Assembly (NCBI RefSeq): GCF_013404085.1
Contig: NZ_JABFHO010000001.1
Span: 682,001 to 746,000 of the forward strand
Direction: 5' to 3'
From: Winogradskyella helgolandensis
GTDB lineage: Bacteria; Bacteroidota; Bacteroidia; Flavobacteriales; Flavobacteriaceae
Length of the DNA: 64,000 nt
The notes beneath the pieces were generated by a model, which saw nothing but the letters and a program-made list of their open reading frames with translations, was not told the DNA's origin and made no database searches. Positions 1 to 64,000 of the stretch are shown here, in pieces (position 1 is the first letter of the stretch; each line of letters begins with the position of its first letter). Both the position numbers and the translations under genes were made by a program.

Positions 1-1132
1 AAACGCGTTTTCTAAACTCGTCCATGTTCTCTTTATTTAATGCCGAAATAAATAACGCATTATCACCAACTCTAGACATCCACGTTTTTTTCCATTCATC
101 AATAGTAAAATTAGCTTCCGTACGTACTTCTACTAAATCTTCTTCATCAAAAGGTTCTGGCTCATAAGCATCAATCTTATTAAAAACCATAATGGTTGGT
201 TTATCCTTACTCTCAATTTCATCTAAAATCTGATTAACAGAATCTATATGCTCTTCAAAATTAGTATGTGAAATATCAACAACGTGAAGTAATAAATCGG
301 CTTCACGAACTTCATCTAATGTACTTTTAAAAGACTCTACCAATTGTGTTGGCAATTTTCTAATAAATCCTACGGTATCACTCATTAAAAATGGCAAGTT
401 ACCAATCACTACTTTTCTGACGGTAGTATCCAAGGTGGCGAACAATTTATTTTCGGCAAACACCTCACTTTTACTAATCACGTTCATTAAAGTAGATTTC
501 CCTACATTGGTATAACCAACTAAGGCCACACGTACCATTTTACCGCGATTACCACGTTGTACGGCTTGTTGTTTATCTATAACTTTAATCTTAGCTTTTA
601 GCAGAGCAATCTTATCACGAACAATTCGTCTATCTGTTTCAATCTCTGTTTCACCAGGTCCGCGCATACCAATTCCCCCTTTTTGACGCTCAAGGTGTGT
701 CCACATTCCTTTTAGTCTTGGTAGTAAATATTCGCATTGTGCTAATTCAACTTGGGTCCTAGCATAACTCGTTTGTGCACGTTGGGCAAAAATGTCTAAA
801 ATAAGATTCGTTCTATCTAAAATCTTACAATTTAATATAGCACTGATGTTTCGTTCTTGTGCAGGCGATAATTCATCATCAAAAATAACAGTACCAATAT
901 CATTTTCTTCTACAAATTTTCTTACATCTTCCATTTTCCCTGTACCAATAAAGGTTTTAGGGTTGGCAATTGCCATTTTTTGGGTAAATCGTTTTATGAC
1001 TTCACCACCAGCAGTATAGGTTAAAAACTCTAATTCGTCTAAGTATTCTTTAGATTTTTCTTCATCTTGATTTTGTGTAATAACACCAATGAGTACTGCT
1101 TTCTCTAATTCTATATCTTTTTTCTCTATCAT
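1..1132 (-). CDS. hflX: GTPase HflX (C-terminus beyond window)
   Basis: Ribosome-associated GTPase that splits or rescues stalled ribosomes; cytoplasmic. The reverse strand reads MIEKKDIELEKAVLIGV from an ATG at 1132 and stays open to the window edge. It contains the HflX N-terminal domain (GTGKMEDVRKF, IFDDELSPAQERN), the glycine-rich linker GGIGMRGPGETEIETDRR, and the G-domain motifs GYTNVGKST (P-loop), DTVGF (G3) and NKID (G4). The C-terminal end lies outside the window, so it is partial here. It is divergent from the exo/endonuclease gene with about 70 bp between them. Identification is secure from motif order. Confidence 0.96.
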   Translation of the reverse strand, partial: MIEKKDIELEKAVLIGVITQNQDEEKSKEYLDELEFLTYTAGGEVIKRFTQKMAIANPKTFIGTGKMEDVRKFVEENDIGTVIFDDELSPAQERNISAILNCKILDRTNLILDIFAQRAQTSYARTQVELAQCEYLLPRLKGMWTHLERQKGGIGMRGPGETEIETDRRIVRDKIALLKAKIKVIDKQQAVQRGNRGKMVRVALVGYTNVGKSTLMNVISKSEVFAENKLFATLDTTVRKVVIGNLPFLMSDTVGFIRKLPTQLVESFKSTLDEVREADLLLHVVDISHTNFEEHIDSVNQILDEIESKDKPTIMVFNKIDAYEPEPFDEEDLVEVRTEANFTIDEWKKTWMSRVGDNALFISALNKENMDEFRKRV

Positions 1133-1203
1133 AATAAATTAAAGTACAAAGTTAAGCAAATGGTTTAGTCCTATTAATATTTTAAAAAGCTATATTTAAT
1201 CCT

Positions 1204-2154
1204 ATGAATAATTATATTGACGCTTATACCATTGCATTTTATAATATCGAAAATTTATTCGATATAAAAAAAGCCCCTTTAACAAATGATAAAGATTTTT
1301 TACCAACATCTCAAAAACGCTGGACGTTAAAACGCTATCAAAATAAATTAATGAAATTGGGAACGGTAATTCCACAAATAGGTAATGAAGATAATCAAAT
1401 TGCACCAATAATTATTGGTTTAGCCGAAGTTGAAAACCAGAACGTCCTCTCAGACTTAGTAAATAGTAAAAACCTCAAAGAAGAAAATTATAAATTTATT
1501 CATTTTGATTCTCCCGACGAAAGAGGTATAGACGTAGCATTACTATATAAACCTGACATTTTTAAAGTAACACATTCTGAAACCTTTTCTGTATATCTTC
1601 AAAATGAAAAAGGAGAGCAAGATTATACTAGAGATATTCTTTTGGTACAAGGGGAACTAAATAATGACCCTATTAATATCATTGTTAATCATTGGTCATC
1701 TCGTAGAGAAGGCGTCAGAGAAACCGAATTTAAGCGTATTGCATCGGCCAAAGTTGTAAATTCAGTGATTAAGAAGGTTAAAAATGAAAACTTGAAGGCT
1801 AAAATTATTGTTATGGGTGACTTTAATGATAACCCTAATTGTAATAGTATGCTACTGCTTGAGAACGAAAGCGGTCTTTTTAATCCTTTTAAAACCGTTT
1901 GGTCTCGAGACAACGGAAGTTTGAGTCATAATTTTCAATGGAACTTATTTGACCAAATTTTATTTTCTACTAATTTTTTTGACACTAGTAATTCTAAATT
2001 AGTATTTAGCGATGCTAAAGTTTTTAATAGTAAATTTCTTACGCAATTAGATGGTAAATACAAAGGTCAACCATTTAGGACCTTTGTAGGTAAAAAATAT
2101 AAGGGAGGTTACAGTGATCATTTCCCCGTTTTTATTGAATTGAAGCCTTCATAA
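1204..2154 (+). CDS. Endonuclease/exonuclease/phosphatase family protein
   Basis: A 316-aa member of the EEP fold (DNase I / exonuclease III-like metal-dependent phosphoesterases). Visible motifs in order are YNIEN near residue 13 (Asn), the metal-binding Glu in GLAEVEN near 75, VNHWSSR near 160 (His), GDFND near 205 (Asp/Asn) and the C-terminal SDHFPVF (Asp-His). These are the full catalytic set. There is no obvious signal peptide, so it is probably cytoplasmic. The substrate (DNA, RNA or a phosphorylated small molecule) cannot be told from sequence. Its length is typical of flavobacterial single-domain EEP proteins. Confidence 0.88.
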   Translation: MNNYIDAYTIAFYNIENLFDIKKAPLTNDKDFLPTSQKRWTLKRYQNKLMKLGTVIPQIGNEDNQIAPIIIGLAEVENQNVLSDLVNSKNLKEENYKFIHFDSPDERGIDVALLYKPDIFKVTHSETFSVYLQNEKGEQDYTRDILLVQGELNNDPINIIVNHWSSRREGVRETEFKRIASAKVVNSVIKKVKNENLKAKIIVMGDFNDNPNCNSMLLLENESGLFNPFKTVWSRDNGSLSHNFQWNLFDQILFSTNFFDTSNSKLVFSDAKVFNSKFLTQLDGKYKGQPFRTFVGKKYKGGYSDHFPVFIELKPS

Positions 2155-2378
2155 TAATTAGCCAACCCATTTGTCGATTAATACGGTAGTTAATCTATTT
2201 TAAGATTGTTAACAACATGTTAATAGTCATTTTTTATATATTCGAGTTCGCATAGTTAAAACGTCCAACCAACGGCAGTTATGCGGAACACATCACAATT
2301 TTTCTCAAAAACCAACAAACCGCTTTATAATCAAACAGTTATAAAGCAAATAAATAATTTTTAACAAACCGATTAATA

Positions 2379-5300
2379 ATGAAAAAAATTACTCTATTTT
2401 TAATCATGCTAGGTTTCTTCCTTACCGCTAGCGCTCAGTATGATTTTCCACCTATAGTAGGACCGATAAATGTTGTCTCCGGAGGAAATGTAAGTATCAA
2501 TATCAATGATACAGCCAATACAGCAGGCATGCCTGCATCCTCTTCTGGGTCATATTCATCGTTTTCGGTATCAGCTGATTGGGTCGAAGGTGACGGATTC
2601 CCTTATTCTCAAGAAGCCCAACTGACTATAACGACTTCAGCGGGAGATGTATTTTTAGATATAGCAACTTCTGGCTGGAACTTTGACGCTAACGATACAA
2701 CGTTGATTTTCTCAGGTGAATTACCTGCAGGTTACGATCCTACTACAGACGGATATTTAGAAATTACACCTAACCAAGATTATGCTGGATCTGATGCCAA
2801 TTGGTCTAATATAGTTGTAACACTTTTTGAAAGTCCAAGCTGTCTTAGCCCATCAGGTATGATGACTACCATGTTAACAACAACAGATGTTGATTTAACT
2901 TGGAGTGCAGGCTTTTCTGAAACGGCATGGAATGTTGAATACAATAGTGGAGCCGATTTTACACCAGGTGCAGGTGAAGAAGAAGCTTCTGCTGCTATTA
3001 CAGGTACACCTGCAACATCATTCACAGGATTAACTGAGAATACAAATTACTATGTGTATTATCAAGCCGATTGTGGTATCGATGATGGTGTAAGCGAATG
3101 GGTAGGACCTTTTACTTTTTATACAGGTTATTGTCAATCTATACCAACAAATCTAGAGGGTAATGGAATCTCACAAATAGTATTAGGTGAGGAAACATTA
3201 ATTTCTGAAGGAGCTCTTAACAATGAAGATTTTACAGCAACAACTGTTGATTTAGCTTCTAGTGTAACTTCAAACATGCAAATTACCTTTGTTACAGGTT
3301 ATGCATACTACGCTAACGTTTGGATTGATTTTAATAATGATTTAGTATATGACAATGCTACTGAATTGGTTTTTTCAGGGCAAGCACCAGGTGGTAACCC
3401 TACTACATTAGATGCATCATTCGTAATGCCAGAAGTACCTTTAGGTAATTATAATATGAGAATGGTAAGTTCATACAATGAACAATCGCCAGCTAACCCA
3501 TGTTATTCAGGGATTTGGGGTGTAACAGCAGAAATGACTATAAACGTTACCGAAGCACCAAGTTGTATTCCTCCTAGTGCTTTAACAGCTACTGGAATTG
3601 GAGCAAATTCTGCAGAACTCAGTTGGAATCAAGTAGGTAGTGTATCCCAATGGAATATTGAAGTTGTAACTAATGGAACTCCGCCAACAGGTACACCAAC
3701 CGAAATTGATATTTTAAATCCATATACTGCTACTGGTTTAGACGGTTTAACAAGTTACGATTATTATGTACAAGCTAATTGTGGAAGTGAGCTAAGTGCA
3801 TGGACAGGTCCTTTTACATTTACGACGTTATGTGATGTAATTGTTCCTGATTATATTCAAGACTTTACAGATCTTACTTTTACTGTCACCCCTGAATGTT
3901 GGGATGAAGCTGATAATGGTGACCCAACTACGGGCCCTATAGATTTGGGCGCAGGATCTTGGACCGTTGATGGATTTCTTAATGATGGTTTTACAGGAGC
4001 CTATAAAATAAATGTTTATGGTTCAACTTTTGTAGATTTTAGTGATTGGATTTTATCACCACAGTTTGACCTAACTGGTGATCCTTTTCAAGTAGAATTT
4101 GATTTTGGCATTACACTATGGGGTAATGCAAACCCTGGTGTATTAGGTTCTGATGATTCAGTACAACTTTTAATATCAAACGATAATGGCATTTCGTGGA
4201 CAACTTTACTTACTTATGACAATGCTTCTACAATACCTGCAGCTGGCGCTCATCCAGTAGTAAATTTATCGGCATATAGTGGTCAAACCGTTCAATTTGC
4301 TATATATGCTACCTCTGGAACAATCGTTGACTCGCAAGATGTTGACATATTTGTAGATAATTTCCAAGTAAGAGCCGTACCTGAATGTCCTGAACCAAAT
4401 GATTTAGCGGTTACAAATATAACATCTGATTCTGCTGAATTATCATGGGTAGAAGCAGGAACTTCTGCAATATGGAATGTAGAAATAGTAGAAGCAGGTG
4501 AAACACCGACAGGTACACCAACAGACACAAACGTTTCTAACCCTTATATTGCAACAGGTCTTGATGCAATTACTTCTTATGATTTCTATGTACAATCTGA
4601 TTGTGGTGGCGATATAAGTGTGTATACTGGTCCTTTAAACTTCACAACGGTATGTTCTGTGTTTATTCCAGATTATATTCAAAACTTCACAACTATAACT
4701 CCTGATTGTTGGAATGAAGCCAATAACGGTGATTTAACGACTGGTCCTACAGAATTAGGAGCTAGTTCTTGGACTGCTGATGGATTCCTTAACGATGGTT
4801 TTACTGGAGCTTATAGATTAAACTTATACGGTACAACTTTCAACGATTGGATTTTATCACCACAATTTGACTTAACTGGTGGTCCTTTTCAAGTAGAATT
4901 TGATTTCGGAATTACAACTTGGACAAATACTACTGTTGGAACGTTAGGTTCTGATGATATTGTGGATTTCTTAATATCTACCGATAATGGTGCTACATGG
5001 TCGAGTTTAACAACTTATGACAATACATCTACATTATCTGAAACCGGTGAACATCCAGTAATGGATTTAACGGCGTATAGTGGTCAAATAGTACAATTTG
5101 CATTTTATGCTACTAGTGGTACTGTTAATGACGGTAACGACAATGATGTATTTGTAGATAACTTTAGAGTTAGAGGCATTCCAACATGTCCTGAGCCTAC
5201 AGACTTAACAGCTACTAATTTAAGTTTAACGTCTACTGAATTAAGTTGGACAGAAAACGGATCTGCTTCAGAATGGAACATTCAATATGGTGAAGCTGGT

Positions 5301-8300
5301 TTCGCACTAGGTTCTGGTACATTTGAATATAATATCGACACCAACCCATATATTTTATCTGATTTAACATCTGATACTAGTTATGAGTATTATGTACAAG
5401 CTATTTGTAGCCCTGGAGATGAAAGTTCATTTAACGGCCCATTCGAGTTCTATACTGGTTACTGTGCTTCTATTCCTTCATCTAATGATGGTAATGGAGT
5501 TAACAACGCTACAGTCGGTTTAACAGATTTTCCAAGTCCAGGAGATGTCACTTATGAAAATAATACGTCACCTGTTGTGAATGTTTTCCAAGGGATAAAT
5601 ACCAATGTAGAAATAGAATATGCTCATACAGCAACCTACAATACTAATATCTGGATAGATTTTAATGATGATTTAATATTCGATACCTCTGAGATGGTAT
5701 ATGGAGGTGCTTCAGCAGGCGGTAGTAATCCACATATATTAGATGCTTCATTTACAATGCCTTTAACAGCTCCACTAGGAGAACATAGAATGCGAATTGT
5801 AGGAACTGATTTTGTACAAACACCTATTAACCCTTGTTATAATGGCACTTGGGGTGTAACTTTAGATTTCACAGTAAACGTTCAAGAATTAAATTGTACG
5901 CTTGCCGAAGCAGAATTTACAACAGTACCAGACTGTGATAACGATCAATTTTACATTGCTGTAAACGTTATAAGTTTAGGCGATGCTACTTCATTAGAAA
6001 TTACTAATAATTTTGATGGAGGTACAATTCAAGTCTCTGATACTGAAACATACCAAGCCGGTCCATTCGCTTTTGGAACTGCCGTTAAAGTATTTGTAAC
6101 CAATGAACAAGATAATAATTGTGTTATCAGCAGTGAAACTTTCGAAATTTTAGCATGTCCACCAAGTAATGATGAATGTGACCAAGCTATAACAGCAGTA
6201 GTTAATGAGTTTGGTAGTTGCGATTTAGTAACTTCTGGAACTATACTAGCTGCATCACCTTCAAATGTTCCTGACAGTTCTTGTACTGGCACACCAAATG
6301 ACGATGTTTGGTTTGAGTTTACAGCTTTAAGTGACGTTCAACTGATTTCAATAATTAATATTACTGGAGGTACCACTAATATAGATCATGCTGTTTATGA
6401 AGGGGCTTGTGGATCTTTAACAGAATTATATTGTTCAGATGATGTTGCAAGTATAACAACACAATTAACCATTGGCACAACGTATTACATAAGAGTATTT
6501 AGTGGAGGTAGTGTGTCAGAGACTTCTACGTTTGATCTTTGTATTAGACCTGCACCAACAAATACATTATGTGAAAATGCAGAAAATTTCTGTTCAGAAG
6601 GAGGAGCTTTAGTTGCACCTAGTATATTTGGAATTCCATCTGCTGGAGCAATAGCATGTTTAACTTCTGCTCAAAACCCAACATGGAATACTATTCAAAT
6701 TGGTAGTCCTGGATTGGTTGAAATTACAATATCTCAGGTAGATGATGATGGTTTCGGCTTAGACGTAGATTATGCACTTTGGGGACCTTTTAGTTCTATA
6801 GAAGACTCTTGTGATAATTTAGATTTAGGGTGTCCAACACCAGGAGATTGTCCAGGAATTCCATATGCACCAGAATTCTATCCGTATGGAAACATTGCAG
6901 ATTGTAGTTGGTCAGCAGCTTCAATAGAAACATTAACAATAGACAATGCCCTAGAAGGAGAAATCTATATACTACTAGTATCTAACTATGGAAATCAACC
7001 AGGTACAATTTCTATAGAGCAAACAAACGGAGGTGGTCCAACAGATGGAACTATTGACGCTGAAATCTCAGCTGAGATTGTTAGTAACGAAGTTCTACTT
7101 TTAGAAACTGATGATCCTAATATCGTTGAAGCTAATGTATGTGGTTTTGAATCAATAACGTTAGAAACAAGCTCACCTTTTGCAGATGAATATGTTTGGT
7201 ATAAAGATGGTTTTGTTATGGAAGGAGAAACTTCTTCAACTCTTGTTGTTACAGAATCTAACAACTACCAAGTACAGGCTACTGATAACCAATGTGGTTC
7301 TGAAGCATTCTCTCAAATAGCATTTATATACCTTTATGAAGATCCAGAGCCATTAGCTCCTCAAACACTCGCTGAATGTGATGGGCCAGAAGCTGACGGA
7401 ACAGAAACATTTGATTTAGATGCTTTTTCAACATCACTTGGTCTCGATGGATTTACGGTAAGCTATTATTTGACTACAGATGATGCTGCCCAAGCCATAA
7501 ACCCTGTAGATTCTCAATATGAATCAAGTGGTGAGACACTAATCATCAGAATAGAAGATGAAAATGCTGCAATAAATGGATTCTTAGGATGTAGAGAGTT
7601 ATCTCAAATAGAATTAATAGTTAATCCAAGACCTATTATTAATCAGCCAGAAGATTTTGTTGTCTGTGATGATTTAGATGGTGTTGTAGATGGTGAAACA
7701 GAATTTGATTTAGTTTCCTTAAATGACGAAATTACTATTGAAGATGATATCATAATCTCATACCATACTTCTTTAGAAACAGCAGAAGCTGGTTCAGGCG
7801 CATTAACTAACCCTTACACTAGTAGCGGAGAAACTGTTTATGTCAGAGCAGAAAATACAGTAACTGGATGTTACCAGACGACTTCATTTGATCTAGAAGT
7901 TAATATCGTTCCATTGGCTGATTTTGATCTTCAGTATAATTATATAGTATGTCCTGACGCAACAGTTCCAATTACAATTGGCATAACCCCTTCTAACTTT
8001 ACTGATGCAGATGTTTCTGTTAGTTGGTCTTTAGATGGTAACCCAATAACTGGAAATGGTACAACCTTAAGTTCTGTACTGCTTGCAGGTGAATATTCTG
8101 CTACTATAACTTTTAATGGTACAGGATGTTCTAACACTATAACTGTAACTGTTGAAGAAGCTGAGTCATGTATCTTCCCTGAAGGTATTTCACCAGGTGT
8201 TTCACCAGGTCAGAACGATACTTTTGACTTAAGCAGTTTTGGTGTGACTAAACTTGAAATATTTAACAGATACGGAACACTCGTGTATTCAAAAAAGAAT

Positions 8301-8426
8301 TACGTTGATGAATGGGTTGGACAAAACAATGATGGTGATGAGCTACCAGTAGGTACGTATTTCTATACGGTTGTTTACGAAGGTGGTGCAAAAACAAAAA
8401 GTGCTTGGGTATATATTAACAAATAA
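2379..8426 (+). CDS. Giant T9SS-exported adhesin with gliding-motility-type C-terminal domain
   Basis: A 2015-aa surface protein. An N-terminal signal peptide ends at ASAQ. It is followed by fibronectin-III-like modules (recurring TELSW / YYVQA patterns) and two GEVED-like segments (WIDFNNDL near residue 310 and WIDFNDDL near 1090). Two near-duplicate lectin/MAM-like segments (WILSPQFDLTG; about residues 482-670 and 757-937) come next, then PKD/Ig-like repeats. The end is a CHU_C-type gliding-motility domain (EIFNRYGTLVY ... LPVGTYFYTV), which marks type B cargo of the type IX secretion system. The next genes, 27 and 20 bp apart, encode PorP/SprF and an OmpA-PD40 protein, the usual partners that anchor such adhesins at the outer membrane. 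Probable role: adhesion or gliding. The ligand is unknown. Confidence 0.93.
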   Translation: MKKITLFLIMLGFFLTASAQYDFPPIVGPINVVSGGNVSININDTANTAGMPASSSGSYSSFSVSADWVEGDGFPYSQEAQLTITTSAGDVFLDIATSGWNFDANDTTLIFSGELPAGYDPTTDGYLEITPNQDYAGSDANWSNIVVTLFESPSCLSPSGMMTTMLTTTDVDLTWSAGFSETAWNVEYNSGADFTPGAGEEEASAAITGTPATSFTGLTENTNYYVYYQADCGIDDGVSEWVGPFTFYTGYCQSIPTNLEGNGISQIVLGEETLISEGALNNEDFTATTVDLASSVTSNMQITFVTGYAYYANVWIDFNNDLVYDNATELVFSGQAPGGNPTTLDASFVMPEVPLGNYNMRMVSSYNEQSPANPCYSGIWGVTAEMTINVTEAPSCIPPSALTATGIGANSAELSWNQVGSVSQWNIEVVTNGTPPTGTPTEIDILNPYTATGLDGLTSYDYYVQANCGSELSAWTGPFTFTTLCDVIVPDYIQDFTDLTFTVTPECWDEADNGDPTTGPIDLGAGSWTVDGFLNDGFTGAYKINVYGSTFVDFSDWILSPQFDLTGDPFQVEFDFGITLWGNANPGVLGSDDSVQLLISNDNGISWTTLLTYDNASTIPAAGAHPVVNLSAYSGQTVQFAIYATSGTIVDSQDVDIFVDNFQVRAVPECPEPNDLAVTNITSDSAELSWVEAGTSAIWNVEIVEAGETPTGTPTDTNVSNPYIATGLDAITSYDFYVQSDCGGDISVYTGPLNFTTVCSVFIPDYIQNFTTITPDCWNEANNGDLTTGPTELGASSWTADGFLNDGFTGAYRLNLYGTTFNDWILSPQFDLTGGPFQVEFDFGITTWTNTTVGTLGSDDIVDFLISTDNGATWSSLTTYDNTSTLSETGEHPVMDLTAYSGQIVQFAFYATSGTVNDGNDNDVFVDNFRVRGIPTCPEPTDLTATNLSLTSTELSWTENGSASEWNIQYGEAGFALGSGTFEYNIDTNPYILSDLTSDTSYEYYVQAICSPGDESSFNGPFEFYTGYCASIPSSNDGNGVNNATVGLTDFPSPGDVTYENNTSPVVNVFQGINTNVEIEYAHTATYNTNIWIDFNDDLIFDTSEMVYGGASAGGSNPHILDASFTMPLTAPLGEHRMRIVGTDFVQTPINPCYNGTWGVTLDFTVNVQELNCTLAEAEFTTVPDCDNDQFYIAVNVISLGDATSLEITNNFDGGTIQVSDTETYQAGPFAFGTAVKVFVTNEQDNNCVISSETFEILACPPSNDECDQAITAVVNEFGSCDLVTSGTILAASPSNVPDSSCTGTPNDDVWFEFTALSDVQLISIINITGGTTNIDHAVYEGACGSLTELYCSDDVASITTQLTIGTTYYIRVFSGGSVSETSTFDLCIRPAPTNTLCENAENFCSEGGALVAPSIFGIPSAGAIACLTSAQNPTWNTIQIGSPGLVEITISQVDDDGFGLDVDYALWGPFSSIEDSCDNLDLGCPTPGDCPGIPYAPEFYPYGNIADCSWSAASIETLTIDNALEGEIYILLVSNYGNQPGTISIEQTNGGGPTDGTIDAEISAEIVSNEVLLLETDDPNIVEANVCGFESITLETSSPFADEYVWYKDGFVMEGETSSTLVVTESNNYQVQATDNQCGSEAFSQIAFIYLYEDPEPLAPQTLAECDGPEADGTETFDLDAFSTSLGLDGFTVSYYLTTDDAAQAINPVDSQYESSGETLIIRIEDENAAINGFLGCRELSQIELIVNPRPIINQPEDFVVCDDLDGVVDGETEFDLVSLNDEITIEDDIIISYHTSLETAEAGSGALTNPYTSSGETVYVRAENTVTGCYQTTSFDLEVNIVPLADFDLQYNYIVCPDATVPITIGITPSNFTDADVSVSWSLDGNPITGNGTTLSSVLLAGEYSATITFNGTGCSNTITVTVEEAESCIFPEGISPGVSPGQNDTFDLSSFGVTKLEIFNRYGTLVYSKKNYVDEWVGQNNDGDELPVGTYFYTVVYEGGAKTKSAWVYINK

Positions 8427-8453
8427 TCAACTATAAAAAATTAACTTATTATA

Positions 8454-9362
8454 ATGAAAAAACTCTCTATTATAGCGGTTTTGCTTTTAGCATTTCAGAT
8501 GCATGGGCAACAAGACCCACAGTACACGCAGTACATGTATAATATGAATATCATTAATCCTGCGTATGCAGGCTCAAAAGAAAATCTTTCTTTTGGATTA
8601 TTATACAGAAATCAATGGACAAAGATTGATGGCGGACCAGAAACAGGAACATTTTTCGGTCATGCACCTATTAGTGATAAGCTTGGCTTAGGGGTGTCTC
8701 TTATTTCAGATCAAATTGGTCCGGTTAAAGAAACCAATGCTTATATAGATTTGTCGTACACATTGCAATTAGGTGGTGAACACCGTTTAGCATTTGGCGT
8801 AAAAGCGGGAGCTACATTTCATGATATAGGTTTAAACTCGGGTGTAGATGTGGTGGATAATACAGACCCATTTTTTGCACAAGACATTAATACGACAACA
8901 CCTAATATCGGAGCAGGGTTCTTTTATTATACTGATAAATATTATGTTTCCTTATCTGTACCAAATTTATTGTCATCAGTACATTTAGATGCTGATGGTT
9001 ATGAAATAGGATCTGAAACACAACACTATTTCTTAACTGGTGGTTACGTGTTCGATTTATCACCAAATACAGAGTTGAAGCCATCAGTAATGGTGAAGTC
9101 TGCATTTGATGCACCAACATCATTCGATGTTAACGTCAATGCGAGATTCTACAAAAAATTCGAAATTGGAGCGTCATATCGATTAGATGATTCATTTTCT
9201 GGTTTAGTTAATTTTGCTTTATCACCATCTATAAGAGTAGGATATGCATATGATGCCATCTCTTCAGATATTAAAGCCTATGCACCTGCATCTCATGAGA
9301 TCATGTTATTATTTGATCTTAATTTTGCAAAACGTGTTTCTCGTTCACCTAGATACTTTTAA
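8454..9362 (+). CDS. PorP/SprF family type IX secretion outer-membrane protein
   Basis: A 302-aa outer-membrane beta-barrel of the PorP/SprF family. It has a signal peptide ending near MHGQQDP and the family's N-terminal signature DPQYTQYMYN followed by INPAYAGS. The rest is amphipathic beta-strand pattern ending with aromatic residues (SPRYF). It lies 27 bp after the giant adhesin and 20 bp before an OmpA-family gene, the typical adhesin-sprF-ompA cassette. Such proteins help secrete or attach the cognate adhesin at the cell surface. Because several paralogues usually exist per genome, I do not give a specific gene symbol. Confidence 0.94.
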   Translation: MKKLSIIAVLLLAFQMHGQQDPQYTQYMYNMNIINPAYAGSKENLSFGLLYRNQWTKIDGGPETGTFFGHAPISDKLGLGVSLISDQIGPVKETNAYIDLSYTLQLGGEHRLAFGVKAGATFHDIGLNSGVDVVDNTDPFFAQDINTTTPNIGAGFFYYTDKYYVSLSVPNLLSSVHLDADGYEIGSETQHYFLTGGYVFDLSPNTELKPSVMVKSAFDAPTSFDVNVNARFYKKFEIGASYRLDDSFSGLVNFALSPSIRVGYAYDAISSDIKAYAPASHEIMLLFDLNFAKRVSRSPRYF

Positions 9363-9382
9363 TCAGTTAAGCTAAATCAATT

Positions 9383-11290
9383 ATGAAAAACTATAAAACA
9401 TTATTATTAATTACGTTGATGAGTGGTTTTTGCCTAACTGCTCAAAATAAAGATACTAAAAAAGCAGACAAGCAATTTGCACAATACGAATTTGTAAAAG
9501 CCGCAGAAAGCTACAACAAACTCGTAGACAATGGTAAAGCTGATGCTTATGTATATGGACAACTTGCTGAAAGTTATTATAACATTTTTAATACTGAAGC
9601 AGCTGAACGTTGGTATGCTAAAGCATTAGAAACATCTGATAACCCAGAAATGGTATACAAGTACTCACAAATGCTAAAAGCAAATGGTAAGTATGACGAA
9701 TCTAACAAACAGATGGATAAATTTGCAACGCTACGTCCTTCAGATGACAGAGCTACAGCTTATAGAAAAAACCCTGATTACCTTCCTAAGATTTTAGAAC
9801 AAGGTAAAAAGTTTAATGTTCAAAATGCAGATTTCAATTCTGAACAATCTGATTTTGGTGGTACTATGAGTGAAGGTAAATTATACATCACATCGGGTCG
9901 TAACGATAGTCGTAAAACTTATGGATGGAACGATCAGCCGTTTTTAGATATTTACACAATTACTAAAAATACTGACGGAACATACCAAGAAGCAACTTTA
10001 GCAAATAATAAAATCAATACGAGATACCACGAAGGTTTAGTATCGTTTTCTCCAGATGGTAAAACCATGTATTTTTCTAGAGAAAGTTATTACGAAAAAG
10101 ATTTTCAAAAGGATTCTTTAAGCAGTACAAAATTCAGTCAACTTTATTTATTTAAAGCGACTAAATTAGGGGATGATTGGGATACTATAGAAGCATTAGC
10201 TGTTAATAGTGAAAATTACTCAGTTAAAAATCCTTCTGTCAGTACTGATGGGAAAACCTTATATTTTTCTTCGAATATGCCAGAAGGTTTTGGTGGATTT
10301 GATATTTATAAAGCACCAATAAACGATGATGGTACATTAGGTGAAGCTGAAAACTTAGGTCAAAAAGTAAATACTGAAGGTCAAGAAATGTTCCCATACA
10401 TTAGTAGTAACAACACTTTATATTTCTCTTCAAACGGACATTTAGGACTTGGTGGATTAGACGTCTTTTATACAAAAGTAATTGACGGTAAAATAGCGCC
10501 TGTTCGTAATGTAGGTATTCCTATTAACAGTAATGCTGATGATTTTGCTTTCTCTATTGATGAAGAGAATGATGAAGGGTTTGTATCTTCCAACAGAACT
10601 GGTGGAAAAGGTAGCGACGATATTTACGCATTTAAAAAACTACAACCACTTTGTGATGTACTAATTAGTGCTACTGTTTTAGATGATAAAACACGTGAAC
10701 CTATTAGTGGAGCAGCAGTTTCATTATTTGATGCAGAAGGAAACAAAGTCGTTTCAAAAACAACTAATGAAGAAGGTGTTGCTGAATTTATCGTGGAATG
10801 TGAAGAAGATTCAGAACTTGAAGTTGTAATGGATGGCTTTGATAGCAAAAAAGTGCAAGTTAAAGGTTCTAATGACGAAGAAAATAATGTTCAAATTTCT
10901 TTAGACCCTATTGAAAAGTTAATCGTAGATGAATCAATTAATTTAGCACCAATTTTCTTCGAATTTGATGAGTCAAATATTACAGCACAAGCGGCTTTTG
11001 AATTAGACAAATTAGTTCAGATAATGAACAAATATCCTGAAATGGTTATTGAAGCAACATCACATACAGATAATAGAGGAACCGATACTTATAATAACGG
11101 ACTTTCTGATCGCAGAGCTAAAACGACGGTTCAGTATGTAATTTCTAAAGGTATTGATGAAGCTCGTATTACTGGTGAAGGTAAAGGTGAAACGGAACCA
11201 AAAGTAGATTGTTCAGGTGGTTGTACAAAAGCACAACATGCAGAAAATAGACGCTCAGAGTTTATTATTGTTAGCCCAACAGCTGAATAA
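9383..11290 (+). CDS. OmpA-family protein with TPR, PD40 propeller and peptidoglycan-binding domain
   Basis: A 635-aa periplasmic/outer-membrane protein. A signal peptide (through LTAQ) is followed by TPR-like helices (about residues 20-130), PD40/WD40-like beta-propeller repeats (FSPDGKTMYFS, STDGKTLYFSS, about 150-420) and a carboxypeptidase-regulatory-like domain (about 425-500). A C-terminal OmpA domain holds FFEFDESNIT and the peptidoglycan-contact region SHTDNRG...NGLSDRRA. This layout matches the PorE-like partner of PorP/SprF proteins in T9SS and gliding loci. It ends the three-gene operon and is followed by a strong terminator. Confidence 0.93.
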   Translation: MKNYKTLLLITLMSGFCLTAQNKDTKKADKQFAQYEFVKAAESYNKLVDNGKADAYVYGQLAESYYNIFNTEAAERWYAKALETSDNPEMVYKYSQMLKANGKYDESNKQMDKFATLRPSDDRATAYRKNPDYLPKILEQGKKFNVQNADFNSEQSDFGGTMSEGKLYITSGRNDSRKTYGWNDQPFLDIYTITKNTDGTYQEATLANNKINTRYHEGLVSFSPDGKTMYFSRESYYEKDFQKDSLSSTKFSQLYLFKATKLGDDWDTIEALAVNSENYSVKNPSVSTDGKTLYFSSNMPEGFGGFDIYKAPINDDGTLGEAENLGQKVNTEGQEMFPYISSNNTLYFSSNGHLGLGGLDVFYTKVIDGKIAPVRNVGIPINSNADDFAFSIDEENDEGFVSSNRTGGKGSDDIYAFKKLQPLCDVLISATVLDDKTREPISGAAVSLFDAEGNKVVSKTTNEEGVAEFIVECEEDSELEVVMDGFDSKKVQVKGSNDEENNVQISLDPIEKLIVDESINLAPIFFEFDESNITAQAAFELDKLVQIMNKYPEMVIEATSHTDNRGTDTYNNGLSDRRAKTTVQYVISKGIDEARITGEGKGETEPKVDCSGGCTKAQHAENRRSEFIIVSPTAE

Positions 11291-11311
11291 ACCCTAGTTA
11301 ACATAAAAATT

Positions 11312-11345
11312 AAAAAGCCTATTCTTTAAAACGAATAGGCTTTTT
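11312..11345. terminator. Bidirectional intrinsic terminator after the ompA-type gene
   Basis: A 13-bp perfect stem (11312-11324 pairing with 11333-11345) with an 8-nt loop. It has a T-run on the plus side and an A-run on the other side, between two convergent genes, so it can end transcription from both. Confidence 0.9.
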
Positions 11346-11348
11346 CTT

Positions 11349-11816
11349 TTACCATTTTTTATATGGAAATTTACTTAATTGAGAATTGTAATATTTAATA
11401 TCACCTGTAACTTCCATTCCAACCCAATTCGGTTTTTCAAAGTTTTCAGATTCCGAATTTAATTCAACCTCAGCAATAACTAAACCTTCATTATCACCAT
11501 AAAATTCATCTATTTCAAAAGTGTGATCATTAGATTTAACTTCATAACGCGTTTTATCAATAATTCCAGGTTCACAAAGTTGTAATAAGGCTTCAGCTTC
11601 TGATTTAGAGATGTCTTTCTCCCACTCAAAACGTGATAAACCATTAGCAGTAGATTTTCCTTTAACAGTTAAATACCCTTTGTCATTTTTTAATCGAACT
11701 CTCACTGTTCGCTCTTTATCACTATTTAAAAAACCTTGTTTTATAGTGTAACTCCTATACGCTTCTGTTTTAAAAGCCACAGAGTTCACCAAAAATTTTC
11801 GTTCTATTTCTATCAT
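11349..11816 (-). CDS. CYTH domain protein (triphosphate tunnel metalloenzyme)
   Basis: A 155-aa single CYTH domain. The start EIERKFLV carries the diagnostic ExExK motif. Paired basic residues (RTVRVRLK, YLTVKGK) and acidic residues (FEIDEF, GLVIAEVEL) on alternating beta-strands line the expected triphosphate-binding tunnel. Bacterial homologues hydrolyse inorganic triphosphate or thiamine triphosphate, or have unknown substrates. An open frame extends one codon upstream with GTG, but the ATG at 11816 places the ExExK motif at the usual position. It converges on the preceding operon across a shared terminator. Confidence 0.88.
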   Translation of the reverse strand: MIEIERKFLVNSVAFKTEAYRSYTIKQGFLNSDKERTVRVRLKNDKGYLTVKGKSTANGLSRFEWEKDISKSEAEALLQLCEPGIIDKTRYEVKSNDHTFEIDEFYGDNEGLVIAEVELNSESENFEKPNWVGMEVTGDIKYYNSQLSKFPYKKW

Positions 11817-11869
11817 CACAAGTCTTAATAATTACAATTTAAAAGGCATTTAATGCCTAAATTTACAGT

Positions 11870-12982
11870 ATGATTAACGATTTACCAATAAGAAAGATAA
11901 TTCATGTAGATATGGATGCATTTTATGCCTCTGTAGCACAGATGGATTATCCAGAACTTAAAGGTAAACCCATTGCTGTTGGAGGTAGCGGAACACGAGG
12001 TGTTGTAAGTGCTGCAAGTTACGAGGCACGTAAATTTGGAGTCAAAAGTGCCATGTCTGGACGGTTAGCTATAAAATTATGTCCCGAACTTATTTTTGTA
12101 AAAACAGATTTTGAGCGTTATACTGAAATCTCTAAACGCATCCGAAAAATTTTTATTGAATATACCGACTTAGTAGAACCATTATCCTTAGATGAAGCCT
12201 ATTTAGATGTTACAGAAAACAAAATGGGATTCCCTAGCGCCTCATTAATTGCTGAAGAGATACGACAACGGATTTTCAACGAAGTGGGCTTAACGGCTTC
12301 CGCAGGGATCTCTATTAATAAATTTATCGCTAAAATAGCCAGTGATTATAATAAACCCAATGGCCAGAAAACGGTAAATCCAGAAGATGTCATTCCTTTT
12401 TTAGAAGATTTAGACATTCGCAAATTTTATGGTGTTGGTAAAGTGACCGCTGAAAAAATGTATCAAAAAGGCATTTTTACAGGAAAAGATTTAAAATTGA
12501 AATCCTTAGAGTATTTAGACGCCAATTTTGGAAAATCGGGTCGCTATTATTACGATGTGGTACGAGGCGTACATACAAGCGAAGTAAAACCTAATAGAAT
12601 TAGAAAGTCTTTAGCAGCAGAACGCACTTTTAATGAAAACCTATCGTCTGAAATTTTTATGCTAGAAAAACTTGAGCATATCGCAGAAGAAGTCTCTAAA
12701 CGATTACAGAAAAGTAAAGTAGCAGGAAAAACAATCACCCTAAAAATAAAGTATAGCGATTTTACCTTGCAGACACGGAGCAAAACCTTGCCTTATTATG
12801 TTAGTGAAAAAACGTTAATTCTAGAAACTGCAAAAGATCTACTCTATCAAGACATTATGAAAAATTCAGTTCGACTCCTAGGTATTTCCTTATCAAATTT
12901 AAATACCGAAAAATCTAAAAAAATGAAACCGACAAACCTTGAAAAAAAATCCGTTAGTGTGCAATTAAAATTTACCTTTTAA
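11870..12982 (+). CDS. dinB: DNA polymerase IV (Y family)
   Basis: A 370-aa error-prone translesion polymerase. The catalytic motif VDMDAFYASVAQ lies near residue 13, followed by the steric-gate region, LSLDEAYLDVT (second carboxylates) and SAGISINKFIAKIASDYNKPNG. The helix-hairpin-helix segment KFYGVGKVTAEKM and a C-terminal little-finger domain follow. Length and motif order fit DinB. No LexA-type box was recognised upstream. It faces the pyk operon across a shared terminator. Confidence 0.96.
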   Translation: MINDLPIRKIIHVDMDAFYASVAQMDYPELKGKPIAVGGSGTRGVVSAASYEARKFGVKSAMSGRLAIKLCPELIFVKTDFERYTEISKRIRKIFIEYTDLVEPLSLDEAYLDVTENKMGFPSASLIAEEIRQRIFNEVGLTASAGISINKFIAKIASDYNKPNGQKTVNPEDVIPFLEDLDIRKFYGVGKVTAEKMYQKGIFTGKDLKLKSLEYLDANFGKSGRYYYDVVRGVHTSEVKPNRIRKSLAAERTFNENLSSEIFMLEKLEHIAEEVSKRLQKSKVAGKTITLKIKYSDFTLQTRSKTLPYYVSEKTLILETAKDLLYQDIMKNSVRLLGISLSNLNTEKSKKMKPTNLEKKSVSVQLKFTF

Positions 12983-13040
12983 TTTAAACGCGTTTAATAA
13001 CCATCTAACAGACTTAGGATTTAGAACATATAGTTAAAAA

Positions 13041-13074
13041 AAATGCAGTATCGTTTAACAACAATACTGCATTT
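13041..13074. terminator. Bidirectional terminator between dinB and pyk
   Basis: An 11-bp perfect stem (13041-13051 with 13064-13074), loop 12 nt. There is an eight-base A-run on the left (a T-run for the minus-strand pyk transcript) and TTT on the right. It sits between convergent genes. Confidence 0.88.
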
Positions 13075-13102
13075 ACTTTATCTTAATTATTAAAGCTACT
13101 GT

Positions 13103-14545
13103 TTAGAAACTACAGCTTTCTATTTCAGAAACTCGCAACGTATTTACCATACCTTTATCTTGTATTGGCATTGCCGCTAAACTAATTAGCATGTCTCCGA
13201 CTTCTAAATATCCTTTTTTACAAGCCATAGCATTTACGTCTTCTATGGTTTCATCTGTACTTACGTATTTATCATAATAAAAAGCTGTAACACCCCAAAG
13301 AAGACTCAGTTGTGTTAATATGCGTTTGTTTGATGTAAATACTAAAATATGAGCAGATGGTCTCCAAGCCGAAATCTGAAAAGCTGTATAGCCACTATTA
13401 GTTAAAGTAGAAATTGCTTTTGCATTAATCTCATTCGCCATGTTTGCTGCGTGATAACAAATAGCTTTAGTAATATATCTTTTAGTACGAATATGAGGAG
13501 GTGATTGTGGCACCTCAATAAGTGGTGAATCTTCTACACTACGTATAATATTTGACATTTGACGAATCACCTGAACAGGATACTGCCCAACAGACGTTTC
13601 ACCAGATAACATTACAGCATCTGCACCATCCATAACAGAGTTAGCGACATCATTAACTTCAGCACGTGTTGGTGTTAAACTTGTAATCATGGTTTCCATC
13701 ATTTGGGTTGCAATAATTACAGGAATTCTAGCACGTTTGGCTCTTAAAACTAATTGCTTTTGAATTAATGGTACTTCTTCTGCAGGAATTTCAACACCTA
13801 AATCACCACGAGCTACCATTAAGCCATCACAATAGGCTACAATTTTATCGATATTCTCAACCGCTTCTGGCTTTTCAATTTTAGCGATAATTGGAATTTT
13901 ATGCTCACTATGCTCACTAATTAAACGCTCTAATTGCATTAAATCTTCTGCATGACGCACAAATGATAAAGCCATCCAATCTACTTTCTGACCAATTGCA
14001 AAAATGGCATCTTCAATATCCTTTTCTGTTAAAGCAGGTTGTGAAATATTAGTGTTAGGAAGGTTTACCCCTTTCTTAGATTTTAAAGGCCCACCTTGTA
14101 TAACTCTTGCTTTAACCTCAGAAATTTTATCTGTAGAAACAACTTCAAAAATTAATTTTCCATCATCTAATAATATACGTTCGCCTGGCTGTGCATCTTG
14201 TGGAAACTTATCATACGTCATGTAAACACGTTCTTTAGTTCCTTCAAAACGCTCACCAGTTGCAAAAATAATTTCGTCACCTGGATTTACAAACACTTCA
14301 CCTTTCATGGTTCCAACGCGTAATTTAGGACCTTGAAGATCTCCTAAGATTGAAGCATTATAACCAAATTCTTCATTAAGCTCTCTAATCATTTTAATAC
14401 GTTCTTCAACGTCTTTATAATCTGCATGAGAAAAATTAATTCTGAATACGTTACAGCCTTCATCTAGCATTGCTTTTAATACCTCTTTTGTACTAGTTGC
14501 TGGACCTAAAGTTGCTACTATTTTTGTTTTCTTGTTTATTGACAT
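13103..14545 (-). CDS. pyk: Pyruvate kinase
   Basis: A 480-aa glycolytic enzyme converting phosphoenolpyruvate and ADP to pyruvate and ATP. Diagnostic motifs are KIVATLGPAT at the N-terminus, INFSHADY, the active-site signature IAKIEKPEAVENID and MVARGDLGVEIP, followed by a C-terminal regulatory domain. The first in-frame start is a TTG immediately before the ATG at 14545; the ATG is chosen. The stop of the upstream IPExxxVDY gene is 4 bp away, so both are probably on one transcript with rnc, fabF and acpP. Confidence 0.97.
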   Translation of the reverse strand: MSINKKTKIVATLGPATSTKEVLKAMLDEGCNVFRINFSHADYKDVEERIKMIRELNEEFGYNASILGDLQGPKLRVGTMKGEVFVNPGDEIIFATGERFEGTKERVYMTYDKFPQDAQPGERILLDDGKLIFEVVSTDKISEVKARVIQGGPLKSKKGVNLPNTNISQPALTEKDIEDAIFAIGQKVDWMALSFVRHAEDLMQLERLISEHSEHKIPIIAKIEKPEAVENIDKIVAYCDGLMVARGDLGVEIPAEEVPLIQKQLVLRAKRARIPVIIATQMMETMITSLTPTRAEVNDVANSVMDGADAVMLSGETSVGQYPVQVIRQMSNIIRSVEDSPLIEVPQSPPHIRTKRYITKAICYHAANMANEINAKAISTLTNSGYTAFQISAWRPSAHILVFTSNKRILTQLSLLWGVTAFYYDKYVSTDETIEDVNAMACKKGYLEVGDMLISLAAMPIQDKGMVNTLRVSEIESCSF

Positions 14546-14549
14546 CAAT

Positions 14550-15029
14550 CTAAAATATTAAATGGTCTTTCGACTTTATTTTTAACGGATCTACCGTATA
14601 ACTGGTTATAACTTGCGGAATGGCTTGTATCTTTTTTAAGATAAGCTTCTCATCCACATTCTTTATTTCGTCTGAAACTTTAATGAAATAATCTACTTTT
14701 TTATATTCGGAAATTAAATGGAATGTTTTGAGCACTTTCTCAGAATCACTAAATAATGTTCCTGTACTACTTAAACTATCTTCTTCTTTTTGACAAACGT
14801 TAGAAATTAAATTCCATAACACATATTCCGTTTCATTATCCCATTCATAAATACTGTATGAGGATTCTAAATACTTAAAGTCTATATCTTTCTGCTTACG
14901 TTCTAACTTAAGCTCTAAATGCTTGTTGAGCAAATAGGCCAATCGATAATCTTCTAACCTACAATGAATCGCAATTAGTTTATAGGAATCATCATAGAAA
15001 TCATCTACCTGAAGTTTATGTAAAGCCAT
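14550..15029 (-). CDS. IPExxxVDY family protein
   Basis: A 159-aa protein of a Bacteroidota-specific family of unknown function that is characteristically found between rnc and pyk, as here. The family motif appears as ISEYKKVDY near residue 110, so the proline of IPExxxVDY is replaced by serine while E and VDY are kept. It is mixed charged, with no signal peptide or membrane segment. Identification rests on position plus the motif remnant. Function unknown. Confidence 0.82.
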   Translation of the reverse strand: MALHKLQVDDFYDDSYKLIAIHCRLEDYRLAYLLNKHLELKLERKQKDIDFKYLESSYSIYEWDNETEYVLWNLISNVCQKEEDSLSSTGTLFSDSEKVLKTFHLISEYKKVDYFIKVSDEIKNVDEKLILKKIQAIPQVITSYTVDPLKIKSKDHLIF

Positions 15030-15158
15030 ACAATTATAACTTTGAACGGTAAATATAGTATATTAATCGCTGTAATTTATTAAGATTATGCTAAGATTAG
15101 GTCTTAAAATCTACGAAAACGTTATAGTTCGTTTGATTTAATTCTATTGTGAAAAATA

Positions 15159-15899
15159 TTACTGAACCTTGGTAATCTGATTCTGTAAAGCAAAAAATGC
15201 ACGTTTAGATGCTTTTTCTTCTGCCTTTTTCTTTGAGGTTGCTCTTGCTTTAGAAACCACCTTATTATTAATAGTAAGCTTTACAGAAAAGTGCTTTAAC
15301 TCATCCTTACCTGTGTCTTCGTACACTTCATAATCAAAAGTATTTTTCTCTTTTTGGCACCACTCTATTAATAAACTCTTATAACTAATAACTTTGCCTT
15401 CTAAAGATTCAATATCAACATGCGGATTTATAACACGCTTATTTATAAATTTTTCACAATAGCTATAGCCTTTATCTAAATAAATAGCACCGACTAACGC
15501 TTCAAAAAGATTGCCGTGAATATTATTCCCAAAATTAGAGGTCGGAATTCTACTTTCTACAAAATCTATAAGTCGTAGTTCTTCACCTAGTTTATTAAGA
15601 TGCTCTCTGCTGACCACTTTAGAACGCATCTTGGTGAGATATCCTTCATCTCCATGTGGTACTTTTTCAAATAGATAAGCAGCAATTACGGAACCAAGTA
15701 TGGCATCTCCAACAAACTCTAAGCGTTCGTAGTTAATAGCATTCCCTTTATCGTCCTTTAAATTCATAGAACGATGCGTAAATGCTGTGATATAAAGCGA
15801 TTTAGACTTGGGCTTAAACCCAATTACCTCTTTAATTTTAAAAAAAAAATTCCCGTCTTCTTGAGAGCGGGAATTTAATATGTTACGAATGAAGCTCAT
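15159..15899 (-). CDS. rnc: Ribonuclease III
   Basis: A 246-aa double-stranded-RNA endonuclease for rRNA and mRNA processing. The RNase III signature NYERLEFVGDAILG is near residue 60, with downstream acidic residues (GNLFEALVGAIYLD). A C-terminal double-stranded RNA-binding domain (about residues 170-240; SYKSLLIEWCQK ... KKKAEEKASKRAFFAL) follows. It lies 7 bp after fabF in the same direction. Confidence 0.97.
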   Translation of the reverse strand: MSFIRNILNSRSQEDGNFFFKIKEVIGFKPKSKSLYITAFTHRSMNLKDDKGNAINYERLEFVGDAILGSVIAAYLFEKVPHGDEGYLTKMRSKVVSREHLNKLGEELRLIDFVESRIPTSNFGNNIHGNLFEALVGAIYLDKGYSYCEKFINKRVINPHVDIESLEGKVISYKSLLIEWCQKEKNTFDYEVYEDTGKDELKHFSVKLTINNKVVSKARATSKKKAEEKASKRAFFALQNQITKVQ

Positions 15900-15906
15900 T
15901 CGGGAT

Positions 15907-17157
15907 TTAATCTAATTTTTTGAATAGTACACAAGCGTTATGTCCGCCAAATCCAAATGTGTTACTCATCGCGACTTTAATATCTCGTTTCTGAGCTTTA
16001 TTGAGCGTTAAATTTAATTCTGGATCTATGTTTTCGTCAACCATTTTATGGTTAATTGTTGGCGGTATAATACCATGCTCCATTGCTAAAATAGAAGCAA
16101 TTGCCTCAATAGCTCCAGCAGCACCCAACAAGTGACCTGTCATAGATTTTGTAGAATTAATATTTATGTTTTTAGCATGACTGCCAAATACTGTTGATAT
16201 AGCTTTTAACTCGGCAACATCACCCAAAGGTGTTGATGTACCGTGTGTATTTATATGGTCTACATCTTCAGGCTTTAGACCCGCATTTTCTAAACAATTT
16301 TTCATTACCGCAACAACACCTATGCCTTCAGGATGAGGCGCTGTCATATGATACGCATCCGAAGATAAACCTCCACCTAAAACTTCTGCATAGATTTTAG
16401 CTCCTCTTGCTTTTGCGTGTTCGTACTCTTCTAAAACAATAGCTCCAGCTCCTTCACCCAATACAAAACCATCTCTAGTTGCATCAAATGGTCTAGAAGC
16501 CGTTTCAGGACTCTCGTTTCGAGTACTCATTGCATGCATAGCATTAAATCCACCCATACCAGCAATAGTAACTGCAGCTTCACTTCCTCCTGTTATAATC
16601 ACATCACAAGACCCTAAACGTATAGTGTTTAAAGCATCGATCATTGAATTTGCAGAAGAAGCACAAGCAGATACTGTAGTATAGTTAGGTCCCATAAAAC
16701 CATATTTTATAGATATGTTTCCAGGCGCTATATCAGCAATCATTTTTGGAATAAAACGTGGATTAAATCGAGGTGTTCCATCACCAGCAGCAAAGTTTAA
16801 CACTTCTTCTTGAAATGTTTCTAAACCACCGATACCAGCTCCCCAAATAACTCCAACTCTTAATTTGTTTATGGCATCTAGATCTAGTTTTGAGTCTGCA
16901 ATTGCTTCATCTGAAGCGACCATTGCATACTGCGAAAACTTATCCATTTGACGCGCTAATTTCCTGTCAATAAAATCAGTAACTTCAAAGTTTTTTATTT
17001 CACAAGCGAACTGAGTTTTGAACTTTTCAGGGTCAAAATGTGTTACACGAGCGGCACCACTTTTACCACTAATAAGAGCATCCCAATATTCTTCTATTGT
17101 ATTTCCTATTGGTGTAAGTGCACCTAAACCCGTTACTACGACTCGCTTTAATTCCAT
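15907..17157 (-). CDS. fabF: Beta-ketoacyl-ACP synthase II
   Basis: A 416-aa condensing enzyme of fatty-acid elongation. The catalytic cysteine sits in VSACASSANS, the two histidines in NTHGTSTPLGD and SMTGHLLGAAG, and the C-terminal glycine motif is NTFGFGGHNA. It lies 13 bp downstream of acpP, its substrate carrier, and 7 bp upstream of rnc. Confidence 0.98.
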   Translation of the reverse strand: MELKRVVVTGLGALTPIGNTIEEYWDALISGKSGAARVTHFDPEKFKTQFACEIKNFEVTDFIDRKLARQMDKFSQYAMVASDEAIADSKLDLDAINKLRVGVIWGAGIGGLETFQEEVLNFAAGDGTPRFNPRFIPKMIADIAPGNISIKYGFMGPNYTTVSACASSANSMIDALNTIRLGSCDVIITGGSEAAVTIAGMGGFNAMHAMSTRNESPETASRPFDATRDGFVLGEGAGAIVLEEYEHAKARGAKIYAEVLGGGLSSDAYHMTAPHPEGIGVVAVMKNCLENAGLKPEDVDHINTHGTSTPLGDVAELKAISTVFGSHAKNININSTKSMTGHLLGAAGAIEAIASILAMEHGIIPPTINHKMVDENIDPELNLTLNKAQKRDIKVAMSNTFGFGGHNACVLFKKLD

Positions 17158-17170
17158 AAAAATTGAGTTA

Positions 17171-17404
17171 TTATTTTGCTGCTTCTATATAAGAAACCGC
17201 TTGACCAACTGTTGCTATGTTCTCAGCTTGATCGTCTGGTATTTGAATATCGAATTCTTTTTCAAATTCCATTATTAATTCTACAGTATCTAATGAATCC
17301 GCTCCTAAATCGTTTGTGAAGCTTGCTTCAGTTACAACTTCGTTTTCATCAACACCTAATTTATCTACGATAATCGCTTTTACTCGTGATGCAATGTCTG
17401 ACAT
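17171..17404 (-). CDS. acpP: Acyl carrier protein
   Basis: A 77-aa acidic four-helix carrier. Ser37 in the DSLD motif is the 4'-phosphopantetheine attachment site. It is the first gene of the acpP-fabF-rnc-IPExxxVDY-pyk run. A TAnnTTTG-like box (TATTTTTG, reverse strand, 17436-17443) lies about 30 bp upstream of the start, consistent with a Bacteroidota promoter, though no clear -33 box was found. Confidence 0.98.
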
Positions 17405-17586
17405 AATTTTTTAATTTTAAGTTTTAATTAGATGGCAAAAATAAAAAACTTTATTTGAATATTCATCTTTACCGATAAAATGTGTTTTTAATTTAGTAAA
17501 AATAAAGATAAAGTATTTTGGAATTGCCCTAATTGTTAATTATTATTCTTTTTTTTGTTCGAATAATTGAAGAAATATACCTGTAA

Positions 17587-18150
17587 ATGAAACGTGTTGT
17601 AATTTTTGCGTCCGGAAGTGGCTCTAATGCTGAAAATTTAATTAAGTTTTTTCACAACAGCGATAATGCGTCTGTTATTCAAGTACTAACTAACAATCCT
17701 CATGCCAAAGTTTTAGATCGCTGTAAAAAACTAAATGTTAGCGCCTTATCTTTCAATAGAATTGCATTTTCAAAATCAGATGATGTCTTAAATATATTAA
17801 AAGCATCTCAACCAGATCTTATTGTGTTAGCTGGCTTCCTTTGGAAGTTTCCTGAATTCATATTAAAAGCATACAATAATAAAGTCATTAATATTCATCC
17901 TGCGTTGTTACCAAATTATGGAGGAAAAGGAATGTACGGTATGAATGTGCACCAAGCTGTTGTAGAAAACAAAGAAACTGAAACCGGAATCACTATTCAT
18001 TATGTAAATGAAAATTATGACGAAGGAGCTATAATCTTTCAAGCAAAATGTAAGGTTTCATCTACGGATTCTGCCGAAGATGTTGCAGAAAAGATTCATT
18101 TGTTGGAGATGGAGCATTTTCCAGAGGTCGTTAATGAGTTATTAAAATAA
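17587..18150 (+). CDS. purN: Phosphoribosylglycinamide formyltransferase
   Basis: A 187-aa folate-dependent formyltransferase (GAR to FGAR in purine synthesis). N-terminal ASGSGSNAENL binds the phosphoribosyl substrate. INIHPALLPNYGGKGMYG carries the catalytic Asn-His pair, and HYVNENYDEGAII holds the catalytic Asp. It is divergent from acpP. It begins a plus-strand run that ends with purF, another purine gene. Confidence 0.96.
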   Translation: MKRVVIFASGSGSNAENLIKFFHNSDNASVIQVLTNNPHAKVLDRCKKLNVSALSFNRIAFSKSDDVLNILKASQPDLIVLAGFLWKFPEFILKAYNNKVINIHPALLPNYGGKGMYGMNVHQAVVENKETETGITIHYVNENYDEGAIIFQAKCKVSSTDSAEDVAEKIHLLEMEHFPEVVNELLK

Positions 18151-18176
18151 GATTCCCGTTTTCACAGGAACTAAAC

Positions 18177-18818
18177 ATGAGTAAAAAGAAAAAAAAATAT
18201 TATACCGTTTGGAAAGGCCATAAAAAAGGAGTGTATAACACTTGGAATGCCTGTAAAGCCCAAATTAAAGATTATCAAGGTGCACAATATAAATCTTTCC
18301 CAACGCTTGATGAAGCCGAAAAAGCACTAAAAGGGAATTACTTTGATTATATAGGAAAAAACAAGTCCTTTTCAAGTGGACTTTCTGAAACAGAACTAAA
18401 AAAAATAGGACAACCCAACTACAATTCTATTTCTGTTGATGCAGCTTCAAGTGGAAATCCAGGCATCATGGAATACAGAGGTGTAGATACCAAAACAAAA
18501 AAACAACTCTTCCATCAAGGACCTTTTGAACAAGGCACTAATAACATTGGAGAATTTTTAGCTTTAGTTCACGGTTTAGCTTTTCTAAAACAACATAATA
18601 GTAATCGCATTATGTACACCGATTCGAGAACTGCCATGAGTTGGGTGCGTAAAAAAACCTGTAATTCGAAACTAGAACGGAATGCTAAAAACAAACCTGT
18701 TTATGATTTGGTAGATCGTGCTGTACAATGGTTAAAAACTAATGAATACTCTACTACTATTGTGAAATGGGAAACTAAAGCTTGGGGAGAGATTCCTGCG
18801 GATTTTGGGAGGAAGTAA
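18177..18818 (+). CDS. Viroplasmin-RNase H fusion (ribonuclease HI type)
   Basis: A 213-aa protein. An N-terminal caulimovirus viroplasmin-like RNA/DNA-hybrid-binding domain (about residues 8-52; YYTVWKGHKKGVYNTWNAC, FPTLDEAEKAL) is followed by an RNase H domain from about 80. Catalytic carboxylates are visible in SVDAASSGNPG (Asp), NNIGEFLALVHGL (Glu) and YTDSRTAMSWV (Asp). It degrades RNA in RNA:DNA hybrids. It lies 26 bp after purN. Confidence 0.93.
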   Translation: MSKKKKKYYTVWKGHKKGVYNTWNACKAQIKDYQGAQYKSFPTLDEAEKALKGNYFDYIGKNKSFSSGLSETELKKIGQPNYNSISVDAASSGNPGIMEYRGVDTKTKKQLFHQGPFEQGTNNIGEFLALVHGLAFLKQHNSNRIMYTDSRTAMSWVRKKTCNSKLERNAKNKPVYDLVDRAVQWLKTNEYSTTIVKWETKAWGEIPADFGRK

Positions 18819-18868
18819 ATCTATTTTGCATTCCATCAATTGATGTTTCACAAGGAATATATTTTACG

Positions 18869-18876
18869 TAAATTTG
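18869..18876 (+). promoter_or_regulatory. TAnnTTTG-type -7 box upstream of the PfkB kinase
   Basis: TAAATTTG matches the Bacteroidota -7 consensus and ends 22 bp before the start codon at 18899. No clear -33 TTG at the preferred distance was seen. Confidence 0.45.
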
Positions 18877-18898
18877 CACTTTAATCCAAACTGCTTTT

Positions 18899-19825
18899 AT
18901 GAGTAAATTAGTAATTGTTGGCACTGTAGCCTTTGATGCCATTGAAACCCCTTTTGGTAAAACCGATAAAATTCTTGGTGGTGCAGCAACATATATAGGT
19001 TTATCAGCCTCAAATTTTAATGTAGATTCAGCTGCAGTTTCTGTTGTTGGTGGAGATTTTCCGCAGGAATATTTAGATCTTCTAAAAAACAGAAACGTTG
19101 ATATTGAAGGTATAGAAATCGTGAAAGATGGTAAAACGTTCTTCTGGAGTGGAAAATACCATAACGATATGAACTCTCGCGACACGTTAGTTACAGAGTT
19201 AAATGTATTAGAACATTTTAATCCAGTTGTACCAGAAAATTATAAAGATGCAGACGTTGTGATGTTAGGTAATTTACATCCTGCAGTACAACAAGGTGTG
19301 CTAAACCAAATGACTAAAAAACCAAAATTAGCCATTTTAGACACCATGAATTTTTGGATGGATATTGCTCTAGACGATTTACTTTCTGTAATTAAAAACG
19401 TAGATGTTATTACTATTAATGACGAAGAAGCTAGACAATTATCTGGTGAGTACTCTTTAGTGGTTGCCGCAAGAAAGATTCATGAAATGGGACCAAAATA
19501 TGTGGTCATTAAAAAAGGAGAACATGGAGCATTGTTGTTTCATAATGGTAATGTATTCTATGCTCCTGCTCTTCCGTTAGAAGAAGTCTTTGATCCCACT
19601 GGTGCAGGTGATACCTTTGCTGGTGGGTTTGCTGGTTATTTAGCAAAAACAGGCGATTTTTCTTTTGAAAACATGAAAACAGCCGTCATCTACGGCTCAA
19701 CATTGGCCTCCTTTTGTGTTGAGAAATTTGGGACAGAGCGCATGCAAAATTTAACAGATAAAGAAATTTATAAACGATTAGACCAGTTTAAGAGTCTAAC
19801 CCAATTTGATATCGAATTAACATAA
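18899..19825 (+). CDS. PfkB-family sugar/nucleoside kinase
   Basis: A 308-aa ribokinase-fold kinase. N-terminal VGTVAFDAIETPFG and KILGGAATYIGLSAS resemble the substrate lid and Gly-Gly hinge. The C-terminal signature DPTGAGDTFAGGFAGYL carries the catalytic Asp and anion hole. It lies directly upstream of purF, with a terminator between. The substrate is not evident from sequence; a nucleoside or sugar are both possible. Confidence 0.9.
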   Translation: MSKLVIVGTVAFDAIETPFGKTDKILGGAATYIGLSASNFNVDSAAVSVVGGDFPQEYLDLLKNRNVDIEGIEIVKDGKTFFWSGKYHNDMNSRDTLVTELNVLEHFNPVVPENYKDADVVMLGNLHPAVQQGVLNQMTKKPKLAILDTMNFWMDIALDDLLSVIKNVDVITINDEEARQLSGEYSLVVAARKIHEMGPKYVVIKKGEHGALLFHNGNVFYAPALPLEEVFDPTGAGDTFAGGFAGYLAKTGDFSFENMKTAVIYGSTLASFCVEKFGTERMQNLTDKEIYKRLDQFKSLTQFDIELT

Positions 19826-19828
19826 ACT

Positions 19829-19857
19829 AACGCGCTCAGAAATTGAGCGCGTTTTTT
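19829..19857 (+). terminator. Intrinsic terminator after the PfkB kinase
   Basis: A 10-bp GC-rich perfect stem (19829-19838 with 19844-19853), 5-nt loop, followed by a run of T. It lies between the kinase stop and the purF start, so purF needs its own promoter. Confidence 0.93.
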
Positions 19858-19893
19858 ATTTCATTTTATAAAATTAATAGCGGAAAATTAATT

Positions 19894-21792
19894 ATGAGTG
19901 ATGCTTTAAAACATGAGTGTGGAATTGCACTTATTAGACTTTTAAAACCATTAGAATACTATAAAGAAAAGTACGGCAGTGCATTTTATGGTGTTAATAA
20001 AATGTATTTAATGATGGAAAAACAGCATAACCGTGGACAAGACGGAGCTGGTTTTGCAAGTATTAAATTAGACGTAAAGCCTGGTGAACGTTACATCAGT
20101 CGTGTGCGATCTATTGCACAGCAACCTATACAAGATATTTTCGCTCAGATTAATGAACGCATTAATGATGAGCTAACTAAAAATCCGGAATACCAAGACG
20201 ATGTGGATCTACAAAAAAAGAACATTCCCTATATAGGTGAAGTTTTATTAGGTCATGTGCGTTATGGCACCTTTGGGAAAAACAGTGTAGAAAGTGTTCA
20301 TCCGTTTTTAAGACAAAACAATTGGATGCACAGAAACCTTATTGTTGCTGGTAATTTCAATATGACCAATGTTAATGAATTATTCGATAATCTTATTGAA
20401 ATCGGTCAACACCCAAAGGAAAAAGCTGACACCATTACTGTAATGGAAAAAATAGGGCATTTCTTAGATGATGCCGTTTCAAAAATTTATAAAGACCTTA
20501 AAAAAGAAGGTTATAATAAAAGTGAATGTTCTCCTCTAATTGCAGAACGTTTAAAAGTTGGTAAAATATTAAAGCATGCTGCCAAAAATTGGGATGGAGG
20601 TTATGCTATGGCAGGTTTATTAGGCCATGGAGACTCATTTGTATTAAGAGATCCTTCAGGTATAAGACCAGCTTACTATTATAAAGATGATGAGATTGTT
20701 GTGGTAGCCTCAGAACGCCCTGTAATTCAAACCGTTTTTAACGTGCCTTTTGATGATGTAAAGGAACTAGAACCTGGACATGCTATCATTACCAAGAAAT
20801 CTGGTGAAACAAAAATCAAAAAAATATTAGAACCTTTAGAGCGAAAAGCGTGTTCTTTTGAACGTGTTTATTTTTCGCGTGGTAGTGATGCAGAAATATA
20901 CCAAGAGCGTAAAATGCTTGGTCGTTTATTAATGCCTAAAGTACTTGAAGCTATTAATAATGACACTAAAAATAGTGTGTTCTCCTATATTCCTAATACG
21001 GCGGAAACTTCGTTTTACGGTATGATAGAAACAGTTGAAGATCATCTCAACGAAAAGAAAACAGAATCCATACTTAAAGGAGGTGGTAAACTATCAGCAG
21101 AGACGGTTACGGAAATTCTATCTGAACGTCCAAGAATTGAAAAAATAGCCATTAAAGATGTAAAACTAAGAACCTTTATTACCGAAGATAGCAGTAGAGA
21201 TGATTTAGTTGCACACGTCTACGATGTTACTTATGGTGTTATAAAGCCAACTGACAACTTAGTTATCATTGATGATAGTATTGTTAGAGGTACAACGCTC
21301 AAAAAGAGTATTATTAAAATGATGGACCGATTAAACCCTAAAAAAATTGTTGTGGTTTCTTCTGCTCCTCAAATACGCTATATTGATTGTTATGGCATAG
21401 ACATGGCCAACCTTGAAACACTTATTGCTTTTAAAGCTGCTTTAGCATTATTAAAAGAAAATAACCAATATCATATTGTAGAAGAGATTTATAATAAGTG
21501 TATAGCGCAAGTCGAAAAGAAGGATAAGAATATCGTTAATTATGTAAAAGGTATTTATGCTAATTTTACTGACGAACAGATTTCTGATAAGATTTCAGAA
21601 TTACTAGGTGGAGAAGACATAAAAGCTGATGTAAAAATTATTTTTCAACCTGTTGAAAACCTGCACAAAGCCTGCCCGAAAAACTTAGGGGATTGGTACT
21701 TTACAGGAGATTATCCTACACCTGGTGGCAATAGAGTTGTAAATAGAGCATTTATTAATTTTTACGAGGGTAACAATAGACGTGCGTACTAA
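19894..21792 (+). CDS. purF: Amidophosphoribosyltransferase, long Bacteroidota form
   Basis: A 632-aa first committed enzyme of purine synthesis (PRPP plus glutamine to phosphoribosylamine). The glutaminase Cys is at residue 9 (HECGIAL), implying removal of a short propeptide. The glutamine site region is GHVRYGTFG. The PRPP-binding loop is VIIDDSIVRGTT in the phosphoribosyltransferase half. It is longer than the approx. 500-aa E. coli type, as usual in Bacteroidota, with inserts and a C-terminal extension. A TTG start at 19843 would lie inside the preceding terminator, so the ATG at 19894 is chosen. Confidence 0.94.
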   Translation: MSDALKHECGIALIRLLKPLEYYKEKYGSAFYGVNKMYLMMEKQHNRGQDGAGFASIKLDVKPGERYISRVRSIAQQPIQDIFAQINERINDELTKNPEYQDDVDLQKKNIPYIGEVLLGHVRYGTFGKNSVESVHPFLRQNNWMHRNLIVAGNFNMTNVNELFDNLIEIGQHPKEKADTITVMEKIGHFLDDAVSKIYKDLKKEGYNKSECSPLIAERLKVGKILKHAAKNWDGGYAMAGLLGHGDSFVLRDPSGIRPAYYYKDDEIVVVASERPVIQTVFNVPFDDVKELEPGHAIITKKSGETKIKKILEPLERKACSFERVYFSRGSDAEIYQERKMLGRLLMPKVLEAINNDTKNSVFSYIPNTAETSFYGMIETVEDHLNEKKTESILKGGGKLSAETVTEILSERPRIEKIAIKDVKLRTFITEDSSRDDLVAHVYDVTYGVIKPTDNLVIIDDSIVRGTTLKKSIIKMMDRLNPKKIVVVSSAPQIRYIDCYGIDMANLETLIAFKAALALLKENNQYHIVEEIYNKCIAQVEKKDKNIVNYVKGIYANFTDEQISDKISELLGGEDIKADVKIIFQPVENLHKACPKNLGDWYFTGDYPTPGGNRVVNRAFINFYEGNNRRAY

Positions 21793-21814
21793 AATATACG
21801 TTTAAAAGAGTCAT

Positions 21815-21846
21815 TAATCCGATAAAACAAGTAGTTTACCGGATTA
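21815..21846. other. Long imperfect hairpin downstream of purF
   Basis: TAATCCG (21815-21821) pairs with CGGATTA (21840-21846), with further pairing TAAA(A)C/GTTTA inside. There is no clean T-run, so it may be a weak purF terminator or an mRNA-stabilising 3' structure. Confidence 0.5.
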
Positions 21847-21891
21847 AAATGTCTTTCGTCCGATAATTGATTTGTTTTAACAAATTAAATA

Positions 21892-21899
21892 TACATTGG
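21892..21899 (+). promoter_or_regulatory. -7 box of first small-RNA unit
   Basis: TACATTGG resembles TAnnTTTG. A TTTG lies 17 bp upstream. The expected transcription start falls on the first bases of the conserved hairpin, about 5-6 nt downstream. Confidence 0.55.
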
Positions 21900-21902
21900 T
21901 CT

Positions 21903-21975
21903 CACCATAACATAAGTAGGTTAAGTTCATGGTAGATTTGGGGCAAAAAAAGGTGAACTTCGTTCACCTTTTTTT
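21903..21975 (+). ncRNA. Candidate small RNA, copy 1
   Basis: About 73 nt. A 5' hairpin (ACCAT+AAC at 21904-21911 pairing with GTT+ATGGT at 21925-21933, one bulged base) has a 13-nt loop containing GTAGG. A conserved linker AGATTTGGGGC follows, then a 14-bp intrinsic terminator (21945-21958 with 21962-21975, T7). The first approx. 48 nt are identical to copy 2 except for the bulged base, while the terminator stem differs in sequence but keeps its pairing. That pattern argues for a selected RNA rather than a passive DNA repeat. No ORF of note. Target or role unknown. Confidence 0.7.
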
Positions 21976-22002
21976 ATGCCCTTTTTTCATAAAGTATTAC
22001 TT

Positions 22003-22115
22003 TAAGTATTGTAACTCAACTTAGAGCGGGTTTTTACACTTACGACCTATTAAACAGTACACTTTCCACGCTTAGACTAATATATAGGTCGTTTATCCAA
22101 AAAATGCAATACTTA
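22003..22115. other. Nested inverted repeats between the two small-RNA units
   Basis: An outer 9-bp perfect pair (22003-22011 with 22107-22115) encloses an inner 9-bp perfect pair (22042-22050 with 22084-22092). As RNA it would form a long rod with an internal bubble. No coding potential was seen. Confidence 0.4.
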
Positions 22116-22129
22116 CATTATAGTCCACT

Positions 22130-22137
22130 TATATTTG
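22130..22137 (+). promoter_or_regulatory. -7 box of second small-RNA unit
   Basis: TATATTTG is an exact TAnnTTTG match, placed at the same distance (one base before CTCACC) as the box of copy 1. Confidence 0.6.
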
Positions 22138-22140
22138 ACT

Positions 22141-22212
22141 CACCATAACATAAGTAGGTTAAGTTTATGGTAGATTTGGGGCAAAAAGGATGAACGACTG
22201 TTCATCCTTTTT
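22141..22212 (+). ncRNA. Candidate small RNA, copy 2
   Basis: About 72 nt. It has the same 5' hairpin (22142-22149 with 22163-22171) and linker as copy 1. Its own 13-bp terminator (22183-22195 with 22200-22212) is built from different bases. The only change in the conserved part is C to T at the bulge. It lies 240 bp after copy 1 on the same strand. From its end to about 22390 nothing convincing is seen, only a stop-free reverse-strand stretch of about 46 codons without a start. Confidence 0.7.
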
Positions 22213-22392
22213 CATTTTCTGTTATTACCTAAATAGCTTCTTTTCTATTACACCTTATAGAAACAAAAAAACAGACTAACCCTAGCTTATCTTCTTTTAA
22301 TTCTTCAAGAATAAACTTGAAATCAAATTCAGAATCCAATTTAAGAACAAAACAAGCGGCTGGATGATTTAATTCAGTTCAACAACAAAACC

Positions 22393-23757
22393 TTATATAT
22401 TAATTCTTTTTGGACCATGGGTTAACCTAACTTGGTCTTTAACCAGTTGTTTTTTTAATCGGGAATTGTAAATAATTTTACCTAGAGCATACAAGGTAAA
22501 AAGGCATAGTATGATTAAAAGAGTAAGGGAAATAAATGCAACTAGAATTTCTTTGTTCTCAATTTTCTGTTCTTCTATTGAAATAAGACTTTGCTCTTCA
22601 GGATTGTAAAAGCCATGAATAGTAATTGGACATTCAAGACTTTCTTTTACGGAATTAAATGTGGCATTGGAAGGATGAAAAGTTTCAGATTTTAATTCTA
22701 AAATTTTTGTCGTAGGCTGAATGTTTTCAATCAATTTTTCCTCACTTTCGGCTTGCCTAATTTGCTTGTCATAATTCGTTATATGGTTCTTAAATTGAGA
22801 GTCAATGGTTTTGTTCAAGATAGAATCTGGTATACTTTCAGAATTGAACTTTTTAAATAGTGGATTACCCTTAATGTTATTTTTGAATGTTTCTTTATCA
22901 GGTTTAGTTATAGCTTTAGCTGGTAGAAAATACAAATGATTAAAACTAGATGAAGGGTCATTATAAATTCGATCGCGTTCAGATTTTGAAATGAGGGAAT
23001 TTTCACCTCTATAATCAGACATTATTTTAAACCGATGCACCCATGCATTTTCAATGGTAATATAACAGGGTTTGGAAATTGTGTTTAGTTCTTCAGCAGA
23101 ATTAAAAGTAATGGCATCACTTTCATTTTGAAATAATTGTAACACATTAAACCCTTTGTCTAAATCGCTATTCATAAATGAAAGCAACACCATAAATGGA
23201 GTGAGGAAAAGGGCTAAAAAACTAAAAAAATTAAGTGGATTAGCTTTATCTAGTCCATGTTCTAATTCGTAATTCAAAGACAGCGTATCATTCAGAGAAA
23301 CGACATATTGCGTAGCACTATCATTAGCAGCAACAGCACCATCCCGTAGAATGTATTCGTAATTAACTTTTTCCTTTTGTGATTTTAAATAGTTTCGCCA
23401 ATGCCATGGAATTTTAACGTTTGTTCCATTTATTTTGTCAAACCGACTTGTGGCTTTCCCATGATGAATAACGACGCGCTCATAAAATCCATTAGATTTT
23501 TGAACTTCAGAATTCACCTTGTGTTTCTTAAAGCCCTTAAAAAACCAATAGATGCCATACAAACACATTATTAAAATGCCGAAACAGACATTAATAAGTA
23601 CATTATAACCATCGAAACTGCTATAAACTGCTAAAGCCAAAAATGCAACTATGATCGTCAAAGCAATAAACAACCACATCAGTACTTTTTTAGTGTGCCT
23701 AATTTGCCTGGTGACAAACGCTAGTTCTTTAGAATTTAGGTTTCGTTCTTGAAACAT
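22393..23757 (-). CDS. Membrane protein of unknown function, four predicted TM segments
   Basis: 454 aa, not recognised. Visible hydrophobic segments are two near the N-terminus (about residues 28-48 and 54-74), one near 175-195 (FFSFLALFLTPFMVLLSF), and one near 405-428, with a basic tail. The loop between the third and fourth segments (about 210 aa) is polar and holds no motif I know. It lies at the downstream end of the rtcB-side genes in the same direction, but 172 bp away and across a palindromic repeat, so membership of the island is uncertain. Confidence 0.6.
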   Translation of the reverse strand: MFQERNLNSKELAFVTRQIRHTKKVLMWLFIALTIIVAFLALAVYSSFDGYNVLINVCFGILIMCLYGIYWFFKGFKKHKVNSEVQKSNGFYERVVIHHGKATSRFDKINGTNVKIPWHWRNYLKSQKEKVNYEYILRDGAVAANDSATQYVVSLNDTLSLNYELEHGLDKANPLNFFSFLALFLTPFMVLLSFMNSDLDKGFNVLQLFQNESDAITFNSAEELNTISKPCYITIENAWVHRFKIMSDYRGENSLISKSERDRIYNDPSSSFNHLYFLPAKAITKPDKETFKNNIKGNPLFKKFNSESIPDSILNKTIDSQFKNHITNYDKQIRQAESEEKLIENIQPTTKILELKSETFHPSNATFNSVKESLECPITIHGFYNPEEQSLISIEEQKIENKEILVAFISLTLLIILCLFTLYALGKIIYNSRLKKQLVKDQVRLTHGPKRINI

Positions 23758-23889
23758 TTTTTACTTGGAGTACTTTGGCTTCAAAAGTCGGGAAATTAAA
23801 GGATATAATAGTTTGGATTGGGACTAAAAATGCAGACCACTTTGAGTAAATCTGCTTTTTCTTTCAATGGATACATGGTTAAACCTTAT

Positions 23890-23922
23890 AGACCTGCAAG
23901 GGTCTTAAAACCTCATAGGTCT
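23890..23922. repeat. Dispersed palindromic repeat, copy 1
   Basis: Of the type AGACCTG-N-AGG...AAAACCT-N-AGGTCT, about 33 bp and able to form a hairpin. Related copies are at 26227, 34190 and 59702. Confidence 0.65.
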
Positions 23923-23929
23923 TTTACTA

Positions 23930-24343
23930 TTAGGTATTAAAATTCCATTTCACTTTTTCCCATACTTCTCTTATATATGGTGTAATAGCAAAGACATTAT
24001 CTCGTTCAGATTGAAGCTGGCACCAATATACAATTGTTGAATAGTGAAGAAAGTATTCCTTTTCTAATATTATTTTACACGTTTTCCAATTGTCTTGATG
24101 GTCTTCATCAAATTCAGCAGCTACATCATCTAATGAAGAGACAATTAATCCCATTAAAGTAAATTTATCATCATCATTATCTAATTCGTTTTGATAAACT
24201 GAAATAAAATCACTAATTCTTCCTGAATCAGAAATTTCTAATTCCCAATCTTGCATGTTTCTATCCCAATAAAGTCCAAACCTCCTTGAGAGCTTTTCTT
24301 CTGAAACACCAGAAGGATATCGCATATGTTGTTCAAAATCCAT
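23930..24343 (-). CDS. Hypothetical protein in rtcB-nucleotidyltransferase operon
   Basis: 137 aa, acidic, no signal peptide or TM segment, no recognised domain. Its start codon overlaps the stop of the preceding nucleotidyltransferase by one base (24343), so it is very probably translationally coupled to it and part of the RNA-repair unit. Tryptophan-rich patches (YWDRNMQDWELEI, IREVWEKVKW) and an acidic centre (DNDDDK, EFDEDHQD) are the only notable features. It could be a partner or immunity-like small protein; no function is claimed. Confidence 0.7.
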   Translation of the reverse strand: MDFEQHMRYPSGVSEEKLSRRFGLYWDRNMQDWELEISDSGRISDFISVYQNELDNDDDKFTLMGLIVSSLDDVAAEFDEDHQDNWKTCKIILEKEYFLHYSTIVYWCQLQSERDNVFAITPYIREVWEKVKWNFNT

Positions 24344-25407
24344 TACTTAAGTTTTATATTAGTATAAAAATTGTTTCTAATTTCATAAACTATTTTATTA
24401 ATACTATCTAAGTCCGGTTTTTCCATTAATTGGGAATTATTATAAATAGAATTAAGTTGTTCTTTCATAGTCTCTGCTCTAGAAACCAAATCGTCATATT
24501 CGAATTCAGCATTTTTTATAGACAATAAATAATCTCTATCCTTTCGTCTTACATTAATTGCATTGTTTAGTCCAATTTCTTTTGCCATATGTAACAACCT
24601 AAAGGTATGCATCATGTTTTTTGCATCGTAATTTTTGCTGTGCGAAATATTACTTTTATAGCGTGCATCATTTCTTTTATCTACCCAATCCCAATATTCT
24701 TTATACTTTTTGCAATAAGTGGAATAACCATCTATATTAAAATAAAGTAGCGCGATAGGTTTTTCTGATTTAGGTACCGAACTTAAACAAACTTCATTGG
24801 CATTTGTTCTTGCAATCCCGTTATAGTTTAAATTTTCATCATAAAATAAGTTATAACAATCCTTCATGTGAGACAATTTAACCAATCCGCAATGTTTTGG
24901 GCTTAGACAATTACTAGATATGTAATCCTTAAATAGAATCGATTGTTTTTCATCTCTAACATAGCAAAAATCTTCAATAGATTTTCTCTTCTTTTCCACA
25001 GGATTTACAATTTTCTTATTTAAACCTCTAGCTTTTTTGATCTGTGTAAATGCGTAATTAGCAAATGTGTTTTTACAAAGTTTTGATAAAAAATCTTCTT
25101 TTTTAATGGTATCAAATATGGGGTGTTTATAAAAAATACATTCTTTAGGAACATTTAAAAGTTCCATGATATTTGGATTGTTTTTTGAGAGCAATTCCAC
25201 AAATTTACTTAGCTCATAATAGGCAATATCATTTGTTTCGTTATTGACTTGTGCAATATAATTTAATGAATAATATTGTTCTATTGGCAATATAAATACA
25301 CCACGTATATCTGTATCAGACGTGGCAGTATCTAAGCCATAAGCTCTACTGCCACTAATACTCTCAAAGATTATTGAGCCTGATTTTTTTAATTCTTCAA
25401 TGGTCAT
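24343..25407 (-). CDS. Pol-beta-superfamily nucleotidyltransferase (YcgL/RlaP-like), long form
   Basis: 354 aa. The N-terminal minimal nucleotidyltransferase core has GS at 19-20 in SGSRAYGLDT and metal-binding Asp31 and Asp33 in SDTDIRGVF. A third acidic residue lies probably in the following strand (IAYYELSKF). The rest is helical with basic patches. Members of this COG3541-like group occur beside RtcB ligases and are proposed to add nucleotides to RNA ends before ligation. It overlaps the upstream nucleotidyltransferase gene by 4 bp (ATGA) and the downstream gene by 1 bp. Function in RNA repair is inferred from context. Confidence 0.85.
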   Translation of the reverse strand: MTIEELKKSGSIIFESISGSRAYGLDTATSDTDIRGVFILPIEQYYSLNYIAQVNNETNDIAYYELSKFVELLSKNNPNIMELLNVPKECIFYKHPIFDTIKKEDFLSKLCKNTFANYAFTQIKKARGLNKKIVNPVEKKRKSIEDFCYVRDEKQSILFKDYISSNCLSPKHCGLVKLSHMKDCYNLFYDENLNYNGIARTNANEVCLSSVPKSEKPIALLYFNIDGYSTYCKKYKEYWDWVDKRNDARYKSNISHSKNYDAKNMMHTFRLLHMAKEIGLNNAINVRRKDRDYLLSIKNAEFEYDDLVSRAETMKEQLNSIYNNSQLMEKPDLDSINKIVYEIRNNFYTNIKLK

Positions 25408-26150
25408 TTTATTACTTTTATGAAAAACTGATTAAACGCTTCAGGATTAGCTTTCTTTTTTATGACGCCATCTTTAACGCTATTATTTTCTTTTACAATA
25501 TCTCGAACCAATTGTATCAATACAGCATCCACAGGTTCATTGCTTTTTTCTGTTTTTTGACTTTTTAAATCTATTAAATCACTGAGAACTGAATGAAACT
25601 TCTCATCTACTATCTCATACAGTTCTATAAACAAAACTGGCGGAATGGTTTCGTTTTTATATATCCAATTCGCACACAAAGCAGTTCTTATGGCATAGAA
25701 AAAACTTTTCAGTGTCATTTCATCTGTGTCAAGAGTTTCTTCAAAACCCTTGCTCATACTGTGGTAATGATAAAACCCTGAAACAGGATTAAAGTTGTTT
25801 TCTGCTAAAGTTTTTATTTCGGTTAGAAAATTTTCATTTGCACTATATACGATAGGTGAAAATAACCATTCTGAGAAAGAAGCGTTAGATTTAGATAAGA
25901 GCTTTAATGCTTTTTTTAGTTCCCAACCTGATCCATCCAAATCATCTTCTGTCATAAATTCTATAGTATCTTTTTGTTCCCAGAGGCTTAAATACCATTC
26001 TTTTTTATGTTTATATACAAAACGAATATCATAATCAGAATCTGGTGATGCAAAACCCCAAGCTCTACTTCCAGATTCTACTGCGAATAGGATTTCTATG
26101 TTTTTATCTCTCTCTATTTCTGAGAGTTTTTGTAATATTTTAGTTCTCAT
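25404..26150 (-). CDS. Pol-beta-superfamily nucleotidyltransferase (YcgL/RlaP-like), short form
   Basis: 248 aa. Core motif ESGSRAWGFASPDSDYDIRFVY has Gly27-Ser28 and Asp39/Asp41. The third acidic position is likely in DTIEFMTEDDL. It is paralogous to the 354-aa protein encoded next, which starts within its last codons (4-bp overlap). A palindromic repeat separates it from rtcB about 110 bp upstream. Probable role: template-independent nucleotide transfer to damaged RNA ends, inferred from the family's association with RtcB. Confidence 0.86.
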   Translation of the reverse strand: MRTKILQKLSEIERDKNIEILFAVESGSRAWGFASPDSDYDIRFVYKHKKEWYLSLWEQKDTIEFMTEDDLDGSGWELKKALKLLSKSNASFSEWLFSPIVYSANENFLTEIKTLAENNFNPVSGFYHYHSMSKGFEETLDTDEMTLKSFFYAIRTALCANWIYKNETIPPVLFIELYEIVDEKFHSVLSDLIDLKSQKTEKSNEPVDAVLIQLVRDIVKENNSVKDGVIKKKANPEAFNQFFIKVIK

Positions 26151-26226
26151 TTTCTAGATACAATTTTTAAATAAAAGCAGACCAACCAAAGTGAGTCCGC
26201 TTCTACCTTTCTAAGGTTAAATTTTC

Positions 26227-26258
26227 AAACCTGCTAGGTTTTAAAAACCTGCGAGGTC
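26227..26258. repeat. Dispersed palindromic repeat, copy 2
   Basis: ACCTGCTAGGTTTT facing AAAACCTGCGAGGT, able to form a hairpin. It sits between rtcB and the nucleotidyltransferase genes. Confidence 0.7.
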
Positions 26259-26261
26259 CTC

Positions 26262-27710
<1,449 letters not shown>

Positions 27711-27727
27711 CTATTTTAATAACACTA

Positions 27728-27763
27728 CAAATATTATAGTGTAATGCGCAATAGTTTTGCGTA
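27728..27763 (-). promoter_or_regulatory. rtcB promoter with island operator (copy A)
   Basis: On the minus strand, AATATTTG (27728-27735) is a near-consensus -7 box about 54 bp before the rtcB start. Nine bp upstream is the 19-bp element TGCGCA-N7-TGCGTA (27745-27763, plus-strand reading). The same box, spacing and element recur before the tRNA-like array. The element occupies the place of a -33 box, suggesting an activator site. Confidence 0.7.
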
Positions 27764-28238
27764 GTATAAATTTTTTATCCTTTTTTTCTTTATGTTCATT
27801 TTGCCTTGATACATACTGCGAAGCACATCACGAGTTCCATAAAAATGAAAATCCACGAGTAAACGAACCAAAAAATCACAATCAAAATATAGGAAATTGC
27901 TAAAGCACCATTCACTTTCGGAATTCCGTGCTTGAAGCTTCGCTTCGCATCTACATTCCTTCGTTCATTATTTCTGAATTTTGATGTTTTCCGACCATGT
28001 CGAAATTTGGGACTTGAGTTTTTACTTGTTTATGTTTTCAACTCTTTGTCTTCTCTCGCATACTTATGTTTAAATGATGATTGCTAGCTCCGCGTTAGCG
28101 ATTACTCATTCACACTTATTTTACTAAATAGGAAATCGTGATTACTTCGTAGTTGCAACGGAATCCTTTTGCTTTTTCGCAAAAGATATAGTGGAAAGCG
28201 CGACCCAAACCTTTTTCGGTTTGGGTAACGCCATAACA
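27764..28238. other. Intergenic region between rtcB promoter and slipin
   Basis: About 475 bp without a convincing gene. It holds two strong hairpins just after the slipin stop: a 9-bp stem at 28203-28211/28218-28226 and a 7-bp stem near 28167-28187. Neither has a clear T-run. The reverse strand is stop-free from about 27966 to 27723 without a good start, running through the operator. I do not call a gene. Confidence 0.5.
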
Positions 28239-29339
28239 TTACTTATTCACAGAGAAAATATCCTTTAATTGTTCAATAACATTACCGTTTCCAGCAACTG
28301 TGATTTCTCCAATTTTATCGGCAATTTTCTCAACATATTCCATCTCTTTTAATTTAAACAACATATTGTTGTCTTCCATTAATTTCGCGGTATTTAACAA
28401 GCTTCTAGTAGAAGCTGTTTCTTCTCGTCTTGTCACTACATTGGCTTGTGCTTTTTTGTGAGCTATTAAAACTTGGTTCATAATCTCTTTCATGTCGCCT
28501 GGTAAAATAACATCTCGCAAACCTGCGTGCAATACGTTTACACCTAATTTCTCAGCTTGCGTTTTTACATCTTCTAAAACGGCTTTGGCAATCGTTTCCT
28601 TTTGCTCTAACAATTCATCTAAAGTGTAAGCTCCAACAAAGGCTCGTAATGCTAATTGCAACGTGATGTACAATTGCTTTTCGTAATCTTTGCTATGCAT
28701 TAACGCAGTTTCTACGTTAGTCACTTTGTATTGTGCATAGAAATTAATACGAACGGTTGCTTTGTCTTTGGTCAATAATTCTTGACCTGCAACTTCTAAC
28801 TGTAACTGACGCATATCTGCTTTGATGATTTTAATGGTTTGCTCGTTTTTCCAGAAATGGTAGGTACCATGTTCTAGGATTTTAACAAACACGTCATCTA
28901 CAATCATAATTGCTTTTTCGAATGCCGCTACCTCAAACGTTCTAATGTATTGACGCAATTGCATATTGCTAAACAAAGCTTTGCTGACGTCTTCTGTAAT
29001 TTCAATTTTACTTAAATCTACAGTTACGAATTTGTAGTTTATTAAACCGTTCCAAAAAGTGTAACGACCAGCTTTTAATACGCATTTAAAGTTGTTGTTT
29101 TCGTAAAGCAAAACGATTTCATTATCCTTTACATCTACAACATGCAATAGGTTTGCCAACGCCTCATCTTTAAGCAAGATTTCTAATGCTTTTGGTGCAC
29201 TGAAAGCTTGTGATAAGTCGTGTTTTACGAAATTTTCTCTAAAATTCAACCAATGTTTTCCTTCTGTAATAACGCGAGCGTAATTACCGTTTTTAAACAC
29301 TAAACCTACTGTACCTGCATGAATTCTTACTCTATACAT
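28239..29339 (-). CDS. Slipin (SPFH/band-7 family) of RNA-repair type
   Basis: A 366-aa stomatin-like protein. A beta-rich N-terminal part (RVRIHAGTVGLVFKNGNYARVITEG) leads to the band-7 domain (KDKATVRINFYAQYKVTNVETAL), the LGVNVLHAGLRDVILPGDMK segment, and a helical C-terminus (AQANVVTRREETASTRSLLNTA) that may oligomerise. No clear N-terminal TM helix. Slipins recur in bacterial RtcB operons, and their role there is unknown. The frame is open 19 codons further upstream, but MYRVRI at 29339 fits homologues in length. It lies downstream of the tRNA-like array, separated by a terminator at 29438-29457. Confidence 0.88.
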   Translation of the reverse strand: MYRVRIHAGTVGLVFKNGNYARVITEGKHWLNFRENFVKHDLSQAFSAPKALEILLKDEALANLLHVVDVKDNEIVLLYENNNFKCVLKAGRYTFWNGLINYKFVTVDLSKIEITEDVSKALFSNMQLRQYIRTFEVAAFEKAIMIVDDVFVKILEHGTYHFWKNEQTIKIIKADMRQLQLEVAGQELLTKDKATVRINFYAQYKVTNVETALMHSKDYEKQLYITLQLALRAFVGAYTLDELLEQKETIAKAVLEDVKTQAEKLGVNVLHAGLRDVILPGDMKEIMNQVLIAHKKAQANVVTRREETASTRSLLNTAKLMEDNNMLFKLKEMEYVEKIADKIGEITVAGNGNVIEQLKDIFSVNK

Positions 29340-29362
29340 GATTTCTAATTTTTTTGTTCTGA

Positions 29363-29382
29363 AGTTTCTAATTTTTAATTCA
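29363..29382. repeat. 20-bp repeat shared by slipin and prfH leaders (copy 1)
   Basis: AGTTTCTAATTTTTAATTCA occurs here, immediately before the slipin start, and again exactly at 33720-33739 in the prfH leader. Confidence 0.6.
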
Positions 29383-29432
29383 GAACGGTTAAACATTTAT
29401 AATAGAATTCTCTTTTTTGAGAATGACTATTC

Positions 29433-29457
29433 AAAAGATCCCGCTTTTCAGCGGGAT
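29433..29457 (-). terminator. Terminator between tRNA-like array and slipin
   Basis: An 8-bp perfect stem with GC core (29438-29445 with 29450-29457), tetraloop, and CTTTT following on the minus strand. A second hairpin (29405-29423) lies just beyond, and a 10-bp perfect hairpin (29470-29479 with 29496-29505) just before. Likely the 3' end of the array RNA, with some read-through into slipin. Confidence 0.7.
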
Positions 29458-29814
29458 TAGTTCAACTGCCATATTTGAATGCATCTTTAAGACTTTTCAA
29501 ATATGAGTTTCACTAACAGAGCGAAAGAAAACCATCTTTCTAATTACGGAAATACAATTGATTTAAAGATTTTTTAAGCTTTGTTCTTTAGACGATTTAT
29601 CAATTTTGAAACAACCGTTTTGGTGCTTCGTTAATCAAAAAATGAATCTTTAAAAGAAAACCTAAAATGGCTTTAAATACATCAGTATTTCAAGGTGTTT
29701 TCTAGACTGCGTAAACAACGAATTGCTTTTGCGAGTTTTAGTTCACTTTGTTTTTGCCATTTAAAGTGTGGAGCACTTGGTGGTCTATTTTTAAAAGTGA
29801 CCTTCTTCGGGAAT

Positions 29815-29910
29815 ATGGATTTTGAGTCCATTTCAATACAACATCTAAAGTGTTGCGCGTCTACCAGTTTCGCCACAAACCCATTTGAGTTTGGCAGGAC
29901 TCGAACCTAC
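29815..29910 (-). ncRNA. tRNA-like domain P1: circularly permuted, type II (Leu-like)
   Basis: Reading the minus strand, the T-arm comes first (29910-29894, 5-bp stem with one mismatch, loop TTCGAGT). Acceptor 3' strand CAAACTC, a 4-nt loop AAAT, and acceptor 5' strand GGGTTTG follow (29893-29876, 7 bp with one G-U). Then come TG, a D-arm with AAACTGGTAGA loop (29873-29857), and a full anticodon arm CAACA-CTTTAGA-TGTTG (29855-29839). A variable-arm stem can form between ATTGA after the anticodon arm and TCAAT before the T-arm. So the domain is a type II tRNA opened in the variable arm and closed at the acceptor. Formal anticodon UUA. A hairpin ATGGA/TCCAT (29815-29831) ends it. Confidence 0.6.
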
Positions 29911-29913
29911 AAA

Positions 29914-29988
29914 TTGATCTATTGTTCTAACCAGACTGAACTACCTCAAATAAATTGAGAATGGGATTCGAACCCACGACCGATAGAT
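29914..29988 (-). ncRNA. tRNA-like domain P2: circularly permuted tRNA
   Basis: On the minus strand: anticodon-stem 3' strand ATCTAT (29988-29983), 5-nt variable loop CGGTC, T-arm GTGGG-TTCGAAT-CCCAT (29977-29961). Next come acceptor TCTCAA, loop TTTAT, acceptor TTGAGG (6 bp, one G-U), then TA at positions 8-9 and D-arm GTTC/GAAC with loop AGTCTGGTTA (29941-29924). One A follows, then anticodon-stem 5' strand ATAGAT (29922-29917). Every stem and canonical spacing of a class I tRNA is present, but the 3' half precedes the 5' half and the ends are at the anticodon. No anticodon can be assigned without knowing the joined ends. Confidence 0.65.
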
Positions 29989-29995
29989 GATGGTT

Positions 29996-30012
29996 ATTAT
30001 TTGGCAAATAAC
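29996..30012 (-). ncRNA. Gly(GCC)-type anticodon-arm-like hairpin
   Basis: GTTAT-TTGCCAA-ATAAT: a 5-bp stem with one G-U and a 7-nt loop with U33 and GCC in anticodon position. It lies just upstream (minus strand) of domain P2. No matching D-arm or acceptor was found, so it may be an isolated arm or part of P2's opened anticodon loop. Confidence 0.4.
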
Positions 30013-30112
30013 CGAAGCCTTCAAGTCAAGTTGAATATAAAAACCTCATACCAATTGGTAAGGATTTATACAATAGTGCTATACCGAAACACGTAACAAG
30101 ACTTGCTTGATG

Positions 30113-30249
30113 TGGAAGCAGTAGGACTCGAACCTACACGCTTATCAAGACCAGATTTTAACTCAACGGATTCTATTTATTAATAGGATTCGTTGAATGC
30201 GTAAAAACGCATTTCAGTCTGGCGAGCCAACCAATTGCTCAATGCTTCC
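30113..30249 (-). tRNA. tRNA-like gene T3 with insertion in anticodon loop
   Basis: 137 nt. Acceptor GGAAGCA/TGCTTCC is 7 bp perfect, discriminator A. TT and D-arm GAGC/GCTC with AATTGGTTG loop follow, then G26, anticodon-stem CCAGA/TCTGG (30222-30218 and 30155-30151), a 13-nt variable region, and T-arm GTAGG-TTCGAGT-CCTAC. The anticodon loop is replaced by 62 nt containing two hairpins. Removing about 55 nt at the canonical intron position would leave loop CTGAAAA (anticodon GAA), but the long variable region is not Phe-like, so the identity is open. No encoded CCA. Confidence 0.65.
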
Positions 30250-30274
30250 AGTTTTAATATTTTATAGAACGTTG

Positions 30275-30475
30275 TACCTCTTACCAGATTCGAACTGGTA
30301 CTTTCATAATAATGAACAGACAGACTCTAAATGCGCTTCCCTACTTTACATCTTGTGCATTTCGGTGCTTCTGCAAAACCTAGTCATTGGTGAGTGTGCC
30401 ACCAACCACATAATCCTATCACTCCACGGTTACGTAAATCTTTTTCCGCAGCTCTTCCTTTTGAGCTAAAGAGGT
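30275..30475 (-). tRNA. tRNA-like gene T4 with large insertion between D-arm and T-arm
   Basis: 201 nt. Acceptor ACCTCTT/AAGAGGT is 7 bp perfect, discriminator A. TA, D-arm GCTC/GAGC (30466-30451) and T-arm ACCAG-TTCGAAT-CTGGT (30299-30283) directly abut the acceptor. A type II variable-arm hairpin TTCAT-TATT-ATGAA lies before the T-arm. A weak anticodon stem GCGGA/TCTGT is possible. About 115-125 nt more than a type II tRNA separates D-arm and T-arm, including a hairpin TTGGTG/CACCAA. Anticodon not assigned. Confidence 0.62.
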
Positions 30476-30479
30476 ATTA

Positions 30480-30783
30480 ATATTTTAAAAAAGCGTGCTG
30501 AGAATACCTGCGCTTTTAGATAAGCTTTTCTAGAATTATGGCTTACGCTTTCCCTAGTTTTCCACGTTCTTCTCATTGCTTAGAGAATCCTGTACTTATC
30601 TGATGCCTTAATACATTATAGCTGTTCGGCAACTTAGACTTGGCTTGCATAGTGGCTTTTTACCACGCTTTGCAATAACGAGGGTTGGCTCCCTCACCAT
30701 TCATAAACGTCCTCTCTTGAGGCGGCTTATTAGAATGTTTACCACACATTAAAGGCTTGCGACCTCTAACGTTCCATATATTT
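30480..30783 (-). ncRNA. Structured non-coding segment of the array RNA
   Basis: No gene. It contains several small hairpins (for example GAGGG/CCCTC and GTGG/CCAC around 30650-30700). One strand of a 15-bp long-range helix (30622-30636) pairs perfectly with 31004-31018. It does not match any RNA family I recognise. Confidence 0.4.
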
Positions 30784-30838
30784 CAATGGATTTAGGCAAC
30801 TACTAACTGCTATAATGTTCGAAGTCTTTTGCGTTTTC

Positions 30839-30911
30839 TGTATAAAAATACAATGCTCTACCTGAGCAATCCTTCATTGGTGTAGGATTGGGAATCGAAC
30901 CCAAACATATT
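30839..30911 (-). ncRNA. tRNA-like domain P3: circularly permuted tRNA
   Basis: Minus strand: CAAT, variable ATGT, T-arm TTGGG-TTCGATT-CCCAA (30904-30888), acceptor TCCTACA, loop CCAA, acceptor TGAAGGA (6 of 7 bp). TT and D-arm GCTC-AGGTA-GAGC (30867-30855) follow, then ATTG, which can pair with the CAAT at the beginning (anticodon stem, 4 bp). An adjacent hairpin TGTAT/ATACA lies at 30852-30839. The acceptor strand TCCTACA can instead pair with TGTAGG at 30959-30954, giving a non-permuted alternative. Both folds use the same T-arm. Confidence 0.55.
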
Positions 30912-30959
30912 GACCTAGGAAAAGGGCTTCGAAAATGGCTTCGTAGATTTTGGCCTACA

Positions 30960-31448
30960 AAATACCAACCTTTTCCTTGTGTGTCTCCCAACACACGGTA
31001 CTTTAAGTTGCCGAACAGTTTTCTGTCGGGTAACTTTAATACTGCAATGCGCTCCATTAGGTTGGATAACCAAAAATGTAACCCATTACTACAACTTTTC
31101 CTATTGATGTCTCCACCTCAAGCCTAACTTGTGTGTTGGCTATAAATCCTTATCTGCGTCAACGGTTGTCCCTTGCAAATAATGATTTATGTTAACTGCT
31201 TGCTTACTTGTACTATATTCAAAATGAATACAGTCTCCACTTGTACTGTCTACAAATAGATTTATCCTTGTTACCAAGTTTATCTAAAGACGATAAGCCA
31301 CCTCACATCATTAATAATTAATGATGATTTTATTAATATTGAAGCTAAAATTCAACTTCAATTTCTTTCAAAGAACTTATATTAAGCTCTGCTAGACTCC
31401 TTTTTCTAGCAGAGCGCTACTTTTAAAGTCTGATTCCAAAAAGACTTC
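30960..31448 (-). ncRNA. 5' structured part of the array transcript
   Basis: No gene is called. From the promoter inward: a 6-bp hairpin at 31426-31447, an 11-bp perfect hairpin (31386-31396 with 31405-31415), a near-perfect palindrome at 31306-31326, and a CTTG-GTAA-CAAG hairpin near 31270-31281. A hairpin at 31121-31141 and the second strand of the 15-bp long-range helix (31004-31018) follow. A short reverse-strand ORF over 30803-31057 overlaps the tRNA-like domain and is not believed. Confidence 0.45.
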
Positions 31449-31463
31449 TAATTAATTACACTG

Positions 31464-31499
31464 CAAATATTCTGAGCTATTGCGCAGTCTTTTTGCGTA
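31464..31499 (-). promoter_or_regulatory. Promoter of tRNA-like array with island operator (copy B)
   Basis: Minus-strand -7 box AATATTTG (31464-31471), nine bp, then the 19-bp element TGCGCA-N7-TGCGTA (31481-31499). Box, spacing and element are the same as at rtcB. It lies between the exonuclease stop and the array, so it drives the non-coding array (and perhaps slipin). Confidence 0.72.
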
Positions 31500-31532
31500 G
31501 TTAAATTATATTTTGTTTTTAATTCAATTTTT

Positions 31533-32084
31533 TTAGAATTGTATATTTTGATTTAAGCACCAATTCAGAATTTTTGCAATGTTCTTAGCATCGTCAATTC
31601 CTCTATGATGTGTGCCTTCTAATGGAATTTCTAAGATGTCTAGCGCACCATTCATACCAACTTTTCGGTTTAAACCTTTAACTTCAGAAAACAGTGTTTT
31701 TACATTTATATGGTTTTGCGACAAAGGGTATTCTACTCCTCTAATCTTACACTGTTTTTTCATCATATTTAAATCGTAAGCACCATAACTTGCCCATGTG
31801 TATTGATGTGCATCATAATCATCTCTTAATTTTTCACAAGCGTCTTTAAAAGTGATGCCTTCTGAGTCCAACAATTCTTGTGTAATTGTTGTTAGTTCTG
31901 TACAAAAAGGACTGATTTCTGAGCGTGTTGGTTTAATTAACATACCCTCATTTTTAGAAATTAATCCTGTAGATGTATCTAAAACACAGATACCAATTTC
32001 TATGATTTCATTGACTTGACCTGCCGGAATTTTTCCATTCCAACATGTGGCTTCGAGATCTATAATTATTATATATTTATTCAT
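31533..32084 (-). CDS. DEDDh 3'-5' exonuclease (ERI-1/KapD-like)
   Basis: A 183-aa exonuclease fold. Asp9 and Glu11 in IIDLEATCW are the first two metal ligands. YGAYDLNMMKKQC holds the middle Asp, and HHRGIDDAKNIAKIL holds the His-Asp of motif III. ERI-1/KapD relatives trim 3' ends of structured RNA. It is the third gene of prfH-TPR-exonuclease, 48 bp after the TPR gene. In context it may remove damaged RNA 3' ends before nucleotide addition and ligation (inference). Confidence 0.9.
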   Translation of the reverse strand: MNKYIIIIDLEATCWNGKIPAGQVNEIIEIGICVLDTSTGLISKNEGMLIKPTRSEISPFCTELTTITQELLDSEGITFKDACEKLRDDYDAHQYTWASYGAYDLNMMKKQCKIRGVEYPLSQNHINVKTLFSEVKGLNRKVGMNGALDILEIPLEGTHHRGIDDAKNIAKILNWCLNQNIQF

Positions 32085-32132
32085 GTTTTCTATATGTTTT
32101 TTTATTCCTGTTTAATTAGGAATGATAAATTC

Positions 32133-32663
32133 TTATTTCTTCTTTTTTTTCTTTGTGTTCTTGGTTTTTTTAGTCTTTTCTGGTTTCATTTTGTTTTTGA
32201 TCCTTTTAATTTCAGAATCGATGAAACTGATAAAACTGTTATTGTAAACGTGCTTTTTTGCGAGCTTTAAAGTCTTTAATGCCTTCTTGTATTTTTGAAG
32301 AATTTCAAAAAGTTGCCCTTGAAACAAGTAAACTTCCCCTTTGTTTAACCCTTTAACGGTTAGAGAAAAGTCAATAAGTTTTTGAGCTTCTTCGTAGTCT
32401 TCATTCCACATTAAAACTAGAATGTATTTTGAATACACTTTGTGAAAATCTAGTTTGTTAGCCAAAGCCTCTGCGTAATAGTGTTTGGCTTTTTCATAAT
32501 CGCCAAACTGCTCAGCTTGTAAGCGTCCCATTAAATACAAAGCATAAGCGTTGTCTGCTTCGTAGGATAAGGCGTAGTTTAGATTTTCTACTGTTTCTTC
32601 TAGTTCGTATGGATAAGCATCTATGGCTTTAAGCACGTAATTGTTTAACAAATTCGTGTCCAT
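32133..32663 (-). CDS. Tetratricopeptide-repeat protein
   Basis: 176 aa with helical TPR motifs (NAYALYLMGRLQAEQFGDYEKAKHYYAEAL; EDYEEAQKLIDF; GEVYLFQGQLFEILQKYKKAL) and a strongly basic lysine-rich C-terminal tail (about 25 residues) that could contact RNA. No signal peptide. It is placed 11 bp after prfH and 48 bp before the exonuclease gene, probably co-transcribed. Likely an adaptor or scaffold in the RNA-repair unit. Confidence 0.8.
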   Translation of the reverse strand: MDTNLLNNYVLKAIDAYPYELEETVENLNYALSYEADNAYALYLMGRLQAEQFGDYEKAKHYYAEALANKLDFHKVYSKYILVLMWNEDYEEAQKLIDFSLTVKGLNKGEVYLFQGQLFEILQKYKKALKTLKLAKKHVYNNSFISFIDSEIKRIKNKMKPEKTKKTKNTKKKKKK

Positions 32664-32674
32664 TTTTTAATTGT

Positions 32675-33385
32675 TTAATTGTTTAATTGTTTACGCAATT
32701 CATTTTTTAATGCGCAACGTTGTTTTTTAAATTTTTTTACAATTGTATTTCTCTTAAAATCTGAGCCTTTAAAAACTTTTATAGGATTACCTCTTTCTAT
32801 CGATAGATGGTTTTTCCATTGGCTTTTAATTCCAGATCGCAAAGCTTCTAATTGTACTTCTGCAACTTTTTCTTGTAAGCGTGCTTTTGCTATTTTTCTG
32901 TTTTGATGTTGCGAGCGACTATCCATAACCAACACTTGCGTTTTTGTAGGTAGATGCGTCGCTCTAATAGCTGAGCTCACTTTGTTTACATGTTGTCCTC
33001 CTGGTCCAGAACTACGTGTGGCTTGATACGTTATATCTTTTTCAAGAATTTGAAATTGTTCACTTTTTCTAATTTCATATAAACCAACAAACCAGTTTTT
33101 ACGCTTATGTTGTGGTCTAAATGTTGAAGTGCCAATCCACTGAATTGTGCCTGACCATTGACTCAAAAACCGACTTAGGTTGTTTCCTTTGAGCTGAACT
33201 GTTACAGATTGCAACGTCATATTCTCAATGCCTTTTTCTCTATGTAGGATTTTATATTGAATATCCTTGTCGTTTACAGATTCTAAGAAATGTTTTAGAA
33301 TTTGAGCCACAACCCAACTGCATTCTGCTGGTCCTCGACCTGAGGTTATTTGTATTATTTTAGTATTTATTAATGGTTTTCCCAT
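32675..33385 (-). CDS. prfH: Peptide chain release factor homologue PrfH
   Basis: A 236-aa class I release-factor-like protein lacking the full codon-recognition domain. The peptidyl-tRNA hydrolysis motif GGQ (residues 129-131) lies in SSGPGGQHVNKVSSAIRATH. A basic C-terminus follows. The N-terminal ITSGRGPAECSWVV segment is typical of PrfH. PrfH is known to pair with RtcB-type ligases to rescue ribosomes whose 16S decoding centre has been cut. Here it heads prfH-TPR-exonuclease, about 5 kb from rtcB in the same island and orientation. Confidence 0.93.
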   Translation of the reverse strand: MGKPLINTKIIQITSGRGPAECSWVVAQILKHFLESVNDKDIQYKILHREKGIENMTLQSVTVQLKGNNLSRFLSQWSGTIQWIGTSTFRPQHKRKNWFVGLYEIRKSEQFQILEKDITYQATRSSGPGGQHVNKVSSAIRATHLPTKTQVLVMDSRSQHQNRKIAKARLQEKVAEVQLEALRSGIKSQWKNHLSIERGNPIKVFKGSDFKRNTIVKKFKKQRCALKNELRKQLNN

Positions 33386-33580
33386 GATATATGTTTTCTA
33401 ATAAAATCCTTGAGCTCCTATTTTAATGGCGCTTTTAGATAATTTAATTTGTGACGATATGAGATATTGATGTCATATTTCGAGCGCACTAAGCGAAGAA
33501 AATATCAATACTACACGTGTCTTGATTTTCTAATAATTGTTTTGAATAATGTGTTTAGCAGACTTGCTAAGAATGGGAAA

Positions 33581-33618
33581 CAAAAAATCCGAAACAGTGT
33601 TTAACTGGCTTCGGATTT
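33581..33618 (-). terminator. Intrinsic terminator in the prfH leader
   Basis: A 9-bp perfect stem (33585-33593 with 33610-33618) with an inner CAGT/ACTG pair. The T-run is on the minus strand. It lies about 200 bp before prfH. Confidence 0.75.
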
Positions 33619-33719
33619 CTCATTTATAATTTTAAAAAGTTTATCTAACGATAATCACGAAGCATCACAAAAGGCAGAATTCCTTTTGGATCGTTTTGAT
33701 ATGTTATACATAAACTCAT

Positions 33720-33739
33720 AGTTTCTAATTTTTAATTCA
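33720..33739. repeat. 20-bp repeat shared by slipin and prfH leaders (copy 2)
   Basis: Exact second copy of the element at 29363-29382. Confidence 0.6.
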
Positions 33740-33950
33740 ACATCTGTTTTGGTTGAAATGCGATGCAAATATAAAGGGTAATATTTTAAATTTCCAAATT
33801 AAACTTTAAATCAATTTATTGATAATCAGTTATTTATGTTGAATTTTAGAATATAGAATGCCTGTCCGCAAATGGCAGATTATCTAAAAAATTGAAGTGC
33901 AGTTATTTGCGCTTTAGGCATACATTAGTATCAACTTTAAAAAAATTAAT

Positions 33951-33986
33951 AAAAAAAGCACCCTTTTTTATGAGGATGCTTTTTTA
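33951..33986 (-). terminator. Terminator/attenuator candidate in prfH leader
   Basis: A-rich arm plus GCACCC pairs with GGATGC plus T-run, so it works in either direction. On the minus strand its 5' arm AGCATCC can pair instead, perfectly, with an upstream GGATGCT (34046-34040). That gives an alternative antiterminator fold. Confidence 0.6.
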
Positions 33987-34123
33987 ACTTGAATATTTCT
34001 AGTTTTACCTATTTCTCTACACTACAGAAATAGCTTTTCAGCATCCGATTTTGTAAAAAATGTATTGTCATAGGTTCCTTTTTTCTTTGTTTATTGGTGC
34101 AAATATGGTGATTTTTTTTAAAT

Positions 34124-34159
34124 CTGAAAGTTTTAGCTACTACGTAAGCCTTTTGCGTA
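34124..34159 (-). promoter_or_regulatory. Island operator (copy C) in prfH/WYL divergent region
   Basis: TACGTA-N7-TGCGTA (34141-34159) is the third 19-bp copy, with the same N7 spacing. At the distance used in copies A and B lies only a weak -7 box (AACTTTCA, minus strand). A better CATATTTG is 24 bp further. It could serve the prfH side, the WYL gene 85 bp away on the other side, or both (autoregulation). Confidence 0.6.
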
Positions 34160-34189
34160 TTAATTTTTTTCGTTTAAATTTAATGTTTT

Positions 34190-34222
34190 AGACCTGCTAG
34201 GTTTTTAAAACCTACAAGGTCT
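34190..34222. repeat. Dispersed palindromic repeat, copy 3
   Basis: AGACCTGCTAGG facing CCTACAAGGTCT around TTTTTAAAA, immediately upstream of the WYL-PhyH gene. Confidence 0.7.
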
Positions 34223-34243
34223 TATTCCGACAAAGGAAGTCTT

Positions 34244-35977
34244 ATGGCCGTAAATAAAAATGCATTAATACGATATAAAACCATTGATAAATGTCTTCAA
34301 AATCATTTTAGACAATGGACACTCAACGATTTAATTGAAGCTGTTTCTGACGCACTTTATGATTATGAAGGTAAAGATGTAGATGTTAGCAAACGTACTG
34401 TGCAATTAGATTTGCAAATGATGCGTAGCGATAAGTTGGGATATAATGCACCAATTGTAGTTTACGATCGTAAGTTTTATAAGTATGAGGATGCGGATTA
34501 TAGTATTACCAACAGCCCAATTTCCAATCAAGATTTGAATAAATTATCTGAAGCGGTTTCTTTTTTAAAACAGTTTCAAGGCTTTTCTCATTTTAATGAA
34601 TTAGGCAGTATGGTTCAGAAATTAGAAGATCATGTTTATACTCAAAAAACACATGAGAGATCTTTAATAGATTTTGAAAAGAATGATAATTTAAAAGGCT
34701 TAGAATTTTTAGATCAGTTGTATCAATTTATATTAAAAAAGGAAGCGATTGAAATCACGTATCAATCATTTAAAGCCCGCAAAGAAAGCACCTTTTTATT
34801 TCATGGTTATTTGTTAAAAGAATTCAGAAACCGATGGTTTTTAATTGGAAAAAGACGAAAAAATGAAGGTATCATGAATTTAGCTTTAGACCGAATAATT
34901 TCAATTAAAAAAAGTGAGAAGCCTTATAATTTTGATGTTAATTTTGATATCGAAACATTTTATAAAAACGCTATTGGAGTTTCTGTAAGTCCGACATTAG
35001 AACCAGAAAAAGTAATCCTTTACATCACCCACAAGCAAGCACCATACATATTAACCAAACCTTTTCATCATTCGCAAAAAGAGATTGATAGAGATCATTA
35101 TGGAGTCACCATTACTTTAGATGTTCAATTAAATTTTGAATTAGAAAAAGAGATTTTAGGTTTGGGTGAAGGTATAAAAGTGATTGCTCCAGAACGCTTA
35201 AAACGAAATATAACAGAACGCTTATATGATGCCGTTGATACCTACGAAACTGAGATTAATGACAAAAGCCTAAGAACGATTGCAAAACGCTTAGAACATA
35301 AAGGTTTTGGAATGCTCAATCATGTCTACACCAAACGTGACATTAGAAAATTAAAATCGCGATTTGATACTTATTTTAAAGAACACAATGAGCAGACTTT
35401 TGGAATGCGTGAAGTCCTCAAAAAGATGCCCGAATTAAAAGATATTCTATTCAATAAGAATTTTAGAAAAGTGGTGAAATCCATAGACAAAAAGACCTTT
35501 TTAACCAAAGCGATATATTTTGACAAATCACCAAAAGACAATTGGTATGTGACATGGCATCAAGACGTACAGATTAATGTTTTAGAGAAAATTGAAACAA
35601 AAGGCTTTTCAGCTTGGACAAATAAAAAAGGAGTTATAAGTGTACGTCCACCTGAAGAAATTTCTAAAAATACATTTTCAATGCGAATTCATCTCGATGA
35701 TACCACTGTTAAAAATGGAGCACTTAAAGTGATTCCAGGTTCTCATAATAAACAGTTGCGTACTGAAGAAATTAAACTAATTAGTACGAATTCGATTCCT
35801 TTTGTGAGCGAAGTATCCTCTGGAGGTGTGCAATTATTGAAGCCATTAGTATTGCATGCTTCGTCTGAAACTACGGTTCAAAAAAGACGACGTGTTTTAC
35901 ATTTAGAGTTTTCGTCTATAGAATTACCACAGGGTTTACAGTATGCAGAAAGAGAAGATTTATTTAGTAATTCTTAA
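34244..35977 (+). CDS. WYL regulator fused to phytanoyl-CoA-dioxygenase-like domain
   Basis: 577 aa. Residues 1-85 look like a winged-helix DNA-binding domain (VSKRTVQLDLQMMRSD). Residues about 150-335 form a WYL-type ligand-sensing region (ITYQSFKARKESTFLFHGYLL ... RNRWFLIGKRR, ALDRI). From about 345 to the end is a PhyH-like 2-oxoglutarate/Fe(II) dioxygenase. Its metal triad is His439-x-Asp441 (WHQDVQ) and His538 (VLHASSETT), with NGALKVIPGSH and the basic RRRVLH for 2-oxoglutarate. WYL proteins regulate defence and RNA-repair loci, and the catalytic fusion is unusual. The only plus-strand gene of the island, it probably acts on the TRCGYA-N7-TGCGTA sites. Its 3' end overlaps the convergent ABC gene by 18 bp. 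Confidence 0.87.
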   Translation: MAVNKNALIRYKTIDKCLQNHFRQWTLNDLIEAVSDALYDYEGKDVDVSKRTVQLDLQMMRSDKLGYNAPIVVYDRKFYKYEDADYSITNSPISNQDLNKLSEAVSFLKQFQGFSHFNELGSMVQKLEDHVYTQKTHERSLIDFEKNDNLKGLEFLDQLYQFILKKEAIEITYQSFKARKESTFLFHGYLLKEFRNRWFLIGKRRKNEGIMNLALDRIISIKKSEKPYNFDVNFDIETFYKNAIGVSVSPTLEPEKVILYITHKQAPYILTKPFHHSQKEIDRDHYGVTITLDVQLNFELEKEILGLGEGIKVIAPERLKRNITERLYDAVDTYETEINDKSLRTIAKRLEHKGFGMLNHVYTKRDIRKLKSRFDTYFKEHNEQTFGMREVLKKMPELKDILFNKNFRKVVKSIDKKTFLTKAIYFDKSPKDNWYVTWHQDVQINVLEKIETKGFSAWTNKKGVISVRPPEEISKNTFSMRIHLDDTTVKNGALKVIPGSHNKQLRTEEIKLISTNSIPFVSEVSSGGVQLLKPLVLHASSETTVQKRRRVLHLEFSSIELPQGLQYAEREDLFSNS

Positions 35978-36874
35978 ACATATTTCGTCATCGGCCTTGA
36001 GGCTTTCTGAGTGCTCAATAAATATAAATTCTGATTTATACTGCGCTTGAATTAACCAAAAACTAGCATTAAAATAAGACGTTATTACCGTCGCTTTTAA
36101 ATCCGATTTTTCTACAATTTGAATCTGATGCGCATACATAATCCCATAAGGTTCAATGACATTAAATTCACCAAAAAACGAGGCAATTAATGGGCGTCTA
36201 GGATTTTTATATAAGTTTTGAGGAGTGTCTTTAGCTATGATTTCTGCTTCATTAAGCACAATCATTTGGTCTGCAAAGCCAAGCACGTCATTTCTGTCGT
36301 GAGTAGCAACGATACAAGCTATATTTTTTGATTTTAAATAATTAAAAACATTACGTCGCAAACCTTGTTTTTGGAAATTATCAATATGACTAAAGGGTTC
36401 GTCCAACAGTAAGATTTCAGGCTCTTTTGCTAATGCTCTTGCGATCGCTACCCTTTGCTTTTGGCCACCGCTTAAAAATTTAACTTTGGTTTTCGCAAAG
36501 GCTTCCAATTCTACAACCTTAATAAGTTCCTCTGTTCGCCTTTGCTTTTCTTCAGGATAAAAACGCGATAAGTGCTTCCCTATATTTTCTTCCACTGAAG
36601 TTACGGGCATTAAATCAAATTCTTGGGTCACGTATTTCATAAAATCATAACCCACAACCAAATTGTATTTTGGGCCAAGAATTTCTTCATCCTTCCAAAA
36701 AATGTGACCTTCCTTTAAATCGTATTCGCCATAAATAAGTTTGAGAAGTGTACTTTTTCCCGAACCACTTTCTCCAATAATAGCAAGATGCTCTCCGGCT
36801 TTGACTTTAAAGTCAATCGCTTTTAAAACCTTAGTTTTAGAATACCCAAAAGTGACATGTTTTACTTGAAGCAT
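35960..36874 (-). CDS. ABC transporter ATP-binding protein
   Basis: 304 aa. Walker A GESGSGKST (34-42), Q-loop TQEFDLMP, signature LSGGQKQRVAIARAL, Walker B ILLLDEPFSHID and the switch His in VATHDRND are all present. A C-terminal extension of about 70 aa resembles TOBE-type regulatory folds. No permease is adjacent, so the substrate is unknown. It is convergent with, and overlaps by 18 bp, the WYL-PhyH gene. Confidence 0.92.
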   Translation of the reverse strand: MLQVKHVTFGYSKTKVLKAIDFKVKAGEHLAIIGESGSGKSTLLKLIYGEYDLKEGHIFWKDEEILGPKYNLVVGYDFMKYVTQEFDLMPVTSVEENIGKHLSRFYPEEKQRRTEELIKVVELEAFAKTKVKFLSGGQKQRVAIARALAKEPEILLLDEPFSHIDNFQKQGLRRNVFNYLKSKNIACIVATHDRNDVLGFADQMIVLNEAEIIAKDTPQNLYKNPRRPLIASFFGEFNVIEPYGIMYAHQIQIVEKSDLKATVITSYFNASFWLIQAQYKSEFIFIEHSESLKADDEICLRITK

Positions 36875-36912
36875 GTTGCAAAAATACTACATCGTTAAAG
36901 AATTGTCATAAA

Positions 36913-36944
36913 AAAACCGTCCCGATTAATAGCAGGACGGTTTT
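36913..36944. terminator. Terminator between ABC ATPase and T9SS protein
   Basis: A 10-bp perfect stem (36913-36922 with 36935-36944), with T-runs on both strands (longer on the minus strand). It ends the FG-GAP/ASPIC gene. Confidence 0.88.
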
Positions 36945-36965
36945 GAACTATTTACAGTCTATAAA

Positions 36966-39461
36966 TTATTTCTTTATAAACTTTCGCTTTATAATTTTTC
37001 CTTCGGATTCTAATCTTAAAAAGTAAACTCCACTTGTTAAACTTGAAACATCAATAGTGCTCGATGTAAGTTTTTGGTTAAGCATACGTTTTCCATTCAC
37101 ATCAAAAACCGTTGCTATTTTATTAATAATGTCTGCAGACGTTTTTATGGTAAGTTCTGCTTCAACTGGGTTGGGATAAATCGTTACATCTATTAACGTT
37201 TCATCTATGATACTCAATGTTGAACCTTCAAAAATTGTATGCGATGTATTTATTTCAGGATTCTCAATAAAATCTACGGTACCAGATGGCCAATAAATAG
37301 TGATGCTGTTTATACTTGTTAAAGTACCAATACCAAAATGCGTATTTAATGTACTCATAAACTCAAAACCTTCTCCACTCCTAACATCTCTTATTTGGAT
37401 ACCATTATCTGTTTGTATTTCTACTCGTGCACCAATACCATTTATATTACTAGTTGTACCTACCGTATTAATTTTAATCCAATTATTACTATTTGTATTA
37501 TTTAGATAAATATTACCATTACTGAAAACATCTAAGAAACCATCATTATTAGTATCCCCAATAGCACCACTTGACGGAATATAATCATCACCAGGATTAT
37601 CATCAGAAAAATTAGTAAATGTGAAATCACCATTATTAAATAATATATCACCATTACTTAAAATATCCACATAACCATCATTATCGAAATCTGCTGGAGC
37701 ATTTTCTCGTCCTAATTGCGCGTCTAAAACTCCAGAACCCGCTGTGACATCAGTAAAAGTACCATCCCCATTATTACGCATCAATTTAGAATCTCCGTCA
37801 ACAGTACTACTAGCACCGACATAAACATCCATATCTCCATCGTTATCAAAATCTGCCCAAGCAGAAGACCAGGTTTGTACCAAGTCACCCAAATTTGAAG
37901 AATTATTATGACCTACACCTGGATAATTGGTATTGTGCCAACCATTACTATCTGCAATATTAACAAACACACCATTGCCATCGTTTCTCCATAACTCATT
38001 AATACTAATTGAAGAACCACCTCTACATTTCGCTATAAATAAATCCATATCTCTATCATTATCAAAATCTATCCAGACAGTTCCATAATTACCACCACCA
38101 GGTACCAAACCAAGACCATTTGGTAATGCTGTACTTTGACCTTGGTAAAAGGTTAAATCATTACTACCATCATTAATGTAATACACATTTGCTTGTACAT
38201 CATGACAAACAAAAGCATCTAAATGACCATCGTTATTTATATCAACGAAATTAGACCGTTGAGAGAACACATATTCTGATCCAGATATTTCTGTATAGTC
38301 CGTACCTGTATTGTTGGCTTTCATAAATGTAACACCACCATAACCTCCGTAGACAAGGTCGTTATAGCCATTGCGATCAAAATCTCCTGCAGCCAAACTC
38401 CAATCTGGAGTATTCTCTACTTCTGGCATTGCTATATTAATCATGTTAAAACCACCTGATGCCAATTGGTAATGCACATTTATAGTATTACCAGTAGTAG
38501 AAACAGAAACAACATCATCTAAAAAATCACCATTTAAATCTACAAGAGCAATATCGTAAGCACCTGTTGTATTTATCGGGTTTGAAGTAAATGCTGCTGG
38601 ATAACTAGAAGTATCTATTCCTGTTGTAAAACTTTCACTCATCCAATTGCTATACCCACCAGTATTACAAATTGCTCTTATATACATCATATAATCTGTT
38701 AATGGAGAAAGACTATTAAAGCTATAGCTATTTGTTCCTATCGTATTCCCAGAAGTTGGAATACCTTCAGAAGCTAACATTATAGCAACTTCCCAAGACG
38801 TTTCTGACCCACCTGCTACCCAATTAACGATAGCACCTGAGGCATTGATACTACTTACTGTTACCGATGACACATTGGGGCACTCTGGTGGAATAGAAGA
38901 ACTAATTAAAGGAGAATCGATACAAAAACCCCAACCATAAGAATTGTGATCGTCATAATAAATACGATATTTAAATCCTGTTAATTGCAATGCCGTAAAT
39001 GATGCAATATTTAAGCTTTCACTTGTAAAATTTGTTGAAGTTCCATCGCAAAAATTGGAATAATCTGAAGAATTATCTTCTAGCTCACTCCCCCAATTTA
39101 CCCATTCACTAATACTGACATCCCAATACTGAAGATGTAAAGATTGATCATTTTGCCATATATTAAAAACATAGGGAAATACAACCGCTAATTCCGTTTC
39201 GCCGACATTATATGCTGCACTAAGATCTATAATTGGAGACTCTACTGCAATAGTGTTATTAGAAGCTCCACCAGCAAGATTATCATCAAATGAAAATGAT
39301 GAACTTGTCAATGTTGGGTCTTCAAATAAATAGGCAGAATCGTAGCTTCCTGAAAGTGTCCATTGGCTATTAGGCCAATTCGCTACTTGATTTAATTGTT
39401 GCGCATAACTGTACGCATAAATCAAGGTTAAAAATAATGTAAAGAGTAATGTTTTTCTCAT
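36966..39461 (-). CDS. T9SS type A protein with FG-GAP/VCBS repeats and ASPIC/UnbV domain
   Basis: 831 aa. Signal peptide (to SYAQQ), an N-terminal MAM/jelly-roll-like region, and one fibronectin-III-like module (about 190-280). Multiple FG-GAP/VCBS repeats with calcium-binding DxDxDG-type loops follow (DFDRNGYNDLVYGG, DINNDGHLDAF, DFDNDRDMDLFI, DFDNDGDMDVYVG, DFDNDGYVDIL). Then an ASPIC/UnbV segment (INGIGARVEIQTDNG ... SITIYWPSG) and a C-terminal type A sorting tail (YPNPVEAELTI ... SGVYFLRLESEGKIIKRKFIKK). Secreted or surface-bound. It lies 10 bp after the diheme cytochrome gene, so the two are probably co-expressed. Confidence 0.92.
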   Translation of the reverse strand: MRKTLLFTLFLTLIYAYSYAQQLNQVANWPNSQWTLSGSYDSAYLFEDPTLTSSSFSFDDNLAGGASNNTIAVESPIIDLSAAYNVGETELAVVFPYVFNIWQNDQSLHLQYWDVSISEWVNWGSELEDNSSDYSNFCDGTSTNFTSESLNIASFTALQLTGFKYRIYYDDHNSYGWGFCIDSPLISSSIPPECPNVSSVTVSSINASGAIVNWVAGGSETSWEVAIMLASEGIPTSGNTIGTNSYSFNSLSPLTDYMMYIRAICNTGGYSNWMSESFTTGIDTSSYPAAFTSNPINTTGAYDIALVDLNGDFLDDVVSVSTTGNTINVHYQLASGGFNMINIAMPEVENTPDWSLAAGDFDRNGYNDLVYGGYGGVTFMKANNTGTDYTEISGSEYVFSQRSNFVDINNDGHLDAFVCHDVQANVYYINDGSNDLTFYQGQSTALPNGLGLVPGGGNYGTVWIDFDNDRDMDLFIAKCRGGSSISINELWRNDGNGVFVNIADSNGWHNTNYPGVGHNNSSNLGDLVQTWSSAWADFDNDGDMDVYVGASSTVDGDSKLMRNNGDGTFTDVTAGSGVLDAQLGRENAPADFDNDGYVDILSNGDILFNNGDFTFTNFSDDNPGDDYIPSSGAIGDTNNDGFLDVFSNGNIYLNNTNSNNWIKINTVGTTSNINGIGARVEIQTDNGIQIRDVRSGEGFEFMSTLNTHFGIGTLTSINSITIYWPSGTVDFIENPEINTSHTIFEGSTLSIIDETLIDVTIYPNPVEAELTIKTSADIINKIATVFDVNGKRMLNQKLTSSTIDVSSLTSGVYFLRLESEGKIIKRKFIKK

Positions 39462-39471
39462 ATCCTTTTTT

Positions 39472-40833
39472 TTAATTACAATTTATATTTAATGAGTTTA
39501 TCCATGCCTCAATAAGTTGAACCCCTTCCGTATGCACAATGGTACGTGCTAATAAGGGCATCCGAGTTGAGGGTTCTGTGGCACTTATTCTAAAATGCAT
39601 GACAGAATTTCTTGCGTCACCTGGCACTACAATGTGGTCAAGTCCAAAACCAAGATTAGTATCCGCCTCAATACAAACACCCATGTTAGTAATATCTTCG
39701 GTAGACAAAAAGTCTAATCGCATGGGTCTATATGAACAATGTGTATTTTCTGAGTGGCAATGTGCACAATTAATATCTAAGTAGGCTCTTACTCTTAGCC
39801 CCAACGTATGACTTTCGTCACTATAATCTGGAAGTGTTGAAATTGTTGCCGGTAATGTATTTTCTATATACCCAAGACTTACCAACTTTTCTAATTGATT
39901 TGCTGTACCATCACTATAATCATAGCTTAAATTTAAGTTCCTCGGTTTAGGACCAATTGGTCTTGCTATTTCGAATACTTTATGACAGGTGTGACATTCC
40001 GCCGCAGAAGGAATTCTATATTCTACAGATTTAGTCTCTCCATCTTGCTGCCATTGCACATCTACATAGCTTCCATTCATATCCAACAAAGCTTCTGATT
40101 GTTCGTTATTCCAAGCATAATTTGCAAAAATCCAACCTTCTTGTTTTCTAATTATTAATCGTGTTTCTAAAATTTGTGTTGTGTTATCCGGAAGGACATT
40201 ATCGTAGTAAAAGTTCTTTATTAAAATGGTTCCCACAGGAAAATCTAAAAGTTCATTTTCATTTATAAATGAAGCTTTACTATTGTTGGGCATCCAGATG
40301 AAACGCTTTTTCTTCGCATAATCACTAAATAAAGTGGAATTTAAACTATATGGAATTACACCATTAGTAGGCTCTAAGTTTTGTAATTCCCCTTCAAAAA
40401 ATTGATAGTCTGACAATGATGAAAATGGCATATTCTCTAAGTCGTAAAGAACACTAGAGCTTGATGTGATAGTCACAGAAATTTGTTCAGTTTTACAATC
40501 TCCCGAAGTGCTGCAGATAGTATATTCAAAATTATCTACACCAACTTCATTCGGATTAGCCGTATATTTTATATGGTCGTCACTTGGGTTGCTGGGTGTA
40601 TTATTAACATCTATTATTACAACGCTCCCCTTAACAGGTTGACTCAGTGACAATTCTCCGGTTACAGGAATATTAAAATCATTAAGAAATATAAAAATTT
40701 CAATTTCTGAATTTTGGACAATAGTCAAATTATCCGGGTTAGTTTCAATGATTAATGGAGATAAGCCATCATCACTGCCACAAGAACACAGAAACAAAAC
40801 TGAAAGAAAAAATAGAATGTAATTTTTTTTCAT
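39472..40833 (-). CDS. SO2930-family diheme c-type cytochrome lipoprotein
   Basis: 453 aa. Lipoprotein signal peptide with lipobox LFLCSC, then an Ig/cadherin-like domain (about 25-120). The conserved SO2930-family region follows, with two CxxCH haem sites (CHTCHK, CAHCHS) and further His/Met ligands near the C-terminus (RMPLLAR). Likely an outer-membrane or periplasmic electron carrier. The frame opens with TTG two codons upstream; the ATG at 40833 is chosen. It forms a pair with the downstream ASPIC-type T9SS protein. Confidence 0.87.
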   Translation of the reverse strand: MKKNYILFFLSVLFLCSCGSDDGLSPLIIETNPDNLTIVQNSEIEIFIFLNDFNIPVTGELSLSQPVKGSVVIIDVNNTPSNPSDDHIKYTANPNEVGVDNFEYTICSTSGDCKTEQISVTITSSSSVLYDLENMPFSSLSDYQFFEGELQNLEPTNGVIPYSLNSTLFSDYAKKKRFIWMPNNSKASFINENELLDFPVGTILIKNFYYDNVLPDNTTQILETRLIIRKQEGWIFANYAWNNEQSEALLDMNGSYVDVQWQQDGETKSVEYRIPSAAECHTCHKVFEIARPIGPKPRNLNLSYDYSDGTANQLEKLVSLGYIENTLPATISTLPDYSDESHTLGLRVRAYLDINCAHCHSENTHCSYRPMRLDFLSTEDITNMGVCIEADTNLGFGLDHIVVPGDARNSVMHFRISATEPSTRMPLLARTIVHTEGVQLIEAWINSLNINCN

Positions 40834-41003
40834 ACACAATGCTGATACACTATCAATAAAACAGTTAAATGTTTAAAAACCCTACAAAAGTTAGCTAAAA
40901 AAAATCAATAGTCACCTGAAACAGAATTTTATATTAAGAATTCTGCAGTTTCTGACATCGACCAAGTAAACAGTAAAAGAATCTAACTACAATTTCGGAA
41001 GCA

Positions 41004-43172
41004 CTAATCTTTTACTTTTTCTTCAGTTTTTGATGGTAATACTTCAAATCCCATATTATATAATGTAAAACCAAAAATGTCTGCGTATTGTTCAATGGTT
41101 TTACTAACAGGTGTACCAGCTCCATGACCAGCATCCGTTTCAATTCTAATCAATGTAGGGTTATTACCCGTTTGTTTACTTTGTAATTCGGCAGCAAACT
41201 TAAAACTGTGTGCTGGTACTACGCGATCATCATGATCTCCAGTAGTAACTAATGTTGCAGGATATTCTACACCTGCTTTCACATTATGCACAGGTGAGTA
41301 GGCTTTAAGGTAATCAAACATTTCCTTACTGTCTTCTGCAGTTCCGTAATCGTAAGCCCAACCCGCTCCAGCAGTAAACGTATGGTAACGTAACATATCT
41401 AGAACGCCAACTCCTGGCAAGGCTACTTTCATTAACTCTGGGCGTTGGGTCATTGTTGCTCCAACTAATAAACCTCCATTAGACCGGCCGCTAATAGCTA
41501 AGTAATCTGATGATGTATATTTTTCTGAAATAAGATATTCTGCAGCAGCAATAAAATCGTCAAATACGTTTTGCTTTTTAAGCTGCGTTCCTGCGTTGTG
41601 CCATGCTTTTCCATATTCACCACCTCCTCTAAGGTTAGGTACAGCATAAATTCCTCCTTGCTCTAACCAAACCGTATTTGCAATACTAAAACTTGGTGTT
41701 AAACTGATATTAAATCCGCCATAACCATAAAGAATTGTTGGGTTTTTACCGTTGAGCTTTATGCCTTTTTTGTGTGTAATAATCATGGGTACCTTAGTAC
41801 CATCTTTAGAGTTATAAAATACTTGCTTGCTTTCGTAATCTTCTGGATTGAAATCAATACTCGGTTTTTTATATAATTCAGAGGTCCCGTTTTCTATATC
41901 GTATTTATAAATACTTCCAGGGGTTACATAGTTCGTAAAAGAATAATACAATTCTTTTTCGTCTTTCTTTGCACCAAAACCAGAAGCCGTACCAATGCCT
42001 GGTAATTCAACTTCTCGTATTAGTTTCCCATTATAATCGTACTGCAATACTTTTGAAACGGCATCAACCATATAATTGGCGAAAAAGTAACCTCCACCAG
42101 TTGATGGACTTAGAACATTTTCTGTTTCAGGAATAAAATCTATCCAATTTTCTGGAGTTGGATTTGAAGCATCTACAGTTACAATTTTTTGATTAGGCGC
42201 GCCCAAATTCGTCATTATGTAAAGCTTAGACCCAACGTTTTCAATAATGTTTGAATCACTATCGGTATGATCTAAAATCGTTATAAGTTTACCATTTGGT
42301 TTTGATAAATCTTTAATAAAAAGCTTATTACCAGACGTTGATACACTTGCTGTTATAATTAAGAAATTATCATCTTCAGTAACTCCGGCTCCAATATATC
42401 TGTGTTTTTCTTCTGGTGTACCACCAAAGATTAATTGATCTTCAGTTTGTTTTGTGCCTAATTTGTGATAATATACTTTGTGTTGATCTGTTTTTGCTGA
42501 TAATTCACTTCCTTCTGGCTTATCATAACTTGAGTAATAAAACCCTTCGTTTTTATACCAAGACATACCGCTAAATTTGATATCGACCAATGTATCTTCA
42601 ACAATTTCATTGGTTTCCACATTCATGACCAAAATTTTTCTCCAGTCGCTTCCTCCTTCAGAAATAGCATAGGCTAAAGTTTTTCCGTTTTTTGAAAAGC
42701 TCATACCTCCTAATGAAATAGTTCCGTCTTCTTTAAATGTATTCGGATTTAAGAAAACCTCAGCGGTTTTAGGATCTTCACCTGTTTTGTATCTGTAAAT
42801 TACGGATTGATTTTGTAAACCATCATTTTTCGAAAAATACGTATAATCACCTTCAACATATGGTGCACTGATTTTTTCATAATTCCAAAGCTTTGTAAGG
42901 CGCTCTTTTAATTCTTCGCGGTAAGGAATATTGTCCAAATACCCGAAAGTAGCTATATTTTGAGCCTTAACCCATGCTTCTGTCTCTTTACTTCTATCGT
43001 CTTCTAACCAACGGTAAGGATCGGCTACTGATTCACCAAAGTAAGTGTCTATAGTATCTATTTTATGAGATTCCGGGTAATCTACGGTAATAATCTTTTT
43101 CACAGTTTCAGTTTCGTTTTTACAGGACACAAAAATTGTTAGCACTAAGACAAGATGAAGTATTTTTTTCAT
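41004..43172 (-). CDS. Prolyl oligopeptidase (S9A) lipoprotein
   Basis: 722 aa. Lipoprotein-type leader (IFVSCKNE), N-terminal cap, seven-bladed propeller (about 75-420), and C-terminal alpha/beta-hydrolase domain. The nucleophile Ser sits in [10 protein letters not shown], the Asp in DHDDRVVP and the His in DAGHGAG. Cleaves short proline-containing peptides. Periplasmic or outer-membrane. A 17-bp perfect palindrome lies downstream (43280-43319), between this gene and asd. Confidence 0.95.
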
Positions 43173-43279
43173 AATTAAGCTTTTAGAAATAAAACAATAT
43201 TATTTCAAATATAAGGTTTTAGTTATTTGATATTATCAAACCGCTAAAAACTTACAGAACCTGGGTCCGTAATATAGAC

Positions 43280-43319
43280 AGCATTTCAACTAATTATATA
43301 ATTAATTAGTTGAAATGCT
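43280..43319. other. 17-bp perfect inverted repeat
   Basis: 43280-43296 pairs perfectly with 43303-43319 (6-nt loop). It lies between the asd stop and the start side of the peptidase gene. There is no T-run, so it is more likely an mRNA 3' structure of asd or a protein-binding site. Confidence 0.6.
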
Positions 43320-43366
43320 TGAAAATATTGCTATTATGAAAAAAATTAAAATACGTGTTTATGGTA

Positions 43367-44356
43367 TTACACTAAACCATTTTCAATAAGATATTCGGCA
43401 ATTTGAACCGTATTTGTAGCTGCTCCTTTTCTAAGGTTATCACTAACAACCCACATATTTAGAGTGTTTGGTTGAGAACCATCTCGTCTTAATCTACCTA
43501 CAAAAACATCATCTTTACCATGTGCAAACATTGGCATTGGATATGAATTTGTTTCTAAATTATCTTGAATTGTAATACCATCAGTAGCATTAAGAAGTTG
43601 TCTTACTTCATTAACGTCAAAATCATTTTCAAACTCAACGTTTATTGCTTCACTATGTCCACCAGCTGTTGGAATTCTAACAGCAGTTGCAGTAACGGCA
43701 ATAGTGCGATCTCCTAATATTTTTTGAGTTTCGTTTACCAACTTCATTTCTTCTTTGGTATATCCATTATCTTCAAAAACATCGCAATGTGGAATTGCAT
43801 TTTTATGAATTGGGTAAGGATAAGCCATGTCTCCTTTTATACCTGAAATTTCATTTTCCATCTGCTCAACGGCTTTTACTCCAGTCCCAGAAACAGATTG
43901 ATATGTTGAAACAACAATACGTTTAATTTTATATTTTTTATGAAGTGGTGCCAATGCCATCACCATCTGAATCGTAGAACAGTTAGGATTAGCAATAATT
44001 TTATCTGTTTTTTCTAACTCACTAGCATTAATTTCTGGAACTACTAATTTTTTAGAAAGATCCATTCTCCATGCTGAAGAATTATCAATAACGGTTGTAC
44101 CAACTTCCGCAAATTTTGGAGCCCATTCTAATGAGGTATTTCCACCTGCAGAAAACAAAGCAATATCCGGACGTTTTTCAATAGCAGTAGGAATACTAAT
44201 TACCTCAATATCTTTGCCCTTGAATTTTAATTTATTACCAACAGAACGTTCTGAAGCTACTAATAATAATTCGTCTAAAGGAAAATTACGCTCCTCTAAT
44301 ACTTTAAGCATTACGTTACCCACCATGCCTGTTGCACCTACAATTGCTACTTTCAT
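43367..44356 (-). CDS. asd: Aspartate-semialdehyde dehydrogenase
   Basis: A 329-aa NADPH-dependent enzyme making aspartate semialdehyde for lysine, threonine, methionine and diaminopimelate. Nucleotide-binding GATGMVGNVM at residue 8, active-site Cys in NPNCSTIQMV, and the substrate region SGTGVKAVEQ. Followed (minus strand) by the long palindrome. Confidence 0.97.
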   Translation of the reverse strand: MKVAIVGATGMVGNVMLKVLEERNFPLDELLLVASERSVGNKLKFKGKDIEVISIPTAIEKRPDIALFSAGGNTSLEWAPKFAEVGTTVIDNSSAWRMDLSKKLVVPEINASELEKTDKIIANPNCSTIQMVMALAPLHKKYKIKRIVVSTYQSVSGTGVKAVEQMENEISGIKGDMAYPYPIHKNAIPHCDVFEDNGYTKEEMKLVNETQKILGDRTIAVTATAVRIPTAGGHSEAINVEFENDFDVNEVRQLLNATDGITIQDNLETNSYPMPMFAHGKDDVFVGRLRRDGSQPNTLNMWVVSDNLRKGAATNTVQIAEYLIENGLV

Positions 44357-44474
44357 AAAATATTTAATTTAAGATTTCAAAATTATGATATTTCTTTAAG
44401 TAAAGCATTCATTTTCACCTTAAAAATGTGACAAAAATAATGGGTTGTAATTATTAATTTTACAATAAAAAAAG

Positions 44475-44501
44475 AAACCCAGACTGGATCAGTCTGGGTT
44501 T
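44475..44501 (-). terminator. Terminator of mscL
   Basis: An 11-bp perfect stem (44475-44485 with 44491-44501), 5-nt loop, and a seven-base T-run on the minus strand. Confidence 0.92.
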
Positions 44502-44540
44502 AGTTAAAAATAATAGTGTAGCGATGACGCTATACGCGTT

Positions 44541-44942
44541 TTATTTTTTTAATGAATCTCTGATTTCAATTAATAAATCAACTTCAGATGGTCCTGCAGG
44601 CGCAGCTGGTGCAGGCTCTTCTTTCTTTTTCATATTGTTAACTCCTTTTACTACAAGGAACATTACAAATGCCACAATGATGAAGTCAATTACATTGGTT
44701 AAAAATGTACCATATTCTAAGAAAACATCACCTACCATTTCTCCAGCATCGTTTAATGTTCCCTCTTTTAATTGGTATCTCAACGCTTTAAAGTCTGAAT
44801 CGAAAATCATACCAATTAATGGAGATACGATACCTCCTGTAAATGCAGTAACCACTTCTTTAAAAGCAGCACCCATTACAAAACCGACAGCAATGTCTAC
44901 AAGGTTACCCTTCATTGCAAATTCTTTGAATTCTTTTAACAT
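44541..44942 (-). CDS. mscL: Large-conductance mechanosensitive channel
   Basis: 133 aa. N-terminal amphipathic helix LKEFKEFAMKGN, TM1 (VDIAVGFVMGAAFKEVVTAF), periplasmic loop, TM2 (FIIVAFVMFLVVKGVN) and a cytoplasmic helix. Osmotic safety valve of the inner membrane. It lies alone, with its own terminator. Confidence 0.97.
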   Translation of the reverse strand: MLKEFKEFAMKGNLVDIAVGFVMGAAFKEVVTAFTGGIVSPLIGMIFDSDFKALRYQLKEGTLNDAGEMVGDVFLEYGTFLTNVIDFIIVAFVMFLVVKGVNNMKKKEEPAPAAPAGPSEVDLLIEIRDSLKK

Positions 44943-45025
44943 AATCTATTGTATTTTAATTTTTAGTTAGGTTATTAATAAGACACTAAGTTACTAAAAA
45001 AGTCACAAAATGTTAAAAAATGTTT

Positions 45026-46132
45026 TTAAGGTAGGAATACACGCTTTATGCGCTTAGATAATGCGGTTACTATTTCATAAGAAATCGTACCTGCCGATTC
45101 CGCAATTTCATTGGCTGTATGTGCCTTATCAAATATAATGACCTCATCTCCTTCCTTACAATTAATGTCTGTAACATCGACCATAATCATATCCATACAA
45201 ACATTACCTATGATGTAGGCTTTCTTATCATTTATAAAAACAAAGCCTTTTTTATTACCATAAACCCGACTTAAACCATCTGCATGGCCAATAGGTATTG
45301 TTGCTACCCTTTCATTACGATTAGAGGTGTAAGCTCTGTTGTAACCAACAGATTTCCCTTTATCAATCTCATGGATTTGAGAGATAACAGATTTTAAACT
45401 TGCTATAGGTTCAAAATTCTTATCTTCTAATTCTGAATTTCCAAATCCATATAAACCAATTCCGCTTCGCACCATATTGAAATGCGCTTCAGGATAATTA
45501 AGAATTCCAGAAGTATTACATAGATGTAACCATGGCTCTATTCCTGATTTTGTTTTGAAAGTTTCAGCTATAGATTTGAAAGTTTCTATTTGTTGCTTTG
45601 TAAAATCTTTTTCTTCAAGATCTTCACTCGCTGCTAAATGAGAGAATATTGATTTTACTTTTACCGCTGTTGTTAATTCTAATTTAGAAACAATAGTATT
45701 TATATCTTTTTGTTCAAACCCTAAACGATTTAAACCTGTATTGAATTTAATATGAATAGGATAATTCTTTTGTCCTCGTTTTTCTGCAACGGCTATAAAA
45801 TCGTTTAATAATCGAGCGCTATAAATACTCGGTTCTAAACATCTATCAATTAAAGTTTCGGCGTTTAAAGACTGTGGATGCAAAACTAGGATAGGAGTTG
45901 TAACGCCAGCATCTCTTAAATCCACACCTTCTTGTGTGTAAGCCACAGCAAAATAATCAACATTTAATTTTTGAAGATGTTTTGCTATTTCAATAGCATC
46001 ACTACCATATGCAAAGGCCTTAACTACGGCTAAAAATTTTGTTTGAGGTTGGAGCTTCGATTTTAAATAATTGAAATTATGTGTAAGCGCGCCTAAATCA
46101 ATCTCGAGTATAGTTTCTAGAGCTTTAGACAT
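45026..46132 (-). CDS. alr: Alanine racemase
   Basis: 368 aa. PLP-dependent L-/D-alanine interconversion for peptidoglycan. PLP lysine in [12 protein letters not shown], substrate region GLNRLGFE, second catalytic Tyr in VGYNRAYTS, and [10 protein letters not shown] near the end. The frame extends eight codons upstream, but the ATG at 46132 (MSKALETIL) matches the family. The coding region overlaps the last 8 bp of tdk. Confidence 0.96.
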
Positions 46133-46772
46133 TTGGCTTATCTTCCTTAGAGTCAATCTCTTCTACGTCGTTAACCTTCATTTGTCGCACTTTATCACGT
46201 TGCATACTTTTATAATAAGCAGCTCTACTTAAGGGTTCATATTCGTCCACTTCTCCAAGCAAAACCAAATCATCACTCAATGCTTTTCTGTAACTGTATT
46301 GTGCTAAATTCCCGGTTTTTGTACAAACAGCATGTACTTTAGTAACATACTCTGCAGTCGCCATAAGATTAGGCATTGGTCCAAAAGGATTGCCTTTAAA
46401 ATCCATATCTAATCCGGCAACTATAACCCGGACTCCTTTGTTGGCCAAATCATTACAAACGCGAACAATCTCATCATCAAAAAACTGAGCTTCATCAATA
46501 CCAACCACATCACAACCATCTGCTAAAATTGGAATATTAGCAGCAGCAGGTACTGGTGTAGAACGGATTTCATTAGCATCGTGAGACACCACCATCTCTT
46601 CATCATAACGCACATCAACAGAAGGTTTAAAAATTTCTACCCTTTGTTTTGCAAATTGCGCACGTTTTAGTCGTCGGATTAACTCTTCGGTCTTACCGGA
46701 GAACATAGATCCGCAGATGACTTCAATCCACCCAAATTGTTCTTTCTGATTTACTGTATTTTCGAGAAACAT
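46125..46772 (-). CDS. tdk: Thymidine kinase
   Basis: 215 aa. P-loop [11 protein letters not shown], Walker-B-like [11 protein letters not shown], and the lasso loop with YSYRKAL. Salvage phosphorylation of deoxythymidine. Overlaps the start of alr by 8 bp, indicating co-translation. The zinc-site cysteine pattern is reduced (one clear Cys near AVCTKTG), as in several Bacteroidota homologues. Confidence 0.95.
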
Positions 46773-46959
46773 TTTGTAATTTTAGCACTAAATCGGAGTC
46801 AGACTCCGTTTTTATAAAGGTTACGCAAATTTATTAAAAATCAAAAGTAAAACTTACGAAAAGCAAATAAAGAAATTATTTTCCTTTTTTATTTGAATTA
46901 TGAATTGATTTTCAAGACTTGAAGAACTTTAAAATTCTTCAATATAAAATATTAGAACT

Positions 46960-47712
46960 ATGAAAAAGAAATTAGAATCAGAATTAGTTAGTATTGCGCA
47001 TAGGATTCTAAAACTAAAAGGCAGAGAGGATGTCAATAAACTTCACGAAGAAGTTGCTGCACTCTATGAAAAACTTACCGTTTTAAAATTTGCTCAAGAT
47101 AATTTTGAAGACCATATGCCAACAATTGGCAATGACTCTTCATTTTTTGGTATGCTAGACACGGCATTTAATAATAAGGTTAGCGACAATATTGAAGTTG
47201 AAGATAGAACTTATGTCAATGTAGATGAGGTTGAACATGATGAAATTATGGAACCTGTAATGGCCAAAATTAAGGATATGTTTGAACATATGCCCAAAGA
47301 AACGGAACCTACAGATCCTGTTTTGGAAAAAATTCTACAAAAAGAAACGGAAGCACCTGAGCCTATAGAATTTGAAACTATCACCTCTGGTTTTGACAAA
47401 ATTCCCGAGTTTGAACCGATTGAAGAGGCACAAAAACGTGAAGTTGAAAACACTAATAAATCTTTAAATGACAAACTAAAAGGTCAGCAATTAAAGATTG
47501 GTCTCAATGATAAATTAGCTTTCATTAAGCATTTGTTTGAAGGTAAAAACGAAGATTACGATCGTGTAATATCTCAAATTAACACCACACATTCTTTAGG
47601 AGAAGCTAGAACATTAATTCTAGAATATGTTAAGCCAGACTATAACAATTGGGATGGTAAGGAAGAATACGAAGAGCGTTTTATTGAGCTCGTTGAAAGT
47701 CGGTTTAATTAA
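46960..47712 (+). CDS. Conserved hypothetical acidic protein
   Basis: 250 aa, acidic. An N-terminal helical, probably coiled-coil part (about 1-45; LHEEVAALYEKLTVL), an acidic proline-containing middle, and a C-terminal helical domain (LKIGLNDKLAFIKHLFEGKNEDYDRVISQINT). No signal peptide, no catalytic motif recognised. Divergent from tdk. Its stop overlaps by 4 bp the stop of the convergent adhesin gene. Function unknown. Confidence 0.82.
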   Translation: MKKKLESELVSIAHRILKLKGREDVNKLHEEVAALYEKLTVLKFAQDNFEDHMPTIGNDSSFFGMLDTAFNNKVSDNIEVEDRTYVNVDEVEHDEIMEPVMAKIKDMFEHMPKETEPTDPVLEKILQKETEAPEPIEFETITSGFDKIPEFEPIEEAQKREVENTNKSLNDKLKGQQLKIGLNDKLAFIKHLFEGKNEDYDRVISQINTTHSLGEARTLILEYVKPDYNNWDGKEEYEERFIELVESRFN

Positions 47713-50700
47713 TAATTCAAATAAACATATCCCACAAAAAGCTTGTCAATACCATTGATTTCTAAAACATAAAAATAAGTACCAACAGGCAATACTTTTG
47801 AGCTTTTTAAAAGTCCCATGTTGGCTTTGCCATTCCATGTATTTAGGTAGTTTTTTGCTTCATAGATCTGTGTGCCATAGCGGTTGTATATTTTAAGTGT
47901 ATTATCAGGATATTCTTCTATACAAGGAATAACAAGTGCATCATTTTTACTATCATTATTTGGTGACATCCCTTCAGGAATAATTAAACAATTAGAAATT
48001 TCTACGGTGGCATCATCTTCATTATTTGTTAAATCTCTATCAGGTTCATTAATACTATTCAATAGTGCTAAATTTGTTAAATCCGTTGAAGAAATTACGC
48101 TTGCTGTTAATATTAAAGACTCCGAGCTATCTGGATTTAAACTTGGAATATTCCAAATAAACGTAGTGTCATCAAAAACACCATAACTCATAGTTGCTGA
48201 TACAAATTCGTAACCTTGTGGCAAGATATCAATCACTTCAATCAGCGTTGCTGTTGTCGTTCCTAAGTTAGTAGCTGTAATTGTAAAATCTACGTGCTCA
48301 CCATAAACCGCTTCTCCAGGCATTACAGTTTTAGTGATTTCAATATCCACATCAGAAGTATCAACAACCACATTTAATGTTGCGCTTGTTTGAGAGGTAT
48401 CTACATTATTATTGTTAGTGAAATTCTGAAAATTATTAAGATAAGTTCCTGAAACATCTGCACTAACTCTCGCAGAAAACGTGCAACTTACAACACCTTC
48501 TGGAAACATCAAATTTTCAATTCCAACAAATGTATCTCCTGCTGCTCCTATAAATGTTGTGGTGCTTCCATTAGCTTCAATCCAACTTGGAACACCTGTA
48601 AGATAAATGCCATTTGGTAGATTATCTGTAAAAGAAATTTGGGTTTGAGATGGGTTTGAAGCTATATTAAAAACGGTGAATATTAATTCGCTTTCACCTC
48701 CTTCAAAAATAGTATCAGGTACAAATGCCTTTTGTAGAACTGGAGCTATAACTTGCACGCTGTTAATAGAAATGTTAGTTTCAGGAGTTAGTTCTTCATT
48801 ATTCTCAGCACTAGGTATGGCTTCTGCTATATTATTAAAAGCACCACCAAAACTTGGAGCAGATACAGGAATACTAATTCTCACTGTTGAACCTGGCTCC
48901 ATATTTGGAATGAGTCCTGAAACAAAATTCCCCGTGATATCAAAATTTGAAATACAGGATGCTGTTCCTGAAACAACGCTACAACTAGGAGTGCCAACTA
49001 TATTAAACGCAGCATTAAGTGTGTTTTCAAATAGCACATCTGTAGCATTAGAACTCGTGGTACTATTACTAATATCAATAATCCAATTAAACGCTTGGTT
49101 GGTATTTACCTGTGTAAACTCTGGATAAGTTTGGGCTACCAGGTCTACACAAGGCGCAAAATAAGTATCAACTGTAGCTTCATTATTGATAGGGTTAATA
49201 TCTGTTATATCATTCACATAATAGGCTACAACCCCATTAGTGGCTTCTATAGCACTCGTTGAACATTCGGGCAACCAATCTATAGTCACACTAAAACTAA
49301 CAGAACTATTTGCTGGCAACTCCCAATTATCTTCAGGTATAATTTGCCAAAACGTATCTGCGACTCCGTCTTCGGCTACCCCATCTAATAACTCACCAAC
49401 ATTTACGTGTTCCATATCAAAACAAGATGCAGTGCCTGTTGTACCAAAACATTCTACAGAAATTAACCGTCCATATATAGAAACATCATCACTATTAACA
49501 CTGGGCATGAAATCTCTAACTTCAATAATGGCATCGGCATCTCCGTCATTGGAAACCGTTATTTCATAAGATACTAAACCCCATTCTATGGTATTACTGG
49601 TAGAACTGCCATTTGGTAATTCTGGACTTGTTTGCACTTTGGACACTTGTAAATCAGACTCCACGCAAAGATTAAGAACAGGAGGCAACTGTAATTCATT
49701 ACTAAAATAATTATTATTAGGATTACTATCCACCAATTGTGAGTCTAAAATATTAGTACCGCTTCTAATAATAGCAGATATTAAATTAGTATTAGTACTA
49801 CATTCTGGCTCAACATATTCAATCACAGTTTCTATAGTTATTGTTGTATTGGGCTGCAAAGTAAAATTATTACTTGTCCATACCTGACCTTGATTCGTTA
49901 ATGTAAAGTCACTACATAAAACAGGACCTGTAGTTTCAATACAAGTAACTGAAATGATATTCCATATGGCATTAGGGAAGGTTAAATTTTGGAGAAAAAA
50001 CCGAATAGGAGTTTCTACTGAGCCCATATTACAGACCGTAGTAATTAATGTAACCTCTTGATTATAGTCTATAGTCGTATTGGGCTCTGGATCTATTTGC
50101 ACAGTTTCAATACAAATATCAGTTTCCGGACATAAGTTGGCATCTAATAACTGCGTCGTTACAAAATTTGAATTTACCGATGAGAGCATGTGATGATTTA
50201 TCGAAATCTTAATAAAACTACTTACCTGAATTGGCATAGGATCTACTGAACACGAAAAATTTGAGTAGCGATAAACCATTTCAAATGTAATACTTCCACC
50301 AGATGTTATTTCCAGTTCAACATCATTTAAAAACAGGACAGCTGGAAATGAAGCACTTGGGCCAGAAACCGTCGCAGAAGCACCTATGACACCTGACAAA
50401 TCAGGACACACCGTGCCGTTACTTGTCCCAATACATTCTAATGACATAAATTCCGCAAAGGGCTCACCATTCTCATTTGGCGATACTAAAATCAAATTAC
50501 CTCGAATCTCTGTTAGCGGAAAATCAATAGCACTATTATTAGTGATTGTAAATTGATACGTGACTGAATCTCCCCAAGCATTAATCGTTGTTCCTTCTTG
50601 CGGTATAATTTGCGTATGCGTAACCTCAAAATCAATATCTATATCCAAAACATCAATAGATATTATAGATTGATTATTGCTCGTGTTAATATCTTCAACG

Positions 50701-51119
50701 TCGTCTGGAGGACTAATTGTTCCATTTGCGGCAATACCACCTAAATTAGTAGGCGCCGTAACCAACACCAACAATTCCACACTCGAATTATTGGGCATCG
50801 CAGCAATCGAAGCCGTTAAAATATTATTAACCACACTGATATTCGTAACATCAGACGCACCATTTGTATTATTCTGTGAGACATATGAATTAACGGTTAT
50901 ATCAGTATCAAAATTTATAGAAACAGTTGCGTTATCAACTGAGTTTCCAGAATTTAAAACCGTAATCACATATTGAAAACCCTCATAAATATTGACTTGA
51001 GAAACAGCAGTGCCACTTAAATTTTGAGCTTCTATTGCAATAGATAAATCCGTAGTTTGACTATATGAGAAACAGACATTAAACAATAGAACTACTAAAA
51101 AGTAAAGCGGTTTTGACAC
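47709..51119 (-). CDS. DUF11-repeat adhesin with gliding-motility-type C-terminal domain
   Basis: 1136 aa. Signal peptide, then repeated DUF11/CARDB-like beta-sandwich modules (for example TVSINFDTDITV, NDGDADAIIEVRD, ATNLGTTTATLIEVIDILPQGYEF). The CHU_C-type ending (IPEGMSPNNDSKNDALVI ... LKIYNRYGTQIYE ... LPVGTYFYVLEI) is the T9SS type B sorting signal. Surface adhesion or gliding-related. No sprF-like gene is adjacent. Convergent with the 250-aa protein gene (4-bp overlap). Confidence 0.92.
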   Translation of the reverse strand: MSKPLYFLVVLLFNVCFSYSQTTDLSIAIEAQNLSGTAVSQVNIYEGFQYVITVLNSGNSVDNATVSINFDTDITVNSYVSQNNTNGASDVTNISVVNNILTASIAAMPNNSSVELLVLVTAPTNLGGIAANGTISPPDDVEDINTSNNQSIISIDVLDIDIDFEVTHTQIIPQEGTTINAWGDSVTYQFTITNNSAIDFPLTEIRGNLILVSPNENGEPFAEFMSLECIGTSNGTVCPDLSGVIGASATVSGPSASFPAVLFLNDVELEITSGGSITFEMVYRYSNFSCSVDPMPIQVSSFIKISINHHMLSSVNSNFVTTQLLDANLCPETDICIETVQIDPEPNTTIDYNQEVTLITTVCNMGSVETPIRFFLQNLTFPNAIWNIISVTCIETTGPVLCSDFTLTNQGQVWTSNNFTLQPNTTITIETVIEYVEPECSTNTNLISAIIRSGTNILDSQLVDSNPNNNYFSNELQLPPVLNLCVESDLQVSKVQTSPELPNGSSTSNTIEWGLVSYEITVSNDGDADAIIEVRDFMPSVNSDDVSIYGRLISVECFGTTGTASCFDMEHVNVGELLDGVAEDGVADTFWQIIPEDNWELPANSSVSFSVTIDWLPECSTSAIEATNGVVAYYVNDITDINPINNEATVDTYFAPCVDLVAQTYPEFTQVNTNQAFNWIIDISNSTTSSNATDVLFENTLNAAFNIVGTPSCSVVSGTASCISNFDITGNFVSGLIPNMEPGSTVRISIPVSAPSFGGAFNNIAEAIPSAENNEELTPETNISINSVQVIAPVLQKAFVPDTIFEGGESELIFTVFNIASNPSQTQISFTDNLPNGIYLTGVPSWIEANGSTTTFIGAAGDTFVGIENLMFPEGVVSCTFSARVSADVSGTYLNNFQNFTNNNNVDTSQTSATLNVVVDTSDVDIEITKTVMPGEAVYGEHVDFTITATNLGTTTATLIEVIDILPQGYEFVSATMSYGVFDDTTFIWNIPSLNPDSSESLILTASVISSTDLTNLALLNSINEPDRDLTNNEDDATVEISNCLIIPEGMSPNNDSKNDALVIPCIEEYPDNTLKIYNRYGTQIYEAKNYLNTWNGKANMGLLKSSKVLPVGTYFYVLEINGIDKLFVGYVYLNY

Positions 51120-51211
51120 AGGTTGGTTTTTACAATAAGATGTAGATTCTTACAAATGGTTGCGTTAAGATATAGAAAAGATTGTAAATTTGATATTAAG
51201 TTTATTCAAAC

Positions 51212-51883
51212 ATGAAGCTATACCTTGTTCCTACTCCTATTGGAAATTTAAAAGACATCACTTTTAGAGCTATCGACGTTTTAAAAGAAGTGGATTTAAT
51301 ATTGGCTGAAGACACTAGAACTTCAGGAAAACTTTTAAAGCATTTTGAAATCACCACACAAATGCAAAGCCACCATATGCACAATGAGCATAAAACAGTA
51401 AATCATTTAATTGAAAAACTCAAAGCCGGTTTAACCATTGCAGTCATTAGTGATGCTGGTACTCCAGCCATTTCAGACCCTGGATTTTTATTGGTAAGAG
51501 CTTGTGTAGAACATGGGATTGAAGTGGATTGTTTACCTGGAGCAACCGCATTTGTACCTGCTTTGGTAAATAGTGGGTTACCAAATGACAAGTTTGTTTT
51601 TGAAGGCTTTTTGCCTGTTAAAAAAGGAAGACAAACAAGACTTTTACTTTTAGCCGAAGAAACGAGAACTATCATTTTTTATGAAAGTCCACATAAGCTC
51701 ATAAAAACACTTGGGCATTTTTGCGAATATTTTGGAGAAGATCGCTTAATCTCTGTATCTAGAGAAATAACAAAGTTGTACGAAGAAACGATTAGAGGAA
51801 CCGCAAAAGAAGTTTTAGATCATTACACCAACAAACCGCCTAAAGGCGAAATTGTAATTGTCGTAGACGGAAAACACAAATAG
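51212..51883 (+). CDS. rsmI: 16S rRNA (cytidine1402-2'-O)-methyltransferase
   Basis: A 223-aa SAM-dependent tetrapyrrole-methylase-fold enzyme. Motifs VPTPIGNLKDITFRA, EDTRTSGKLL, VISDAGTPAISDPG (SAM loop), and PGATAFVPALVNSGLP. It modifies the decoding-centre region of 16S rRNA. Shorter than the approx. 285-aa E. coli form, lacking its C-terminal extension, as common in Bacteroidota. Four bp before the HopJ gene. Confidence 0.95.
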   Translation: MKLYLVPTPIGNLKDITFRAIDVLKEVDLILAEDTRTSGKLLKHFEITTQMQSHHMHNEHKTVNHLIEKLKAGLTIAVISDAGTPAISDPGFLLVRACVEHGIEVDCLPGATAFVPALVNSGLPNDKFVFEGFLPVKKGRQTRLLLLAEETRTIIFYESPHKLIKTLGHFCEYFGEDRLISVSREITKLYEETIRGTAKEVLDHYTNKPPKGEIVIVVDGKHK

Positions 51884-51886
51884 AAC

Positions 51887-52231
51887 ATGATTTTAGAAGA
51901 TTTTTTAGCCAAATTAAAATCTAATCCAAAACAGATTGATTTTTCCGAAACCATGACTGTAATAGAAACCTATTATCAATTTACACCAACGGCATTCACA
52001 AATGGAACTTTAAAAAATGCTGAAGACCAAAACTCAGGCTCTTGTAAACTATTTGCCTTTGCTGTTGATCAAAAATTAACAGCAGAAGAAACCTTAGCGT
52101 GTTTTGGGACCTACTATTTTGAAGATGTCCTTATAAACCCAAAAGGAACTGGACATCAAAACATCCGAAATTTTATAGCAACAGGCTTTGAAGGCTTATA
52201 CTTTGAAACCTTTCCGTTAAAAAAGAAATAA
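51887..52231 (+). CDS. HopJ type III effector family protein
   Basis: A 114-aa small cytoplasmic protein matching the HopJ family pattern (VIETYYQFTPTAFTNG, GSCKLFAFA, CFGTYYFEDVL, GTGHQNIRNF). Despite the name, the family is widespread in non-pathogenic bacteria and has no established role here. It is 4 bp after rsmI, likely one transcript. Confidence 0.9.
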   Translation: MILEDFLAKLKSNPKQIDFSETMTVIETYYQFTPTAFTNGTLKNAEDQNSGSCKLFAFAVDQKLTAEETLACFGTYYFEDVLINPKGTGHQNIRNFIATGFEGLYFETFPLKKK

Positions 52232-52321
52232 CAGCACTTTTCGTAATTGGGTTAACCTTTACACCTACAGCATCAGTCGTTATCGTTTACTTTCCTTAAT
52301 TTTCTATTTCAAACTAAAATT

Positions 52322-53683
52322 ATGAAGACTAAACATTATAACGTATTTGTTATTGGTAGTGGTATTGCAGGACAAACAGCAGCAAAAGCTTGCGTTGCAT
52401 CAGGATTAACAGTTGCTATTTCAGACAAAAGAGAATATGGAGGCACCTGCTCTACACGAGGTTGTGATCCTAAAAAAATAGTGATGCAATTTGCAGATTT
52501 AGCGCAACACTCTAACCAACTTAAAGGTTTCGGAATTAAAAAATCACCTAAAATTAATTGGAAAGCCGTTCAGAAATTTAAAACGTCTTTTACCAAACCC
52601 GTTCCGTCATCTACAGAAAGTGATTTAAAAGATTTAGGTATTGATTTGTATCATCAATCTCCAAAATTCATCAGCAAAAATGAAGTTATGGTTGAAGGTA
52701 AAACCATCTCTGCAGACAAATTTGTAATTGCTACAGGTTATGTCGCACGACCATTAGAGTTTGAGGGTTCGGACCTTTTAAAAACTAGTGATGACATTCT
52801 CAATTTGAAAAAAATCCCGAAATCAGCCATATTTATTGGTTCGGGTTATGTTGGAATGGAATTTTGCTACATGCTTTCAACATTAGGTTGCGACGTCACT
52901 ATGATTGAAGCTAGTGATACTGCGCTTACACAATTTGATTCATTTTTAGTTGAAAAACTCATCAAGGTTTTAGAGAACAATGGTGTAAAATTTATGTTTA
53001 ACACGAAGCCCACGGCGGTTAAAAAATTGAAGAAGAACTTAAAGCTGACGTATGAAAAAGACGGTAAATCAAAAACGATAAAAGCCAGAAAAATATTTAA
53101 TACCGCAGGTCGCGTGCCAGCAGTAGAAAAATTAAATTTAGAAAATGCGGGGATAAAAGCTGATGCATCTGGAGTTTTGGTCAACGATTTTATGCAAAGT
53201 ACAAGTCATGAAGAGGTGTATGCTTGTGGAGACGTCTCCAGTAAATCGCTACCTTTAACACCGCTTTCTGGTTTGCAAGGTTATATTGCAGGCCATAATA
53301 TCATAAATGGCAATTCTAAAGAATTCGAAAACCCTTTAGTACCTTCCATTGTTTTTACGAAACCACAATTAGCAAGTGTTGGCTACTCCGAAGAGGAAGC
53401 CAAAAGCCGATATAAAAACGTCATAGTTTATAAAGGAGATACTTCTGACTGGTATAATGCAAAAAAGGAACATGCAGAAGCTTATGCCTATAAAATATTG
53501 GTTAACGAGCGCACTCAAAAAATAGTAGGTGCTCATTTATTGAGTACGCAAGCCAATGAAACAATTAATATTTTAGCCATGGCAATAAACGCAGGTATGA
53601 CTATACGTGAATTTAAAAAACAAATATTCACATACCCTTCTTATACCAACGATTTGAAAAGCATGTTGAAAGATGATGATTAA
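52322..53683 (+). CDS. FAD/NAD(P)-dependent disulfide oxidoreductase (dihydrolipoyl-dehydrogenase-like)
   Basis: 453 aa. FAD-binding GSGIAGQTAAKA, redox-active cysteines in GGTCSTRGCDPKK (CxxxxC), NAD(P)-binding GSGYVGMEF, second FAD site YACGDVSS, and a C-terminal dimerisation domain. The catalytic His-Glu region is HLLSTQANETINI. It resembles glutathione-reductase/mercuric-reductase-like proteins outside the 2-oxoacid dehydrogenase complexes; substrate not evident. The uracil-DNA glycosylase-type gene follows 3 bp later. Confidence 0.88.
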   Translation: MKTKHYNVFVIGSGIAGQTAAKACVASGLTVAISDKREYGGTCSTRGCDPKKIVMQFADLAQHSNQLKGFGIKKSPKINWKAVQKFKTSFTKPVPSSTESDLKDLGIDLYHQSPKFISKNEVMVEGKTISADKFVIATGYVARPLEFEGSDLLKTSDDILNLKKIPKSAIFIGSGYVGMEFCYMLSTLGCDVTMIEASDTALTQFDSFLVEKLIKVLENNGVKFMFNTKPTAVKKLKKNLKLTYEKDGKSKTIKARKIFNTAGRVPAVEKLNLENAGIKADASGVLVNDFMQSTSHEEVYACGDVSSKSLPLTPLSGLQGYIAGHNIINGNSKEFENPLVPSIVFTKPQLASVGYSEEEAKSRYKNVIVYKGDTSDWYNAKKEHAEAYAYKILVNERTQKIVGAHLLSTQANETINILAMAINAGMTIREFKKQIFTYPSYTNDLKSMLKDDD

Positions 53684-53686
53684 AAC

Positions 53687-54256
53687 ATGAAAGAATTACT
53701 TCATAATATAAGTCAATGTACCCTCTGTAAGGCACATTTGCCATTAGGTCCAAGACCTGTAGCAACAGCACATATTAATTCTAAGATTGTAATTATTGGG
53801 CAAGCACCAGGAACAAAAGTGCATCAATCTGGGATTTCTTGGGACGACCAAAGTGGAAAAAGACTAAGACAATGGCTTAATGTCACCGACGAACAATTTT
53901 ATAACACAGAAAACTTCGCCATTATCCCTATGGGATTTTGCTATCCAGGAAAAGCAAAAACGGGAGATTTGCCACCAAGACCAGAATGTGCACCGCAATG
54001 GCACGATACATTATTGGATAAAATGCCAAATGTGGAATTGATTATTTTAATAGGAGCTTATGCTCAGAAGTACTATTTAAAAGATGGAAAAAACTTGACA
54101 GAGAGCGTTGGCGATTATAAAGAGTATTTGCCAGCCTATTTTCCAATTCCACATCCATCACCAACCAATCGATTTTGGAGAAGTAAAAACCCCTGGTTTG
54201 AGGAATTGGTTGTGCCTGAATTGCGGAAGAAGGTAAAAACTATCCTGAACCTGTAA
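53687..54256 (+). CDS. Uracil-DNA glycosylase family protein
   Basis: 189 aa. Motif 1 IIGQAPGTKVHQSGISWDD, Cys residues near the N-terminus (CTLCKAH), FCYPGK, GAYAQKYYL, and motif 2 PIPHPSPTNRFW. It removes uracil or related damaged bases from DNA, or is a related hydrolase. Family typing (between UDG classes) is uncertain: the cysteine pattern for an Fe-S cluster is incomplete. Co-directional with the oxidoreductase (3 bp). Confidence 0.9.
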   Translation: MKELLHNISQCTLCKAHLPLGPRPVATAHINSKIVIIGQAPGTKVHQSGISWDDQSGKRLRQWLNVTDEQFYNTENFAIIPMGFCYPGKAKTGDLPPRPECAPQWHDTLLDKMPNVELIILIGAYAQKYYLKDGKNLTESVGDYKEYLPAYFPIPHPSPTNRFWRSKNPWFEELVVPELRKKVKTILNL

Positions 54257-54414
54257 TTGGATTGAACACAATTTGTAAAATTGTTTTTAATTTTTCTGTC
54301 CGAAAAATAATCAAATAGAAAAGCAAACCGAATATCGGCAGTACAACCTTATAGACTATAAATTTTAAACACTTAAGTGTATGCTTTCCTTTTAACTTTT
54401 CTTCAAACAAAATA

Positions 54415-54440
54415 AAACCTGACTATTTCTAGTCAGGTTT
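54415..54440. terminator. Terminator downstream of the T9SS esterase
   Basis: A 10-bp perfect stem (54415-54424 with 54431-54440), 6-nt loop. The T-rich side is on the minus strand. It lies in a 240-bp gap between convergent genes; nothing else is seen there. Confidence 0.82.
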
Positions 54441-54499
54441 CTAAGTTTTAACTAATATCGACTTCTTCTTTACAAAATCGAAATAAGGCATATGAAATA

Positions 54500-55615
54500 C
54501 TAATTAATAATAATTTTCATGCTTTTTTCAATTGAATCATTTGCTACAACTTTAGCAAAATAAACTCCTGAAGAATACGCACTCAAATCTACAGTAAGCT
54601 CCCTAAAAAATGAACTCTCATAGACTTTTTTACCTGAGATACTATATACTTCTATTTTTTTTTCAGTTTCATTCTTTGTAGAAATCGTAACACTACCTGA
54701 AGTTGGGTTTGGATATAATTTAAAATCTAAGGTTTTTTCGCTAATACTAAGCGTGTTTATACTTTGAGAAAATAGCCAATCCAAAACCGCTTGATTGTCA
54801 TATGTCTTTGTCCAAGAATTATGACCTCCATCTTTATACAAAGTAAATGCTAAATTATCTAATGGTTCATTTCTTCCTTCTCCAATAGACCAAGTTTGAG
54901 TACTAGAATCAAACTGCATCGTATAATCCTCATTGGCTGCATCATCTCCATTTTCGTAGGGATAAAGAGTCATAACAGAGCTATCTGTATCTGAAATCCT
55001 ATTCACGTTACTAATGGTTCTACTAACATCTATTACAGAATCATCAAAATTATGAAAAGTCCAAATTGGTGTTTGCTGCAAAAAAACTGATGGGTCATTC
55101 ACTAAGTTATACCCGCAAATTGGAATTGCAGCAGCTATCTTGTCATAATGTTCTTTTAAGGCATTCCAAGTACTACTACCTCCAGAACTTAAACCGGTCA
55201 CATATACTCTATCTGTGTTTATATTGTAACTATCAATTATATAATTATATAGACTTAAAAAATCAGTAGCGCTAAAATTAGCATCAGTGCTTTGAGGCGA
55301 AATTATTATTGCTTCAAGGTCAGAGCCATTACTTATTAATTTTGGAAGACCTGCGGATAGCACGTAATCTAACTCCCAAGTACCATTTCCACTGGAACTA
55401 GAACCATGATAAGATATGACAAGTGGATACGTTTCGCCTGATGAAGTATCAAAATCTAATGGTAAATACTCGTAATAACCAAAAGGAGCTTCTGAGTCTC
55501 CCAAAGGCACAGCTGTATGTTCACCAGCACTACCATAAGGGGCTTGTGCTGTTAATAACAATGAATTAATTATAATAATACAAAATGCTGTAAGTGTAGT
55601 CGTTTTAGTATTCAT
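54500..55615 (-). CDS. Secreted alpha/beta-hydrolase (esterase/depolymerase-like) with T9SS type A tail
   Basis: 371 aa. Signal peptide to TAQAP, hydrolase core with SYHGSSSSG (oxyanion region), nucleophile Ser in TGLSSGGSS, Asp in HNFDDSVID, and His in DGGHNSW. A C-terminal sorting domain follows (LYPNPTSGSVTI ... SGVYFAKVVANDSIEKSMKIIIN). Likely a secreted carbohydrate-ester or polyester hydrolase; the substrate cannot be told from sequence. Confidence 0.88.
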   Translation of the reverse strand: MNTKTTTLTAFCIIIINSLLLTAQAPYGSAGEHTAVPLGDSEAPFGYYEYLPLDFDTSSGETYPLVISYHGSSSSGNGTWELDYVLSAGLPKLISNGSDLEAIIISPQSTDANFSATDFLSLYNYIIDSYNINTDRVYVTGLSSGGSSTWNALKEHYDKIAAAIPICGYNLVNDPSVFLQQTPIWTFHNFDDSVIDVSRTISNVNRISDTDSSVMTLYPYENGDDAANEDYTMQFDSSTQTWSIGEGRNEPLDNLAFTLYKDGGHNSWTKTYDNQAVLDWLFSQSINTLSISEKTLDFKLYPNPTSGSVTISTKNETEKKIEVYSISGKKVYESSFFRELTVDLSAYSSGVYFAKVVANDSIEKSMKIIIN

Positions 55616-55734
55616 GAGGGAAAATTATTCTAAGGGGGCACAATATAATAAAAACAAGAACGAGCAAACAAAACAATATCTCTCTAATCTTCAAGCACAT
55701 TACAATTATTCGTTAACATGCAAGAAATGAAGGT

Positions 55735-56337
55735 CTAATACCTAGACCCATTATGTTTACCAACCGTAAACCCATGTTTTCCAAGATATTGATCCCCACT
55801 TTCAACAGCTCCGTCTTCAATATCAGTACCCATAGAATCATTCCAACGGTTCAAGTAACCAAAGAGTGAAATTACACCTAACATTTCTACAATTTCGCCT
55901 TCGTCCCAATGTTGGTATAAACGTTCTTTTATTTCTGCATCAACCGCATTTGGTACTTGCGACGCTGCCAAACTAAAATCTAAAGCAGCACGCTCGGCAT
56001 CATTAAAAGCAGCATGCGTTCTATAGTCCCAAATATGATCTAATTGCTCTTGTTCTGCACCGTAACGTTCGGCCGCTCTAATCGCATGTGCTTGGCAATA
56101 TCTGCAACCTGTTGCGTTACTACTCACCCAAGCAATCATACGTTTTAAAGCTGAGGTTACTCTGCCTTCATTGGCCATAACAGCTTTATTTAAGTTAATG
56201 AAGGCCTTAGATATTGCAGGTCTACGTTGCATGGTTAGTACTGAATTTGGACAAAACCCAAGGGTTTCATCAAAAAATTCAGCTAATTCTTTGGTTTCTA
56301 AATCGTGGTCAGCAGACAAAGGTGTTACTAATGCCAT
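55735..56337 (-). CDS. Peroxidase-related carboxymuconolactone decarboxylase (AhpD-like) protein
   Basis: 200 aa. The AhpD-like CxxC redox motif with its downstream His is visible in TGCRYCQAHAIRAAERYG. Helical throughout. It probably participates in peroxide or thiol redox reactions. Divergent from an OsmC-family gene with a similar role, 66 bp away, suggesting a shared oxidative-stress function. Confidence 0.9.
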   Translation of the reverse strand: MALVTPLSADHDLETKELAEFFDETLGFCPNSVLTMQRRPAISKAFINLNKAVMANEGRVTSALKRMIAWVSSNATGCRYCQAHAIRAAERYGAEQEQLDHIWDYRTHAAFNDAERAALDFSLAASQVPNAVDAEIKERLYQHWDEGEIVEMLGVISLFGYLNRWNDSMGTDIEDGAVESGDQYLGKHGFTVGKHNGSRY

Positions 56338-56403
56338 AGTTATTTTTTTAGTGTTATTTTTGAATGAACAAGATACTAGTTCTAATTTTTAAACTAAAAA
56401 CAA

Positions 56404-56832
56404 ATGGCAGATAAAATAACAACACATTGGAGAGGTAACATGACTTTTGAATCTGATAACCCAAGATGGCCGTCCATTATGATGGATGCTTCTGAAGAAT
56501 TTGGAGGTACAGGTTCAGGTATGGCACCTAAAGCCATGATGCTATCCTCTTTAGCCGGATGCTCGGGTTTAGATGTGATTTCTACTTTAGATAAAATGAA
56601 AGTTGAAATTGACGATTTTAAAATAGATGTTTCTGGTGAACTAACAGACGAACACCCAAAATATTACCATACCGTAGTTGTAGATTATCATTTTTATGGT
56701 GCCGATTTAAATGAAAAAAAATGCGAACGTGCCGTCAACTTATCTGTTAATAAATACTGTGGAGTGATGGAAATGTTTCGTCAGTTTGCAACCGTTAAAA
56801 CCCATATTCACTTTCATAAAAGCACAAAATAA
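56404..56832 (+). CDS. OsmC family protein
   Basis: A 142-aa peroxiredoxin-like fold. LAGCSGLDVISTL carries one catalytic Cys, and NKYCGVMEMF carries the second. Reduces organic hydroperoxides in characterised members. Divergent from the AhpD-like gene; 17 bp before recJ. Confidence 0.92.
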   Translation: MADKITTHWRGNMTFESDNPRWPSIMMDASEEFGGTGSGMAPKAMMLSSLAGCSGLDVISTLDKMKVEIDDFKIDVSGELTDEHPKYYHTVVVDYHFYGADLNEKKCERAVNLSVNKYCGVMEMFRQFATVKTHIHFHKSTK

Positions 56833-56849
56833 AAGTTTTTTAGAATATT

Positions 56850-58541
56850 ATGCGTTGGACATTAAAACCAAAACCAGAAGCCACTCAAGTGGCTTTAATT
56901 AAGAAAGCACTTCAAGTTGATGATATTGTTGCAACATTATTGTTGCAACGCGGCATTGACAATTACGACGCTGCCAAAAAATTTTTCAGACCAAGTTTTG
57001 ATGAGCTTCATGATCCATATTTAATGAAAGATATGGACAAAGCAGTTGCTAGAATCGAAAAGGCCATTGACGGAGGTGAAAATATTATGGTTTATGGTGA
57101 TTATGATGTCGATGGCACAACGTCTGTCGCCTTAATGTCTTCATATTTAAAAACAAGAACAGATACTGTTGCCACATACATTCCAGATCGATATGACGAA
57201 GGTTATGGTGTCTCTTATAAAGGTATTGACTTTGCAGACGATAATGATGTTTCACTAATTATAGCGCTCGATTGTGGTATAAAAGCCATTGACAAAGTCG
57301 CATATGCTAAAGAGAAAGGCATTGATTTTATTATTTGCGATCACCACAGACCAAGTGATAAGATTCCAGACGCTGTTGCGGTTTTAGACCCAAAACGCGA
57401 CGATTGCGATTATCCGTTTAAAGAACTTTGTGGTTGTGGTGTAGGCTTTAAATTAATTACGGCTTTAGCAGCCAACCAAGGGCAAACGGTAGAAGATTTA
57501 ACCGAATATCTCGATTTGGTAGCTACTGCCATTGGTGCAGATATTGTACCCATTGTAGATGAAAACAGAGCCCTGGCTTATATGGGTTTAAACATTATAA
57601 ATACCAACCCAAGACCTGGCATGAAAGCGATTATCGCTGAGATTAAAAAGGACATTCTTACCATAACAGATGTGGTTTTTATTATCGCACCTCGAATTAA
57701 TGCCGCAGGACGAATGAAACACGGTAACCACGCTGTAACACTTTTAACCGAAACCGATTTTAACCTTGCTGCAAAATATGCCGTAGATATTGATGCCTTT
57801 AATACCGATCGTCGTGAAACGGACAAACGTATCACAGAAGAAGCTTTAGTTCAAATTGAAGAGAATAACGAGCAAGAAGGATTTACCACTGTTGTTTATG
57901 ACGAATCATGGCACAAGGGAGTGATTGGTATTGTCGCATCACGATTAATTGAAACATACTACAGACCAACATTAGTATTTACTAAAAGTGGAGATAAGCT
58001 AGCGGCTTCAGCACGTTCAGTTTCTGGTTTTGATGTGTATAATGCGTTGGAAGCTTGTTCAGAACATATAGAGCAATTTGGAGGTCATAAATATGCCGCA
58101 GGCTTAACTTTAGATCCGAAAAACTATGAGGCTTTTAAAGCTAAATTTGAGAGTGTTGTAAAAGACACCATAGATCCAAAATTGTTAACACCAGAGCTTA
58201 AAGTTGATTTAGAAATAGAACTTGGTCAAATCAATGATAAACTCATGCGAATCCTAAAACAATTTGCACCATTTGGCCCTGGGAATATGTCACCCACCTT
58301 TATGTCTCAAAATCTAAAAGATACTGGCTGGGGAAAATGTGTTGGAGAAGATGATAAACACATTAGATTAACTGTAACCCAATCCTTCAATGATAAAATT
58401 GTCTGTATTGGTTTTGGTTTAGGCGATAAAATTGATATCATAAAAAGTAAAAGACCGTTTAGTGCAGCTTATTCCATAGATGAAAATCATTGGAATGGCA
58501 ACGTCAGTTTACAGTTGAAATTGAAGGATATAAAAAAATAA
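56850..58541 (+). CDS. recJ: Single-stranded-DNA-specific exonuclease RecJ
   Basis: 563 aa. DHH-superfamily 5'-3' exonuclease of recombination and repair. Motif I YGDYDVDGTTS, motif III DHHRPSD, ALDCG, and the DHHA1 part with SARSVSGFDVYNAL and FGGHKYAAGLTL, then a C-terminal OB-like domain (FAPFGPGN). Full length for Bacteroidota. Confidence 0.97.
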   Translation: MRWTLKPKPEATQVALIKKALQVDDIVATLLLQRGIDNYDAAKKFFRPSFDELHDPYLMKDMDKAVARIEKAIDGGENIMVYGDYDVDGTTSVALMSSYLKTRTDTVATYIPDRYDEGYGVSYKGIDFADDNDVSLIIALDCGIKAIDKVAYAKEKGIDFIICDHHRPSDKIPDAVAVLDPKRDDCDYPFKELCGCGVGFKLITALAANQGQTVEDLTEYLDLVATAIGADIVPIVDENRALAYMGLNIINTNPRPGMKAIIAEIKKDILTITDVVFIIAPRINAAGRMKHGNHAVTLLTETDFNLAAKYAVDIDAFNTDRRETDKRITEEALVQIEENNEQEGFTTVVYDESWHKGVIGIVASRLIETYYRPTLVFTKSGDKLAASARSVSGFDVYNALEACSEHIEQFGGHKYAAGLTLDPKNYEAFKAKFESVVKDTIDPKLLTPELKVDLEIELGQINDKLMRILKQFAPFGPGNMSPTFMSQNLKDTGWGKCVGEDDKHIRLTVTQSFNDKIVCIGFGLGDKIDIIKSKRPFSAAYSIDENHWNGNVSLQLKLKDIKK

Positions 58542-58567
58542 AACTCATAACGCTTCGTTGATTGTAT

Positions 58568-59659
58568 ATGAAACAACCAGTCGTATTGCTTTTCTTTCTT
58601 TGTGGATTTATTTCAAATAGTCAAAACTTAGTTTTAAATCCAAGTTTTGAAGATTTTTATGATTGTCCAAGAGATATAAGCTTATTTCATAGAAATGTAA
58701 AAGACTGGACAATTCCCAATAATGGCACAACGGATTATTTTAATTCGTGTAGCGAGAAAATGGGTTTCCAAAACTTCAATGGCTATCAAAAAGCCAAAAC
58801 AGGAAATAGTTATGCTGGTATATATGCGTATTTCAAGAAAGACTATAGAGAATATGTTCAAGGCACATTAAAAACTACCTTAGAGCGAGGGAAGAAATAT
58901 CAAGTTAAATTCTATATCAGTTTAGCGGAAAACTCAAGATACGCCCTTAAAGAATTGGGGATTATGATGACGGCTGAGAAATTCAATGCATCCAAAAGTA
59001 AAACGAATATCAATGCAAGACACTTCGCGAATCGAATTCCGAATTTAAAATTCCGTCCAACTTTCAGTAAAGAATTCTATGATAATGACAAAGACTGGAT
59101 GGAGGTTTCCTTTATTTATACCGCAAATGGATTTGAAAACTATTTTGCTATTGGTAATTTTAATTCTAATTCCGATACCAAAAAGAGTAAAGCGCGACAA
59201 ACGGGTTATGAACCATTTTCATACTACTACATTGATGATGTTTCAATAGAACTTTTAGAAAAAGAAGTCGTTATAGAAACTATCAAAACAGTTGAAGAGC
59301 CAACTATTAATACCAATGAAGTTTACATCTTCAAAAATGTATTATTCGATTTTGATAAAGCGGACTTGTTAGTGGTTTCAAAAGAAGAACTCAATCAACT
59401 TTACAAACATTTAGAAGCTAACCTTACATTAAATGTTGAAATTTACGGACATACAGATGCCACTGGGTTAGAAACTAGGAATCAAGAATTATCAGAACAA
59501 CGTGCCAAAGCGGTTTTAGATTATTTAATTGAAAAAGGATTGAATGCAACTAGGATTAAATCATTTGGTTTTGGAAGTACGCAACCTATTTCAGATAATG
59601 ACACAGAAGAAGGACGCCAATTAAATAGACGTGTTGCTTTTAAGTTGATTGAAAACTAA
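58568..59659 (+). CDS. OmpA-family outer-membrane protein
   Basis: 363 aa. Signal peptide (to SNSQ), a beta-rich N-terminal domain (LVLNPSFEDFYDCP ... carbohydrate-binding-like), and a C-terminal OmpA peptidoglycan-binding domain (VLFDFDKADL ... GHTDATGLETRNQELSEQRAKAV). The frame opens with TTG two codons before the ATG chosen. A common flavobacterial envelope protein; its exact role is unknown. Confidence 0.9.
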   Translation: MKQPVVLLFFLCGFISNSQNLVLNPSFEDFYDCPRDISLFHRNVKDWTIPNNGTTDYFNSCSEKMGFQNFNGYQKAKTGNSYAGIYAYFKKDYREYVQGTLKTTLERGKKYQVKFYISLAENSRYALKELGIMMTAEKFNASKSKTNINARHFANRIPNLKFRPTFSKEFYDNDKDWMEVSFIYTANGFENYFAIGNFNSNSDTKKSKARQTGYEPFSYYYIDDVSIELLEKEVVIETIKTVEEPTINTNEVYIFKNVLFDFDKADLLVVSKEELNQLYKHLEANLTLNVEIYGHTDATGLETRNQELSEQRAKAVLDYLIEKGLNATRIKSFGFGSTQPISDNDTEEGRQLNRRVAFKLIEN

Positions 59660-59701
59660 ATAAAACCTTTGCTTATTATACATTTGTATTGAATCAATTG
59701 C

Positions 59702-59734
59702 AGACCTGTTAGCTTTTTAAAACCTGCTAGGTCT
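59702..59734. repeat. Dispersed palindromic repeat, copy 4
   Basis: AGACCTGTTAGC facing CCTGCTAGGTCT around TTTTTAAAA. It lies between the OmpA and MFS genes, far from the other three copies. Confidence 0.7.
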
Positions 59735-59750
59735 CGTAACTTAAATCATC

Positions 59751-61022
59751 TTGGCAAAAAACGATCCATACGCGGCATTAAGAATCAAGGAATTCAACAT
59801 CTTTTTATTGGTGCGATTCGCCTTGGTTTTTGGTTGGTCTATGCAATTTATTGTCATCGAATGGCAAGTGTATGCTTTAACCAATGATAAATTAAGTCTA
59901 GGCATTATTGGGCTTTGCGAATTTTTACCCGCATTTTTATTTGCCCCTTTTGCAGGTCATATTGTTGACAAAAAAGAAAAACGAAACTTATTTACGCTTT
60001 GCATTGCCTTATTCTCATTAATCAGTTTTGGCTTGTTTTGGCTCACTTCAGAAGCTATTGAAAGTTCTTGGACAGTCAACTATATTCTATATGGCATATA
60101 TAGTTTAGTGTTTTTCGGAGGCGTTTTAAGAGCCTTTTTTGGGCCTACTATTTTTTCGCTTATAGCCTTAATTGTACCTAAAAAAATATACCCAAATGCA
60201 GCGACTTGGAGCAGTAGTACTTGGAAAGGTGCTAATGTATTTGGTGCACTTTGTGGCGGATTTTTAATCGCATGGATTGGTGTGCACCATACGCTTGGAA
60301 TTATATTTTCACTCGTGATGTTAGCATTAATATTAGTCTTTGGTATAAAAAAGAAACCTGTTCTCAATAAAAAAACGAATGAATCGGTGATGGACAGTTT
60401 AAAAGTTGGACTACGATTTGTGTTTAACGATAAGGTTATTTTAGGAGCATTAACCCTAGATATGATTGCTGTTTTATTTGGTGGCGCTGTGGCCATATTT
60501 GCTGTATTTGCAAAAGATGTTTTAGATGCAGGTCCAAGAGGCTTCGGTTTTCTAAATGCAGCGTTGTCTTCTGGAAGTATTATTACTATGGTGGCAACAA
60601 CCTATTTACCAATCACAAAAAACACAGGGAAAAAACTGCTAATTTCAGTCTTTGGCTTTGGAATATGTATGATTATTTTTGGAGCTTCTAAGCTACTTTG
60701 GCTGAGTTTGGTTGCTTTATTTTTATCTGGTGTGTTTGATGGTGTGTCTATGGTGATTCGTCAGACCATTCTTCAGCTTAAGACTCCAGATGATATGAGA
60801 GGAAGAGTTGGTGCCGTTAACTCTATGTTTGTTGGGTCTTCTAATGAGCTTGGAGCGCTTGAAAGTGGAGTCGCTGCAAAACTATTTGGAGCGCCATTGG
60901 CTGTAATACTTGGAGGTACCGTAACACTTATTACGGTGACAACAATGCATTTTAAAAACAAATCATTACGTGAACTAGATCTTACTAAAGATATTGAAGA
61001 ACACGAAAAAGATGGAGTATAA
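59751..61022 (+). CDS. MFS transporter
   Basis: A 423-aa member of the MFS_3 (EntS-like) group with about 11-12 hydrophobic segments. The start appears to be TTG at 59751 (reading MAKNDPYAALRIKEFN), which keeps the usual N-terminal length; no ATG is available nearby. The loop motif GHIVDKKEKRN between TM2 and TM3 is typical of the superfamily. Substrate unknown; exporters of siderophores or drugs are possible. Confidence 0.9.
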   Translation: MAKNDPYAALRIKEFNIFLLVRFALVFGWSMQFIVIEWQVYALTNDKLSLGIIGLCEFLPAFLFAPFAGHIVDKKEKRNLFTLCIALFSLISFGLFWLTSEAIESSWTVNYILYGIYSLVFFGGVLRAFFGPTIFSLIALIVPKKIYPNAATWSSSTWKGANVFGALCGGFLIAWIGVHHTLGIIFSLVMLALILVFGIKKKPVLNKKTNESVMDSLKVGLRFVFNDKVILGALTLDMIAVLFGGAVAIFAVFAKDVLDAGPRGFGFLNAALSSGSIITMVATTYLPITKNTGKKLLISVFGFGICMIIFGASKLLWLSLVALFLSGVFDGVSMVIRQTILQLKTPDDMRGRVGAVNSMFVGSSNELGALESGVAAKLFGAPLAVILGGTVTLITVTTMHFKNKSLRELDLTKDIEEHEKDGV

Positions 61023-61087
61023 AATCACTTTTAAGGCTTATCATTTTTATTACTTTTGCCAGCAAAATATTAAACATTTCATTTAGC

Positions 61088-61312
61088 ATGATTCTAAAAC
61101 TGCTTAAAATAGCTTTAGAAAAAGACATTGTCATCTCTTCAATTAAAGTCGCTATAGTGGTTGGTTGTATTTTAAATATTATCAACCAAGGAGACCTTTT
61201 ATATCATTTGAATTTTGAAAAGGTAAATTGGGTAAAGCTTGGCTTATGCTTTGTGGTGCCTTATTCTGTGTCTACTTACGCTTCTGTTAAAGTAAAAACA
61301 GGACGACATTAA
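61088..61312 (+). CDS. nrtS: NrtS-like small membrane protein (nitrate/nitrite transporter family)
   Basis: 74 aa with two hydrophobic segments. The characteristic NIINQGDLL segment lies between them and VPYSVSTYASV near the end, matching the NrtS family. It lies 65 bp after the MFS gene and overlaps the convergent lpxH stop by 4 bp. Function in nitrate/nitrite transport is by family name only. Confidence 0.75.
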   Translation: MILKLLKIALEKDIVISSIKVAIVVGCILNIINQGDLLYHLNFEKVNWVKLGLCFVVPYSVSTYASVKVKTGRH

Positions 61313-62079
61313 TAGGTTTTAAGTTCAAAATTTTCACCGTCAAAAACTCCGTAGGTATAATACTGAATCCAGTCGCCTAAATTAATGTACTTAGACGTTT
61401 CATTTAAGTCAATTTCTAAAGGCAAATGTCTATGACCAAATACAAAATAATCTCGGTGTTTATCTTCGAGTTTACGTTTGCAATATACCGCTAGCCATTC
61501 ATTGTCTTCTCCTAAAAACGTTGCATCATCATCGCCTGAAATCATTTTGTTTTTTACAGACATATATTGTCCGATTTTAACTCCAATATCAGGATGCATC
61601 CATTTAAATAACCATTGAAAGAAAGGACTTGTAAACACTTTTTTCATGCGTTTGTAGCCTTTATCTCCAGGACCTAAACCGTCACCATGACCAATAAAGA
61701 CAGAGGTGTCATTAAACGTGAATTCTTCAGGCTTATGATATACAGGAATACCTAATTCTTCTTCAAAATAGCCATTCATCCATAAATCGTGGTTACCTAC
61801 AAAATAATGAATCGGAATTCCGGAATCACTAATTTCTGCTAATTTCCCCAAAGTTCTTGTAAAACCTTTAGGCACTACGGTTTTATATTCAAACCAAAAA
61901 TCGAAGAGATCTCCCATTAAGAAAATAGCCGCCGCATCATGTTTGATCTCATCTAACCAAGCGACGAATTTTTTTTCACGAGGTCGAGACGCTTCACTAG
62001 TTGGTGCGCCTAAATGATTATCTGATGCAAAATAGATTTTTTTTCCGTCGGCAATATGTATGTGGTTCGGTTTACTCAT
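61309..62079 (-). CDS. lpxH: UDP-2,3-diacylglucosamine diphosphatase
   Basis: A 256-aa calcineurin-like metallophosphatase in lipid A synthesis. Metal motifs in order: FASDNHLG (in place of the usual DxH), GDLFDFWFEY, GNHD, GHGDGLGPGD, and FGHRHLP. The frame is open eight codons further, but the ATG at 62079 (MSKPNHIHI) fits. Overlaps the queD end by 8 bp. Confidence 0.93.
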   Translation of the reverse strand: MSKPNHIHIADGKKIYFASDNHLGAPTSEASRPREKKFVAWLDEIKHDAAAIFLMGDLFDFWFEYKTVVPKGFTRTLGKLAEISDSGIPIHYFVGNHDLWMNGYFEEELGIPVYHKPEEFTFNDTSVFIGHGDGLGPGDKGYKRMKKVFTSPFFQWLFKWMHPDIGVKIGQYMSVKNKMISGDDDATFLGEDNEWLAVYCKRKLEDKHRDYFVFGHRHLPLEIDLNETSKYINLGDWIQYYTYGVFDGENFELKTY

Positions 62080-62524
62080 TATCACTAGCGTACCATTCAG
62101 CAAAAGAAGAGGTGGTTTCTGAAAGCCTTAAAGAATGTAATTTTATAGTTTCTGGTAAACGCTGTTTTATTTTTTCCGCAAAATCAATCACCATCATTTC
62201 ACTTGTTGGCTGATAATCTACAAGCAACACATTATGCTCTCTAGCTTCTAGTTCCTTGGCCAATTCTACGTGTGGTGTGTTTTTATTAAAAACCGTAGCA
62301 TGGTCAAAAACATCTACAATTTCTTCCTTTACTATTTTCTTTAAGTCACCAAAATCGATGACCATTCCAAATTTTACATTAGTGGCATCTGCTATTGGTG
62401 TTCCTATTACGGTAACAAAAAGGTGGTAACTATGACCATGCACGTTTTTACACTTACCGTCGTAACCGTATAGGGCGTGACCTGTTTCAAAAGAAAACTG
62501 TTTTGTTATGCGAATTTTACTCAT
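62072..62524 (-). CDS. queD: 6-carboxy-5,6,7,8-tetrahydropterin synthase
   Basis: 150 aa. Zinc ligands in GHALYG and CKNVHGHSYHL, and the catalytic YQPTSEMMVIDFA region. Makes the queuosine/7-deazaguanine precursor. Overlaps lpxH by 8 bp, so the two are co-transcribed. It could also be read as a PTPS-family enzyme with another pterin role. Confidence 0.92.
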   Translation of the reverse strand: MSKIRITKQFSFETGHALYGYDGKCKNVHGHSYHLFVTVIGTPIADATNVKFGMVIDFGDLKKIVKEEIVDVFDHATVFNKNTPHVELAKELEAREHNVLLVDYQPTSEMMVIDFAEKIKQRLPETIKLHSLRLSETTSSFAEWYASDNE

Positions 62525-62649
62525 GCTATTCTAAATTATAGTGCAAAGATATTATAAATGTAAAAGGAATAGCTTTTTAGATTACATTTGCGCACTTTTT
62601 TTAAATTCTTAAAAGATAATGAAAGGATTAAATTTCTTTAAAAGTTACG

Positions 62650-63279
62650 GTGAGTAGCCTTTTCGAAGCTATTCCGTTTGTTGAAAACTCGCTTTACGAG
62701 CGTGTTATTTCAGACATTTCATCGCAAAAATATAGTATTGTTGATGATTTTTTTTCAGAAGATGAAGTTATTGCTTTACGGCACTCCTTGCTTTTAAAGT
62801 ACGAGGAAGATACCTTTAAAAAATCGGCAATTGGAAATAAAACCAATGAGCTCGTTAAAAAAGCGGTACGTGGTGATATTATTCTTTGGATAGATGAAAA
62901 CGTCATCAATTTTGCCGAACAATTATTCTTCAATAGAATTAATGATTTAAAAGATTACCTCAATCGCACCTGTTTTCTTGGAATTAATCAGAAGGAATTC
63001 CACTATGCCATTTATCCTAAGGACACCTATTACAAACGACATTTAGATACATTTCAGAATGATGACAGACGTAAATTATCGTTTGTGTGTTATTTAAATA
63101 GTGAAGACTGGCAACCCGAAAACGGAGGTGAATTAGTGCTTTATTTAGACGATGAAGACAAGGTTATTTATCCATTTCCTGGTAAAGTCGTTATTTTTGA
63201 AAGCCAAGAATTAGAGCATGAAGTAAAACCAGTAAATACACAGCGATTGAGTATTACAGGCTGGTTAAAAACGCGGTAA
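62650..63279 (+). CDS. 2-oxoglutarate/Fe(II)-dependent oxygenase
   Basis: A 209-aa prolyl-4-hydroxylase-like fold. YKRHLDTFQND carries the HxD iron ligands, LEHEVKPV the distal His, and RLSITGW the 2-oxoglutarate Arg. Start is GTG at 62650; no suitable ATG precedes the conserved region. The substrate (protein or small molecule) is unknown. Confidence 0.87.
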   Translation: MSSLFEAIPFVENSLYERVISDISSQKYSIVDDFFSEDEVIALRHSLLLKYEEDTFKKSAIGNKTNELVKKAVRGDIILWIDENVINFAEQLFFNRINDLKDYLNRTCFLGINQKEFHYAIYPKDTYYKRHLDTFQNDDRRKLSFVCYLNSEDWQPENGGELVLYLDDEDKVIYPFPGKVVIFESQELEHEVKPVNTQRLSITGWLKTR

Positions 63280-63286
63280 ACCTATA

Positions 63287-63385
63287 TTAACGTCTTTTAT
63301 ATTTGTTGTAGAAAAATATAATTATAAGTACTAATCCTAATATAAGGAATAAGCCGTTTCCGCCTAAGAAGCCAAGAATATCCAT
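63287..63385 (-). CDS. Micro-membrane protein, 32 aa
   Basis: Begins MDILGFLGGNG and ends in a basic tail (NKYKRR), with one strong TM segment. An open frame continues upstream, but it overlaps the next small gene and lacks a plausible start. The ATG at 63385 lies only one base from the stop of the 58-aa gene, suggesting coupled translation. Confidence 0.45.
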   Translation of the reverse strand: MDILGFLGGNGLFLILGLVLIIIFFYNKYKRR

Positions 63386-63386
63386 A

Positions 63387-63563
63387 CTATTCGTCTTTAT
63401 ATCTGTTTTTATTATATCTATAAATTGCAAAAGCAATAAGAACCAAAACCACAAAAGGTAAGAGTGTGCCAATAAAAATGCCGATGCTATAACTGCTATC
63501 TGGAGCATTCTTTATTTTTTCGTCTATATCAACGTTTTGCAATACTGTTATTAATAAGCTCAT
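63387..63563 (-). CDS. Small membrane protein, 58 aa
   Basis: The reverse strand reads MSLLITVLQNVDIDEKIKN..., a polar start and one TM segment (about residues 27-47; GIFIGTLLPFVVLVLIAF), ending YRYNKNRYKDE. It lies 27 bp after the MATE gene and directly before the 32-aa microprotein. Not recognised. Confidence 0.6.
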   Translation of the reverse strand: MSLLITVLQNVDIDEKIKNAPDSSYSIGIFIGTLLPFVVLVLIAFAIYRYNKNRYKDE

Positions 63564-63590
63564 TATAGAAGTAAATTGTATTGATCAAAT

Positions 63591-64000
63591 TTAAGCGTTT
63601 TGTGCTAGCGAAATAAATGTTTTTCTAAATTTTATAATTAATGGTAAGCCTCTAGCAATCATCCACAATGTAAAGGCGATAAAAATGCCATAGAGTTTAT
63701 AATCTAGGCTATCTACCCAAAATATAACTGGAACAAAAATTACGAGCGTAGAGAATAACAAAACGTTTCTAAGATACTTCATCTTACCAAGTCCTTTAAA
63801 AACACCATCAAAAATAAATGCTAATGCACATAAGGGTTGCATAGCTAAAACAATCCAAAACACGTTGTAGAATTCAGTAAGTACTGCTTCGTCATTGCTA
63901 AAAAGGTTTCCGATAGGATAGTAAAAAACAGCTCCAATTGCTCCAATAAAAAGTCCAACAACAATGCCATATTTAATCAGTTTATTACTTAATTCTAAAA
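63591..64000 (-). CDS. MATE family efflux transporter, C-terminal part
   Basis: The reverse strand is open from the window edge to the stop at 63591, giving about 136 C-terminal residues. Hydrophobic segments and family patterns are seen (LIKYGIVVGLFIGAIGAV, WIVLAMQPLCALAFIFDGVFKGLGK). It is a Na+/H+-driven multidrug or metabolite antiporter in the inner membrane. The gene is cut by the window end; an internal start would be an artefact. Confidence 0.87.
   Translation of the reverse strand, partial: LELSNKLIKYGIVVGLFIGAIGAVFYYPIGNLFSNDEAVLTEFYNVFWIVLAMQPLCALAFIFDGVFKGLGKMKYLRNVLLFSTLVIFVPVIFWVDSLDYKLYGIFIAFTLWMIARGLPLIIKFRKTFISLAQNA

Follow-up and report, generated by a model that had tools for sequence, protein, structure and literature searches.

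Predicted RNAs of an RNA-repair island of Winogradskyella helgolandensis carry covarying permuted tRNA mimics, possible baits for anticodon-cutting nucleases

Algae and archaea have circularly permuted tRNA genes, in which the 3′ half of the tRNA lies upstream of the 5′ half. The same order was found in tRNA-like modules of an RNA-repair island of Winogradskyella helgolandensis where, unlike in those genes, the modules are set in a fixed scaffold with switching anticodons and, judged from the letters, give no sign of a working tRNA. YrlA-type Y RNAs (RF02553), which sit with rtcB in RNA-repair operons, have the order of module 1 described below; in contrast to them, the modules here stand in series in an RNA of about 600 nt with a slipin partner, the triplet of module 2 switches and sits in a closed anticodon arm, and a search for Ro60 (TROVE, PF05731) gave no match in the genome (the control matched in one of 14 named genomes). 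To our knowledge, the large GOLLD cages have no known function. GOLLD RNA (RF02032) is known from phage tRNA islands, and one GOLLD is a 14-mer RNA cage, according to the available part of PMC12286853. The RNA of this locus resembles it in a full-length model match with most of the GOLLD fold, in a tRNA-like piece in the linker and in tRNA islands nearby in relatives, and differs from it in a score below the Rfam cut-off, in its place in a chromosomal RNA-repair island and in the permuted order of the linker tRNA.

In enterobacterial and Pseudomonas rtc loci with slipin, the slipin gene likewise adjoins the rtc genes, as stated in the accessible part of PMC13086221, and in the Citrobacter and E. 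coli loci a nucleotidyltransferase likewise comes after slipin; the latter two differ in having just a T-arm and an acceptor-like hairpin ahead of slipin. The Anabaena TrcR regulon is alike in that a tRNA array, rtcB and slipin are co-controlled and induced by translational stress, whereas its genes are scattered, and a permuted tRNA-like RNA is not mentioned in the portion of PMC10272220 consulted. The literature searched contained no report joining GOLLD with RtcB, nor one of rtcB, slipin and tRNA-like RNA together, Burroughs and Aravind 2016 (NAR gkw722) lying outside that search.

Layout of the RNA region

The window (the whole 64-kb stretch of DNA analysed) contains five tRNA-like domains on the minus strand (Table 1). 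In three of them the order is permuted and runs T-arm, acceptor hairpin, D-arm; the other two keep the usual tRNA order but are interrupted at the anticodon by inserted sequence. ARAGORN and a permuted-order scanner, which searches for T-arm, acceptor hairpin and D-arm in that order, located all five where a sequence-only reading had placed them. That reading had seen no ordinary tRNA gene among them, and ARAGORN without introns gave none in the window. With introns allowed (29301-31500) exactly two tRNAs were obtained, 30475-30274 (113-nt insert) and 30249-30112 (55-nt insert), both with an acceptor stem of 7 bp, and the scanner gave exactly the three expected permuted domains on both strands of the window (T-loops 30899, 29972 and 29905). 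The domains thus stand as described, but not as one uniform chain, being spread over four separate elements: a GOLLD-like RNA, tRNA-like RNA B, Tyr-type tRNA C and a conserved RNA with two permuted domains, designated E3, which extends to about 29515, past the stretch first noted.

Table 1. Features of the RNA region and the adjoining genes, in window coordinates.
Feature	Position	Strand	Evidence
Promoter/operator-like motif (TACGCA..TGCGCA..TATTTG)	31464..31499	-	Head of RNA region; motif search in the window
GOLLD-like giant RNA	30478..31345 (Rfam core 30492-30977)	-	Rfam; covariation in 10 distinct relatives
Permuted tRNA-like module A, in GOLLD linker	30838..30905	-	Scanner, T-loop 30899; YrlA 25.3 bits
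tRNA-like RNA B, normal order, 113-nt anticodon insert	30274..30475	-	ARAGORN with introns
Tyr-type tRNA C, split by insert	30112..30249 (element 30159-30213)	-	Rfam tRNA, 42.8 bits
E3, conserved structured RNA of ~600 nt	29515..30111	-	rtcB loci and family genomes
E3 5′ domain	30013..30111	-	29 consensus pairs, 10 with compensatory change
Permuted module 1, YrlA-like	29918..29987	-	Scanner; covariation
Permuted module 2	29839..29910	-	Scanner; covariation; anticodon table
Extra anticodon-arm-like hairpin, ATGGA-CTCAAAA-TCCAT	29815..29831	-	Sequence; 7-nt loop variable in relatives
E3 3′ domain, possible long-range pairing	29515..29812	-	Consensus of 23 pairs, weakly supported
Terminator-like hairpin and T run, between E3 and slipin gene	29433..29457	-	By eye
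Slipin/SPFH (Band_7) protein	28239..29396	-	PF01145, E 1.5e-25; structure
Second copy of promoter/operator-like motif, ahead of rtcB	27728..27763	-	Motif search
RtcB RNA ligase	26262..27674	-	PF01139; active-site motifs aligned with 4dwr
RlaP nucleotidyltransferase	25404..26150	-	PF10127, E 4e-69
Second RlaP-like protein	24343..25407	-	PF10127, E 2.3e-24
Exonuclease, RNase_T/DEDD type	31533..32084	-	PF00929; PADLOC DEDDh
TPR protein	32133..32663	-	PF13424
PrfH, peptide chain release factor H	32675..33385	-	TIGR03072, 220 bits (cut-off 166.65)

In 80 rtcB loci (1.58 Mb) the scanner returned 78 matches on the sense strand and none on the antisense strand, and it returned none in viral contigs (1.23 Mb, both strands), so the permuted modules are not a product of chance; an earlier, laxer version had given 83 matches in the same loci (1 antisense), where three Markov shuffles averaged 1.7. 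Among the 59 distinct modules in relatives, identical ones being counted once, 16 were judged to be mere neighbouring ordinary tRNAs. In Rfam one insert-bearing domain, at 42.8 bits, exceeded the tRNA threshold of 29; the other domains remained under theirs, at 27.1 and 26.5 bits for tRNA and 31.8 and 25.3 bits for YrlA, for which even the best relative (L060, 41.0 bits) fell below the gathering cut-off of 69. An ordinary-order tRNA composed of D-arm 1 and T-arm 2, the 26.5-bit match, was rejected: an acceptor of at least 6 of 7 pairs directly flanking these arms was present in 0/31 sequences.

RNA B, of about 200 nt, is conserved as one unit in three relatives (L017, L060 and L081). The Tyr-type tRNA C occurs in relatives both with and without its 55-nt element, which many relatives lack; the element might conceivably be removed and the tRNA ends ligated. 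The insert pattern has one copy in its own genome, and a loose form of it was found in 15/397 family genomes, with true-looking copies by eye only in G000, G363 and G240; a common mobile repeat was rejected on the grounds of this single copy and of three likely copies among 397 genomes.

The GOLLD match in the window (133.3 bits, E 1.8e-36) lies below the gathering cut-off of 150, as does that of relative L060 (121.5 bits, E 5.6e-33), and the RNA is therefore termed GOLLD-like. The secondary structure of the GOLLD 3′ domain is conserved here, with 89.2% of cells paired over 86 mapped pairs (shuffled 85.5), compensatory change in 22 pairs (shuffled 10.7; slid, at most 6) and 63/86 pairs recovered by RNAalifold. 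Module A, a permuted tRNA (T-arm, acceptor hairpin, D-arm, short hairpin) within the linker, is retained by eye in 8 of the 10 GOLLD-like relatives; an anticodon loop is absent from most GOLLD linkers, relative L060 being a clear exception. A GOLLD HMM matched 10/67 viral contigs, and by eye no linker tRNA was present in those 10. The GOLLD core (30490-31000) and E3 had no blastn match in 50,697 phage records, nor had 29515-31345 in 72,556 plasmid records, and a phage or plasmid origin of the RNA region was provisionally set aside on these blank results.

Fold, covariation and anticodon arm of E3

E3 is an additional structured RNA, conserved and roughly 600 nt long, in which two permuted modules follow one another. 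It was found in 30/80 rtcB loci; of 199 family genomes, 29 matched it at E ≤ 0.001 and 22 at E < 1e-10. No family of the Rfam release searched covers it as a whole. The alignment was built from the 33 loci that match over the modules, omitting L026, L051 and L064, which are weak matches in tRNA arrays, and the second match in L036; that of the 3′ domain also omits L046 and L053, which carry a third module.

Module 1 runs from a closing stem through T-arm, acceptor hairpin and D-arm back to the closing stem and leaves the anticodon end open, so that it is, like YrlA, a permuted tRNA mimic whose anticodon stem stays open; its closing stem (helix 1) is kept in 31/31 sequences with 100% of cells paired. 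The covariation of the permuted helices was 0.544 in 31 sequences against 0.209 in shuffles (0/500) and at most 0.136 when the helices were slid. Two-sided compensatory changes were found in 29/40 pairs, and RNAalifold gave the same permuted fold unprompted. The sequence-only reading had proposed covariance folding of homologous loci as a check; the covariation upheld the fold, and the 29 compensating pairs exclude the uncompensated stem decay that it had named as the mark of a pseudogene graveyard.

In module 2 the T-arm, acceptor hairpin and D-arm are followed by a closed anticodon arm (29839-29855, loop CTTTAGA). This arm is closed in 29/31 sequences and missing in two, and U33 and a purine at 37 are invariant in all 29 arms. 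The triplet has nine different forms, among them UUU (Lys), UAG (Leu), CAU (Met) and UCG (Arg); several are carried by one and the same stem, and about 15 switches were counted on the scaffold's tree (at least 8 are required; shuffles averaged 17.9 and were as low in 4/200), which comprises 27 of the 31 rows, L046, L053, L019 and L024 each lacking a part. The window itself has 'UUA'. Anticodon and D-arm identities are mismatched, as in L020, where a Leu-type D-arm is joined to a Lys-type anticodon.

Slipin pairing and repair genes

In 30/30 E3-bearing rtcB loci, a slipin (Band_7) gene follows E3 downstream on the same strand, no more than 1 kb away. Permuted modules were present 320-650 bp 5′ of 17/18 slipin homologues across Bacteroidota, these 18 being what remained of 20 genomes after the own genome and G157, both covered earlier, were set aside. 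Among plasmid records with a slipin match, six of nine were examined. Slipin had no match in phages at E 1e-20. In the Burkholderia tRNA-like RNAs that precede slipin, a GAAA tetraloop replaces the anticodon loop. At the gathering cut-offs Rfam detected no RNA ahead of slipin in L220, L221, L222 and L224 except two tRNA matches in the last.

RtcB, two RlaP proteins, PrfH and an exonuclease form the island beside the RNAs. The RtcB motifs DICC, GNHF, HGSRG, HxKGAT and HGAGR, which we take to be catalytic, align with 4dwr, and the metal and histidine residues of the active site are present. The promoter/operator-like motif has only two full matches on both strands of the window, one heading the RNA region and the other preceding rtcB. 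Many relatives have tRNA arrays. PADLOC, applied to 10 proteins, matched only the exonuclease (DEDDh) and a WYL protein.

Possible functions of the tRNA mimics

The sequence-only reading had offered permuted domains acting as sensor or decoy as an alternative, and this fits the data best: we infer that the mimics are quite possibly, if somewhat short of probably, baits for anticodon-cutting nucleases. Such nucleases would bind or cut the mimics instead of real tRNAs. The RNA region would be transcribed and induced by translation damage through the motif common to it and rtcB, and E3 and slipin would make a particle. An acceptor closed as a hairpin would bar the mimic from aminoacylation and translation, RtcB could reseal a cut bait, and the tRNA arrays of relatives would restore lost tRNAs. 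A similar mimic would be held by the GOLLD-like linker, which in a known GOLLD corresponds to the cage interior. The covariation, the retained U33 and purine 37, the triplet switches, the slipin pairing, the repair genes, the tRNA arrays of many relatives and the shared motif support baits, as do a phage tRNA-Lys whose altered anticodon stem-loop evades AriB (PMC11455837) and the Anabaena co-regulation cited above. Counted against them are Salmonella YrlA, left uncut by the nuclease studied (PMC7790460, in the part available), and E. coli PrfH-RtcB2, which is protective against colicin E3, a 16S rRNA cutter, and, according to a section heading of PMC9223846, not against tRNA-targeting toxins. 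Many mimics lack an anticodon loop (module 1, the two module-2 sequences, most GOLLD linkers and other slipin loci), and this is better explained by a Y-RNA-like adaptor, possible though somewhat doubtful, on which the mimics would dock tRNA-binding proteins (RtcB, RlaP, nucleases, modification enzymes) on a slipin particle, the anticodon arm being incidental or a handling site. The YrlA order of module 1, the near-constant slipin pairing and a Deinococcus Y RNA that tethers Ro60 to PNPase (in the same part of PMC7790460) agree with an adaptor, which does not account for a triplet that switches between an unchanging U33 and purine 37, and which would act in a genome where Ro60 gave no match.

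We give little credence to a cis-acting sensor, in which the tRNA-like domains are the leader of the slipin mRNA and their cutting or binding alters slipin expression; the position of E3 directly 5′ of the gene on the same strand suggests it, whereas a terminator-like hairpin (by eye) separates the two, common leaders are far shorter than E3, and L089 has E3 with no slipin in its stretch. Maturation of real tRNAs, circularised or spliced by RtcB, as the sequence-only reading had put forward, is very improbable. The conserved RtcB active site, the element interrupting a Tyr-type gene that is intact in relatives, and the recognition of 59/59 rotated modules as tRNAs by ARAGORN, a partly circular result given that the scanner requires tRNA features, speak for it. 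For the permuted modules it lacks support: acceptor ends closed by hairpin loops and a conserved surrounding scaffold with switching triplets weigh against it, and the mismatched identities (L020, and the 'UUA' of the window) and missing arms would argue against a mature, chargeable tRNA. Pseudogene decay of the permuted modules was rejected by covariation, and a graveyard left by a phage-like tRNA array is barely credible: ordinary arrays lie near in many relatives and phage tRNA islands are known to hold GOLLD, as cited above, against which stand strong compensatory change in 31 sequences and the modules ahead of 17/18 slipin homologues across Bacteroidota.

A wider extension of the bait reading, which we consider rather unlikely, would be a new bacterial RNA class with a vault-like slipin: a particle with uncharged permuted baits whose anticodons evolve against nucleases, with mimics also inside GOLLD cages, and with the tRNA-like RNAs before rtc slipins in other phyla belonging to the same system. 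If true, GOLLD would gain a function. Permuted tRNA modules are now seen ahead of slipin genes across Bacteroidota, and the locus links GOLLD, rtc slipins and bacterial Y-like RNAs to RNA repair and makes testable the idea that tRNA mimics with interchangeable anticodons may draw tRNA-cutting toxins.

tRNA-like domains and genes of the repair island

The five tRNA-like domains claimed in the sequence-only reading, three permuted and two with inserts, were all found at their claimed positions on the minus strand. No ordinary tRNA was detected in the window by ARAGORN, and with introns allowed the program returned two tRNAs in 29301-31500, with inserts of 113 and 55 nt. A scanner for the permuted order (T-arm, acceptor hairpin, D-arm), applied to both strands of the 64 kb, matched exactly three sites, whose T-loops lie at 30899, 29972 and 29905. 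In 80 related rtcB loci (1.58 Mb) it gave 78 matches on the sense strand and none on the antisense, and it gave none on either strand of 1.23 Mb of viral sequence. At a permissive threshold, Rfam showed a full-length GOLLD match in the window, as well as tRNA hits and two weak hits to YrlA. Comparison with the 80 rtcB loci, the best 80 of 573, split the region into independently moving elements, which are listed in the table with neighbouring features.

Features of the RNA region and its surroundings
Feature	Position	Remarks
Conserved leader		Independently moving element
GOLLD-like RNA	30492-30977	Rfam match; independently moving element
200-nt tRNA-like RNA	30475-30274	113-nt insert; independently moving element
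Tyr-type tRNA	30249-30112	55-nt insert; independently moving element
55-nt element	30159-30213	Inside the Tyr-type tRNA
E3, ~600-nt RNA	29515-30111	Independently moving element
Flavo-1 RNA (RF01705)	28141-28209 (+)	Opposite strand, between slipin and rtcB genes
WYL-domain protein gene	34244-35977 (+)	C-terminal PhyH match; divergent from the island; possible regulator
Half-site of the shared promoter motif	34159	Near the WYL-domain gene

The RNA region is neighboured by genes for PrfH, a TPR protein, an exonuclease, RtcB (active-site motifs conserved) and two RlaP proteins. A promoter-like motif was found in the window only ahead of the RNA region and ahead of rtcB. It had 74 matches in the 80 rtcB loci (best of 573), with rtcB at most 300 bp downstream in 28; in 20, the first of the tested genes to follow within 3 kb was Band_7, the slipin gene. 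Many related rtcB loci (L005, L010, L014, L017, L036, L041, L049, L060 and others) also contain ordinary tRNAs in arrays, up to 18 per array and in similar order.

Fold and anticodon arm of the E3 RNA

For E3, 31 sequences were aligned, or 29 in the case of the 3' domain. The permuted fold spanning modules 1 and 2 contained 40 pairs, with 97.4% of cells paired (79.1% when shuffled) and two-sided change in 29 of the pairs (20.3 shuffled) and in 247 cells (74.4 shuffled). The covariation score was 0.544 against 0.209 for shuffled alignments, was reached in none of 500 shuffles, and fell to 0.136 or less when partners were slid by 1-3 columns. RNAalifold, unprompted, gave the same helices, with compensatory change in 27 of 36 pairs; the refuting condition set in the sequence-only reading, a lack of compensatory substitutions in homologous loci, does not hold for the permuted modules. 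The 5' domain was supported (29 pairs, 10 compensatory) and the 3' domain weakly supported. A third module occurs in two loci (L046 and L053). An ordinary-order tRNA reading of the modules was rejected, being missing in all 31 sequences. ARAGORN called all 59 distinct modules tRNAs once they were rotated into tRNA order, but no module left in its native order and none of 177 shuffles. The test is partly circular, and 16 of the 59 were judged to be neighbouring ordinary tRNAs.

Module 2 closes with a 5-bp arm and a 7-nt loop in 29 of the 31 sequences, all 29 with U at position 33 and a purine at 37. Nine triplets were present: TCG (7), TAG (6), TTT (6), TTA (3), TTG (2), CAT (2), and ATA, CAA and ACG (1 each), and different triplets were found on one identical stem. 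When the triplets were placed on a tree built from the E3 scaffold (modules excluded, 27 rows), about 15 changes were counted, the minimum for nine states being 8 and the shuffled mean 17.9. A count this low came up in 4 of 200 shuffles, and the triplets thus still cluster somewhat by kinship. D-arm identities do not always match the anticodon (L020). The anticodon thus switches on a largely fixed scaffold.

GOLLD-like RNA and inserted elements

GOLLD has been reported in phages and prophages close to tRNA islands, sometimes with tRNAs within its linker, and one GOLLD forms a 14-mer cage (PMC12286853); a mycobacterial GOLLD with an internal pseudo-tRNA has been described (PMC6582537). The giant RNA of the window has the GOLLD fold, yet its score (133.3 bits, E 1.8e-36) lies under the Rfam cut-off of 150, and it is termed GOLLD-like. 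In an alignment of about 820 nt from 10 distinct relatives, the window included, the mapped Rfam fold had 89.2% of 858 cells paired (85.5% shuffled) and 22 pairs with compensatory change (10.7 shuffled, at most 6 when slid). Over the full alignment RNAalifold predicted 219 pairs, of which 85 show compensatory change; 63 of the 86 mapped pairs were among its predictions. By hand reading, a T-arm, acceptor hairpin and D-arm were present in 8 of the 10 linkers (absent from L010 and L113); the L060 linker carries an additional full anticodon arm (Gly-UCC), and most other linkers have none. A tRNA was found in the linker of none of 10 viral GOLLD-like contigs examined. A DNA search with the GOLLD-like RNA (E≤0.001) matched 7 of 397 Flavobacteriaceae genomes, and the match was strong in 5, the source genome counted.

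The 55-nt element, a small sequence of two hairpins and single-copy in the source genome, lies inside the Tyr-type tRNA in the window and in L004, L006, L012, L013, L020, L037 and L064; the equivalent tRNA is without it in L002, L003, L007, L018, L025 and others. It also occurs within Ser-type anticodon loops, and a shorter cousin lies within T-loops. Besides the window copy, sites in anticodon loops or T-loops of island tRNAs are L005 7656, L014 6769, L035 20962, L041 17895, L004 7778 and L011 7857. GA precedes 15 of 16 pattern matches; one match (L004 7565) is outside any recognisable tRNA, and two are antisense within tRNAs (L014, L041). The element looks mobile or intron-like. The 200-nt tRNA-like RNA with its long structured insert recurs at L017 5596-5805, L060 10691-10910 and L081 7389-7606, and moves as a unit, being ahead of the GOLLD-like RNA in L060 and adjoining rlaP in L081. 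Its plan is tmRNA-like, but a D-arm is present.

Pairing with slipin genes and possible function

Among the best 80 of 573 rtcB loci, Band_7 was present in 31, and E3 lay within 1 kb upstream of it in 30 of 30 E3 loci. Since these loci were picked by rtcB, searches independent of rtcB matter. With E3 DNA as query, 29 of 199 genomes of the family gave a match, which reached E<1e-10 in 22 (source genome counted). The 5' domain was present in 22 loci (L083-L104), with slipin next in 21 and rtcB instead in L089; L105-L110, without 5' domain or slipin, look like chance matches. When 395 Bacteroidota genomes were searched with the slipin protein, 20 had a match at E≤1e-50; 18 of these were fetched, 9 from outside the family. 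At least one permuted module lay about 320-650 bp upstream of the slipin homologue in 17 of the 18 (absent from L219, weakest in L218), and an HMM of the E3 5' domain recognised 12 at E≤0.01.

From outside Bacteroidota, six slipin homologues (33-40% identity) came from plasmid-collection records (6 of 9 fetched). Each is preceded by one or more GGTTCRA T-loop motifs no farther than about 810 nt ahead of the match. By eye, ordinary-order tRNA-likes precede slipin in Photobacterium and two Burkholderia, in the latter with a tetraloop replacing the anticodon loop. A T-arm and acceptor-like hairpin stand just upstream of the rtc slipin in Citrobacter and E. coli (L221 about 5790-5890, L222 about 5820-5920), the E. 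coli stretch occurring in 1624 of 5426 complete genomes, and in Subdoligranulum a unit that looks permuted escaped the scanner. The scanner matched only once in these six loci, in B. cenocepacia; the site runs into the end of a tRNA-like of ordinary order, and the match is probably spurious. These observations outside Bacteroidota are no more than suggestive. Serial permuted modules with switching anticodons, their pairing with slipin, and a GOLLD-like RNA within a repair island were not found reported in the one open-access library searched.

Judged from sequence, the permuted tRNA mimics are tentatively proposed, as the leading explanation, to be baits for anticodon nucleases. The anticodon loop retains tRNA-typical features with its identity free to change, and the closed acceptor should keep the mimic out of translation; repair enzymes adjoin it, as in relatives do tRNA arrays. 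Precedents are YrlA, proposed as a competitive inhibitor of a nuclease (PMC7790460), the co-regulated tRNA array, rtcB and slipin of Anabaena (PMC10272220), and PARIS with phage tRNA-Lys (PMC11455837). The mimic would work like the tRNA mimic of Y RNA, yet it is not classed as a Y RNA, as the YrlA score is under the cut-off and Ro60 was not found in the source genome. The anticodon loops missing outside Bacteroidota argue against bait as a general function. An adaptor role fits nearly as well and is a possible, somewhat less favoured, explanation, and a role as cis-sensor is possible but less likely.

In E. coli, PrfH and RtcB2 confer protection from colicin E3, a toxin that cuts rRNA, and, according to a section heading of the same paper, not from tRNA-targeting toxins (PMC9223846), so that part of the island may serve ribosome repair.
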